A stretch of 64,000 nt of DNA, from NCBI GenBank assembly GCA_950295325.1, contig OX485808.1, forward strand, positions 39,142,527-39,206,526, written 5' to 3'. This document shows, one piece after another, positions 1 through 64,000 of the stretch. The notes under the pieces are model-generated. The model had not been told where the DNA came from. It worked only from the letters and a program-made list of their open reading frames with translations, and searched no databases. The stretch is from Polytrichum commune. Taxonomy: Eukaryota > Streptophyta > Polytrichopsida > Polytrichales > Polytrichaceae. Within the stretch, counting starts at the first letter, position 1; the number at the start of each line of letters is the position of its first letter. The translations under genes and the position numbers were made by a program.

Positions 1-368
1 TAGGAATTTAAGCATTAAGAAAAGTTGGGTAACTTAGTACTAATTCTCAAAAACTTAGGGTTTGAAACTAAACCCATAGTTTCCTCAGCTGTACTTTACA
101 AATGACTCTAATACTATACAACACCAACTTTTAATGAAAGCAAGGACAAGTGAAGAGCGTCTTCACTGGCCATAGCCACAAAAATGCTTGATCAACTCAA
201 AATACTTCTTGAAATGTATTAGACTAGTGTGATGGACACTATCTTCAAAACCAATTAATGTAGTTGTGGGAAGTTAGTGATGATCTTCTTTGAACCTGAT
301 GACTCTGAACTTACCCAAGAAGCTTGAATATAGGTGCTATAATCTTCATCAAAAGGATGCCAAAACCA

Positions 369-532
369 TAACATTATTAAGCACTGTACATTTGTTCATG
401 TAGGCCCTGAGAATATAACCACGGGATGCCTCAACCTAGTGCAGATTAAGACTTAATCTAGGTCTCCTTGCACTAGGTTGGGGCATCCCATGGGATAATC
501 ATGAACAAACACACATTGCTTAATAATGTTAT
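369..532. mobile_element. Foldback MITE, family A, copy 1
   Basis: The two halves are near reverse complements. The left arm opens ATAACATTATTAAGCA, the right arm closes TGCTTAATAATGTTAT, and both halves carry a TGTTCATG...GGGATGCC block around a short loop. A second, shorter member lies at 15948-16062. There is no coding capacity. Family assignment is not possible from sequence alone. Confidence 0.75.
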
Positions 533-836
533 GTGACACCCTCTAGATATTTAAATATTTAAATATATTGTGGTATGGTTGACCTGATGCTTTTGTTGGG
601 CCTTTCCTAGTCAATTGGTCTAAGTATCATAGATAACAACAAGCCTTTAACATGTGAGTGTAAAGGAAGACCGACTACTTATGACTAGAGAATCTCCGCC
701 TCTTGAATGATGCTAAATATAAAATTGGACGAAGAAACACTCTAATTATGTCAGTGAAATTGATATCAGTGTTTTCCTTATATGCAAGAACTCTCAAATC
801 ATGACAAATGGATGGGGAGAACCGGCCATTAGTTAC

Positions 837-1025
837 AGATGAACCGTTCAAGTTCAAGATGTAAACAGTTGAAGTTCAAGACTTCAGGAAAATTACTGAT
901 TATTTTAGAGGAATCTATGGAATACATCTTAAATTAATAAAGAAAAACCGAAAGATCCCAACATGTAATGGCTGGACTTGGAGAGGCTAGGATATTGACC
1001 AATTATGCCCAAAAATCTCCCTGAA
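837..1025 (+). repeat. Dispersed repeat R1, copy 1
   Basis: The block contains GAAGTTCAAGACTT and ends in ATTATGCCCAAAAATCTCC. Related copies occur at about 18530-18690 (same strand), 6530-6800 (inverted), and as a short piece at 45962-46021. It is probably the terminal part of an unidentified transposon. Confidence 0.6.
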
Positions 1026-2419
1026 CATTGGTGAGGATTAACAAGTACCTCGAAGTAGTATAACTGCTCCTTACTTGAGGAGAGTGAGGTGAATCAGGTA
1101 TAGAAGCTTGACTCTTGGTGCAATCTACCACCTTCAGTTCGTCCCTGGTCACATTGTCAGACACTAGATCTAAATTAATATCCTCTACTTATTTTTTTGC
1201 TGACCTCTGAAATGTTTCTGCAATGATCAACAGAGAGTTTTTCCATATATCCCCACACGAGGAGGCACAATATCCTGGAAAACATTAGTACAGAATAATG
1301 AAAGCCAATGCTATCAGGTTCTAGTCTAACCAGGATAATACTTATTCATTGTCACCTTCTAGCTCATGTCACATTGATCGATTCTCTGCCATTGTTACCA
1401 TAAGGGCTGAGTCAATGGGAGAAGTCACACTATTAAATTGTGACCTCTTAAAGGAAATGTCCAACAGAAAGATAAGAGACCTAGTTATAGGATTAGTTCC
1501 TGATAAGCTGAGGTTATGAACATGAGACAGATATATGAAGGGGACACACACCTATGCTGACTTGAAACTTGCAGTTAATTGTTGACAAAAGTTTCATAGT
1601 GATTGTCAAAGAGTCAGAATTCCGTGACTGCCAGAATTAGTAATTGTGCAAAATATATCAATCCAGTATTATCGAGGCTCACTTACCTTAAAGACATGAT
1701 GCTCGTCATGTCAGGAGATTGAGATGTATAAGCTTGATGATTTGTGTAGTAAATCCCCTCCTCATCCCTAATCACATCGAATTATATTTTTTTGAATGTT
1801 ATTGTAACCCAAACCTTTGTGTTTCTCATTATTCTCTATGAATACTTAGATTGCATCTGCCACAATGATGATAATTCTTCACTTGGTCATGAAAGAAGAG
1901 ATCTACAAAGATTGCACAATATATTGAAAGCCAATGCTATTAGATATTTCTGTCAACAGCCATATTCATAACTTATCATCAAGTTCACATAGGTCCTGCA
2001 TTTTTCAGATTGCAGCAGTTTAGGGTTAATATTCGCCAGAGAATAAGGTATGGTAGTACAAGGTCAGATGCTCGAAGAAGGTTATTCACCAGAATTTACA
2101 GGTTGTGGCAAAATTGGTGTCATGATACGCAGCCTGAGGTGTAAACATCAAATCAATAAGAATGAGAAGCACACCTGGGATGTATTGGTTTTGGCATGTC
2201 CTTGTATCTGCCAGCCAACGAAGAAATGGTGTCCTTAACGAAATGCCAGTCACGCTTTTGGAATTCCAGTAGATACAACTCTGCAGTATACAACCAGAAT
2301 TGATCCATCAATTCCAAATACCAAAGATCTCAAGGTGCATGGTGACTACAATTCACAAGTTGATGTAGAGTATTGGTATTGTGAAATGCAAGCTTAGGTT
2401 CCTAAATTTCAGATTGAAT

Positions 2420-3376
2420 CTAATCTGAGAAGTGTAGAGTAATGCTGAAGAATGTTATGGAAATTACTGCGGGGATAGGAAACATAGAGAATCTAAGTGA
2501 GCCAGTGGCAACATTCTCACCTGAGCTTGTGGATTTCAACTTTGCATCGTCCATGGTGACTATCCAAGACTGTAAAGCAGCCACCAGTTTGACTGTGATT
2601 GCATCAAAACCATCCAAGTTTGCTTCCTCGTCTTCGTGGAGACCTGCTGTTTGCCTCCGACTGTTGACGTTTCCACATCTTTGACAAGTTAAGTCACAAA
2701 ATCCTGCATGGCTAGAAACCATAACCTCAACATTGTGGATAAAAGCTTTGAAGGCTATGGCGAATGTGGAGGAGTACTCATCACTCGTGACATTCTCAGA
2801 GATTGGTGCTTTCTCACAAATTTTGGCATTCAATGCTCCGATATCTTGTGTTGACTGTGCATCCACATTTTCTGTAGAAGTACTATTAATCTTTGCTTTC
2901 TTTCCAGCCCTCCTTTTCCCGGGGTTACATTCAGCGATGAATTGGTGCCATGCCTCTCTGTACTCGACGGGAACAAATCTGAAGTCTTCTCGGTTACCTC
3001 GAATCACGTCCAGATGCTCGCAGTTGGTTCTGGAGCAATGGTCCTCAATGCTCATGTATACCCTCCGAAGTGTGTCCCACCTCTCGGCTATATGCTTTCC
3101 TTCTCGCCTCTCAAAATTTTCTTCCCGAAGCTGTTGAGCGATCTCATCCCATGCTTCGGAGCCCCGGACACAACCCGGATCTCTGGCTACTATCTTTCGA
3201 GTTTGCTCTCTTCTCAACTCGAGAAATCGCAAGGTTTCTGCCTCCGTCCAATTAGACGACCGTTTCCGTCTCCTCGAGTTCGGTAATTCCTCCTCAATGA
3301 CCGTCGCCATGCCTCGGCTTCCTTCTGGGGCAGAAGAAACTGCTCGTTGTTGCCTCTTCTTGCACACTCTTGACAC
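2420..3376 (-). CDS. Trihelix / Myb-SANT-like DNA-binding protein (318 aa open frame)
   Basis: The N-terminal third carries a basic stretch (RRRKRSS) followed by NWTEAETLRFLELRRE and, about 45 residues later, ERWDTLRRVY. This is the tryptophan-anchored helical pattern of plant trihelix/Myb-SANT-like DNA-binding domains. A nuclear DNA-binding role is inferred from the family. The middle is low complexity and the C-terminal part has no recognisable domain. A strong donor (CAG|GTGAG on the minus strand) lies at 2521/2520, so the last ~33 residues may be intron read-through and more exons may lie downstream. Two candidate starts exist (3376 and an internal Met 22 codons in). It could be a host transcription factor or a domesticated transposon helper. 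Confidence 0.6.
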   Translation of the reverse strand: MSRVCKKRQQRAVSSAPEGSRGMATVIEEELPNSRRRKRSSNWTEAETLRFLELRREQTRKIVARDPGCVRGSEAWDEIAQQLREENFERREGKHIAERWDTLRRVYMSIEDHCSRTNCEHLDVIRGNREDFRFVPVEYREAWHQFIAECNPGKRRAGKKAKINSTSTENVDAQSTQDIGALNAKICEKAPISENVTSDEYSSTFAIAFKAFIHNVEVMVSSHAGFCDLTCQRCGNVNSRRQTAGLHEDEEANLDGFDAITVKLVAALQSWIVTMDDAKLKSTSSGENVATGSLRFSMFPIPAVISITFFSITLHFSD

Positions 3377-4052
3377 CGTTAAATTAAGGAAGTCGAATCA
3401 AGGGAGGTGGAGGAGTTGCTTACGAACTCAACGCATCGAGAGTTTCAAGGGAGAATCATGTGAACAAAGCTCCACAACATGGAACCATTTGACGCCAAGT
3501 GCGATGATGATGATGCAACCGAAAGGAATGACATCTGCAGATTGGACAGAAAGCCTATTGGTGCAGACCTTCATCCTCTAGAACCACATAAAGAATCTTC
3601 CCAGCTGTGAACGTCCCAAACTGTGGAATCCGTATCCACCGACGCCATCCATTCATCACGCCGCCATCGAGACAGAGCCGAACATAAGGCCTCCGTTCTA
3701 AGCTCTTTTGACACAGTCCTTCGATGCATTTGTACCGAGGAGGAGCTTCCGGTTACATCGTTAATCAGACTTTGAGCAGCTAGAGCTCATGTATCCACTC
3801 TAAACCCTCACAACCAGCACAGACAATATTCCTCACCTCATGTGTACCAGCCACACTAAAAAGGATTGTGCATGCGTTCTTACATGCGCTCCTACATTCA
3901 GACTTGAACTTATGCCTACGTTCACAAAAGATGGATAGATCCGAGAGAGTATATAAGTTATCGCAGAGGTCACAAGATTGCATCGAAGAGCCACCAAGTA
4001 ACTTAACAGTTTAAAACTGTGCGGGTTGATGAGCAACGAGGAGCGTGAAAGT
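3377..4052. other. Upstream region of the trihelix gene, no further gene seen
   Basis: This stretch lies 5' of the minus-strand trihelix gene and is more GC-rich than its surroundings near 3400-3750, as expected for a promoter or untranslated leader. I could not assign a TATA box or start site. No other gene is supported. Confidence 0.35.
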
Positions 4053-4480
4053 AGGACCTACAATTCTATATTCATAGGAATTTGACTCGTAATGGTAGTC
4101 TGGCTTCTGACTTGAAGCTACTTGTAAGCTTCTGAAAACATTCTGGTAAGCTCCTTGCAAGAATCTGAAAATATTCTTGTAAGCTTCTGAAAACATTCTG
4201 GTAAGCTCCTTGTAAGCTTCTAAGAAAATTCTCGTAAGCTTCTGAAAAGATTCCGAGAAGATTCTTGTAGGACCTACAATTCTATATTCATAGGAATTTG
4301 ACTCGTAATAGGTAGTCTGGCTTCTGACTTGAAGCTACTTGTAAGCTTCTGAAAACATTCTGGTAAGCTCCTTGTAAGAATCTGAAAATATTCTTGTAAG
4401 CTTCTGAAAACATTCTGGTAAGCTCCTTGTAAGCTTCTGAAAAGATTCCGAGAAGATTCTTGTAAGCTCCTTTGTAAGCT
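4053..4480. repeat. Tandem duplication with CTTGTAAGCTTCTGAAAA sub-repeats
   Basis: A unit beginning TAGGACCTACAATTCTATAT occurs at about 4053 and again at about 4267, so the period is roughly 214 bp. Each copy contains several short sub-repeats of the type CTTGTAAGCTTCTGAAAACATT / CTGGTAAGCTCC. The minus strand stays open across them and would encode a repetitive peptide (SLQGAYQNVFRSLQ-like), which I regard as a by-product of the repeat. Confidence 0.8.
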
Positions 4481-5122
4481 TCTGAAATGCGTACAAAACT
4501 CCATAGAATCAGAGAAAGGGCGCCTCACATCTTTCTTCAGCATCCTTCGTTTTTCAACCAAAAAACTGACTCGGCTCATAAGGTACAGTAAGTAAGGCCA
4601 TTGATGAATGGCATGATTTGCAGCAAGTACAGACAGAAATTTGCAGCATGTTAAGCCTTGCCCACACATACTAGCGGCCATAGCCAGTGGAGGGTTCCAA
4701 CCAGTGTGGGTCACTTTTTCGTGGCTTTTAGCTAGCAACTAGATATATCATAATGAAGTTTTCAGAGTTTGTTGGCTAAATGTTAATGAAAATATGTCTT
4801 AAACTGATGGGACTTGTCCACTAGCTATGCCCACCAGTCAGCGTGGGTAAGGAAAACAAAATTGCAAGAGGTGCACACAAAAATTTAGGGCGGACACTAA
4901 ACTTCTCTAAAACATTTTTAGGGGGAGAAGTTTTTTTAAGGGATAAAGGTTGGGCCATGTGACCCACAACCCTTGAGTATTATGAGAAAGATTTTAAAAT
5001 CTGACCAAAAAACGTTGCCCATCCCGACTGACTTCAAAACAAATTTGTCCTTGCATTCTTGGAAGTCATCTTGTCCACAAAATGCATGGTGAGTGCAACT
5101 CACCTTCAAGGTCCAAAATCCG

Positions 5123-5170
5123 ATATATATATATATATATATGTGTGTGCGTGCGTGTGTGTGTGTGTGC
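5123..5170. repeat. (TA)n(TG)n microsatellite
   Basis: About nine TA units pass directly into GTGTGTGC/GTGTGT repeats, within the left arm of the 4.7-kb element. Confidence 0.95.
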
Positions 5171-6529
5171 ATTTCCATTTAGTAAACAAGAAACGATTGA
5201 CTGGCCCAATTTTATAAGCGAAGTGAAACCATCAATAAAGCATGTAATCAACTTGGAAGTAAGAAGTAAGAAAAATAAAAGCCTCATTAGCAATGAGGTG
5301 ATCATTTTTGTGACTTGGAACCATTTGAAAGTACCTTTGTCATTCTGAAATGAAACTTAAAACAATGTGATAATTATGGTGTGGTTAATTTAGTTTAAAA
5401 TGTCTTCTCCTTTTACAAGCAAATTCTACTATACACATTCAAACCAATTAAGCATGATTAAGGTATTAACATCAAAGTCAGATCAAATTTAGGGCCATAC
5501 TAATCACACTTAAGTAGACTTCTACTAATAAGTTACTTAATTCACGCTTAATGTGCTTATTAATCAAACTAATAAATAGTAAGGGTGGGTTTCCATGTAG
5601 GTTGCTTGCCCACTAGATTCTAGATTGTAATGGGTTAGAGGTTTCTTATGTAGTTAAGCACAAGCCGCCATCCAATCACATTTCAACAATCTACTAGAAT
5701 GTGAAGGGTTATGGACATGGGTTGCTAAACTTTCATGCATTCACTAAAGAATCTTTGACCTACAAATGCATGTCATCGAAGGATTAAGACCACTTGAAGA
5801 CTTACAAGAACCAATGTTGGTGTAGAACTCCATCCTTAGTAGTAACCAAGAGGAAGAGATTAAAAAGTGAGCCCAAATTTAAGAAGATGGGAGTAAATAG
5901 TTGGCACATACGAACTCTACCCCACTAGATTCCCTCTACATTTGAGTGGGTTTGTTCTTATTCACACTAGAATATGGTGAGTGAAGGACCTACGTGAAAA
6001 CTCACCCTAATTAGGCTTAATTAAATTAGAAATGCGCTCACTTGAATCAATTCTAATTTAATTTATAAACAAGCAATGATGCACTTAATCATACTTGTTT
6101 AGGCTTGATTACTCTCAATTAGGCTTAATGCGCTTACTTGCACAGGATTAGGCTTAATTACTTAAATGTGTATGAGTAATTTTAGGTATTTACTTGTAAA
6201 AGGAGAAGGCACTAACCCGGCATCAACTAAACTATTATAACACAATGTGCTAGAATTAACATATTATTTAAGTTTATTTTTAGAATGACAAAGGCCCTTT
6301 CAAATGGTAAGTCACAAAAATTATCACCTCGTTGCTAATGAGAACTTTTTATCACAATTTCTTGAAGCTTAATGATTCTAAAACAATTATAAACGAATCA
6401 TGAAAATTACTAAACTTTGCTACCATAATGACGTGACCTCAAAAGATTAGCAACAACTTTTCTTTAAGGTACAATTAAAATTCTAAAAAGCTTACTTTTT
6501 AGATGATCTAATGAAACCACAAATATGCT

Positions 6530-6800
6530 CCAAGAAACGAAGGGTTAACATCCGGTAAAATTCAAGCCAATGTACAGGAAGACTTTCGGACATAATTGGT
6601 CAAGAACCTAGTGTTTCCAAGTCCAACCAAAGTTCAAGTCAAAACTGAAAGAATGTTGTGATCTTTCGGTTTTTCTTTTAACAATTTGAGGTATACTTTA
6701 CAGATTCCCCTAAATTGACCAGTCATCTTCATAAAGTCTTATACACGTCAACTGGTTCATCTGTAACTACCGGCCGGTTCTCACCCTTTCACCGATTTTA
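6530..6800 (-). repeat. Dispersed repeat R1, inverted copy
   Basis: Read on the minus strand, this block matches 837-1025, including TGGACTTGG, GACCAATTATG and the GAACCGGCCGG-type segment. It is diverged. Confidence 0.5.
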
Positions 6801-6874
6801 GGCTCCCACTCATTCTTATCAGAGCACTCTCAGATGCCACCAATTTTCTTATCAGAGCTCAATATGCAAAATCA

Positions 6875-7342
6875 GGACCACTCCACACACGAGCCAAGAG
6901 CCGTGACCATGAAATTGTGAGAGCCCAAAAGAAAGTGTCCAAAGGCCGTCACGGACCCTCAAGTGTAGTGTGAAGTAATATATGACCGGGCCATCAACCA
7001 AATGCCATTGCAATGAATTTTTTATTCATGCGGTTCCTCACACATGATAAAACATAATAAACCAACGGTTGTGAGCATTCGGAGTGCCATGGTCTCCCGG
7101 TTTTGTGTTAGGCCTACCGCCAAGAGGTGGTTTTCGAAAATAGTCCAAGTGACCATGAAACATGATCCACTCGATGCCATGTAAGAAACCATGTAGACTT
7201 TACATCCATCATGCATTCACACACTCCGTTGGTCCCTCAAGCGTAGTGTGAAGCGAACGTGGACCGGCTCCACCTTTTCCACCAATGAGAGTGCTTGAAG
7301 TGTAACGGTCACGGGCTCTCAGTGTCGTGTGTGAAGTGGCCC
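6875..7342. mobile_element. TIR MITE, family X, copy 1
   Basis: The left end (GGACCACTCCACACACGAG, then GAGCCGTGACC) and right end (GGTCACGGGCTCTC, then GTGTGAAGTGGCCC) are inverted repeats of about 35 bp. The flanks show a possible 3-bp target duplication TCA. Related copies lie at 12087-12360 (truncated) and 14494-14992. There is no coding capacity. A 3-bp duplication would fit PIF/Harbinger or CACTA-type insertion, but the family is not settled. Confidence 0.75.
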
Positions 7343-7654
7343 TCAAATGCATGATCGGAGCAATCTGGAATGAAGCATGAACGAGGCTTATTAAAGCTCA
7401 AAGGAATTTTTCTTGCAACCTGCCCGTGTTTCAGGGGCCCAGCTGGATCCCGGCCTGTGAGAAAACCGACTGGCGCGCACCACCCATGCTCCAATCACAC
7501 CAAACTTTATGTCCGGTTCTAACTTAGTCGCGAATTGCGTGGATTATGTTGAGAAATAGATGTCAGCCCACCACTTTTCACACTATTACAGCCAGAGATG
7601 CCGGCGGCTGGTGCTAGAAGTGGCCGGTGTTAGAAGTGGTCGGTGTGATCAGCC

Positions 7655-7893
7655 CCTCAATGTCGGGCCACAACGGCCCTCGCCACTATTATCAAGATAA
7701 AAATGGTCTACCAGAAACATAACCCTCATGGGTTTGTGGCTTATTCATTTCATGTGAGTCCTCTGGATAAACTAATTCGGAGTTTCTGATGTTGACTTTG
7801 GGGCTTAATTTTTCAAAAATAAATAAATATTTATGTTGTGTAAGAGAATTGCATATGTTTCCACCTCGGGTACTAGCGTTAGGTGGGCGTCTA
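7655..7893. mobile_element. MITE, family C, diverged copy
   Basis: In inverted orientation it matches 16952-17206, sharing CACTATTATCAAG, TTATTCATTTCA and GGTGGGCGTCTAG. The left edge is degenerate, so the boundary is approximate. Confidence 0.55.
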
Positions 7894-7978
7894 GCCTTGA
7901 CCATCGCGGTTGCATTATGCAGTCCAAAACTTTATAGCTTTTGGGGTAAAACTCATAAAGATTTACGTCGGGAACAAT

Positions 7979-8202
7979 ACACTGAATATTGTATTTAGTG
8001 TCACTTACTATTTGGAATTACGCAATGCTATAACTATCAATTGTACATCTCATTTCTTTTCCAACGAAGGTAAAATTAGTTGTTTGGAGATTATAGAATA
8101 TTAACATCTTTACTTGGTAAATTAAGAATTTAAAATAGATAAAAAAGATATAGCATTGGGTAATTTTGAATAGTAAGTGACTGTAAACACAATATTTAGT
8201 GT
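7979..8202. mobile_element. Foldback MITE, family D
   Basis: Arms such as ATTTAGTGTCACTTACTATT and CAATGCTATA are mirrored by TATAGCATTG and AATAGTAAGTGACTG. Each arm is about 50 bp around a ~110-bp core. The element directly abuts the next foldback at 8203. Confidence 0.7.
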
Positions 8203-8376
8203 ACTAGAAAACGTGACCCCATTTGACATGGGTGGTCACTAGGACATGACCCCATTTTCAAGTGTCAAGTCCAATCTATGGAAATTGTAGATTGAATTTG
8301 ACACTTGTAAATGAGGTCATGTTTAATAGCCTCCCATGTCAAATGGGAAGTGTGTTCTAGGACGATGTTTTCTAGT
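8203..8376. mobile_element. Foldback MITE, family E
   Basis: ACTAGAAAAC...CATTTGACATGGG...CAAGTGTCAA is mirrored by TTGACACTTG...CCCATGTCAAATGGG...GTTTTCTAGT. It is a nearly complete hairpin of about 174 bp with no coding capacity. Confidence 0.75.
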
Positions 8377-9612
8377 AGTAGAAATTTAGCAATAGCTGGC
8401 TGATCAAATTATCAAATAGCATATCACAGTGGCCATCCACTTCCATTTTCTAGATAGTACAAAAACATGCGATTCTCATGTGAACTAAGGAAAAACTTGA
8501 GGATAAGCCTTACAACATTTATTCATTTGTAGTAAGGTTGAATATTGAAATGGGAATGCCATTGAGTTTGAGCTTAAAGTTGTCAAAACAACCCAAGATC
8601 CACATTGTCTCAATTTATGTTCTTTAGATTTTAAAAATTCAAAATATGTTTCAAAGCTTCCAATTTGTTTTGGTGAGATGCATTTGGAATGAGTTAATCA
8701 CAAGCCTTTGGAAGGAAATTATTTTTAGCATGAATGAAAGAGAGGTACACTTGGATGCAAGTATTTTCTCTCACAATGAGACAATAGAATCAACCGTAAA
8801 GTCCCACAAACTAGAGGCCCCACAAACTAGAACCCATCACTTTTTTTCATGATAGAAATAGTTATAGAAGGTTTTGTTTATTAACTAACTTTGGTGACTT
8901 GGCCAAACAACCCTCTTGTCTCCGCTCTCAAACCCTCCATTCACCCTCCCTCTTGCTTGCAAATGTGGTTGTGCTTGTGTGGGATCCTTGTAGACTCAGC
9001 CCTTGCATGAGCATCGTCCTTGAGGACCTCCGCATCATGTAGCCTTATTAAGCCTAATCACATTCAATTATGCTTATTTAGCTTGAATGTGTATACATGC
9101 TTGTAGAAATTTACTTGTGGAAGGAGAAGGCATTGATTTTTTGAATATAAAAAGCTAAAATTAGCACATTTTAAAATGAAGTTCAATTTTAAAATGACAA
9201 AGGCCCTTTCAGATGGTAAGTCACAAAATTATGAACTCGTTGCTTATGAGGGATTTTTTTCATATCTTTACCTTCTAACATAATTACATATTTTTAGTGA
9301 CAATTTCATTTCAAAAAAGAACATTCTAGTCAATTGCTTATTTACTAAGTGGAAGTGAACATGTATAATGGATTTTGGGCCATGAAGTTGAGGTGCACAC
9401 CATATGGGTTTTGTTGACTCAGCCCCCTTCAAAATGCATGGGTAACTTTTCTTTGAAGTCAGATAGGGCAAACAACTATTTTTGGTCGGGTTAAGAAAAG
9501 TTATTCTTGGGCTACCCGAGGGTTGCAAGTCGCCGGCCCCCATCCTTAATCCTATAAGTAGACCCCTCCCCCAAAATGCTCAATTGAGAAAATGCTCAAT
9601 TAGCGTCCTACG

Positions 9613-11690
9613 TTCTTCACCTTCATTGTGACATCCCAAGGGGTGCACCTTTCATAACACATATGTGTATATATGAGTGAACAAAAGGGGTATTAATTTG
9701 AACTTTGCCATACTACATATACATATGCTACACAAATTGTAGCTTGTAGCTATGTAAAGGAAGCAAGCACAATCAAGTCTATGGAAAAAATGCTCTAGTA
9801 TATTAAAATCATCATTTTTTTGGTCAAACACCTAAGCATAATAACAAAGTGTTGTTTGAATTGGATTTTGCATGCATCCCTCTAATTTTGTGTTAGGTAC
9901 TCAAATATAGAATATCAAGATGATATTTTCAAAACTTATCATGAAAAATATTGTTAAAAAGGTAATGACTAAATCTAGTTTTGGACGTAGTTTTCATGAC
10001 CTTAAATATTCTGAAGTTCGATTTATTTCTCATAATCCTTTGATTCATTATAAACTTGAGATAACCATTACAAAATTTTCTAGAAAAATATCAATTCAAT
10101 GTAATTTTTTCATGTTTTAAACAAATTTTAAACAATTACGTGCTCAATATATCTACTTGTAGCATTTTCTAAAATATGTAGAATTTTCTTGAAAAAAAAA
10201 GTGTCAACATAAATTGCTTGGGTTTGTAGATCAATGTGTTTTTCAAATGTTTGTGATTTTCCTTCACAAAATTCAAAGTTGGTATAAATTTTGAATCACT
10301 CTCACTCAAACCCATGCAAGTAATGGAATTGTGTACTTGACCATGCTTGCACCCTATGTATATGAAGGACCTCTAGAAAATATACAACATTTGTGCTTGT
10401 ACATACCTAGTGTCACTAGACTTTATGGGATTTGGGATATTATTTAATATCGCATGAAACTAGGGCGAATAAATTTCTCAATTCCTTATCTCATCCATGC
10501 ATGTATGAAAGAGGCAATATTAGGATTTTGGAAGGTGTTGTTGAGTTGAAAATGAGGCCACTTCTTGCTTAGAGTTGCAAAAAGAACAAACCTCGCTTCT
10601 TTGTGGAGGCTTATCAAATGGGATGCGGATGGTTGATGCATGTAGTGATTGCAGATATTAGGTGACTTAGAAGTTAGTCTTGTTGCAAAGGTCAATAGAA
10701 AAGATTCATTGAAATTGCGAAGGTGCTCAAAACTCCTCCTTTCTTGATTTGTTTCGTGTGTTTCACATTGCTCCTAGCTACCTCCTTTTGGGTGCTCATC
10801 ACATCAAGGGTTTTGTGTATTGGATTGTGGAAGCAACAACATGTGTTTTGGATAAATTCTTCTATCAATTGAATTCTTGGTTTTGAGTAGAGGGCATAAT
10901 GCTTGTCTTGCCTTTGAATTAAGTTGTGGCTATTATTAAAGCATGTGTGGTAGAGACTAATTAACAAGTGATTTAATGGATAAAGCAATTTTTTTTTTTG
11001 TTCAAGATACTTTGAGTTTTGATTGCTATCAAAACTACAACTAGAGGCATGCAAGGAAAGTCAAGACATGAACACACATGTTCAAAGCTAGAATTGTTAA
11101 AAATATGGTAGACCAAAAAAATCAGCTCCAATTAAGGTTTGGTGTGTAGGGGAGGGTTTATAAGATCCATAAAAATTTTGGTTTTCGTTGGGTGGAGTAT
11201 AGGGATCCAATTGACTTGATGGACCATCCACCAAACATGGAAAATTTCTTATGTTGATATCAAACAAGCCAACAACAAGTAGACTTATGATCTTACTAAT
11301 TATTTAATGAAAAAGTTCATATGATCATACTAATCTTTTAAAACAATAAATTCATTAGCTTTTATGACAAATATTATTGACTTAGATGCTTATGAGTTAC
11401 CTCGAAGGGATGAGAAAATCTTCAACGACTTTATGATGAATACTAGTATTTTTCATTTTATATATGATAAGGATTGATTGTTATTCAAATGTATATTTGT
11501 ATACTTATGTTAATGACCAAATATGAATATAATTGTTTATATTTATACATATTGTCACCTATATTTTTATCATTGAAATTATATGTGTATTGCTTGATTT
11601 TACCAACCAATATATATATATATATATAAATAAACTTGTATATAGGGGGTTTCTAGCTAGAGTATGTTACGAATGCACATGATTCTTGGT
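9613..11690. other. Intergenic AT-rich DNA, no gene recognised
   Basis: There are only short open frames without domain signatures. The segment at 9840-10330 is similar to 15420-15940 (shared TTTTGGACGTAG and TTGTAGATCAATGTGTTTTT blocks), so part of it is another dispersed repeat. Confidence 0.5.
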
Positions 11691-11697
11691 GTTTTGA

Positions 11698-14196
11698 ATG
11701 AAGAGTAACACTCATCACAATTCCTTTATGCTGCTCCACCATAAAAATGGCTTCATTTCTTGGAAGGCCAATTTTGCATTGACAGCCAAAGAAGCTTGCA
11801 AATTTAGGGTCACAGGTTCCGAGCCTCTCAGAACTCTCAATTCTTCTCAAAAGGCTTTCAGAATTTTTGCTGCTAAGTTAAGTAGAGCTGCACCACCCAC
11901 CCTGCCGCAACATTATATTCATGGCATGTCGCCAAAAGTTTTGTTGAACAGTAGCGAAGCCTGCCAAAACACCCCAATGACCTCCATTTCCGGAGGGATC
12001 CTGGAGTCTTCATTAGGTACACTGTACGACACATGATCAATGCAGGGTCCAAGGCTACAAACCTTCAAAAGGTGTACCTTAACTAAGGGCCACTTCACAC
12101 ACAAGCCAAGAGCCGTGACCATGAAATTGTGAGAGCCCAAAAGAAAGTGTCCAAAGACCGTCCCAACACACCTCCAAAACCATGTAGTGTGGTCATGGAT
12201 CCTAAAGTTTAGTACGAAGCCATATGTGACTGGGCCTTCAACCAAATGCTATTTCAATGAACTTCTATTCATGTGGGTCCTCACACATGATACAATAGAA
12301 TAAACCAACACCAACGGTTGTGAGTGTTCGGAGTGCCATGGTCTCCAAGCTTTTGTGTTACGTGGAGTTCAAGTTAATGAGTAGCTTGCACTGGATGCTT
12401 GCACGAAGCTTTTTAGAAAAACTTAGTTCTAACTTCTGCATGTGTTCGTTCTGAGAGAGTTCCGAAAGAAATTTCAGTGAGGAGCATCATTATATTATAG
12501 TATGTTGCTGGTCGCTACAGCCGCACTGTGGCAGGGTCTGTACTGATTTCAAGCATTGCTAGTTAAGTTCAGTGTTTCACACTGCATGTGTTTAATTCGC
12601 AGCCTCCTCTCAGAACTCTTCCAGAACAATTCCTGCTCAACCTATGTCAGCCTGATCTGATCACTGCTGTACAGTGCACACATCGATATTATAAAATAAT
12701 CATATGTCAGAGGTTCTGTAACAGTACGGCAGCTGGGAATGCGAGAAACCGGATTACGATGGAAAGCCGGAAATGGGCGGTGTGGTGCTAGTCGAGGCGC
12801 TAAGCGCCGAATGGCGGAGGGAGCTCTGAAAAAAACACTTTGAAAAGATCAGTCGACGGCCAGGCTTGACTCAAACAACTTTTATGCGTGCAGCCACCTG
12901 CAGGGATCCACTACAAGTTTCCAAAAGCGACATATATGTCTTAACATAACTCCTGGACGCCCATATAAATATACGGCTTCAAGATCATCCTGTCCACAAG
13001 AGGATTGATGTCGATCATGAGCACTGTATTGCACTGCCTTCAGAGTATCTAAACAAGCTGCTCAAGTTCCCCACAAGTTTCCCTCCCGTCCCTCATTTGT
13101 TCAGGTCTCAAACGTCGTGGTGTAGATCATGTGCATAATTTGCAGCAGTCTGCGGGGATTGCATTGGTGGCTTCGACTTTGTTCTGGTGTCCCCGCAGCA
13201 CATGATGTAATGGATTGTGCATGATCAATCCAAATGTACAAGTCGTGACCAGTTTGACTTTTAATGATCTGCTGCCGCCGCTGCTGGGCTACGCGCTATT
13301 TTCATCACGCCTGAGATGGCAGGTATCATGTGCCCCCATCAATTAGTACAGGCGTCACTTGATTTTTACACCATTTTGATAATTTGACGTAATCGGGATG
13401 GCCCTGCAGATTAGAACTCATTGAAGGTAGCTCAATAAATCAAAAAATCTCGCCACCCGATCGAGACTCCATGCATCATTCTTTCCGGGACTAATCATTT
13501 CTGGCCTAGCTTCACGAGTGCGTTTTAGAATTAATTACTCTTATGTTTCAACTCTTGATCACAGGGCGTGCACGCACCCAGCTCCCAGCCTTCTCTGCTG
13601 CTGCAATTGATGAAGGCTTGTCCAGTTCAAGGAATGACAAGTTAACACATGATCTGGTAATTTTCCCTCACCTGCAGCAGTTTCCGGTTGCTATTGACAA
13701 GATGAGCTGCCAGCCAGTTTCAGATGCAAGGTTGAACATCCGCCTCCATGATATTCCTGCACCGACCATGCTCAAGTCGAGCGATCATGATCATCCTCCG
13801 AGCAGTTTGAAATTGGAGCTTATCCGGTTCCACGACCCGATACTGGGTTTGAGCAGGAGCTTACATGCTGGTTGCAGTGACAAATATCCCAATGGACTTC
13901 ACCCACTGCACTACTCCCACAACAAGCATCATCATGATCCTGCTCATCACATGCTGCTCCAATGCCTAGATGTTATCATGCAAATCTCCCAGGCTAGTCC
14001 ATCTCTCCTGCTAATGCAAGAGAACCAGCTCATTAGTCATACGGGGCGTCCCTATTGGGAGACTTTGAATATGCTGGCCCAGGATATTTGGTTTCATGCC
14101 TGTGGCAATTTGCAGGATTTAGTTTCTCCTGACATTGCCGGATACATCCCATTTCTTCAGCAGCTGGCTGGTGATCTAGCGGATGTTACTACATGA
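11698..14196 (+). CDS. Unidentified gene, at least two exons
   Basis: I do not recognise the product. An open frame from 11698 reaches a donor (TTAG|GTAC) after 12016. The next good frame begins at an acceptor (GATCACAG) with exon start 13565 and runs 210 codons to the stop at 14196. Both splice ends are phase 1, so joining them keeps frame and gives a protein of roughly 315 residues. The second exon is His-rich in its middle (HKHHHDPAHH) and ends in an amphipathic helix-like tail. A further good acceptor at about 12601 (AATTCGCAG) may mark an extra exon. The intron contains a truncated family X MITE. No transmembrane or catalytic motif is visible. The start codon is uncertain. Base composition here is closer to coding than in the flanks. 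Confidence 0.4.
12087..12360. mobile_element. TIR MITE, family X, truncated copy
   Basis: It begins GGGCCACTTCACACACAAG and follows the other family X members until about 12360, where similarity stops. The right terminal repeat is missing. It lies within the putative intron of the 11698-14196 gene. Confidence 0.7.
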
Positions 14197-14493
14197 GTAC
14201 TACCTGTCGGATTGAAGTAATTGAAGACAGTTGATTTTCTGTCCTGTACAATTATGCTCCTTTTTATAAATCAATTCGTTGTATTCCTGCAGCAGAGATG
14301 CATGCCCTCCCACGATTGCTTCCCAGTTCCGTAATTAGATGTACCAGATCAAAAACTGTAGATCCTCACTTGTAATCTAGGGTCTCTGCTACTAAGTGAA
14401 TGATGCTATTGTGCTATAGTGCAGTATAGATCCCTGCAGCTCCTAATTGCACAATCTGCACACGTTGTAAGTGCATGACGATCACTGATCTCA

Positions 14494-14992
14494 GGGCCAC
14501 TTCACACACGAGCCAAGAGCCGTGACCATGACATTATGAGAGCCCAAAAGAAAGTGTCCAAAGGCCGTCTCAACACACCTCCAAAATCATGTAGTGTGGT
14601 CACGGATCCTCAAGTGTAGTGTGAAGCCATATGTGATTGGGCCCTCAACCAAAAGCTATTTCAAGAAATTTCTATTCATGCGGATCCTCATAGATGATAA
14701 ATTAGATTAAATTAGCAGTTGTGAGCATTTGGAGTGCCATGGTCTCCTAGTTTTGTGTTAGGCTTACCTCCAAGAGATGGTGTTTGAAAATAGTCCAAGT
14801 GACCATGAAACATGATCCATTCCATGCCATGTAAAAATCCATTTATGCTTTACATCCATCTTGCATTCACTTACTCCGTTGGACCCTCAAGCGTTGTGTG
14901 AAGCGAACTTGGACCGGCTCTGTCTTTTCCACCAATTAGAGTGCTTGAAGTGTAATGGTCATGGGCTCTCAGTCTCATGTATGAAGTGGCCC
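14494..14992. mobile_element. TIR MITE, family X, complete copy
   Basis: Both ends are present (GGGCCACTTCACACACGAG and ATGAAGTGGCCC). They are flanked by TCA at 14491-14493 and 14993-14995, the same candidate target duplication as at the 6875-7342 copy. It lies just 3' of the unidentified gene. Confidence 0.8.
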
Positions 14993-15947
14993 TCAACTGT
15001 ACTCAATCCTTCTACAGAGGCCACTGTGATTCTTCTCAGAAAATCAAGATTTGGTTTGAAGGTTCCTTATGTGTACTTCCTATCTTGAACTACAAAACAA
15101 GGAAATTATGTAATTTTTTCTTGCCCACATATACACTCAAATCTTTGTAATATCAACCTCCCTAATGTCACTCTTTCTCTTGTATCCCGAAACCCTAGGG
15201 AACGGATGTTCTCAATTTAAATCTCACTCCTTGTTATCACGTTTCTTCCCATATATCATGGGTTTGGACATTAAAATAAACCACCAAAGAATTCAAACCA
15301 CACACTCGTGCGCATCATATTGTCATCACTTGTAATTATTGTCATTATTGCAATGGTGATGTTGTGGGGAGCAAGCACAGTCAAGTATACGAAAAAAATG
15401 CTCCGGTATACTAAAACCATAAAGCTTTTGGTCAAACGCCTAAAAATAATAGAAAAGTATTTTTTAAATTAATTTGTTTCTCATGGTGACCTCTATTGTT
15501 GTGTTAGGGTCTCAATATAGGATATCAAGATAAGATCTTTGAAATCTATCATTAAAAGTGATACCCAAGAGGTAATGGTTAAATTTGGTTTTGGACGTAG
15601 ATTTCATGACTTTAAATATTTTGAAGTTGGATTTTTTTGTATTCTTCGAATTGATCATAAACTTGAGGGCACCATTACAGAAATTTCTAGAAAAAATTAA
15701 TCTAATGTAGTTTTATCATATTTAAAACAAATTTTAGACAATTATTTGTTCAATATCACCTACTTGTGCAACACTTGCACTCTCTATTAAATTGCATTGT
15801 CTTCTAAGATATGTAGTTTTTTCTTGAACTAATATTTTTCAAAGTAAATTGCTTGGCTTTGTAGATCAATGTGTTTTTCAAATGTTTATGATTTTACCCT
15901 TATAAAAACTCAAAGTTAATGTATATTTTTGAATCACTTTCACTTTC

Positions 15948-16062
15948 AATGTGTGCATTCGTTCATGTGGACCTTCAGAATATAACCATGGGATGTTGCA
16001 GCTAATGCATCCCATGGTTATATTCTCAGGGTCCACATGAACGAGCACACACTGCTTAATAA
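15948..16062. mobile_element. Foldback MITE, family A, copy 2
   Basis: GTTCATGTGGACC...AATATAACCATGGGAT is mirrored by ATCCCATGGTTATATT...GGTCCACATGAAC, with the same GCTTAATAAC end as at 369-532. Confidence 0.75.
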
Positions 16063-16532
16063 CGTTATTATGTTACTAAGGTAGATGTTAACAAGTTCTA
16101 ACATTGTGTATTATCAGTTAGATCATATGCCAATAGAGCTCCTTGCAAAATGTTGATCATGCGGAATTGATGGTATTTCTTAATGCATATTCTTAACTCC
16201 CACCAGCATCACAATACCATAATACAATGATGCCATCTATATGAACAGATAACTCTATTTTTTTCTAGAAAATTGGACAAGGAATTCCTAAGTTCTGGAG
16301 TTCAAACTATTCATCAATCTATTGCCTGAATGTTGCACCATCTGCAGTTTGCTGTGAGTGTTGTGAAGTCTGAAATTCGACTATTGGTGGCACTCAATTC
16401 ATGAGGTTGCACATGTCGCGGCCTGCAGTGGGCTTGAGGGCAGTTCACTTGAGTACCAAGTCCTAAATCCCAGTTTACTTGAGGTCAATCCATGCAATCT
16501 CAGCCGTTGAGAGGATGAAAGTTGAGACTTAC

Positions 16533-16848
16533 CACTTCACATGGGGTTCCAAGGCCTAAGTCCCAAGTATGATGATGTGGATCATGCCTACATGGCACCA
16601 TTTTTTTCTATTTTGTGGAGGTGAGGCTTGGGACTTGTGTTGAGTGTGGGCCAAGCAAAAAGCTGGACCCAAGTTACTCTCAACACAAGTCCCGAGTTTT
16701 TTGCAAAATATAATCAAGATCTAACTTTAATGAATATAAACCATACTTTAATGATTTCTTGAGGCTTAAAAATTGGGACTTTGCCTCCACGTTAAGACTT
16801 GTTGACATGAGTGGGACTTGGGACTTGGGCTTGGGACCCCATGTGAAC
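16533..16848. repeat. Inverted repeat with inner hairpin
   Basis: CACATGGGGTTCCAAG near 16538 is mirrored by CTTGGGACCCCATGTG near 16829. Inside, GGACTTGTGTTGAG (16631) pairs with CTCAACACAAGTCC (16679). It is probably a degenerate MITE. Confidence 0.55.
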
Positions 16849-16951
16849 CTGTCCTAAGTATATAACCTACAGACTTCCGATGTATGATATCTTTAAAAGG
16901 TTGATAGTAAAAATATCGAGATTCCAAGATTTCAACTTTGAGGACCATGGC

Positions 16952-17206
16952 TAGATGCCCACCTCTTTGAGTTGGGCCCTACCACTATTACTTAAGGTGC
17001 AAGCACATGCAATTTTGTTCTAGCATATAGATTCATTTATTTTGGAAACTTTCACCCCAAAATTAACATCAAATCCTCATAATTAGTTTGTGGGAGCCAC
17101 TTGAAATGAATAAACCACAAATTGCCTATGGGGGTCATGCTTTCTACTAGATGTCTTTTACCTTGATAATAGTGGTAGGGGCACAACTCAAAGAGGTGGG
17201 TGTCTA
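16952..17206. mobile_element. TIR MITE, family C
   Basis: Terminal arms of about 45 bp: TAGATGCCCACCTCTTTGAG...CCACTATTA at the left, and the inverted TAATAGTGG...CTCAAAGAGGTGGGTGTCTA at the right. There is no coding capacity. A diverged copy lies at 7655-7893. Confidence 0.8.
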
Positions 17207-18529
17207 CATTGATCATCCTAATTTGTGTAGTGCTATAACGTCTTACTCAAGAGTCCAATTTTTACTAACGAAAGTCCTAGCCAACTACAATGAGCCTCTA
17301 ATACTTACATAAATATGCATCCATTGCATAACATTATTCAACCGATGAGCTATATTTAGTTGCCATGCCTTCAAATTCAGTTTGAAGCACTAGGATTCTA
17401 GTATTCAGGGGTTTATTCTCAATCTATTGCAGGGCCCACAAACACAACTCATTAGTTGAGTAATGGTATGTGTGGTTGCCATAGAAGCAAAATTGTTCTG
17501 AAAGAATTTTGAGAGGATGTTATCATGCCCAGTTCTAATAATTCTGAAAGAATTTTGATAGGAGGTTGTTGAGCCCAATTCTGATAATTCTGAAAGAATT
17601 ATGAGATTGTCAAGCCCAGTTATGAAGAGCTCAGGAGACCTAACTAACAATACGTAAAATAACTAGAGTCCTTGCCAAAACCAACAACATATACTTATAG
17701 GCTACAAGGTTCATTTTTGCACCCATCACAAGCCAAAAAAAACGCATATAAAGTTTGAAATTTATCTTGCCCATCGAAAGAAAAGCAAATGGATATGTTT
17801 GTCACATGGAAAGGTACAAAAAAAAACCAGCCTATCAAAAGAAAGGTCCCCTCAACCATTACCCATCAGCCATGTCCCATAATTATGGGCAAACAATGTA
17901 ATATTTTGTAATGTATAAGCCACCGGCTTCGATTTTACAAAGACTTAAGATATGAGTAAGTTTTTGCACATGTAGGTGGCACCCAACTAAGCTTGTGTTG
18001 GGTTTTCAATTAGAACATATTGTTCATGCTCTATACTTAGTGCATTGGTTATCTTGGTTAGTGAGGGAGGTATAATAGCGAGTGTGGGAAATTAGTGAAG
18101 ATGATACTAGATTTTGTACTCTATGAAATTAATGCCACCAAAAGATTTAGGAAGCATTGGTCATCCCAACACTATTCACTAAAGATACTATTCATAGCAA
18201 CACTATCCATTAAAAGTACCGGTACTTAGCATTATTCATTAACAAACATGTGGTTTCATATTAAAAATTTATTAATATACAAACACTTTAGAGCACACAC
18301 TAATTTTCTTGAATTCTATGATAAATGAACATGTATTCATGATTGTAGTGTTACTCAATTCAAATTTTCAGTCCTCAATAAGTTTGAGATTTGGCTATAG
18401 AAAGAGTGTTTTGAAAAATAGTACATCCCTCACTAATTGGGATAATCAATGTAGCTTATGGGCTTCACCGCAATGAGTAGAGATAACTGACCACTAATCA
18501 CATGTGAATAGGTCGAATTTGAGAAATAA

Positions 18530-18690
18530 CTAGTTGAAGTTCAAGACTTAGGAAAATTACTAATCATTTTAGAGGATTTAGGGAATATCCCTCCAATTAA
18601 CAAAGAATATCTTAAAGACGTCAATATGTAACTAGTTAGAATTGGAAACATTAGGATCTCAACCGATTATGCCCAAAAATCTCCCAATTG
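18530..18690 (+). repeat. Dispersed repeat R1, copy
   Basis: Shares TTGAAGTTCAAGACTT, TTTTAGAGGA and ATTATGCCCAAAAATCTCCC with 837-1025. Confidence 0.6.
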
Positions 18691-21600
18691 AACCCACTTT
18701 GAGTTTGTGTTGAGTTTCCAATTAGGGCATGCTATTGATGCTCTATATTTAGTAGCTTATGGAATTTATTGCAATGAATGGGGAGATTGACCGACCACGT
18801 CTTAATCATAAGGTAGCAACATCTTAAACTAAGAAATTAAGGTATTTGGCATACATGTGATAGCCGTATGAACTAAAAGTAAATTTTCCCGAGTAGAGGC
18901 AAGGAGACTAGGTGTACTACAAGTTTTTGTCCCCCCCCCCCCCCCCCTTATTGAATAAATACAAACTTTTGAAGTTAAAAGTGTGTTGTCACTCATGTCC
19001 ATTTGGGGGGTTGATGTTCACATGATGAAAATTTCTCATAATCAATATGTACATACTTATTGTGCAAGATCTCAAGGTGTTGGTTTTAGCACCCTCTATC
19101 TTTCATCTTTTGTGAATATTGACTTCAATATGTACCAACTATGTTTAGGGAGGATTCACGGTTGGGGTACTACTTTTGGGTGTCTAACGGTTAAAGGACT
19201 AAATTAGATAACTTTACATAGTTGTTGTGCTTAGATTTGTATTGTGGAGCATATTTTGGATCATACCTACATTTATTATTCCATATTAAGTACACCGAAA
19301 AAGTTAATTTACAAGGAATAGGGTTATCTAAGATATCATTTTATTCCTTAATGGACTATCATGGGTGCTGTCAAAATTGTTGACCTTAGGATCAAGGAAT
19401 GAAAAGGAAAATAAAAATTAACTGAAATGATCCCAATGTTTTTCCTCACAATTATCGTTCAATTGTGTACCAATAGAACTAAAAATGTATTGCATACCAA
19501 TTGTATAACTTTACATATGACATCAAACATGGCCAACATCACACTATAACATGGCTACATGAAAAAATGAACGTTGAACTAGTATTAGAATTGGACATTA
19601 AAAAATATATGTATGAACGCATGACACTTACACCAAGGTACTAGAATGGAAAACAAGAAATAATTAACCTCCGATGTACACTTCAATAATGAAATTGTTA
19701 TTGATGTGGCCCAAACAAGTCATCTGACCTCTTTATAAGTCCTATGACCTATATACTCATTTCATAAAGGATTTATCTATTATTGGTGATTATTTTAGTA
19801 ATAAATAATATATTTCTTGATAAGTCCTATGACCTATCTACTTATTTATTTAAAATTTATTGATCAAATAGTAATAAATCATAATAAACGTCAAGATCCA
19901 ATGTGACATAGTCCTTAATTCCTTTGTCCCAAAAGTAGTACCCCAATCGTAAATGGCCCCTTCAAGATGATCGATGTTCCATAAAATTGTGAAGGGGTTG
20001 CATAAGAATAGGGTCCAAATTGTTATACCTTTATCCACCACGTTTAAAGCTTGAGATGGCACTTTAATTTTGTGTGGTAGGCCCTTCAAAATTGTTTCTA
20101 AATAGGAATAATGCAGAAAGTTGTTAAGGAATTCATTTTTCAAATGTGATGATAAAATTATGAGGTCATATTATGCCCAAAAGTAAAGTTTCACAAAATA
20201 TACCAATCTATTATACATGGGTGCGTCTAAATTGTTTTTTTTAAATAAAAAAATCAAACTAGATTATCAAATCAACTTCAAGATGGCAACGGAAAGTAAT
20301 TCACGGTTGGGTAGACCTAGGAGCAATCCTCACCAACTATGCATACTATCTTTATTTGGTTCTCAAGGTTCATAGAGACATGGACCTCCTCAAGGGATAC
20401 ATGATTTAAATTGTTTTTTCTACGCTATGAAGGTAATGACTATGTAAATGTATTTTAATACATGAATGATTAATTTGTGTATAATGTGCAAAGAAATATT
20501 GGACTTTGTATTATTTTACTTAGAAAAATATAACCTTTTAGTTTTTTATTATTTTCAAAGTGTTCTTTCACTTTGTGTTGTTATTCATAGAAGTTTTTCT
20601 AGTATTCATTTTCTTACAGTTGAGTTAATTGAGGATGGGTTTGTAAAGATTGCATCATAAACTCAAGTGAACGAGCCACTTTCAAACAATGAACATTCAC
20701 CTTTTGATGATGATTTTATTGGACTCCCAAGAAGATCAACAACATGAGGAATCGGAGAATTCTTAGTTTGGACTAAATATTGTCAACTTGTTTAAATTTC
20801 TCTACATATATTTATGAAAGAATATGATTTGATGTTCAATTTTGTGTGAAAGAATAAGATTTTCTGAATATGTCATTTGAAAGATAGTTTTTGATATTGT
20901 CCGTCACATGAAATGAAGGTGGACCTCATCAAAATAAACCACTGGTTATAGATATTGATGCTCCCCCAACGACACTCACCAAAACCTATTCTAGAAATCC
21001 CTAACGACTCAAACTAAACCCCTCATAACTACACTAAATATGATATTTAGTGTCACCAATTCTGATTGTCTTGCTCAATACTTATTGGTAATTGCGGTGT
21101 AGCGTAACCAACACTAAATGTTAGTCCAACATTATTTGTCAATCCTTGTAAATCATTTGGATGATTATGGATTTACAGTGTTGCAATTATAGTCACTTAC
21201 CAAGTGATTTTTCATCCAAATTTCAATCATACATGACAATATTTCATCACGAGTTGCTGACAAGAGAAGATAGGGCTTCGGCCAATGGATGAACTCGTCC
21301 ATCATCCATGACAATATTTGTTCACTTATTCATAAGAAGTGTCATCTGAAAAATTACCACAGTGACATTAAATACCATATGACACTAAATATGACAAAAG
21401 AACCTCAAGTGCAAGGCTAGATTTCTTAGAGCATGGTCACACGTTGTACACCAAACGCAAACACAAATGGGTGCTAAAATTTGTTTTTAGAGAAGGGTAG
21501 TCTCATTATATGTCCCACACATTCACTCTGTATGAGGTTCATAATTTTGGGTCCCGTGATTAAAACTAATATCTTACAATATACAAGGCTTTACATAGAA

Positions 21601-22996
21601 ATAGTTAAAGCTAAGGATTTTATTTGGTCAAAGAATGTGAGGCATTGATAGTTGATTCTCTTATAAAGGAGTTGAAAGTTGGGCTACAATATACCCAAGC
21701 AATTTTGGTCCAGGAAGGCTTTCCAGGCCCCGCTAATGGAATTATAACGGTTGGGTCTAACGCGTGGGTTTAACTAGCAAGCTAAACCCAACACTCTTCC
21801 ATTCCGGGGCATTATATGGAGGACTAGTGAACATGCTCTTAAAGTACTAATACAGTTTAGGATTTAGGGTATATATATATACAATATACTATATCAATCC
21901 ATTGAGGGTTGAACTCATTATGGCATGCCAAACATTGCTCAATAGAATAGTAATATTAATTCTTTAATCAAGGCTACCAAGGAGGCACATAACTCAATGG
22001 ATATGGAACTAGGTGCATTGCATAACATTATTCAGCCATGTGGGTCAGTTCCATGACCTTAGAATATGTCAATTATGTTTTGTGGGCTTCCCGAGAAAAT
22101 TGGGATTATTTTTTTATTATTCATACATTTAGGCTAAAATTGGAAATTTGGGTGATCTTGGCACTATGTGCAAAAATTATTGTTCATCTCAAGAATATTC
22201 AAAGGAAACATTGTTCATCCTAGTATTATTCCCTTAAATCATCATTGATAGCAAAACTATCATTGAAATTACCGACATTATTCACAATATTCTTACTATT
22301 CAAACAACGGTGTCAATTTTCTTGTTGTTTTCTAGGTTTCTTCCCATGAAGGTAAGAAACTTAGAAAGTGGAAGCCCATGTCAAATGCTACATATAGAGT
22401 AGAACACAACCATGCAGCGGAATAATGTTATGTGGTGAGTCCAAATTCATGTGTTTCTTCTTGTGTGATTTTCCCTTCAATGAAGTCGATTGAGCATTAA
22501 GCATTATTAATTGTTAGCCACGTATTTGCTTTGGTTGAATTTAGTTATTTAAGTGTGATGTTTTCACTAAGGTGGGCTAAATTTACCTTAGAATGGGGTG
22601 TTTCACTATTTAAGGTAGAAAAACCTAAAATGGTGAATGACCACTACTACTGCACTAGACTAGGGGCAAATTGATTCTTGTGTGGACCCAAAATGGCTAA
22701 TTATGAAAGTGATGGCCCAAAAAGGATGTAGTGATAGACGGGATGCAATGATTGGTTGGATAAGTGTTGTTTCACATCACTTGCAATCACTTTTGGGTGT
22801 CATTGAGTTAATTGTTTTGTGTGTATTCGTATGTAGAGTAGGATATTTTGATGCTTGGATTAGGAAAACTCTAGTGCACAAATAAGGGTTTGACTTACTT
22901 GCCTCTTTGGAAAAATGTAACTAATTATTTACAAGGAATAAAATTACGAAACAACTTAAATTCCTCATCATTTCCTCTTCTCCACCTCTGAAAAAT

Positions 22997-23584
22997 CCCG
23001 GGTACGCAACTCCCGTATTATATGGTCTTGATTATAATCACTTATAATGCGTTTTAGTCCAACATTGAGTGATACAATTTGTTTTAATGTAGGAACCCCT
23101 TGTAGCCCTTCTAACAAGGAATCCAAAAATATAATTATATATAGGAAATGAATATATTTTGAAGCATATAATTGCATTAAAAACCTAATTATATGATTTT
23201 TTAATACACGTACCATAGGTCAAACCACCCAACTTTTTGGACTTTTTAATAAAATTTTAACATTGTGAATGAATTATAATTTTAATGGGAGGCAACTATT
23301 CGTGGCTTATAATTTTAATGGGAGGCTTAATAAATATGCAACCCAACTTTTTTTTCATCTCATTTATTTAATTTGATCTTCACCCAACTTTTTTTTCATC
23401 TCATTTTATTTAATTTGGTCTTCACCCAACTTTTTTTTCATCTCATTTTATTTAATTTGGTCTTCACCCAACTTTTTGATCATTTTAATTTGATATAATT
23501 TGATATAATTTTTACAAAAGCTGTCCTCTAAGCCGTTTTAAGTACGATGCCCCCTGCGTATAATATGGGAGTTGCGTACCCGGG
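22997..23584. mobile_element. hAT-like MITE (588 bp)
   Basis: Terminal inverted repeats begin CCCGGGTACGCAACTCCC and extend about 26 bp with one mismatch. The flanks are TGAAAAAT (22989-22996) and TGAAAAAC (23585-23592), a likely 8-bp target duplication with one change, which is typical of hAT elements. The inside contains about 3.5 tandem copies of a ~46-bp unit (CCCAACTTTTTTTTCATCTC) at about 23340-23480. Confidence 0.8.
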
Positions 23585-23592
23585 TGAAAAAC

Positions 23593-25122
23593 ATTGCACA
23601 AAATTTCAAGCCAATCGTTCTAGCCAAATCAACTTATTTTCACCATTTCCCAAATATCTACCTTAGATAAGGAAATTGTGACGTAGGGATGAAATTGAAG
23701 CTTTAGTGTCTACAATTAAGTAGATAAAGTTATATAAACGTAGATAGGAAGTATGAGTACAATCTACTGCTAACTGTAGTATTGGTAGTGATCATGCACA
23801 ATTCAATCTTAGGCTCTTGGCATTACGCAAGACATATGTGTTTGCACAACATATGACTATTATAATTGTGGTGGTGGTGGTAACTTATTAAGTAAACCTC
23901 AATTGTATTTGCATTATACTTTCTAATATGGTGTTGTACTCATGTTTGAATGTTTTATGTTTACTTGATTTGTGTCATAGCTCATCCACAGTAGTCCAAC
24001 ACCTTTACAATAATCTTAGCTGAATGGGACATTTCCAAATCAACAAAACAATTGCTCCAAAGCTGGAGCTAAAGAGTGAGACTTCTTGCATAAATCTAGC
24101 AGAATGTGTGTCCTAATAGATACAAATGTGAAACAATCAATGAATGTCTTCATAAGTCATTGAACATTTGTAACTCATAAGTATACAATTTGTACCACCA
24201 CTAGAGAAAAAATGATGCCTCCACTTTATGTTTACTATGCATGCTAAAGCCTCAAATAATCATCCTTTTTACACTCACATTAGTTTGTACTTGGTATGAA
24301 GAGTAGACCATGGAGGCATATGTGACTACATGTGAATAGATTTGGTATCAGAAACTCCACAAGGAACCACCCTTGTACACTAGTGTTAATAGAATTGTAT
24401 TGTCATGACTAAGCTTTATAAAAGACATGTATTGACATGAAATACTGTCGTATATTAATGCAATTAATCAAACGTTCCTTCTTGATAAGAGTTACACATT
24501 ACATCTGTATTATATGCAACTTTACACACATCTTGACCACATTATCATACACTCGAAGTGCTTCAGATGAGTAAGATTATTCATCCAAACTACCATTTTC
24601 TTTTCTGCCATCCACATGGATTATATTTAACACTCCTCTCTTGGCACATCATTAATCTTTGTGTGCTAATCAAGATTCCTGAAAACTAAATCACTCATGC
24701 GCTTGAAGGTTGGCCTTGAACATGATACTCATGATACTCATGATTACAAATATAGCATAGTTAGAATCACACAATACTACCAATTACGAAACGTGGCACT
24801 TTGCTCAAATTTTCAATAAATATGTGTCGAACTTGCTTACTGTCACCTACAGTAGTGGGAAAACCACAATATTCTATTACATTTATCGCATCAAGCATTT
24901 TTCTCAAAATGACATTCTAGTTGAGAATTGATGAGAATCTACTCTACTTGCTGTGCGTCAACATGATTTGCTTGGGGTTTATATCTTGCAAACTTGTCCT
25001 TGTGCATTGCATATTCTTATTATGGAAGAACATTTTTTGTGTAACTTACGTGAATTCCATGTGAGAAAGGCCAACTAACAGACAAAAACCTTTGTAGGAT
25101 TGTCGCTCGAAAATGTCTAGTT
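23593..25122. other. Intergenic, no gene recognised
   Basis: Short open frames only, no domain signature or RNA gene seen. The region abuts the start of the U2-bearing duplicated segment at 25123. Confidence 0.45.
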
Positions 25123-25426
25123 GACTTCATGTCAGTGCATTACGGTTTGTTCTTTCTGAGAGAAATGTAAGTTTTGTTACAGAACCGAAGATATCTTGTA
25201 ACTCTGCTGTTGCTATTGTAGGAGAGGCGTCTTGTATAGAGCCTCCGGAGACTCCATGAACCAAGGAAGATCGGAGCAGATAAACACACGTGATGGATTA
25301 TATTCAAGTATGCTGTAGCTCTTGTTTGGAGAAATTAAGGTAACGCAATCAAAGTGCTGGTGTGTACCTGCTCTTGTCTGTCTTTCTTTCTTTTGGAAGA
25401 GGAAGTGAAGAGCTGCGCCTGATTGT

Positions 25427-25475
25427 TGTCCCTTAAGGTTTGAGTGGTGGAGAGCAGTGAGGGCGAGTATATAGC
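25427..25475 (+). promoter_or_regulatory. Probable U2 snRNA promoter elements
   Basis: A TATA-like GTATATAG lies about 30 bp upstream of the U2 5' end, the usual position in plants. GTCCCTTAAGG sits about 70 bp upstream, where plant snRNA genes carry the USE, but it matches that consensus only in its first five bases. Confidence 0.4.
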
Positions 25476-25497
25476 AGGAGGCGGAAGATAGAGAAGT

Positions 25498-25693
25498 ATA
25501 CCTTTCTCGGCCTTTTGGCTAAGATCAAGTGTAGTATCTGTTCTTATCAGTTTAATATCTGATACGAGGCTCATCGAGCCTCATGATATTAATCTAATTT
25601 TTCTCGGGTGCGGGCTTATCCGACAGCTTGCTGTCCGAGCCCGCGAGCGTCGCGATGGTTTTGCACTACTTCCTTCGCTGGCGCAACCCTTCC
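25498..25693 (+). ncRNA. U2: U2 spliceosomal snRNA, copy 1
   Basis: The 5' part is the conserved U2 core: ATACCTTTCTCGGCCTTTTG, then the branch-site recognition region with GTGTAGTATCTGTTC, then the Sm-like site AATTTTTC, a stem (GGGCTTATCCGACAG), and the terminal loop with TTGCACTACTTCCTTCG. U2 pairs with the intron branch point in the spliceosome. The length is about 196 nt; the 3' end is set by family length. The conserved regions look intact. Confidence 0.95.
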
Positions 25694-26427
25694 CTTCGGG
25701 GACCCAAACATTTCAAAACAGGATAATGATTTGTAAAGACATTTCTATGTATTAAGTGTTTGTGCAATCTCACTATGAACTGTATCTGTCATGGCCTCTT
25801 GAATTTAGAAGCAGTAGTTGCTGTTAAATTCGATTCCAACATGATAATTTCTACGCCTGGCGTTCTCGCTCGCAGTTTGAAGAGAGCGCAACTTGAGCTG
25901 TAATCACATTGAATCATTTTAGCCCTTCTCTCGAATTCCAATTTGGCTGATTCGGGTTTGAGTTGCTCCTTAGGGTTTGTATTTCCCTTCCCCCGCTCTT
26001 CTGTGGTACTTAATCTATGGAAACCCTCATGGTCTCTCTTTCTCTCAAGGGTGTGTGTGTGTGTGTGAGAGAGAGAGAGATCAGTGAGTGGTTTGCGCAT
26101 CTGGTGGTAGTCTTAGGCTTGTAGATAGGTTGCTTAGAAATGGCTGCACTTGAAAACAGTAGTTTGTAGAGATAGGTTTCTGTGACGGTCTTGTGTTTGT
26201 TATATGACAAGATGTGATCTAGGCTTCTGGTATCTGGTGCTGTGAACATGCCTTGTGTTGTAACGACTCAGTACCTCGTAAACGAAGCCGACAGAAATTG
26301 GTCAGGGGCGACGTGAGTTGGGTCATGTGTCTTCATCACTACTTCTGTCCTGTTCACAGAGCTCAACGAAGTTAAGACTATAGTTTTCTTTAGGGTTGTA
26401 AAAATCGAAGTGGTACTGAATTGAAGT

Positions 26428-26781
26428 GGGACCCAAACATTTCAAAACAGGATAATGATTTGTAAAGACATTTCTATGTATTAAGTGTTTGTGCAATCTC
26501 ACCATGAACTGTATTTGTCATGGCCTCTTGAATTTAAAAGCAGAAGTTGCTGTTTAATTCGATTCCAACATGATAATTTCTACGCCTGGCGTTCTTGCTC
26601 GCAGTTTGACGAGAGTGCAACTTGAACTATGATCACATTGAATCATTTTAGCCCTTCTCTCGAATTCCAATTTGGCTGATTCGGGTTTGAGTTGCTCCTT
26701 AGGGTTTGTATTTCCCCTCCCCAGCTCTTCTGTAGTAGTTAATCTACGGAGATCCTCATGGTCTCTCCTTCTCTCAAGGGT
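26428..26781 (+). repeat. Third, partial copy of the U2 3' flank
   Basis: It repeats the sequence that follows U2 (from GGGACCCAAACATTTC to CTCTCAAGGGT) without the snRNA itself and is more diverged than the two long copies. It directly follows copy 1, so a local duplication preceded or accompanied the long-range one. Confidence 0.85.
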
Positions 26782-27483
26782 CCTAGGTTACATGTTTTTG
26801 GCAGACTCTTGATGAAATCCATTCGCTGACACTAATTTTCTTGTGATCAGATCCCCATAATGGAAGGAAATACCTCTGAACTTACTTGAACTGCTCCCCA
26901 ATTTGTTCACATTTCTCATGTATCGAGTTCACACATTGCCTTTTTGGCTTCCTGCATTGAGAGTGTGGGGAGAGAGTTTTACCTCCGCTGGAGGCAATCT
27001 GTGGGGGTGCTTTTCGTGGGTAGCATGCATGTGTCGTTGCTGGTGACGTGGCGTAGGTTGAGTGTGAATTTGAGGAGAGTTGGAGCTTAATACTCCAGGG
27101 ACCTGAATGGCGGAGAAGATTGGAATGGGTGCTTGATAATTGGAGAAGATTTTGAGTTCACACATTTGCTTCGATGTTTGCTTCTGCAAGGCTTGCCGGC
27201 CTTGTCGATATGTCGATCCTTGACATGCGTGACATTCTCTGCCGACTCAATGTAAGATCATGCATGAGAAAGGTGGACCTGAGAAAGTTTCAGAATTCTC
27301 TACTTGCTCCCCAATTTGCTCGTTCTCTCAAGTGTTGACTTCACACATTGCCTCTTGATTTTTTTTTGCTTCTAAATTGAGAGTGGGGCAGGAAGTTTCA
27401 CATCAGCTAAGTTAGAGGCCCCTAAACCCCAAAACCCTAAACCCTAAATGTCTTTGAGAACGAGGATCTATGAGATTGCTTGG
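26782..27483. other. Tandem duplication and telomere-like repeat, no gene
   Basis: A block around CTCCCCAATTTG...CACACATTGCCT near 26890-27000 recurs near 27300-27420. At 27421-27448 there are CCCTAAA-type units, the plant telomere motif. No primer-binding site or 5' LTR of the downstream copia element is recognisable here. Confidence 0.5.
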
Positions 27484-28657
27484 TGCCTGTAGAAGATGAA
27501 GATGGTGACATTGGAGAAGTGTTACCGTCACCTACTTGGCAAGAGATTATAGCTGCCACAAAGCGAAGGATCAGAGCCATTGGAATCCTGAATCTTACAA
27601 TCTTGAAGGTCCACAAGATTTCATTGAAGGAATCACAGACCCACGTGAGGCATGGCTGCAATTGAATACCCTCTACAGTTCTCAGACCATCGCCGATATC
27701 GTGACACTGAGAAACAAATGGCATGACTGCAGAATGGCTGATGACATGGATGTTCCCACATTCATGCAGGTTGTTTATGGTCTTCTAAAGGATCTGAGGT
27801 TAGCATATCAAGTTATGGATGATCCCACTGTGGTTCACAAGATTTTGACTCATCTTCCTAACCGATTTGAGCATTTTGTTTGTCAAGTATAGTATGAGAG
27901 AACACTTCCATCACTAAATATATTGTTCAGACGACTTTCTCGAGAAAAGAGTAACCTTTAGCTACATCATGGCAACAACCACGAAGGGGCATTGGTGATG
28001 CGCATACGAAATGTCATCATGAACCGAGGACATGGAGGCCCACCTCAATTCACCAGAGGAGAAACTTCGTGTGAACATTTCATATGTACCCAAACGGAGC
28101 AGCGTACAATGCCCACTACACTTACCTCAGGGAAGATTCCACTAGTGAGACAGACTCACTCTTTGAAATTACGGAAGATGGAATTGAGACAGCTTTAGTA
28201 GCTCTTTCGCTAGAGAACACCTCTGAGAATTTCAAGGGTTTCATAGTAGACTTAGGAGTTTCTCGCCACTTTGCTAGCGATTCCACCATGTTCTCAAAGC
28301 TAGAACAGAATAGCTCTAGCAAAACTGTAAAATCAGCCTCTGGATTTGATCATGTAATTTGAGGCCAAGTAGAGATCGATATTACTCAATCCTCAGGTGA
28401 AGTTCACACGATTAAGGGTGTTAAGTATGTTCCGGGTCTGAGTAAAAACTTGCTATATGTGGATCAAATCAATGATTGTCATAATCTAGTTATATTCTCA
28501 AAAATCAGATGTTTAGTTGTCATTGACAGTTCACCTTTCATCAAGATAGTTGTTGGTGTACAAGACATACATAATGGTCTTTACAGACTCACCAACCTTC
28601 ACTCAAATCTAGAGGCTCATCTCCTTGAACCACCCAAAGATGTGGAAGCCCATCCAT
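27484..28657 (+). pseudogene. Ty1/copia Gag-protease fragment (5' piece)
   Basis: The frame from about 27536 encodes a copia Gag core (EAWLQLNTLYSS...ADIVTLRNKWHDCRM), ending in a stop near 27890. A second frame encodes protease-like sequence (VDLGVSRHFASDSTMF), where the expected Asp-Ser/Thr-Gly has become Asp-Leu-Gly, so catalysis is unlikely. After a TGA at about 28360 it continues with VKYVPGLSKNLL, the usual link to GAG-pre-integrase. The fragment ends at the MULE insertion, within the target duplication CCCATCCAT. It is decayed by frameshifts and stops. Confidence 0.85.
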
Positions 28658-28993
28658 CCTCGTCCCTAACTCCCAAACAAGGGAGGGACAGGGCCGCCCT
28701 GCCAGGCGGGCGGGGGCAGCATGATTTTTTACGGTGCATGTCCGGATGGGCGGGTCAGGAGCGAGATAGCGGGCCAAGTTTATGAGCTGGGCAGCGGGCC
28801 AAATTTAGCAGTGACCTCCAGCACACTCCATCCACTTCCCCAACAAGTGGATGGGGTAGTGAGTGAAGCATAGGGTACACCCCATCCATAATGTGGAAAT
28901 ATGGATGGGGCTTCAAGTATTTGTGGAAGCTTTTGCAACGCTTTGGGTTAAATGTTTTGTTTAGTAAGAGTGGTAAGGTGGAGTTGGAAGTCA
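28658..28993. repeat. MULE left terminal inverted repeat
   Basis: Pairs with 35663-35997. It is GC-rich at the outer end and includes GGGACAGGGCCGCCCTGCC and ATGATTTTTTACGGTGC. Confidence 0.92.
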
Positions 28994-29209
28994 ATAGAAG
29001 TGTACATGTTTGCATTGTATTAGAGAGCATTGATAGTTTTTAAAATAGCCCTTCACAGAAGTTACAATCTTTGTAGGATTGTACTAGAGTGGAGAATTTG
29101 AACAACAATATTTTAGGGTTCATATATTTTTTTGTTTGTTCCAAGTGTGATTGAACCTTATTGCTTTAGTTGAACTCTAATGTTTTAGGGGAAACTTATC
29201 GTTTCGTAG

Positions 29210-29526
29210 GTATTTCAGGACATACAGTCAACCTCCTCGGAGGATGGCTTCTTTTATCCTTCGGATTTTGATGATGACTTAGAATTTGTGGTAGGGGTAG
29301 ATGAACTCTTTTGTGATGTTTTGGGTGGCCAAAACCCACTATTGCCATATTCTGGAGTATTAGATTACTACTCAAGTGACAATGAATCAAATGGTGGAGG
29401 AGAAAAATATAGTTTTGGAGATGAAGAAGTGGTGGACATAGTGGGACAACAATCATCACACGACTTGGACTTTGTTGAAGAAGAAGGCATTGAAGTTCTT
29501 TCATTTGACAATGTAAGTGTTGAATG
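29210..29526 (+). CDS. Acidic open frame inside the MULE
   Basis: A frame of about 105 codons, rich in Asp, Glu and Ser (SSEDGFFYPSDFDDDLEF; SSDNESNGGGEKYSFGDEE), preceded by a TCGTTTCGTAG acceptor-like site. It has no recognised domain. It may be an N-terminal exon of the transposase transcript or an unrelated accessory frame. Confidence 0.35.
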
Positions 29527-29826
29527 AATGCCAAATGGTTTTATTTTACCAAATCTAGTTTGGTGCTCATGATTCAATGTGTAGTATCGGGGTTGCAACC
29601 TAGTTCTCTTCAAATACGGACTGTTGATCCCAATTTTCTACATGTTCTTCAACACCATGGTAGACCTGTTGATCCCAATGATCCTATACACATGTGAGGC
29701 CAAACTCACCACCCTTAAGAATCCTAGTCCGGGTAATGGTTTTGAGACTCACATGTGTCACACCAAAAGTAGCAACATAAGATATAAGTCCCATCTCAAT
29801 GAACCCCCAACTTTTCTTAAGTCATG

Positions 29827-31026
29827 ATGTTTTATTAATGCAATTTTCTTGAGTGGGCATAGCATTGGCCGCCTCAAGAGTCCATCCCACGGCCTTAGCT
29901 ACACATGCTCTTAAGAATTTCCCTCTTGAAATCTTAGTTCTGGCCGTTGATTCTTCACTAGTGCTTGTCACCTCGCTGAAGTTGTGACTTGTTGACTCCA
30001 TGTGATGAGTACACAAGTGTTAAAAAACACTCATCACTCTCATCACTTAGCGTTACATCCTCTTCCGCAATTCTTCACCATTCACTTCCAAGTTCGTTCA
30101 TTCTTCGCCATGGTACCCTTAAGTGCTTGATTACAATCCCAACAACTTAACTACAAGTTCCCCCCCTTAATATCTCCTTATAATGCCTTGTAGTCAACCC
30201 CCTAGCTAAATGCTCATTACCTAATTAGGTTTAGGTAATATTCTTGTTAACTAACTATGACCCAATCTAATGTCCCAACTGTCTAACTTCTGAACTAAAT
30301 ACTGTATTTCCAGCAACCTACCCTCTGACTAAATACTGTATTTCCAGCAACTAAATATTGTATTTCCCAAAGCTCTAAGAGCTCAACTCCTTAGAGGAGA
30401 GAAAGCTTTAAATTCAACATGAATGTGGATGCTACAATTCTAAATGCCATGAATCTAAATTCTATAAGTCACATACAACAAGCTAAGCTCTAAATGTCTC
30501 AACCAGAGACTACTCCTAACAAATGTCAAACTACCTTCAAGGTGAATTAGTCTTAGTTCTTCACCTTGAGACCTTGCACGCACATGTGCTCCGTTCTTGC
30601 TTCCCACACCGACACTTATAACACGTGGGGTGCCAAGGAGCACGAAGGAAAAGAGGATGAGAGAGGGAAGAGTGACGGTTTATATAGTGAGTTGAGAGGG
30701 AGTAGGTAAGCACCCTCAAGATAAGCCCTTGTAATCATTTCCTACTTTGTAGGCTTTCATCCTATCTTCTAAATTTTTGTCTCTTAAACTAACAACATAG
30801 ATCCTAATTCAAACATTTAAACCAAGGAACTACCCTTGGTTCACCACTCCCTACGCTCACCTAACTAAGGAACTTCTTCACGCTACCTACTTCTAATAAA
30901 TCCTCTCCACACTAGCCTAATGACTAAACATAACTTCATTCAAGCTTCACTCTTTTTATATTTTTGTAGATAATCATAAAACATCAAAACATAACTTCTA
31001 ATGGTTTCGAAGGATTAAAAACACAT
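29827..31026. other. MULE interior without recognisable coding sequence
   Basis: No domain-bearing frame is seen between the acidic frame and the transposase relic. A short direct repeat ACTAAATACTGTATTTCCAGCAAC occurs near 30294 and 30332. Confidence 0.4.
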
Positions 31027-34000
31027 GTGAGCACCATTTTGGGCTCACAACACATTGTAAAACGTTGGGTACGGCTACAAAAAAATGTAAAAGTTTTAGA
31101 TAGTCCACATGGACTTCTTTTAAGTCCATTTAGTAATAAGATGGGGCGAGGCATAACTTCTAGTGACCTTTGGCATTCTATTGTGAAGCAAGCCCATTGT
31201 TATGTTAGTAGCAAACATTCTTCTTTGAAATCCACGGTGCATTCCATACGAGAAAAATAGTCTACCGATATAAGAGTCGGTGGGATCCCGTATTATTTCA
31301 TAGAAATACGCATCCAATCTTGTGCAATTTGTAGTGGTTTAGAACCATTTTGGGATGAAGTTGCTAAAATTCCATTAGAGAAGTTGCAAGACACTCTTAA
31401 CAATATATGTGCGAAGCATATAGTAATTTGTAGAGTAAAAAATAAGAGGCAAACAATATCTACGTTGGTCACATACTACTATTGTCATAAAGGGGGGAAA
31501 CAAAGAATTAGGAAAGAGAAGGAAAAAATGAATTATACCCGGCGGGAAAGAAAATCTTTTAAGTATGATTGTGAATTTCTTTTGAAAACAATTGTGTCTT
31601 CTATGAACACAAAGTCATGTGTTGAAGTTGCTAAGCAAGCGATTGTGGAAATACATGTGCACTCCAAATATTCCGATCACAACCAAGGAAGTGATGGTGA
31701 CAAGTATTTCTTACCAGTTCATCCTTTAGTGTTTTCATTTGCAACTGATAATTTAAAAATGATGGTGTCTCCTTCAACTGTAGCTGTTGCTTCACTCAAA
31801 GAAGCAAAAAAATTTGAAAATACGGTGACCTATTTTGAACAAGTCACATATCGATTTTTTATTCGTGTGGAGGAGGTCGAGGCATTATCATATTCTACTA
31901 AACTAAGTGGTACGTTCCTCTAACTTTTTGCTACCTTCATCATTCAACATTATTCATTGGTGTTTCATTGACATTTTTGTATGTATTATACCTAACTAAG
32001 ATGTCTTGTATGATTCTTATAGATGCCGCTCAAAAAAATGATTGGAATGCCCCTCAACTTGAAATACTTGGGCTACAATCAAAAGTATGACAAAAAGCAC
32101 GAAGATGTACGAAAAAAACCTTTCATTGTCGTCATTCAAGATGAATTCATAACAGACATTACTAAGCGATTTTTTTACGGGAAACTCATGGGCATTGGAT
32201 TTTATCTTCAAAACCAACAATTATGATCTACCATTATACGCTGCGGTTGTTCCGAATCACGACGGGCGGGGCATGCCAGTGTTCTATATGCTTTGTTTTA
32301 AAGACAAAGAACAGGGCCATCAAAGTATTGCTATTAAAACTGCTTTCGAATATGTTTTCAAAAATATTGGGAATATAAGACCTAGTGCAATTCTTATAGA
32401 CAAATATCTGACATCTTAGAATGCCATAACAACAATTGTGAGAAATGCTCATATTTGTTGAAGGATAAATGAATAGGGGGAGAATAAATTACATGTCAAG
32501 TTTTACTTTGTCACTTCCATGCTATGAAAGCATGGAGTGAGGATATTCTCCCCCGTGTTCCATATGATAGAAAAGATGAATTGTGTCAATTTCTTAAGAC
32601 ACTATTACATTGTCCGGTGGAAGTACATTTTAATTTCAATGTTCAAAACTTCTTTCGAGCATTTGAAGGCATTCCAGGAGTAATTCAATACGTACATTCG
32701 GGGTGGACTGGCCCTTCTTCACCTTGGAGATCGTTATGGCCCAAGTTTGGCCGCATGTTTTCTTACGGAGGCATGGACACCGCAAATCATGTAGAAAGGC
32801 ATTGGGAGTGGATAAAATACTCATTACTTAAGGGTAAAGTAAACCGCTCCCTTCGAGATTTAGTTGTAGTAATAATAGGGAGCGCCAAGGATGGAACTCG
32901 GGTTGGAGGACCCACACTTTTAGATTATTTCAGATTACGACAAGGCACAAGTAAGTAGCATCTAACCAAATTCAAATAATTTGTTTTTGACCAATAAAGT
33001 GATAATAGAGTTTGGTAGAGTTATTTGAAGAGCTATAAATTTTTTAACATGACATTAATTAAAATATTTTTAAAAAGTGGTTTCTAACCGGTTTTAAGAA
33101 TATTAAACATATGTCCATTTTGAATTTTTTTTGTGGGTGACTCCGAAATTTTTTCAAAGAGGGCAAATGACAAGGCCCATCAATGACGTCCGAAGGGTGG
33201 TGAAAGGATTTGTAAATTATATATTACAAATCCTAACGGAATTCTTGAAATTGTTAACAAAGATTTCCTCCTCTTTCGCATTCGAAGTGAGACTAATCCG
33301 GACATCACTTATAATGTGTCTTTAAGTTGTCATTATTGTGATTGTCCAGCAGTAATTCCAACTTGTAAACATATTATTGGATTATAACTTATATTGAAGA
33401 AATATCTTTCGACCGATTTCAAATTATTCGAACTTCTTAATTTTCAAATGTCATCTCTAGAACCGGTTGTTATAACATTTAACCTTGAAGACTCGCCAAT
33501 ACTTGAAGAAAGTGGCCCAAGACCAATCGAGATTCACACATCTTTTGAAGAAGAACAGAGGATTCAACTTCTTTAGTTGCAATCAACAATTTCATATGTT
33601 TGGGAAACACTGGAGTCCACTATGGTATATGTTAGTGCGGAGGAATGGAAACACAATATAGAGTGAAGTAACCATTTTATTGAGTCATTGAAAGAGCCGT
33701 TTATATTTGATAAGCCCGCCATGATAGATCTTCTTACCAAAGGTTTTATTTCCACCATTCAAGCAAACGTGGAGCGCACAATGATGGGATTTGGACCGAG
33801 TACAAGGTCAATTGAAAAGAACTATGAAAATATTTACGATATAAGCAAAGGTTCGAGAACGACCTCCTCTCAAACGGAACGACCTTCTCTCAAACGACAA
33901 GGTCATACATTGGTGTTTACATCCAAATCCAACAGGGCTTTCTTTCCATGGGTACCCAAAATCTTTTGTCAAGTATGCATGACAAAAACTATGGTAGAAA

Positions 34001-34060
34001 ATGATGGTTCTATCAATTGTCACAATTATGATAGTGACATTATGGTGAAGCAAACATGAT
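31027..34060 (+). pseudogene. MULE transposase with SWIM zinc finger, decayed
   Basis: Pieces in shifting frames follow the MULE order. About 32204-32330 encodes DFIFKTNNYDLPLYAAVVP, containing the first catalytic Asp, followed by AILIDK with the second. About 32524-32958 encodes WPKFGRMF...NHVERHWEWIKYSLLKGKVN...GTRVGGPTLLDYF. Near 33325 a SWIM finger is seen (CHYCDC...CKH). Stops at 31260, 32419 and elsewhere plus frame changes show that it is non-functional. In intact relatives this enzyme cuts the terminal inverted repeats during transposition. Confidence 0.88.
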
Positions 34061-34855
34061 GTGGATTTCTCTATCAATTTCAACATTCTTAAATTTTAAG
34101 TAGTGTCTATTTTGTTTCGATGTATTACTTGTTGATACAATATTGGTAATTAGATCGTCTACTGTTGATTATATGTATGAAAATTATCATGTTTTTTTCT
34201 CTCTTTACCGAATGCACTAATTGTTTTCCACATGAAATACTTAAGTTTTTAAAAAATTGCTTATGATCATCTATAATTTTTATAATCAATATGAATGTCT
34301 AATGTTGTATTAATTTTTCTTTTGTATAAATTAAATTATTGCGTATAATTGCTCTAAATTCTATAATAATGGGTGATAGTGATAGACTAATATATGATAT
34401 ATTCTACTTTAAATTTATTTATATTATTTTTTCATATAGAAAAGAACCAAGTTCATACTTGAATTCTTTCGATTTTATTTGAATACAATTCAATTATAAT
34501 GAGGGCATGTTATGAAAAGTCGTTACAATTACACAAGTGATTGTCATATAGATACATTATAAACTATTATAAATAAAATAAAAACTAGTAGATTATGTTG
34601 ACAATGAATGAACAAAAAACAAGAAACACACATTATATTTTATCCACACAATTAAGATAACACAATCAAAGATCCAATCATAATGAACACTTGACATACC
34701 TAAACCCCAATAAAACCAGTTAATAAATTTGAATGAAATATGAAAATTTTACTCTTCTCATTGAAATAAAAATTGGTTGTTACAAATCCGTTTGTAACTA
34801 GTGATAAAAACAACAAATCCAAGTACACAATACTTATAAATTTTTATCCGGACCG
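34061..34855. other. AT-rich MULE interior
   Basis: Very AT-rich, no gene seen. Confidence 0.4.
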
Positions 34856-35254
34856 CTATTTTGTAGATATTCCTCTTCCTTCACCCTTTCCTCTTCCCCT
34901 CCCTCTTCCCCTACCTCGTCCCCTCACTCGTCTTCTCACTTTTTCCTTTCCCCCAGAGGGACCAGGTTCAGAAACAACAGTGGTTGGATTCTCTTGTTTA
35001 GGTTCTTCCTTGATAAACCGCATAGCGTGATGCAACCTCCAAAGATCTTGTTTGTTTGCAAAGCATTTTTTTCTCCATTCTTCTTCTTGATTCCATAAGA
35101 GTGTGGCATAATCAAACTCATTTGCAAGCAAAAAACAACAAAGGTCTTCCGCCCTACTTTGTTTTTTCTCTTCCCATGTATCTTTTGCAATATGGATTAA
35201 GTACACCAAATATATGTCTTGGACAAAATTATATACAAATATCAACATCAACAC
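34856..35254 (-). CDS. Open frame with C-terminal RG-repeat tail
   Basis: A minus-strand frame of 132 codons. The centre (NQEEEWRKKCFANKQDLWRL) looks coding. The end is an Arg-Gly repeat (RVRGRGRGRGRGRG), which in other proteins binds RNA or DNA non-specifically. I do not recognise it. It may be the last exon of a second MULE gene transcribed opposite to the transposase. Confidence 0.35.
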   Translation of the reverse strand: MLMLIFVYNFVQDIYLVYLIHIAKDTWEEKKQSRAEDLCCFLLANEFDYATLLWNQEEEWRKKCFANKQDLWRLHHAMRFIKEEPKQENPTTVVSEPGPSGGKEKVRRRVRGRGRGRGRGRGKGEGRGISTK

Positions 35255-35349
35255 AAATATGGTCCAACTAGAACCCTAATTCCTTCATCCACTTGTTGGG
35301 GAAGTGGATGGGATGCTCTTGAGCCTTGCTTGCTCAATTTCAAGATATT

Positions 35350-35530
35350 TTAGAGAACAACTATAGTTAACTAGGAGATTTTCTAACCGATTTGAAGAAC
35401 AACTATAATTAACTAGGAGATTTTCAAACCGATTTGAAGAACAACTACAGTTAACTAAAAAAATTTAAGACCGGATTCAAAAACAACTATAGTCAACTAG
35501 AAAAAATTCAACCAACTACAACATGAGAGT
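35350..35530. repeat. Four tandem ~50-bp repeats
   Basis: Unit AGAACAACTATAGTTAACTA followed by GGAGATTTTC, repeated about four times with growing divergence, next to the right MULE terminal repeat. Confidence 0.85.
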
Positions 35531-35662
35531 TAAAAAATATGTAAGGAGTCAACCAACAAGTTCTTTCATTTTTTAGTTGAAGTATATTACATAACTTCTA
35601 TAAGAGACCTTATGTTAGAATCAATGCTTGTCACCCATGCCAACCCAACCCAAGACGGAATA

Positions 35663-35997
35663 GACTTCCAACTCCACCTTACCACTCTCACTAAACAAAA
35701 CATTTAACCCAAACCGTTGCAAAAGCTTCCACAAGCACTTGAAGCCCCATCCATATTTCCACATTATGGATGGGGTGTACCCTATGCTTCATTCACTACC
35801 CCATCCACTTGTTGGGGAAGTGGATGGAGCGCGCTGGAGGTCACTGCTAAATTCCGCCCGTTGCCCAGCCCATAAACCTGGCCTGCTGCCCCGCTCTTGG
35901 CCTGCCCATCCGGGCAGGCACCGTAAAAAATCATGCTGCCCCCACCCGCTTGGCAGGGCGGCCCTGTCCCTCCCTTGTTTGGGAGTTAGGGACAAGG
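35663..35997. repeat. MULE right terminal inverted repeat
   Basis: Reverse complement of 28658-28993 with scattered differences; ends GGGAGTTAGGGACAAGG. Confidence 0.92.
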
Positions 35998-36468
35998 CCC
36001 ATCCATTGTTCACTCCCAAGCTTTTTTTTTTTATCAACTTTTAGAGACCCCACGTAGGACAAAATTTGCCTATCTCTCAACCACCAGTCATGTTAGCCAG
36101 CAAGCCTGCTAAATTTACTAAGGCCCAAAATGAACAAATCCGCCTTTGGCACGCAAGAATGGGACATATTATTTTGCTAATTTATCCCTTCTCAGTAGAA
36201 TGTGCATAGGAAATCCAACTTTGCTAGAGTCCACCGAAGTATGCCACCCATGTCAATTGGGAAAGCACACGCGAGAAAAAAAATTCCAAAAGCTGCTGAA
36301 AATAGAGCTTTGGAAATTCTCAAAGTTATCCACTCCGATCTGTGTGGTCCTCTCCCAGTTCCCAATTCAATCCTTGAGAAAGCAAAGTATTTTCTAACTT
36401 TTACAGGCGACAAATATCGTAAAACTTGGATTTACTTTCTCCAAACAAAGAGTCAAACTTTCAAAAAA
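35998..36468 (+). pseudogene. Ty1/copia GAG-pre-integrase and integrase N-part (middle piece)
   Basis: Encodes LWHARMGHI and CHPCQLGKH, the HHCC zinc finger of copia integrase, then ILKVIHSDLCGPL (first catalytic Asp) and YFLTFTGDKYRKTWIYFL. It is spread over more than one frame by indels. The sequence stops at KSQTFKK, where the 21.9-kb element begins, and resumes at 58395 with NFKSQVENQT. Confidence 0.88.
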
Positions 36469-36540
36469 ATGGCCTTATCAACTAAAATGAGACAATTGGT
36501 CCGCTCAATTTAATGTAGGGAACGTGATGGGAACGCAATG
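36469..36540. repeat. Left terminal inverted repeat of the 21.9-kb element
   Basis: ATGGCCTTATCAACTAAAA, then GAGACAA, and further in GGGAACGTGATGGGAACGCA. Pairs with 58317-58394. Confidence 0.85.
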
Positions 36541-36980
36541 ATTGCCAATTGGTACGAGAGAACACCCGTTGAGAGTTCCTAAACTAAACCTCAAACATTC
36601 TAATACACCCATACATGTTTATAAATAGATGCAAATCATCAATTGCATTATGGAAGATCTCATCAATTGTCACAAAAGTATTGTGCTTACACTCCACGGG
36701 CGATTCCCCGTGGGTTGTTTGGGGCCACCATGCACATTGAAGGGCGTAGACAACATGTTCGCAACATATAACAGTGGCCATGTTTGTTTACATCAATGAT
36801 GCGAGTTAAAGGAGTAATGCCTACACTCTCATAGTCATGTCAATATGTGCTACTCCCTACTTTATGCTCTCATATATCAAAATTGAGCATCAGACATGAT
36901 AGTCCGTGTCTACCTCAGGTGTCAACCCACGGGCTTTCGCCCGTGGATTCCAAAATTACCTAGAGCTATGCATGTTCAAT

Positions 36981-37763
36981 CTAGACGCCTCCTGTCGGTA
37001 CCCCATCCTCAAATTGAACTCCATTGCTCATATGCTCGCATCTTGTGCATCGATCTAAATTATCCTTAGCGAAGAGAATTTGCCTCGCTGGGATGATCAC
37101 ATTGTCATCGGACGCATTCTTTTGTCTTGCCCATGATGCCACAACACAATCCAGAGATTGACGAGCTGGAGCATAATCCTTGAGCCTCGTCCACCTAAAA
37201 CATTTTGCGGTGTCCCATTCCTCATAACGATCATCCAATGTCTTCTTGCTCCTCTGCCCAAGGACCGGTACATAATATACAATCTCAATTGAACGAGGAT
37301 GAGGACCAACATGTGCTAAATTTGGCTCGGAAATCACTCGTCCCATCCAAACAGGATTAGGACAATCATCACTAGGACGTAGTAAGACATAGTGACCGAC
37401 CCTAATGTGTGCACCCGGACGAAAGGTCTCGGCGGGTCGAGAACTAGCTGGCCCCACATATGCATAGTCGGTCATGTTCTCCTCAAGTAGATGCACATTG
37501 TCCTCATGTAGGGCTGCTGCAATCGAGAACCGTGAAGAAGGCCAAAAGGGCTCGCTAAGCTCAGATGGAGTTGGCGGTAAAGGAAGATCCATAGCCGCAA
37601 GCACATTCTCCCAATATGAAATTGTTGGCGCAATGGACTCCATATATTTACCCAAACTATCTTGATTTGTTGTATCCTTCCAATACTTAATAAAACCTTG
37701 AAGTCCAAGTTTTATGTTGACAGAATCCTTCCTCTCCCTTTTTGGGACGGGTCGGGGACAACC
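36981..37763 (-). CDS. Transposase-like gene, C-terminal exon
   Basis: This exon follows an acceptor (TTCTTGTAG) and joins in phase 1 to the exon ending at 37904, so the frames match. It encodes about 260 residues. A basic start (RPVPKRERKD) and helical segment are followed by GHYVLLRPSDD...PVWMGRVISEP, which resembles a small beta-barrel of the BAH/SH3 kind seen at the end of related element proteins, and then EEWDTAKCFRW. It ends at a stop next to 36981. The beta-barrel assignment is a weak inference from the pattern alone. The intron of about 140 bp holds one GC palindrome. Confidence 0.65.
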   Translation of the reverse strand, partial: GCPRPVPKRERKDSVNIKLGLQGFIKYWKDTTNQDSLGKYMESIAPTISYWENVLAAMDLPLPPTPSELSEPFWPSSRFSIAAALHEDNVHLLEENMTDYAYVGPASSRPAETFRPGAHIRVGHYVLLRPSDDCPNPVWMGRVISEPNLAHVGPHPRSIEIVYYVPVLGQRSKKTLDDRYEEWDTAKCFRWTRLKDYAPARQSLDCVVASWARQKNASDDNVIIPARQILFAKDNLDRCTRCEHMSNGVQFEDGVPTGGV

Positions 37764-37903
37764 TACAAGAACAAACATACATTGAGGTCAGAGCTATACC
37801 TTGGATTAACGGTCCACGGGCGATCGCCCGTGGGCCACGGACAACACACCTTGTAGTAGGTAGTGCACTTCCATAGCAATACCAACCTCACAACCACTAA
37901 CCT

Positions 37904-39930
37904 GGTGGGAACATGGTTTTCTTCGTGATTGGATCCACATTCCAGAGCGCAATCCCACCTTCTGGTGACCAACTTGGATCTGTACAAAAAACTTTGTATT
38001 GCATCAATGGCAATCCTTGAGGGTCGACATAAAAACGGAATTGGTGTGCCTTGGAATGCCCTATAAGTCGGTCTTGACCAAACTCACTGTAGTAGCCTTT
38101 CACCCATCCCTTGAAGTCAACAACCTCATGTATCAAGGACGGGACAATAGTGGGATCCCCAGCAGCCATGAATGACGCCATGAGGTCTGGGAGGGTATGG
38201 CAATCCTCAATCTTCAGCCTTTGTCCAAACCTACCGAACATTGCATCCACATCCTCATGCGTATGTCCAACAATTAGGAAAGACACCCGGACTTCACGAA
38301 AGATTCCCTTTGCCGTCAGAGCAGACCAAAACAACATGTTGTATTTTGATTTGTTATCCTTCGCACAATTGTCCATCTGGACAAGCAAGAGGGGTGGCAA
38401 ACTCGTAGGCGGAATAATATCGGTTGGTGGTAAAGGAAGTGTTGCTGAACACTTCTCTACACCGACCACCAGTGCGTCGTGCAAAGGGTCACCTATGGAA
38501 GATATAGGAATGTCTCGACTGGAGCACACGGGTTCGACCTCAAGTTGACAAAGCAACTTCATGATGGATGTGATGGTGAAGTTCACATCAGATGGGTACA
38601 TGTCAAGAACATAATGCGCGTAATTCACATCAGAGTGTCCACGTGCAATCATCCCGGCAATGGATATTGGGAACCGCTCGTATTTATCAACACGTTTGTT
38701 TTTGTGCGCGAAAACAGGAAGCGTTGTTTTTCCATAATCCATTTTGTCATGGATGATACAGAGGACCTCATTCGGAGAGTACTTTGATAAGATCCTATCT
38801 TTATAGTAATTGTTTCTATGGGACTCCTGCAATGATAGATGCTTGTTGCTAGCCTTCGAGATGGCCAAGTACCCAGAAGTGCCTTTTGTATGTATTCGTA
38901 ACAAATCCTTGAAAGCTGCACAGGTTCCACAACGCGAGAAGTTGTCACCAGGGCTCTTTATAACATACTGCTTGAAATGTTGCCGATGAAGGCGGCTTAA
39001 ATTTGACATAGAGACAGGCGCGTAACCGAGGTCTTTGTCCAAGTCGTTCACTTCCTCCAATAGGTTGGTCCACGTTGTTCCTACAGGGAGCATCTCCGTT
39101 CCAATTTTTTCACCAGTTGGAAGAGTCCGAGTCATATGGGGCATTGAGTCCGCTCTACCTTCAACCAAAACTCCAAGTGTAGCTTGTGCCTGCACTGTGT
39201 TCGCCCTTGGCTTTTTAGTTCCTGTATTCCCATGATCGCGGGCCCTAACCCCCATCAAGCTCTCGGTCTTGTTCCTATTAAATTGTGCCCTTGATATCAT
39301 GTAGATGTTCATCCAAGCACGAGTGCAAACTGTTCTTCCTTCCACAACAACCGTCTCCCTACCACTGTGCTCTTGTCTCTGGATCGTTTGAAACACTGCA
39401 AGGGCAATGAGCTTCCGGGCATTGAATGGCAATGTAAAGTAGTGTTCCCGAATACTTATCAACAAAGGCCTTGGAAATAACTGGCAACAATGCTCCTTGC
39501 AGCAATCCACCATAGACAACATCCGTGCCCCCTCCTCAGTGGCTCCCCAAATTCTTTTCCCAGGTGCCCGAGGTGCAGTAATCCTTGCAGTGTTGTATCG
39601 GCGCTTTCCAAGCAAACGCCGACGACTCGTATCTTCGTGGGTTGCATTATGATGGGCCATCAATATTTCCGCTAATGTATGTCCTTCAAATTTCGTGAGG
39701 GCTAGGGGCCATCGGTGTAGAGTATTCTCTCAATCCCCGGAAATGACATTTCCAGTGGGGTTCAAGATAATAACTCCAACATCTTCATCGCCCAGTATAT
39801 TGTTGTCAACACAATCCAGCGGGTTGGTATTGCAAATTAGCCCATCACACAAAGGGCGATCCTCTTCATCAAAGAGAGTAACTGCCTTACCCTTCAAGTC
39901 CTTCCTCGACAATCCAATGTAATGCGGAAT
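37904..39930 (-). CDS. DDE transposase-like protein (DUF7869-type), main exon, one premature stop
   Basis: One continuous frame runs from an acceptor (GATGTTTAG) at 39931 to the donor (CCAG|GTTAGT) at 37904, broken only by a TGA at about 39728. An ATG after the stop (39660) would give 587 residues. Motifs, counted from there: CGTC zinc-like pair (~245), HDKMDYGK (~305), VQMDNCAKDNK (~430), and IVGHTHEDVDAMFGRF (~467). These acidic motifs in order fit an RNase H-fold DDE transposase, and HTHxDxD is characteristic of the DUF7869 group found in many eukaryotic elements (family name from memory). It probably acts on the element's termini in the nucleus. The TGA may derive from CGA by C-to-T change. 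Upstream exons were not resolved. Confidence 0.75.
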
Positions 39931-41639
39931 CTAAACATCAAGAATGAAGCAAGTTAATGCACTATAAAACCATATAGAGAACACGCATCATCAAATAGAC
40001 CCTAAGTAGCCAAACTTAACCTTATATTGTGGAATGTATACGCTTATCCATGTAGGTGAAATTGTGGCATGTAGATGAAATTATAACTCCTATGAAGAAA
40101 CACGTAATACAAATGTAGTAACTTGCTCCAACAATAACACTAAGATATATAAGCTCAAAAAGAGTACATCCCAGATACTTCCACGGGCGATCGCCCGTGG
40201 GGGATCTAAACTCCTGGGCGACGACACCCACGGGCGCGCTCTTGAGATGACTATACTACTACTCAAGGGAATTTGAGGCCACCACGGGCGCACCCGTGAG
40301 AGGCGCCTCCTATTGATAAGCTAATGTGTTTGGAGACACTACGGGCGCCCTCGTGGGGGACCCCACGGGCTCACTAGCGTGCAACATTGGATTAGAGACA
40401 CTAACCTCTTCATCTACTTGAGCCCCTCTCTCTATGGTTTGGTTTCTCAAGAGTCAAGAGGATGGGCGTCAATGAGAAGAAACAAATGAGCATCCAAATG
40501 GTTGCCCTTATATAGAAGGTGAGCATTCCCTCCAATTTCAAAGGTACATAATGTGCATTCCCTCCAATTCCGCCTACCACAAGGTCATCGCGTACTATCT
40601 CTCTACCATATAACTTAATCATGACCGATGGTAGTGGAGTTCTATGTCGTATGTTCATGACGTACAAATAGAGTACTAGGGCAAGGAGATTCTTAGTTGG
40701 TACTTATTGGGCTCAAGTTTTTCACCACCATGCATGTAATATTTGGCCGCTCGTAGCCTACATGCAAGGCTAATTCATACGGACATTGTATTAAGCTTAG
40801 GAACCCACTTAGGTTCAACTTCACATCCAAAGTGTCACGTGTCATAAATTTTATCATATTCCTTGAATTCATTCTGAACTTGGGGTCATCGTGATTGTGT
40901 TTTCAAAGATTGCTTTCCAAATGTTTGTGAATTTTTATTTCTTAAAATTCCACGTTAGTATATAACTTTGGATCACTTTCACTAAAACCTTTGCAATGTA
41001 ATGGACATGTCCACTTTACCGTGCTTCCACCCATGAGTGTGTGTGTGTGATTATTGGTAATTAGTGTTACTAGACATATACGTGTTGATACCTTCCATAT
41101 TGCGACCCCTTCTTGTGCCTCCATAGGCATACAATTCCTAATGCAAGACATCTATTCGCATTCTTGTGAGGATTCCAAATGAGGGACATGTATAGGACCA
41201 ACAGTTTACAAAAATCTCATGTTAAGGTTAATGAAAAGAATAAATCTAGTAGTTCGTTGGGAGGTTGTACATTTTTTCTCAACGTGGAAATGCACCTCTA
41301 GTATTTCAAAGGCTAAATATCATGATAGAGCGTGAATAATCAACAATCATCATTGTGATATCAACATTATATTTTAGAATGGGGATTGATCGTTCAATTT
41401 TGAAGTATCAATACACATACCGAAGGCTTTCATTCCTACAAACTCCTAGTATGCCTATTAATGATGAATATGGCTCATATACTTCAAGGTTTACAACATT
41501 GGGTTATTTTATGTGCAATTAAAATGCATATCAGTGAATTTTTAAGAGAGACACAACTATATCTAGATGATGCCACTATTCGAACTCTTAAATAATATTT
41601 AATTAATTTAACTCTTAAACTCTTGGTTCTTGCGTTTCT

Positions 41640-41683
41640 TAAGGCTACTTTACACGCGGAGCAAGAGTTGTGACCATGAAAAT
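41640..41683 (+). repeat. MITE family X end fragment
   Basis: AGGCTACTTTACACGCGGAG...GTGACCATGAAA resembles the left end of family X at 6875 and 14494. The other end was not found. Confidence 0.45.
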
Positions 41684-42069
41684 CTACGTTGACCATTTGG
41701 AAACCATCCATATGAAAATAGAAGTCAACTTTTTTTCAAGTTATGGGGCCTCAAGCTTAGTGTTAAGTGAAAGTAAGCGGAACAATTTAATAAGTCTAGA
41801 ACCCAAGTGTACATGCACAGTTGGGGCACCCAAAATGAATGTCCCTCGTCAATGCTTAGGAATATAATTGAATTATGGAACTCTTATTACATGTGATTGT
41901 GGACTGTTGATTCATTTATCAAAGCGCTGCAGATATGGTATTTTACATATACAAACATATCCATATATAGAGACATGTATATATATATATATATGTATGT
42001 TCAAACTTATATATATATATATGTATATGTATTTATATATGTATGAACTAATACAATATACAATGAACT

Positions 42070-42233
42070 TGTATATGTTCAATGAATCGAGTATACTGTG
42101 TAGTATGTCAAACCTATAGCTCGACTATCTAGAGCCAAGAATAATGATTATTCATTGAAATAGAGTTCTATTATGGTGTTTCATTTGTTTCTCAAGCAAT
42201 AATTGAAGGAGTGAAGAAAAAAACGATACCACC
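42070..42233 (+). repeat. 164-bp direct repeat, copy 1
   Basis: Starts TGTATATGTTCAATGAATC and ends AACGATACCACC. It differs from 43529-43692 at about two positions. Confidence 0.9.
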
Positions 42234-43350
42234 TAGACTTAGTCTTTGGGAAGGGTCTATAGGATGCGCCACAAAACTAGCAATAAGTGAATTGGGTATT
42301 GACAACAAAGTGACCTTTAAGACCGACCTTCCAATATGCCAACATAATTTTGTGGGTAGCAAATTAAAAAAGGAACAATGTGGACCTACGATTTGACCAA
42401 TCATTTGCTGGTAGAGTTAGAAACCATCATTACATTGGCTACATTGACTTATATTGTAGTCACTGAAGATACTATGTGATTGGAGATACTTATATTGATT
42501 GAAGATAAATATAAGTTTGAAAGTTTGGCAGCAACAAGAGCAAAGACATGAGCTGACCTTTTACCATGCCAACTTATCTTTAAAATTTGGCTCTCTTAAT
42601 AAGCCTTTAACCCACCTTGAACTGACCCGAGATAGAGGCCGGTGTGAGGTGGCACCACTAATGGCACATAAAATTGTTTGTCCGTGGGCCTTGGCATTTA
42701 TATAATGTTGGTTTTGGGTGGGGTGTTGGTTCTAGCAACCTCTACCTTATAGGTACTCAACTTAATAATGCAAATAATACTCTGTCTATGGTATTTAGTG
42801 TCACATACTTAATAATGCAAATCTTTCCCAAGGCTTGCCATATGAGATAGTCAGTGAATGCATGTTAATACTTTGTCTATGGTATTTAGTGTCACATGTA
42901 GAGTAGTGTCACTTACCCTAGTTTGAGGCATTTGTTAGAATACACTAGTGACCAACAACTTCAACATTAGTGTGACCTCATGACACTTGGCATTCAAGTG
43001 CACTTACTAATTATTTGGCATGGGCATGTTCAATAATGTTATGAGGTGTATGCCTATGCTTCACACATGATCTACAAGGTCACTAAAGAGTACACAAACG
43101 ACGCTTGGCATTAGACTTATGCTCAAGAATATCTTCCTCAATCATTCTAGAATGTAAACACATGACATTTGCCATTTAGTAAGCTCAAGAATATCTCCTC
43201 TTTGCACACTAAAACAAAAAATCGTCATCTAAAGTATCGCAATGTGCTACAATAAATGTCATAATTTAAATATTTGTTCACTTTGAGCAGTTTCTTATGT
43301 TGACAAATAATATCATATTGCCAACACTTTGAGACCCCTAGCTAGGCATC

Positions 43351-43527
43351 TAGTATAGGCCCTTCACAAATAGCGCACATGACACGAAATACCATGAACA
43401 TTGGACACCAATGTCACTTATTAGGGTGGTTCAACATTTTAATTTATGTGTTATCTTTAATCACGTGATTTATGTCATGTTCCTTAAAGTCCAAACTAGC
43501 TATTATACTATTTGGGTAAATCAAGAT
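43351..43527 (+). repeat. Repeat R2, copy 1
   Basis: Contains TAGTATAGGCCCTTCACAAA and TTTAATCACGTG. Recurs within 46621-46942 and 47112-47431. It ends immediately before the second 164-bp repeat. Confidence 0.9.
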
Positions 43528-43528
43528 G

Positions 43529-43692
43529 TGTATATGTTCAATGAATCAAGTATACTGTGTAGTATGTCAAACCTATAGCTCGACTATCTAGAGCCAAGAA
43601 TAATGATTATTCATTGAAATAGAGTTCTATTATGGTGTTTCATTTGTTTCTCAAGCAGTAATTGAAGGAGTGAAGAAAAAAACGATACCACC
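43529..43692 (+). repeat. 164-bp direct repeat, copy 2
   Basis: Near-identical to 42070-42233. The spacing of 1.46 kb and the abutment to repeat R2 suggest a local segmental duplication rather than LTRs, because no primer-binding site or polypurine tract is seen. Confidence 0.9.
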
Positions 43693-45925
43693 CAACAAGA
43701 AAAACTCAAGAACCTCAACATACCCAAAAAATAATGAAATCCTTATACCAACTTGCCATAAAATACCTCACCTATTCAATCATATACAAAATAAAACTAA
43801 AAGTAGTCCATTGACAAACCACCATAGAACCCTGTTAAAATACCTCAATACCACCCACACACCCTCAACTACGCCCCCACCCCTCTCTTCAAACTTCCAC
43901 ATAGAAGCCCACCTTTCAAAAAAAAAAAAAACGGGTAGATACCTCACCTTACATCATGGACACCCATTATCTACGTTAGGAGAATGGGCTCATATTTACG
44001 CTAAGGTAACAGGAGGCCACTTAAGTTAGCTTCCTATTGGACACTTATATTTGGCTTGGAATTGGCAATATTGTTGCTTTAATTGAAAGGGTGAGTAATA
44101 CATGTTGATTTAGCCACCTTTGCAAAAAACAAACTACACCTATCATCCTTCATAATTAGGAGTGTTATCCACCAACCTATGACACATTTGATTTTGTAAG
44201 TGAAGTGGGCAAATTAAGAGGTTGCATATGGTTGTGAGGTGCCAACCACTTGCATAGTGGGTATTTTATAATGATAACCTAATTTGGCAACATTTCATCT
44301 TATTCATGACCAATTTAAAAACATGACACAACAAATGTTGGCATTAAACTTCGTTTTCATTGACAAATGACCCATGTAGAATTTGCTAGTGTCGCCATCC
44401 ACTTACACAACATTGAACAATGTAAGAGTTGCTTGCTTTAAAACCAAATTGGAAAGTAGAGAATCTTTGATTCCAGAGCCTAGACGAACACCTTCCTCAA
44501 CTCCAATTTCAACAACTTTAGATTGCTTGGTCATGATTCGCAATTGTTATCCTGCTCAAGCTTCTAATGCTCGAATCCATCACCTAGATAATTTTAAGTA
44601 GGCTAGAGGTTTCCACAATAGCCTCATCAACCTTAGTGCATGAACACCAATGTTTCAACATTTTTAATATATATTCTACATTCCATACTTGCTCACAATT
44701 ATCTTCCTCTTGCATGCTACATTGTAATACATGACACTTGGGTGTGTAGTTAGGATTTTAAATAAGACATAAAGCCAATGAAATATTCAAGGAAGACTTC
44801 AAAGGTGATTCCGATATCATCTTGGTGTCACAAATTAATTTCACTAAGACATTCACATGATTAATTAAGGTTGTTTTGGTTTTGAATCGGTGTTTGGATG
44901 ATGATTCATAGGATAAAGTCTTACAAACTCTTACAACAATACATGCAATCGTGGTTGTCTCTCAATTCACACTATTTGCCCACCCAAGAGCTTGGCAGTG
45001 AATTGATTTCATTTAACAAACCCCTAGCAAAAGAAACTAAACATCTTTGAAAGCTGCATTACAATTGACTGATGGAGAGAGCATCCCTTGTAGGTTGGTC
45101 ACCCAAACTCAACTACCCCCAAAGAACGCCCAATTTATTGTAAAGGATAGTGTTTTCTTGTCATCATGTTTCTCATTATTGTCTATTAAGGTTTCGAACC
45201 CTCGATCTTCATCTCACAAAAAGCCACACGCCCCCCCCCCCCCCCCAAGAACACTAAGTTGAAGTCACACCCAACCCAACTCCTCATTAACACACTTAAT
45301 AACCTCTCACCAAGACCTCTCCCCAAATGTCCCATCTAATCAATCCCTACCTAAGATACAAAACCATTCATAAAGCCACGGTCACAAAGTTCCCCACCAA
45401 AAGGCAGTAAACACCTACATGTGAAGAGACTCTCTATTTACATTTGCTCACTTGCATAAGAAGTTGGTGATGCTATTTATCTATTTGCATGTCAATCTTT
45501 CACAATGATTACTTGGTCAACCTTTAATTATTGAAAAGCCAAAGCGCTTACAAAGTCTCTACATATGTCTTAAGTACTAAACCTACCTAATGTCCATATT
45601 TGAGCACATATAAGTCCAATCTTTTCTACACACTCTCTTTCTACCTATGGGGGGGGGGGGTGGGTTTTTCTTAGCTTCACACCTATTCACACAAATAAGT
45701 GAAGGCCCTAAACGTCCAAACAACCTTTTCAACATGAGTGATTATGAACTCATAAGTAATACATTTGAATTGCCCAATGGAATAACAGTACATCGTGCGA
45801 TGCCAAATATTAATGTAAAATAATGTTAATTCTAATAGGGTTTAGGGTTAAATGTAATAGGGTCATATATTTGCGTGGTGTTTTTATGGTTATTATTTTA
45901 AAAATTAGAATTCATGTATTTGCCA

Positions 45926-45951
45926 AACCCTAAACCCTAAACCCTAAAACC
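45926..45951. repeat. Interstitial telomere-like repeat
   Basis: About three to four CCCTAAA units. A further pair (GGTTTAGGGTTTAGGG) lies near 49518. Confidence 0.85.
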
Positions 45952-46620
45952 AAACAATCACATTATGGAACCGGCTGGACTTGGAAACATTGGGATGTTG
46001 ACCGATTATGCCCAAAAATCAGACCAGCCACTCCCACCATCATGGAAGGTTCGCACGCACTTTCTAAATTCACTGTCGGTCCAACAAATCATTGGCTCGG
46101 ATTCCACTAATGTTATGGGTCCACAATGCCATGGGTGCATCTTAAAAACATAATCAACCTTGAGTGTTGCTAACCACAATTTCAGTATTGAGTACATGTT
46201 TAATACATGGAAATGGGTCATGTGTTAGTTATTGGCCCAGGGGTGATGAAATAACATCTTTCCCCATCTTCAATTGTTTTTATGAACAACAATGGGTATT
46301 ATAAGATAATACTAGTTGTGACCATGAGACCCCATTTTATTGATGTTGTCAAGAAACACTTGGAAATATTGTGTAATAACACATCTTGGGTAGTAAAAAT
46401 TCACGCCCTACTTTTGGGGTCCATTACTAGAAGCAAAATGAATTAGTATATTAGGTGATTGACATACAAGTGTGTGCAAGAAACGTTACCACTACTATGA
46501 TAATGATTTACGTTACTATTTGTTTGAAGTTATTTTTCAATAGAAAATCAATGCAAGCCACATTCATTGTATTGCTCAAATCTTAATGTGGTTAATTATT
46601 TGTATTTTGTGCTTCAGAAT

Positions 46621-46942
46621 AGTCTACTAGACTTTCAAGTGGTATGCAAAACCTACATGGCATGGTCTACTATATATTGTGAGGAGCCCCTCAAACATTG
46701 GTAGGTCCAATGCAAAATTAGGGGTCATGGCAATCAATCAAATTGCCCTTGGCATCTAAAATTGCTAGTATAGGCCCTTCACAAATAGCGCACATGACAC
46801 GAAATACCATGAACATTGGACACCAATGTCACTTATTAGGGTGGTTCAACATTTAAATGTTTGTGTTATCTTTAATCACGTGGTTTATGTCATGTTCCTT
46901 AAAGTCCAAACTAGCTATTATACTATTTGGGTAAATCAAGAT
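46621..46942 (+). repeat. Long repeat including R2, copy 2
   Basis: Starts AGTCTACTAGACTTTCAAGT and runs through R2 to GGGTAAATCAAGAT. Near-identical to 47112-47431. Confidence 0.9.
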
Positions 46943-47111
46943 ACTATCAATAATATGTATAGCATCAGTTAACAGTAAATGGTGAACCACATTAATATAA
47001 TGTACTTCCTTGGGGTCACTTTACATTAGCTATCAAAAGCCCTTCACCCATGTTATACAACTTATGTGATTGGTCAAGAAGCCAGAGTGGGTTCAAGTTC
47101 ACCCATATGAA

Positions 47112-47431
47112 AAGTCTACTAGACTTTCAAGTGGTATGCAAAACCTACATGGCATGGTCTACTATATATTGTGATGAGCCCCTCAAACATTGGTAGGTCT
47201 AATGCAAAATTAGGGGTCATGGCAATCAATCAAATTGCCCTTGGCATCTAAAATTGCTAGTATAGGCCCTTCACAAATAGCGCACATGACACGAAATACC
47301 ATGAACATTGGACACCAATGTCACTTATTAGGGTGGTTTAACATTTAAATCTATGTGTTATCTTTAATCACGTGGTTTATGTCATGTGCCTTAAAGTCCA
47401 AACTAGCTATACTATTTGGGTAAATCAAGAT
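47112..47431 (+). repeat. Long repeat including R2, copy 3
   Basis: Near-identical to 46621-46942, about 490 bp downstream in the same orientation. Confidence 0.9.
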
Positions 47432-47694
47432 AGTTGGGGGTCATATTTGAACGGGTGAGTTATATTTTATCCTTTAGGCCTCATTGGATGGCAAAGGGTT
47501 AGCAACTCCAAACTTTGTTGTCAAAGGAGGGTGGGATTGTCTTTTGGAGCATGTTAAAGTATGTCTTTCAAAAACTTTGAATAAAGTATGTCTTTTAAGA
47601 TTCTATCAATAACTTATATTGATTGAAGATACTATGTGATTGAAGATACTTATATTGTAGTCACTGAAGATACTATGTCATTTTTTATTATATA

Positions 47695-47707
47695 TACACA
47701 TTTACAC

Positions 47708-47762
<55 letters not shown>

Positions 47763-47790
47763 TACATATACACATATACATATATACATA
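47695..47790. repeat. (ACACAT)n microsatellite
   Basis: About 12 ACACAT/CATACA units passing into TATACA repeats. Confidence 0.95.
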
Positions 47791-47949
47791 TATTGGTTCA
47801 TGTTGGTTCATTTTGGTTCATATCATGTTCCCATTGGGTTTCACATCCTGTATGTTTGTTCTTGTAGGTTGTTCCCATTGGGTTTTACATTGGGTTTGAA
47901 CATATAGGCAACTCCCAACTCAAGTGCTCATGTAGGCTCTCTTCCAATG

Positions 47950-49345
47950 ATGAATAGTGAAGTGGGCATGTAGGCTCACTTCACATGATGGCCTATTGTA
48001 GGTCCAATCGCAAGGAGGACGTGTACCTCGGCCGTCATATTCCCGTCCCTTCATCTCCCTCACGTCCCTCCATGGCCCTCCCATCCATCTCCTCTCCCAC
48101 CCATCTTTTCTTTTGTTCTTTTGTTCTTTTGTTCTTCTCCCTCCAGCCTCTTCCCGTCTCTCTTTCTCTTTCCCTCCCTCCCAAGGCGCCTTCAATGCTC
48201 TCGGACCAGCATTGAATTCCTCCCACCATGCAATGAATTCCTCCCAACATGCATTGAATTCCGCCAACAATGCCCTCGTTTCGTCTCCCACCTCCCCCTC
48301 ACTCACCTCTCTTCCCTCCTGGCTCCTTCCTCCATCCCTCACTCCCTCCCAGGCGCCATCGCCGGAATTCTCTTTGTCTTTTTCTTTGTCTTTCTATTTC
48401 TCATTCTCTTTCTCTTTCCCTCCTCGCCGTTTGGGTCGCACCCTTTGGGTCAGAACCTCTTCCCTCCATATTCCATTGCTCACACCCTTTTCTGTGGTTA
48501 CATTTCTGGCACATTTGGAAGAGTCTGGCATCAATTCCCATTTCCCACTCATTGCATCTTTCTGCAGTCCCAAACTCTCCATCAAACCTCCTTCAATCCA
48601 ATTAAGGTGAGTACTCAACAAAATTTCACCTATTCTTTGCAATCTGGTATGAGTGTAGGAGGCGAAATTGCTCCATTGATTCTTCTTTTTTGCTTGGTAT
48701 TGATTCTTGGAAGTTTTTTGCTTGGTATTGTCCCAGTGATCTCATTTGTTTGCTGAATTCTCCATGTTTCCTCCATTTTCATGTGCGCCATTGGTGTCCT
48801 CAATGGAATCAATCCTAAAGTGTTGTTTTGTAGGATTCTCTACAATCAGGGTATGAATGCATGTCTTTAGCCACAATCTGAAATGAGCTCCCATTCCCTT
48901 TCCTCAATTGCATTGCCCACTCTATGTATCTTTCTCCACTCTTGTTTTTTGCCTGTTATTGATTCTTGAATGTGCCCACAAATTCTGGCACATTGTTTGA
49001 TGAATATTTATTTGTAGTGGCCAGATTGTTGATCTCATGTGTTTGCTGCATTCTCCATATTTCCTTCTTTTCCATGTAGGCCATTGTTGTCGTCAATGGA
49101 ATCAAACCTAAAGTGTTTTTTTGTAGGATTCTCTTCAATCAGGTTATAAATGCATAGGTGAATGAAGGTCTGAATGTGGCTATGTGATCATCTATTGAAG
49201 ACATGATTAGCCAAACTCATATATTATTGGAGTGAAGAAAGGTCTGCATTGTGCTCAATTTGGGTTTTGAAGCTGATAATTGGGTTAGTTGATTGAATTT
49301 GTTCACTTTGTTTCACACATATGCTTTTGATTTCCTTGTGTCCAG
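47950..49345 (+). promoter_or_regulatory. Probable promoter / untranslated leader of the plus-strand element gene
   Basis: It starts with a CT-rich tract (TCTTTTGTTCTTTTG; CTCCCTCC) that keeps several frames open by composition. It includes three ~24-bp repeats of GAATTCCTCCCACCATGCA type near 48213-48280. A good donor (ATTAAG|GTGAGT) lies at 48605. A duplicated block around TTTGTAGGATTCTCTACAATCAGG recurs near 48832 and 49122, each with an acceptor-like TTTGTAG. This fits a spliced 5' leader; no coding function is supported. Confidence 0.4.
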
Positions 49346-49398
49346 GCAATTCTATTGACATTGCAGAGCAATTGCAATGACCCCACCAAGGAAACCTG
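49346..49398 (+). CDS. Candidate first coding exon of the H3-mimic gene
   Basis: It lies between an acceptor (CTTGTGTCCAG) and a strong donor (CCTG|GTGAGT). An ATG at 49377 encodes MTPPRKP and ends in phase 1. It could splice either to 50684 (giving MTPPRKPA followed by MARTKQTARK) or directly to 50815 (giving MTPPRKPVSGG); both keep frame. Whether it is used decides whether the H3-like tail is N-terminal or internal. Confidence 0.4.
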
Positions 49399-49478
49399 GT
49401 GAGTTCCAATTCTTATAGTGGATATTTGTGGTGGCAGTGTGAAAAGGGTCAATTTGTTTGTCATGTAGAAAATCAAGC

Positions 49479-50472
49479 TCCACGGGCGAACGCCCGTGGG
49501 CTCTATGTGAGTCAATGGTTTAGGGTTTAGGGTTGTTGCCCCACGGGCGTTCGCCCGTGGGACTTGTTTGTTTTCACTTAGAAAATCAAGCTCCACGGGC
49601 AAACGCCCGTGGGCTCTAGAACGAGAAGTGGGGCTGCCTCACGGGCGATCGCCCGTGGGCCCTGTATGGAGGAAACTAATTAGGTAGTAGAAATTAAAAA
49701 TGAGAATAAATGTTTGAGTAGGAATGAGACAACTATATAGATGTATGAATTGAAAACTAGAAGGGGGGAAGGCCCACGGGCGAACGCCCGTGGGCCTTGT
49801 ATGAAGGAAACTAGGTAGAGTATAAGTATGAATTAAAAATGGGAATGAATGAGAGAAATAATAGAGGTATAGAATTAAAGATAGATGTGAAAAGGCCCAC
49901 GGGCGTTCGCCCGTGGGCCTTGTATGAAGAAAATTAGATAGAATGTATGAATAAAAAATGAAACTCTCATATGAGAATCATTATACGAGTATGAATAAAA
50001 GATAAGAATGTTTGAGAGAAGTAAGTGGGTATGTTTGAGAGAAATATTTGTTTGAGAAAATATGAGTATGTGTTTGAGAAATATATTTTTGAGAAATATG
50101 TGTTTGAGAGAGATAAATGTTTGAGAGAAATATGAGTATGAAGAAAATTAGACAGATAGTATGAATTAAAGAATGAGAGTGAATTAGAATACTAGATAGA
50201 TGAATGAATTAGAAAAGGAAAGGGGGAAGGCCCACGGGCGAACGCCCTTCCCCCTTCTTTTTTTTGAGACATAACCAGGTTTCTTCATATAGCTCCCACG
50301 GGCGAACGCCCGTGGGCCTTGTATGAAGGAACCTATCTAGGAACTAAGAATTCAAAGGGGGTTGGCAAGGTCACTGCCCACGGGCGAACGCCCGTGGGCC
50401 TTGCAACCAGAGACTTGGTTTGCAGAGACAAATGACAAGGACTTCCCACGGGCGATCGCCCGTGGGCCTTGT
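49479..50472. repeat. Intron palindrome array (nine complete copies)
   Basis: Copies near 49479, 49541, 49592, 49638, 49771, 49894, 50294, 50377 and 50444, with a half-degraded one near 50229. Most have the centre GAAC, others GTTC or GATC. The spacers are AT-rich and partly repetitive (CCTTGTATGAAG; GTTTGAGAGAAATATG), so unit-by-unit duplication has occurred. Confidence 0.9.
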
Positions 50473-50685
50473 AACACAATGTAGAGGCATCTTATAATGT
50501 AGAGGCATTCTATTTGGCCATTCTATATTGGCTATATAACAAGAAAATATGTGGTTAACAGTAGCAAATGAAATCATCCTTTCTCTTTTGGAAATGTGCA
50601 GTATAGTGCAGAACTTAAAATAGACAGTGCTTGTTTCATTCAGGTACATAGACGTTTTGAACTGAAATCCTTCTGTTCATGAGCG

Positions 50686-52025
50686 ATGGCAAGAACGAAG
50701 CAGACTGCTCGAAAAGGTAGGACAACGGCACCTAAGACAGACTCGACATGTTTCTAGATAGTCGAAAACATCGACTTGCCTAGGGTATTAACATGTGCAT
50801 TTGTTTGTACACAGTGTCCGGTGGAATGTCCAGGTCAGTGACCTGGGACATAGTCGATTTGGGAGAGAATGTCAAGTGGTTCATGCAATATAGTGGCTTT
50901 GGGGAGACAACGGTGTTGTCATTGTACACCAAAACAGAGATTGATACTACATGGAGGAGATTTATGAAAGCAAAGCACGTGTTGGACCTTCAAGCCGATG
51001 GAAAAAGGGTTATGATAATGTGCAAGTCTTCAGAGCGAAAGAAGGATTTCAAGGTTGCTGGCTATGTGGACTCGTTCGCATATGAAGATGTCAATGAAGA
51101 GCTAAATCATGAGGGAGAGAATATGAGGTCTACGAATGGCGACTTCCTAACTTATTGTATCATCTACGGCGAGACAAACAAGCACACAAAGACCCAAGAG
51201 GAGAGAGCATTCATGATCGAGCAGGACTACAAAGCTGCTCTCCGCAGGGTGCAGGTTATTGTGGAGGAGGCAAAGGCATCAAGGCTGGAGGCATTATCGA
51301 AGAAGAAGCAAATCCGTGAAGGCAAGAGAAAGGCAGGAGATGAGGTTCGAGAGGCGGCAGCGAGGAAGAAAGCAAGACAAGATGACGTCCTGGACTTGAC
51401 TGTACAGGACAATCCCGAAGAAGATGAGAATCAAAGGAAGGGAAAGAAGAAGCCAAGTGATCCTAGTCCTTTCCTAGAGGTGGAGAAGATTCCAAAGAAG
51501 TCGAAGAGTGGGCCACCGGATAAATCTGTTGGAGATAGGTTGATGGACTTGGAGGTTTTTATGAAGAAATACAGTAGAGTGTTTATCTTTGGCGAGGGTG
51601 TCTCTGGATATGTAAATATCGCAAATGTTGAGCGGGGAGATGCGGGATACAATTGTCGACCCATATCAGAGGCGCATTTGAGAGAGATGAAGACGTGGCT
51701 CTTCAATTTTGCGTTCATGCAGAAGAACCATCCGAACTTTCTGACCATCGTTCCAGTAGATAGAAGTTCGAAGCCAAGAAGTTTTGAGGAGGTCGAAGAC
51801 AAGAGATTCCATGTGGTTAATGGACAGCACACGTTGGCTGCCTGCCTGAAGTTCGTTAATGACCCAGAGAGCACTCCGGAGGTGAAGAATTTTTTTTCTC
51901 GATGGCCATGCAATGTGGTATGGGCTCCTGAAGGTGATGATGACCCTTTGTTCCATCTTTCTGGTGTTCTAAACTTAGATAGTGAATATAGAAAGCACTA
52001 TCCAACATGGGTGGAGTGCATTTAG
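50686..52025 (+). CDS. H3-tail-mimic / ParB-like element protein, N-terminal part
   Basis: Exon 50686-50716 encodes MARTKQTARK and ends in phase 1 at a donor (AAAAG|GTAGG). After a 98-bp intron the acceptor (TTTGTACACAG) opens exon 50815, continuing in frame as VSGGMSRSVTWDIVDL. The first ten codons equal the histone H3 start (M plus residues 1-9, with Lys4 and Lys9), and SGG follows as an echo of H3 STGG. Farther on come a Lys/Glu-rich helical region with a bipartite NLS (KRKAGDEV...ARKKAR, ~180-198) and a ParB-like segment (NCRPISEAHLREMK, ~290; FHVVNGQHTLAACLKF, ~342-357). The frame is closed by a single TAG at 52023 and then stays open. Function is inferred: a nuclear, possibly DNA-binding and chromatin-engaging accessory protein. 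Confidence 0.7.
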
Positions 52026-53381
52026 CATGCAAGGAAGACGTGGATTCGAAGAGGAAAGCCGCCTCAAACAATCCAAGAGAGTGCAACCAACAGTGAAGCG
52101 TTCAGGAAATGGAAGGAATTCACCACGTGCCTCATGTGGACCTTCCGTGTGGAGAAGAAATCCAATTTGATAATGGAACACATCTTCCAAACGTTGGGTG
52201 ACGAACTCTGGAGAAAGTGGGAGCGAATTTTCATGGATTTTGAGAGAGGCGAGTATATAGACAAGAAAACCCTGGCGCTGGCGAAGGAGAAGAAGGGTTT
52301 TAAACCCAAAAGTGTTGTGAAGAACGATATGAAGCACACTCGCGGCTTGACAGAGGTGGAGCTTGACATGGCAGCGGATCAATGTCTGGTCACTAAAGAA
52401 GGTGAAGAGTATCCCCGCCATACCTTGAAGACAATTGGTGAGTGGGCATACAATAAGAAGAAGAAGAACGAAACATATATTGCGATGGCGGAATGTTTAG
52501 ACCCCCCCCCACGTTATGTTATTCAAGTTGATCAGAAAAACACTATTGACCGCGACGAATGGCATGCGTGGAAGGAGACGAACAATTTTGGACGGCTGCA
52601 GAGGGAAATACTACTGGACCTGCTGGGAGCGGATTACCTAGCTGCCACTTTGAATCCCGCCAAGAAGAAAATACCGATTTCTGCACGATTTAAGGAGGGA
52701 GTGAACAATATACTTAGCACTTGGGTTAGGGAAGTGTCGGAGGAGCACACAGTGTTGTCTATAGACAACAAGTTTCGGGTTAGTGCTGAGGGACAAACGT
52801 TTGCTCCAATAACCCATGCTTTCATGGACACGAGGTTTCTTCCAGGAGTTAGGTACGGAGTGGACAGTGGCTTCCGCGTGAAGGAGATTGTTGAAGGCAC
52901 TCTGCAAGGTCTTCGTCGGGACCTCCCTGGAATACTGCAAGCCCCACAATTGTGGACTGTTGTGTCGGAGTATCCTGATCGACACTTTATACACAATGTG
53001 TTGAAGGCGTATCTCCCGTACAATGTGAGGTTTTGTGAAGCCTTGTACAGAGGATGCAGTGAGGAGAAACTTACTTCGCAGGGCTGCTTTTACCGGAATA
53101 GTTCTTTGAGGGTAACGACTTGCATTTTCTCCAAAAAAGGGGAGTCAACCGAAGAGGTAGCAGTACGGATTTGCGGCGGGAGGAAGATGTTGGACATGCA
53201 TGACCCCCGAGACTACAAGCGATATTCAGTGAAGAGGGCTTATGCCAGTGAGGCGTCAAGATCCATTTTCAAGGGGGAGCTCAGGATGCAGACGTACATT
53301 GACATCATCAAGCCTTCATGTCTGGAAGGGACAATTTTCCTGAATGTTTGCGGAAGAAACAAAGCTCATATCGTCGCACAT
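52026..53381 (+). CDS. Same gene, middle part after the in-frame TAG
   Basis: It remains in the frame of the preceding part and is open for about 450 codons to a donor (GCACAT|GTAAG) at 53381. I see no known domain. The text is typical coding sequence with Trp- and Lys-rich helices (KWERIFMDFERGEY; GFKPKSVVKNDMKHTRGL) and a Cys-containing stretch (LYRGCSEEKLTSQGCFYR). With the stop reverted, exon 50815-53381 would be one long exon. If the stop is real, only re-initiation or readthrough would yield this part. Confidence 0.6.
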
Positions 53382-53495
53382 GTAAGAATTCACATTTTGT
53401 ATCCTTATTATGTACTCATATTCGTTTTTCCAACAATGACCATGAATTACGTATATGTCCGCCATTTCTAAATTTATTTTATCTTATTTTTGCAG

Positions 53496-55434
53496 GCGCT
53501 GGGTATGAAGGTCGTGAACATTGTTCCTGTGGATGTCGTTGGCACGGCAAAGGCAAGAATGTTGGCGGCCGTTGACTGGAGCCTACAAAGGTGGTATGAA
53601 GAAGGGAAGGACTCGGGAGACAACAACGAGGATGAGGATATTGATCGCGAGAGGAGAAGCAAACGTGCCAACGATATCGAAGAGGAGGAGGACGAAGAGA
53701 CGGACGATGAAGAGGAGGAGGATGAAGAGGAGATTGATGAGGTGGTGCTTGATGACGAGGAGGATGAGGTTAATGAGGAGGAGGTTGACGAGGATCCTCG
53801 TGAAGAGGAGCACGAGGAAGGCCATGATGAGGGAGATGATTATGATGATGAGGGTGCTCCCCCTGAAGCTCCATTGCAAGAGCTGGGAGATGATGAGGAT
53901 GAGGGGGATGCAGGTCCATCCCACGGGCGATCGCCCGTGGGGTCTGTTGAGGGAGAGGGAGGTCCCTCCCACGGGCGATCGCCCGTGGGGCCTGTTGAGG
54001 GAGAGGGAGGTCCCTCCCACGGGCGATCGCCCGTGGGGCCTGTTGAGGGAGAGGGAGGTCCCTCCCACGGGCGATCGCCCGTGGGGCCTGTTGAGGGAGA
54101 GGGAGGTCCCTCCCACGGGCGATCGCCCGTGGGGCCTGTTGAGGGAGAGGGAGGTCCCTCAGAGAGGAGCCTTCAGCCCCCTGGGTCATCATATACATCT
54201 GGTATCCCGCCAACTCCGGAGCGCGGATTTCAGCCGTTTGAGGCTTCCCGACAAAGTCGGGAGCATGAGGAAATCGGAGAAGAGCAAACGCCAAGTGATA
54301 CTCGGGAACAGGAGATACATGCTCCAAGGTTTACATCGAAGCCGGTTGCTCGAAAGAAGGTTAAGGCTATCCGACGAAAATCTCTGCGAGCTCCTAGGGG
54401 TGGAGAAGCATCTCGCTCTTCGGAGGATATAAGACAATCTAGCCGCAATGACGAGGGCGAGACTGGCGTTGTTCATGAAGGTGAGGTTGACAATGTTGAT
54501 GATGTAATCGATACTATCATCGATACTATCATGGATACCCAATTGGTGAGTGGGGAGAGATCAGATTTGAACATGTCCTCACCTGTGGAGGAGGTTGCTG
54601 CGGCCGTTCTAGAGGTCCTAGGACAAGCGCGTCCAAATGTGGAGCCCTCTGCAGCCGCGGTTGAGGAGGAACCTGCAGCTGCTTCGGCTTTAGGAGAAAA
54701 AGAGACGGTCATCCGGACAGAGGTCATTTGCCTGGACATCGATGATGATATGCCCCAGAGACGTGTTGATATGGATGTGCGGGTTAAGGTGAAAGACCCT
54801 GTTCCATATCGTGTTCGGGGAACGTTTGCCGATTATATGACAGACGACTCGGAGGACGAGGACTACGGCAAGCCTGGGTACAGCAGGGTGAAACTAAGCT
54901 TCGCTGATGATCCTCACCCCCTTTTTGCGGCAAGACCTCCACCGAACGCATCCGACAAGGACAAGGGCAAGGGCAAGGAGTCAGATGAGAAGGACAAGGT
55001 CCATTTTGCGCCTTTCGTGGACAAGTATTTGTCGGAGGTTCCGGAGAATGTGCGCTTGAACCTGAGCAACATGTACAAGTCCTATGACTATCACAAGATG
55101 TTTGCGTATCTCTCCACGCCAGCGTTTTGTGCAGCTGTGAAGGTCAAGCATATCCTCCATGCTGCTTCGTTGAAGAAAATGCGAAAGAGGTGGACATTCT
55201 TCGATGCCCCACCAGAACGTCCAGGACGAGGTCAAGGTCAGGGAGTCGCTGCTGGGCAAGCTCAGAGTGTTGTTGACTCTACGCTGGAGGTTATTGACAT
55301 TAGCGGAGCACAGGAATCTCCCGTCCGTGAAGTCCATGTTGGAGCTGCTGGGTCCTCAAGCCCTCGTGGTCATCGTGCGAGTTCCCCTGTCCGTCCCGAC
55401 GCTGCCTCAAGTTCACCGGGCCCTCGAGCTGAAG
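53496..55434 (+). CDS. Same gene, acidic / palindrome-repeat exon
   Basis: After a 114-bp intron (acceptor TATTTTTGCAG), 646 codons run to a phase-1 donor (GAAG|GTATGC). Order: a short leader; a very acidic tract from about residue 45 (EEEEDEETDDEEEEDEEE) of the kind found in histone chaperones and nuclear proteins; five 16-residue repeats PSHGRSPVGPVEGEGG translated from the GC palindrome; a basic region (KPVARKKVKAIRRKSLR); and near the end a folded-looking block (FVDKYLSEVPENVRLNLSNM). No catalytic motif is visible here. The tract and basic patches suggest chromatin contact, but that is inference. Confidence 0.65.
53920..54133 (+). repeat. Five palindromes in 48-bp coding tandem repeats
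   Basis: Perfect palindromes at 53920-53941, 53968-53989, 54016-54037, 54064-54085 and 54112-54133, all with the centre GATC. They are separated by GTTGAGGGAGAGGGAGG-type spacers, so the unit is 48 bp and keeps the reading frame. Confidence 0.95.
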
Positions 55435-55548
55435 GTATGCTATAATATTTACCTTCATAGAGGTTGGCTTACATTTCATTCAAGTAAAGGTCTACACTAT
55501 GATTTCTGCCTAGGTACTCATGAACTTTGTTTGTGGATTTTGTCTCAG

Positions 55549-56509
55549 GTCGCTCATTGGAGGATCAAGTGCCAGTGACGGTACGGGATTCTGCTAGATT
55601 TCGCCTAACTAATTGATTGCGTAGCTACTTTGCCCTCTTATGTATGCTATACTTATATCTAACCATAATATTGTTTCGTTAGATGAGAATCCATTAAAAT
55701 GATTTTCGATTTTGTCATCGCCAGATCCCCACATCTCCAAGTACAGTTGTTCACCGGAGAGAGAAGATATGGTTAGTGTTGGATGTGAACGGGATTCTGG
55801 TGAGGAACGCAAAGTGCGACAATGTCAACACCAGGAAGGCACTTGATGCACAACATAGCCCGTTAATAAGTGGGGAAGTGGCTCCACTATTTCTCCCTTA
55901 TAGTGCCGTCATTCCCAGGAAGGGATTGGGACGGTTCTTGCGCTTTGTGCTTTCAAACTTCCATGTTGTCATCTGGTCCTCCAAGCTTCTGAAGAATCTC
56001 AAGCCAATTGTCCAATACTTCTTCAAAGGTTGTAGGCAACCTGAGTATGTATTCGGCCAGGAGATGTGTCAAGTTTTGGCCGATGAGCGTGGAAAGAGTT
56101 TACCCAGTCCCGTGAATGCTGAGTCGAGCTTCTTCATCAAGGACCTCTGCGCATTTTTTGAGTGGAGTCGGATGCATCCCCTGCCGCATTCGAAGCCACC
56201 CACTCATAGAACCACATTGCTTGTTGATGACTCCCCTTACAAGTGCATAGCAAACCCTTCAGGGAGTTACATTAATCCCCCCCCCCTTTTCTGTCAAACC
56301 AGAGTTTGGATACTCTCCATAATTACTTGCAGAACCTTTTGACTTCACAAGTTTATGTTCCAGATTTTGTAGGGAGCAACCCTTATCCATCAGGCCAAGG
56401 ACCCTTCAATCTAGAGTTACCAAATTCGCAGATATATAAGAATGCGTTGGCTAGACATAGAGAAGTGACTACGGATCGTAGAATTCCAGCGGCGCAGATG
56501 CCAATGTAG
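55549..56509 (+). CDS. Same gene, C-terminal FCP1/SCP-like HAD phosphatase domain
   Basis: Exon 55549-55580 (phase 1 to phase 0) joins exon 55725. HAD motifs are in order: motif I LVLDVNGIL, with the second Asp of the usual DxDx(T/V) replaced by Asn as in a known group of plant FCP1-like proteins; motif II VVIWSSKLLKNL; motif III LLVDDSPYKC. FCP1/SCP enzymes dephosphorylate the RNA polymerase II C-terminal domain; the Asn may lower or abolish activity. At 56277-56286 a run of ten C shifts the frame, after which another frame continues sensibly (LDTLHNYLQNLL...YVPDFVGSNPY) to a stop at 56509. An eight- or eleven-C run would keep frame, so this is a homopolymer indel or an assembly error. Confidence 0.75.
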
Positions 56510-56716
56510 CCAGCCAAAGGAAGTTCTGGCGAAGTGTACATATTTTCAATTTGTACTGCATATTGGACTAATGAGGAACTCACACTATGCATGAATTTGT
56601 TTTGGTTTTTTATCCTAAGTTATGTAATGTTGTTGTATCGGCACAGTCATATGTACATGAATATATCTAATGCGCCTATACTGCTTTGCATCACTGGTTG
56701 TTCATTTGTCATTGTC

Positions 56717-58164
56717 CCACGGGCGTTCGCCCGTGGCAAGCATTGTGACTAGTTGTTGCGTTTACCGTCAGCCTAGTTGTTATTGTGGTTTTTAGTTTGG
56801 GACTCCTTGTGCTATCATAAATTGTTTCTGAATTTGCACAACGTTTCCACTGACCAACAAAGGTGCTTCACATAATGTTCCTCTTCTATGCAATAACATC
56901 CAACTATTTTGACAGCATTCCCCATTGCATACACGTGCCAAGCATTATATTTCCACTCCACCATCCCGACAGCATGGTGCAGATGCTGATGCGGACTTCG
57001 CCGAAGTGTCGTCACCGTGTCCTAAGGTAATTCATTTGCCATTTGAATGCCCATTTGCATTTGTTTCTTATCCCTGGGGATTTTCATAATATTGCGTTAT
57101 GTTGTTCTTGTAGGCACATATGCTCTAATCACGTGATGTCGCGATTGCGGTTGCGGTTGAAGCTCCGGTCACAATGCCGCACCCTCGGGCGAAGAGACAA
57201 CTTGCTCTCCAAACCGCTCGCCCTGGTGAGCCTACGGGTTCTGGAAGTAGTTCAGGATGTTGGAAGTGCGGCTCTCCCAAGGCTACATCATCAATGTCTG
57301 ATTACATTGCTACAAGGGTGAAGCAACTTCGTGATGCCACAGTTCTGATGAATGACAAGCTTCGTGTTGAAGAGCTAAAGCGCAAGCAACAAGCTGCAGC
57401 TCAAAGAGAACCCCATGACAAGATATTGCAAAGGATTAAAGATTCATACTCCTATTGTGCTTAGGTGGACCTTCATGATTATAGATTTACACGCCTGTGT
57501 ATTAGCGGTTGTTTACGGGCGTTCGCCCGTGGTACATTTATATTTTAACTCTCTGCAATATGATGTGCCCACTGTGGTATCTATGATTCAACCATTAATT
57601 TTTGGACACAAATATAGTCATGTGTATGGTAGTGTCTTCTTTGTGTGCACATATCTTTGGTGTGATTTACATTGTGTTGGTTTGTGACGGGTTTTCGTCC
57701 TGGCGTAGATTTATCCCTCTACCTTGTTCAATATTTAGTGCCTTTTATGGCTTATGTGATTGGACAAATGATTTATGTATTACATATACGTTGTCATGCG
57801 CATCTGTGCTTCTAGTTGTGTTGGTCTGGTTTAGGACAGTTAGGCAATTGCTATGGATTAAAATTGCATGTTTTGCGTGGTGCTGGTTGGCCACAGGCTT
57901 TCGCCCGTGGTGCGATGTAGCAACATTCTTTATCCAAAATTTAGTGGCGACATGCTTCTATGATTTCACCTCTGATTTTAGAGCACAATTGCTCTCAAGC
58001 GCTTTATTGCTTCTCAATTGTGTTGATCTGCCTTTGGACAGTCAAGCTTCTGTAGTGCATATCTCCTACTGTAGTGCATGTGTTGTGGTTAGTCAAGCTT
58101 TCGTTATAGAAATTTTCCCGCATGTGTTGGGCGGTGTTCCTTGGTCACGGGCTTTCGCCCGTGG
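56717..58164. repeat. Right palindrome cluster
   Basis: Copies near 56717 (GTTC centre), 57513 (GTTC), 57891 and 58145 (both GGCTTTCGCC centre, as at 36926). The matching centre variants near the two element ends suggest paired subterminal sites. Confidence 0.85.
56916..57464 (+). CDS. Possible third element gene or extra 3' exons
   Basis: Exon 56916-57026 (acceptor TTTTGACAG, donor CCTAAG|GTAAT) and exon 57115-57464 (acceptor TTCTTGTAG) are phase compatible, but a TAA falls five codons into the second. From the ATG at 57174 a 96-residue frame runs to the stop. It contains a Cys pair (CWKCG) and a Lys/Gln-rich helix (VEELKRKQQAAAQREPHDK) that could form a coiled coil. I do not recognise it. 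Confidence 0.35.
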
Positions 58165-58316
58165 TTGGCCCGTTCTACGGTGTAGTTTCTGCAGCAGTAT
58201 GTGCCCCGGTACAACGGGTGAATCAACCAATATGTTTGAAACAATGTGTTTTTATATCAAGTGGTTCCAAAAACATTGTCAATTAAGGTATATTCACGGG
58301 ATTTTGCTCGTCAACT

Positions 58317-58394
58317 ACGTTCCCAATGCACGTTCCCAAAGGTACGGATTGTCTCATATTGGACATTTTGGCTCATTTTAGTTGATAAGGTCAT
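58317..58394. repeat. Right terminal inverted repeat of the 21.9-kb element
   Basis: CTCATTTTAGTTGATAAGG then TCAT at the edge, with inverted GGGAACGTG motifs at about 58317-58338, mirroring 36469-36540. Confidence 0.85.
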
Positions 58395-60966
58395 AAAAAT
58401 CAAAATTTCAAAAGTCAGGTTGAAAATCAGACGAACAAGAAGATTGGGATGATTAGGAATGATCGTGGAGGTGAATACACCTTTAAGGCTTTCAAAGAAT
58501 TTTGTAACAGTGTTGGAATTCATTGCCAGCTTACCACTGCACATACACCCCAACAAAATGAGGTTTCGAAAAGAAAAAATAAGACTATTCTAGAACGCAC
58601 GAGAAACATGATGATAGCTGGAGGGGTTAAGGATTTCTTATGGGCTGAGGTTGCAAAAATGGCAGTTTATCTCATGAACAGATCCCCCACGAGATCAAAC
58701 TTCAGGCTTGCACCTGATGAAGTTTTCCACGGGGTAAAACCTAATCTCCAGCATCTCAAAATCTTTGGGTGTCAAGTCTATGTCCATGTTCCGGAATCAC
58801 AATGAAACAAAATTCAACCGAGAGCGATTGAAGGACGTTTTGTAGGCTATGATGATTCATCAAAAACTCTTAGGGTATGTATGCCGACTTCAAATAAAAT
58901 TATTGTCACCAGAGATGTAGTATTCAATGAATTACCTAGACATAATCAAAGTGAAAACTGTATTTCACCACAGGATATCTCAACCATTCAGACTCCACCT
59001 TTATCCACTTTAGGTGTACCAACATTGTCCAACCAGGGCTCATCAAATCAAATCATTCTATCCACTCAAATTTGTCAACCAAGTTCTCCAAGTATATATG
59101 TTTCTTATTACATGTTCAATTCCCAGTAAATTATTCTTGATCATCCCAATTTCTTAGTTATTCACCAACTTCCATTCTTTCATCTCCCTCTGATCCATAC
59201 TACTTCTCTGACCATTCAGTGAAAACTTCCCTGGTATTTAACATCACCAATCTAGATAAGGCTCATGATCATGGCCAACTGATCATGATGTAAACGATAT
59301 CTCTACATCCCAATCCTCCGATCTCTGATGGGACCTTCCTAAAGAAAATGATCCAAATCAATCCGGCTCTCAAGTTGAGCACAAATCTCCGTCAAAATGC
59401 AAAATCAAGCTTCGGATATGGTGGCAAGATCATTTTGTGGATGTCATGTCACTTCCTCAGGAGCCTAAGACATTCAGCGAAGTGGTCATTAATACCAAGT
59501 GGGTAGAAGCCATGCAAAAGATAGCTTCCATACATAAGAATCATACATGGGATTTGGTCGAGCTTCCCTTCGGCAAATCCGTTGTATCAGACAAGTGGAT
59601 CTATACAATCAAGTGCAAAGCAAATGGCACCCCACAGTGATACAAAGCAAGACTTGTTGCAAGAGGCAACGAACAACAACATGGAATTGACTATGAGGAA
59701 ATTTTTGATCCCGATGTTAAGTGGGGTACAATTTGAACCTTGGTGGCTTTAGCTGCTTTCCACGGATGGAAATTATTCCACATAGATGTTAAAATGGCGT
59801 TCTTAAACAAAGACTTGGAGAAAGAGGTGCACATTTCCCAACCTCAAGGTTTTAGGCATCCAGGTCAACAACATCTTGTTTGTCGCTTGCGTATGGCTTT
59901 GTATGGTCTTAAGCAAACGCCTCGTGCATGGTTTGCTAATATAGACACATATCTCAAAAGCCAGGGCTTCACCAAAGCAGCTGCAGACTCAAATATTTAC
60001 GTTATCACTCATGAAGACAAAATCCTAGTTCTTCTCGTCTATGTTGACGACCTTTTGTTCAATGGGAATTGCTTGCAGTGGATAGACTGGTTCAAAGCTC
60101 AGCTAGAGGATATGTTTAAGATGTCTGAGCTTGGGGAGGGAAATCTCACCTTATATCTCAAAGCGGAATTTCTACAGACTCTGCATGGAATATTCTTGAC
60201 TCAAAGGGATTATAATCAACAAACACTCGAAACTTTCAATCTTCAAGACTCTCAGCCAACATCAACTCCGATGATAGAACGACTCAAGTTGAAAACGGAT
60301 ATGAACGAGGAGTCTATTGATCCTACTCTCTACAGGTCTATGGTGGGCATGCTAATACATGTCACACACAATCGACATGATTTGTCTTATTCAGTAGGTA
60401 TAGTAAGCAGATACATGGCGAAACCCCAAAACTCTCACTTGCAAGCTGTGAAACGTATCTTTAGATATGTTAGCAGCACTTGGGACTACGGTATCATGTT
60501 CAGAAAGGGAGACCAAAGCATGTTGATTGAATATGTCAATTCAGACTATGCTAGAGATGCAAAAAACGGTAGATCAATGACAAGTTTTTTATTTCAATAG
60601 GGCAATAGTCTGATCACATGGTACTTGAAAAAACAGCCAACGGTTGCTCTTTCCAGTAGTGAGGTTGAATACAAAGCCCTGTCTAATTCAGCAAGGGAAA
60701 CGGTATGGCTTATGTCACTGCTCAAGGATCTTGGTTTTAAGAAGCTTAATCATGTGACAATATTTTGTGATAATGAAGGTAGTATCAAATTGGCATACAA
60801 TCCGGTTTTCCATTCTAGGATGAAGCATATTACCACTTATTATCACTTTGTTAGAGAGAAGGTGGAGAGTGGGGAAATTCAAGTACAACATCTGCCAACA
60901 ACTAAGCAAACTGCCGATTTGCTGACTAAGGCACTCAGGAAGCAATTATTTGAGAAATTTAGATAA
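58395..60966 (+). pseudogene. Ty1/copia integrase C-part, reverse transcriptase and RNase H (3' piece)
   Basis: It resumes at NFKSQVENQT, then RNDRGGEY (second catalytic Asp of integrase) and HTPQQNEVSKRKNKTILE (the catalytic Glu region). Reverse transcriptase has WKLFHIDVKMAFLNKDL (first Asp) and LLVYVDDLL (YVDD box). RNase H has ALSSSEVEYKAL, IFCDNEGSIKLA and HITTYYHFVREKV near its end. Order INT-RT-RH identifies Ty1/copia. In-frame stops at about 58803, 59638, 59734 and 60598 show that it is dead. Confidence 0.93.
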
Positions 60967-61433
60967 CCAATGCTAAAAACCAAGTGCGTTAAAGGCTACT
61001 TAGACACTCAATTTGTCTCGAGAAAAAAAGCATGTAGATCAATGTGTGTGTTTTTAGGAACGTTGACTCCAACAATGCTACCAAGTTTTTTGATCAAGAT
61101 CAATAATATTGACTAGATAAGTTGTTTAAGATCTAACTTACTTTCTAGGAACACTTCTCCTCATTGTGAATCTAGGGGAGGGATGTCTTGGACTTAGGAA
61201 GAGTGTTGATGAGTCCAAGCTATACTTAGCAACAAGGTAGATGGATCAAAAAACAGTTGGAAGTAAATGCACTTGCACTCTACCAATTAACGTAACTGCT
61301 AAGTTAGTGCTGAAATATCATCTTGGTGGTCGCTGTAGCAAACTAGATATAAACCACTGAGTTTTTCTCTCTTATCATCTGAATACAATGGTCCTCATCG
61401 TATAATGAATCTTAGTTGTTGATAAGTTTATTA
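60967..61433 (+). repeat. Copia 3' end: polypurine tract and probable 3' LTR start
   Basis: TAGGGGAGGGA (about 61173-61183) is a good polypurine tract. It is followed by TGTCTTGGAC, the expected TG start of a 3' LTR at 61184. The LTR can be followed only to the edge of the U2 duplication at 61434; its CA end is not obvious. No matching 5' LTR is seen upstream of 27484. Confidence 0.6.
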
Positions 61434-62729
61434 GACTTCATGTCAGTGCATTACGGTTTGTTCTTTCTAAGAGAAATGTAAGTTTTGTTACAGAACCGAA
61501 GATATCTTGTAACTCTGCTGTTGCTATTGTAGGAGAGGCGTCTTGTATAGAGCCTCCGGAGACTCCATGAACCAAGGAAGATCGGAGCAGATAAACACAC
61601 GTGATGGATTATATTCAAGTATGCTGTAGCTCTTGTTTGGAGAAATTAAGGTAACGCAATCAAAGTGCTGGTGTGTACCTGCTCTTGTCTGTCTTTCTTT
61701 CTTTTGGAAGAGGAAGTGAAGAGCTGCGCCTGATTGTTGTCCCTTAAGGTTTGAGTGGTGGAGAGCAGTGAGGGCGAGTATATAGCAGGAGGCGGAAGAT
61801 AGAGAAGTATACCTTTCTCGGCCTTTTGGCTAAGATCAAGTGTAGTATCTGTTCTTATCAGTTTAATATCTGATACGAGGCTCATCGAGCCTCATGATAT
61901 TAATCTAATTTTTCTCGGGTGCGGGCTTATCCGACAGCTTGCTGTCCGAGCCCGCGAGCGTCGCGATGGTTTTGCACTACTTCCTTCGCTGGCGCAACCC
62001 TTCCCTTCGGGGACCCAAACATTTCAAAACAGGATAGTGATTTGTAAGACCTCTATGTATCAAGTGTTTGTGCAATCTCACCATGAACTGTATCTGTCAT
62101 GGCCTCTTGAATTTAGAAGCAGTAGTTGCTGTTAAATTCGATTCCAACATGATAATTTCTACGCCTGGCGTTCTTGCTCGCAGTTTGAAGAGAGCGCAAC
62201 TTGAGCTGTAATCACATTGAATCATTGTAGCCCTTCTCTCGAATTCCAATTTGGCTGATTCGGGTTTGAGTTGCTCCTTAGGGTTTGTATTTCCCTTCCC
62301 CCGCTCTTCTGTGGTACTTAATCTATGGAAACCCTCATGGTCTCTCTTTCTCTCAAGGGTGTGTGTGTGTGTGTGAGAGAGAGAGAGATCAGTGAGTGGT
62401 TTGCGCATCTGGTGGTAGTCTTAGGCTTGTAGATAGGTTGCTTAGAAATGGCTGCACTTGAAAACAGTAGTTTGTAGAGATAGGTTTCTGTGACGGTCTT
62501 GTGTTTGTTATATGACAAGATGTGATCTAGGCTTCTGGTATCTGGTGCTGTGAACATGCCTTGTGTTGTAACGACTCAGTACCTCGTAAACGAAGCCGAC
62601 AGAAATTGGTCAGGGGCGACGTGAGTTGGGTCATGTGTCTTCATCATTACTTCTGTCCTGTTCACAGAGCTCAACGAAGTTAAGACTATAGTTTTCTTTA
62701 GGGTTGTAAAAATCGAAGTGGTACTGAAT
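61434..62729 (+). repeat. 1.3-kb duplicated segment containing U2, copy 2
   Basis: Near-identical to 25123-26421 and in the same orientation, offset by 36311 bp at the start. It lacks the third partial flank copy found after copy 1. Confidence 0.9.
61809..62004 (+). ncRNA. U2: U2 spliceosomal snRNA, copy 2
   Basis: I found no difference from copy 1 over the RNA region. The upstream TATA-like GTATATAG at -30 is retained. Both copies therefore look potentially expressed. Confidence 0.95.
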
Positions 62730-64000
62730 GTTATTGAGTTACCTGCGTGGTGTCGAAGGTGATGAGGCGAAATTGTCGCCTTGGTCCTATGCGAACACTG
62801 GTTAGTGTCCATGAGGATTGACACTTTCATATTCTGATTCTACTACTAGCAGAAAAAATTGGAGGGGTAGGGATGACGCATACCGCTATGTCCGAACATA
62901 TCTATATGTGTGGATTTGCGATACATGATTTGCACGTCAGTCTGATCCCATCATCCTTCAATTAAGCCTTATATTGATATGTGATGGCTTTCTGACATGT
63001 TATTATTTGGAATAAGGTCGGAGGATGATTAAACACATAGACATGTTCTGAGAAATCAGTGAGGACCGAAACATGCACTACCAACTGACGACCTTTTCAA
63101 TCGGATTAATTATTGTCAACTGCTGAAAAGTGTTTGTAAATAGTGCTTGAAGCCGCATTTTTGTTATTACCGTGTTTTGGGGAGTTTTGTGCATGTATCG
63201 GGCTCTTTTTCTCGATGTGGCTGATGATGGTTACCTCTAGAGCGCAGTTGCAGGTGGTCCTGAGACCTTGGTTGACAAGGAGAACCTCCTCGGCAAACCT
63301 TTGCATTTCCGGACGCAAAACTGTAGATTGAGGCCTCTGTAGAGAACTTCTGGAAGATGAATTATACCTGCTATGAAGCCGATGGTGAAGATAAAATCCA
63401 AAACATCTGAAATCAATGATGTGTACTCAAATTTACCATCTTTCGACTGAGGCTACACAGTAAGAGTTGAAATGCAAGGTAAAAAAGGAAGACGATTCAA
63501 GATAGACCTATTCTGAAAAACCTTGTGAGAATTGAACATGCACTTCCAGCTGACAACCAACCCCTACTTGAAGCTTGTGCCTTTATCTTGATTGAGAGTG
63601 AATAATGTTGAAGCTGCTTGCAATACACTGGACCATGCTCTCAAATAGTCCATTTTTTATTTTACTCCTTCGAAAGTTTTAACTTACAACTGGAATCATC
63701 ATCACCAATTGAGTTAGAATGAGAAGATAGTGACTCTTTGTGTAAATTAGGGTTGTTTCAGCGAATTGTGTCAAACGTGCCATCTACAGCATCCAACTGT
63801 TTGATGACTTAGATTTGACGAAGATGAGAGTTCGAAATCTGACTGTTGAGGTGCTCGACTCCGTGCTTACTTGATCATGGTACAACAACCTGGTACTTCC
63901 AAAAGAGCTCATCTTCCTGATTCTTGCCGTTTCGATTTTAAACAACTGCACAAATTAACCAAATACAGGGAAGATTTCCTACCAGGCAAGGCAGGAGTAG
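62730..64000. other. Unassigned right flank with one probable minus-strand exon
   Basis: Apart from the exon at 63235-63320 I see no gene. The composition is less AT-rich than at 15-25 kb, so part of a host gene may continue beyond the window. Confidence 0.4.
63235..63320 (-). CDS. Probable internal exon of an unidentified gene
   Basis: On the minus strand an acceptor (CTCAATCTACAG) and donor (CTAGAG|GTAACC) bound 86 bp that encode LRPEMQRFAEEVLLVNQ followed by GLRTTCNCALE with no stop. The text looks like conserved protein, but I do not recognise it. Neighbouring exons were not identified. Confidence 0.4.

Follow-up and report, generated by a model that had tools for sequence, protein, structure and literature searches.

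A DNA transposon of the moss Polytrichum commune almost certainly encodes, judging from its sequence, a protein with a conserved N-terminal histone H3 tail that is exact in most copies, and this tail is very likely a functional histone mimic. We analysed a 64,000-nucleotide stretch of the genome (the window, to which all positions refer unless a contig is named). Nucleotides 50686–50716 of the plus strand translate as MARTKQTARK, which is H3 residues 1–9 after the Met, and the exon ends in phase 1 at a GT donor at position 50717. Joining it across a 98-bp intron (50717–50814) with an AG end gives the spliced reading MARTKQTARK-VSGGMSRSV. An earlier note on this DNA had proposed these coordinates, this phase and the return to frame at VSGG, and the computed join agrees with it on all three. 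The note had also heard an echo of H3 STGG in VSGG; the two glycines are indeed kept, but Ser10 is Val and Thr11 is Ser, Pro, Leu or Phe, so the echo is weak. The genome sequence thus puts an H3 tail at the N-terminus of a non-histone protein: a Pfam scan found no match to the histone fold (PF00125) in the exon 2 protein of the window copy (P0001), in the other members of the exon 2 alignment (A3) or in the later frames of the window.

Anatomy of the transposon

The features of the window copy are as follows.

36469–58394, unstranded: whole transposon copy, subfamily A, 21,926 bp; edges set by copy comparison
36469–36491, plus: left terminal inverted repeat, ATGGCCTTATCAACTAAAATGAG, from compared ends
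36981–37787, minus: second minus-strand frame, open; no Pfam match
37897–39729, minus: probable transposase frame, DUF7869 (Pfam PF25273, E 2.1e-44)
49346–49398, plus: exon 1a, alternative first coding exon; ATG at 49377, MTPPRKP, phase-1 donor
49480–50466, unstranded: eight intronic palindromes of type CCCACGGGCGNNCGCCCGTGGG, with small variants
50644–50716, plus: exon 1b; short leader, ATG at 50686, MARTKQTARK, phase-1 donor
50717–50814, plus: 98-bp intron, GT...AG; other subfamilies also have an intron here
50815–52025, plus: exon 2 frame, starting VSGG; premature stop in the window copy
51594–51986, plus: predicted ParB/sulfiredoxin-like domain, residues ~260–390 of P0001; contains HVVNGQHT
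52026–53384, plus: continuation of the exon 2 frame; homologous open frame in a subfamily B copy
53487–55445, plus: further frame, acidic, with a palindrome-coding tandem repeat (53852–54208)
55698–56342, plus: NIF/SCP-like phosphatase-domain frame (Pfam PF03031, E 3.7e-8)
58372–58394, minus: right terminal inverted repeat, reverse complement ATGACCTTATCAACTAAAATGAG, from compared ends

The left edge (36469) is the limit of the matches in other copies, and the right edge (58394) was set by comparing two subfamily B copies with the window. Both terminal inverted repeats and 4-bp target duplications are present in four of the five copies in which both ends were looked for (the window copy, one A and two B copies). 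The right end of the fifth, an A copy, was not found in the stretch read, and the left end alone was read in four others, one of A and three of D. The duplications are AGTA in the other A copy and ATCC and CACA in the two B copies; the window copy has AAAA at either flank, a less informative sequence. With these ends the motif does lie in a mobile element, as the earlier note had supposed, and the element has recent copies, two of subfamily B being 99.3–99.6% identical.

The DUF7869 frame scores 151.9 bits against a Pfam cut-off of 26, is 86–89% identical to its full-length matches in other subfamilies and, on this sequence match, is likely the transposase. Its fold prediction has a mean pLDDT of 29, and the word DUF7869 was not met in the open-licence literature searched. 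The frame at 36981–37787 would, if joined to it, perhaps be a later exon of the same gene; a palindrome lies in the gap between them, at 37811. On the plus strand, the exon 2 frame of the window copy stops at a TAG (52023–52025). The same place is open in one copy each of subfamilies B, C, D and E (four copies read), so that the window copy is a damaged, shortened member, and copies with the frame open over this stretch exist in subfamilies B–E. Over 846 alignment columns the NIF/SCP frame is 81.6% identical in nucleotides to a subfamily B copy; it perhaps belongs to the same gene or transcript as the tail, or perhaps to the next gene. NIF/SCP phosphatases usually carry the motif DxDx(T/V); the domain here reads DVNGI at that site and may therefore be inactive.

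Two further observations concern other sequence in the window. Pieces 98–99% identical to a 2.9-kb segment of the element (43699–46615) recur, at most of the listed places, about 5–6 kb from copies of a distant ParB-like family, a pattern suggestive of a nested insertion or of sequence passing between families. Just past the right end, at 59737–60600, lies a frame that we take to be a Copia-type reverse transcriptase.

Conservation, position and origin of the tail

Queried with the DNA of the exon region, the genome returned 40 places; queried with the 402-residue frame as protein, it returned 106 matches, distant ones included. We examined 59 copies: 30 from the DNA search, among them the window copy, and further sets of 20 and 9. 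The exon is alignable in 55 of the 59, every one of which has the GT donor; it was not matched in L015 (a remnant with a deletion), L057, L058 and L092. The earlier note had named related elements without the ten codons as evidence against its reading. Such elements exist, namely these four copies within the clade and a distant family described below, but the exon is kept in the other 55. Their peptides are MARTKQTARK (36 copies), MARTKQTTRK (15), MAKTKQTTRK (2), MARTKQTSRK (1) and MARTKQIARK (1). A1, T3, K4, Q5, R8 and K9 are each kept in all 55, R2 in 53 (Lys in two), T6 in 54 and A7 in 37 (17 Thr, one Ser); H3 residues 1–6 are intact in 52.

Seven of the nine codons after the ATG show synonymous change, those of K4 and R8 included. 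The exact-peptide types of subfamilies A–E, a set picked for exactness, differ at five sites, all of them third positions, and the A and B tails differ by five synonymous and no nonsynonymous changes (p = 0.001 if neutral). The commonest type is exact in A, B, C and D; of the two E copies one is exact and one has Thr7, and the single F copy and both G copies have Thr7. Relative to the exact types, F carries one amino-acid change with two to six silent ones, and G two with zero to four. The remainder of exon 2 is only 69–72% identical between A and B–E. By this sequence comparison the peptide stays constant while its codons change, so selection acts on the protein and not on the nucleotide sequence as such. 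The check proposed in the earlier note, conservation among related elements, is thereby borne out across subfamilies.

Ala7 is the weak site of the tail. It shows 13 state changes on the 55-row tree, five of them forced by well-supported branches, and its states cluster no more than shuffled labels do. Thr7 sits on longer tips than Ala7 (17 T7 against 37 A7, the single Ser7 left out; p 1e-5, with tips that are not independent), so A7T may be decay; the simplest reading is that old copies decayed here repeatedly, and Thr may also be tolerated at this residue. We considered Ala7 as a discriminator between readers of Lys9 and of Lys4. It is not decisive, given this possible decay and the report, in the available sections of PMC3192050, that chromodomain contacts at H3 residues 5–8 are largely main-chain.

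Wherever exon 1b is used the tail begins the protein, because in 54 of the 55 copies one of the three codons preceding the ATG is an in-frame stop. The presumed acceptor of exon 1b, TTCATTCAG, is conserved, with TTTATTCAG in subfamily C. The earlier note had cautioned that use of the upstream exon at 49346–49398 would make the motif internal, a possibility not supported in view of this stop and of the computed joins: exon 1a joined to 50644 reads MTPPRKPGT and stops after nine residues, and exon 1a joined to 50815 reads MTPPRKP-VSGG, in frame and with the tail bypassed. Alignment gave the exon 1a peptides MTPPRKP (A) and MVPPKNP (B), and a scan that demanded a phase-1 G|GTRAG end gave MAPPKNP (C), MSRPKKT (D), MVPPKKP (E) and MSRPKKV (one G copy); the same scan found no exon 1a in F or in the other G copy. 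The phase shared by exons 1a and 1b is partly built in, since the scan required it. These sequences would be consistent with a choice between two protein starts, only one of which supplies the H3 tail. The short, basic and conserved exon at 49377–49398 (MxxPKKx) could either give the protein an alternative start or act as an upstream open reading frame.

A chance origin is rejected, in agreement with the earlier note's judgement of the nine-residue identity. At the base composition of the window, ATG plus the nine residues is expected 3.5e-9 times per 64 kb and 2.2e-5 times per 408 Mb, and a genome-wide search with all codings found 54 exact matches of MARTKQTARK against none for the reversed-pattern control. 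Of these, 17 lie at host H3 genes and 37 in the element. Fourteen of the host sites are full-length PF00125 matches (all eight that were translated are H3) and three lie in intron-containing genes; 36 of the element sites were read, and the remaining one, at C6:3982413, adjoins a match of the exon 2 protein.

Two differences disfavour the idea that the tail was recently captured from a host H3 gene. The Arg2 codon is CGN at 17 of 17 host sites and AGA at 37 of 37 exact element sites, and in the three intron-containing host genes read the frame is left after ATK (two genes) or ALR (one), none being split at Lys9. The tail may have arisen by old capture or de novo. The genome also contains a distant family (seven loci read, five aligned) whose homology extends across exon 2, with 19–21% identity. 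The forward frames in the stretches of these seven loci contain no peptide within three substitutions of ARTKQTARK, and an ATG of the distant frame falls beside VSGG in the alignment. With no tail exon in the distant loci read, the tail looks, on present sequences, like an exon gained in one clade.

Palindrome arrays and a predicted ParB-like fold

A single 22-nt motif accounts for 18 of the 20 palindromes inside the element and for none of the three elsewhere in the window. Besides the eight intronic sites and the one at 37811, palindromes lie at 40181, 56717 and 57515. At 53852–54208 a tandem repeat of 48 nt carries the palindrome inside the reading frame itself. One variant has 158 exact sites genome-wide, with none for the reversed control, and 75 of the 100 listed are no farther than 25 kb from family copies; sequence this close to a copy makes up 0.93% of chromosomes C1–C4. 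Palindrome variants track subfamily, A, D and G against B, C and E; the palindromes of the distant family are different ones, peculiar to it. A further DUF7869 family (42–52% identical) has the same palindrome as the element within 11 kb (G000:C3:30778793 and C3:30785290).

The exon 2 protein is predicted to contain the N-terminal fold of ParB. In the structure comparison, the best 12 VIA-align rows are chains of ParB, Noc, PadC and KorB. Foldseek alone gave no exon 2 match at E ≤0.001, its best ParB-family row being KorB at rank 6 with E 0.14. Pfam and NCBIfam found no significant domain in exon 2 (P0001 and A3); a PDB sequence search returned nothing for P0001 and six weak rows with unrelated names for A3; and a search of viral contigs gave no confirmed relatives with either P0001 (one pattern match) or A3 (27 pattern matches). 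In bacterial ParB–parS, too, palindromic sites cluster on the protein's own element, and the predicted ParB/Srx-type fold adds to the likeness; the moss protein differs in having no sequence-level family match and in belonging to a eukaryotic transposon. It also carries NGQHT in place of the ParB nucleotide motif, from which that sequence differs.

Family-specific motif arrays thus lie in non-coding parts of their own element, as they do for VANC of the Arabidopsis VANDAL transposons. VANC, in the available sections of PMC5735166, is an anti-silencing accessory protein that binds its own family-specific motifs and causes DNA methylation to be lost there; the motif arrays lie within introns and upstream of the transposase in the element that encodes it. 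By that account the two systems share an accessory protein of a DNA transposon, arrays in these same places, tandem repeats in the accessory gene, and a transposase more conserved than the accessory protein (here 86–89% against 69–72%). The moss element differs in its 22-nt palindrome, its predicted ParB-like fold and its H3 tail, and the VANC domains named in those sections, DUF1985 and DUF287, were not found by Pfam in ten exon 2 members or in the window frames. VANC is the nearest tested precedent, alike in layout and not in domains.

Possible roles of the tail

We tentatively favour the reading that the exon is a selected H3 mimic on an accessory protein of a DUF7869 transposon with terminal inverted repeats, and that this protein is a self-targeting anti-silencing factor. 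Loss of the Met would give the protein the same free N-terminus as H3, A-R-T-K-Q-T-A-R-K. It would bind the palindrome arrays of the element itself through the ParB-like region or an adjoining part, and the tail would occupy host readers or modifiers of H3 Lys4 and Lys9, with the outcome that silencing is diverted or that active-chromatin factors are recruited. Which of exons 1a and 1b is used would determine the presence of the tail; expression, splicing and processing are steps that we infer. What we observe in support is the anatomy, the conservation under synonymous change, the N-terminal position, the conserved exon 1a, the palindrome arrays and the predicted ParB/Srx fold. The conservation of the residues under changing codons suggests that the element imitates host chromatin, perhaps with escape from silencing as the purpose. 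In a stronger version, which we consider unlikely, the imitation would amount to a false chromatin: a ParB-like coat on parS-like arrays would show many H3 tails, the enzymes of Lys4 and Lys9 would act on the coat instead of on nucleosomes, and a switch between the two first exons, both of phase 1, would set the display on or off.

It is unlikely that the tail serves chromatin tethering, in which it would dock the protein and the transposition complex on H3 readers and steer insertion, as the earlier note had also proposed. Conservation of the tail in a mobile element with copies as recent as the near-identical B pair speaks for steering, but the tail sits on the opposite-strand gene and not on the probable transposase. 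We are more doubtful still of a corepressor bait, which would place the tail in the cleft of an LSD1-type demethylase and bring that enzyme to the element to tune its own expression; self-repression is of little benefit to an element. For this role the precedent is the SNAG domain of GFI1 and SNAI1. SNAG proteins are host transcription factors, and their likeness to H3 is loose, with a PRSFLV-type N-terminus where the element has ARTKQTARK, identical to H3 residues 1–9. As described in the available sections of PMC5896174, SNAG is an H3 mimic at the very N-terminus of non-histone nuclear proteins that fills the LSD1 cleft, and in the element residues 1–6 are intact in 52 of 55 copies. On that description SNAG is the nearest precedent for the tail itself.

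A basic leader, for example a nuclear localisation signal with incidental likeness to H3, is very unlikely. Exons 1a (MxxPKKx) and 1b would then be interchangeable, both being short and basic with the same end phase (demanded by the scan, with A and B found by alignment), and Arg2 is Lys in two of the 55 copies; but a basic signal has no need of exact H3 1–9, K4, R8 and K9 are constant in all 55 although the codons of K4 and R8 change, and the chance expectation is the 2.2e-5 per genome given above. Transposons do capture host exons, yet a functionless captured H3 fragment, or pure coincidence, is highly improbable here, given the mostly synonymous divergence between subfamilies, the CGN and AGA codons of Arg2 and the lack of a Lys9 intron in the three host genes read.

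Histone mimicry is already known from viruses and host regulators. In viral mimics such as influenza NS1 a parasite protein copies H3 sequence, as here, and these copies are short and mostly internal or C-terminal, whereas the present one is the N-terminal exon of a transposon. Among the matches listed in the open-licence literature there was no transposon-encoded H3 tail, let alone an exact one maintained by selection, and the words histone, mimic, moss and bryophyte are absent from the available sections of a review of gene capture by plant transposons (PMC13317346). If the favoured reading is true, a transposon directly attacks the reading of H3 Lys4 and Lys9; the element would then provide a naturally occurring H3-tail decoy, guided by short palindromes, and an arms race between transposon and silencing that can be tested in a plant.
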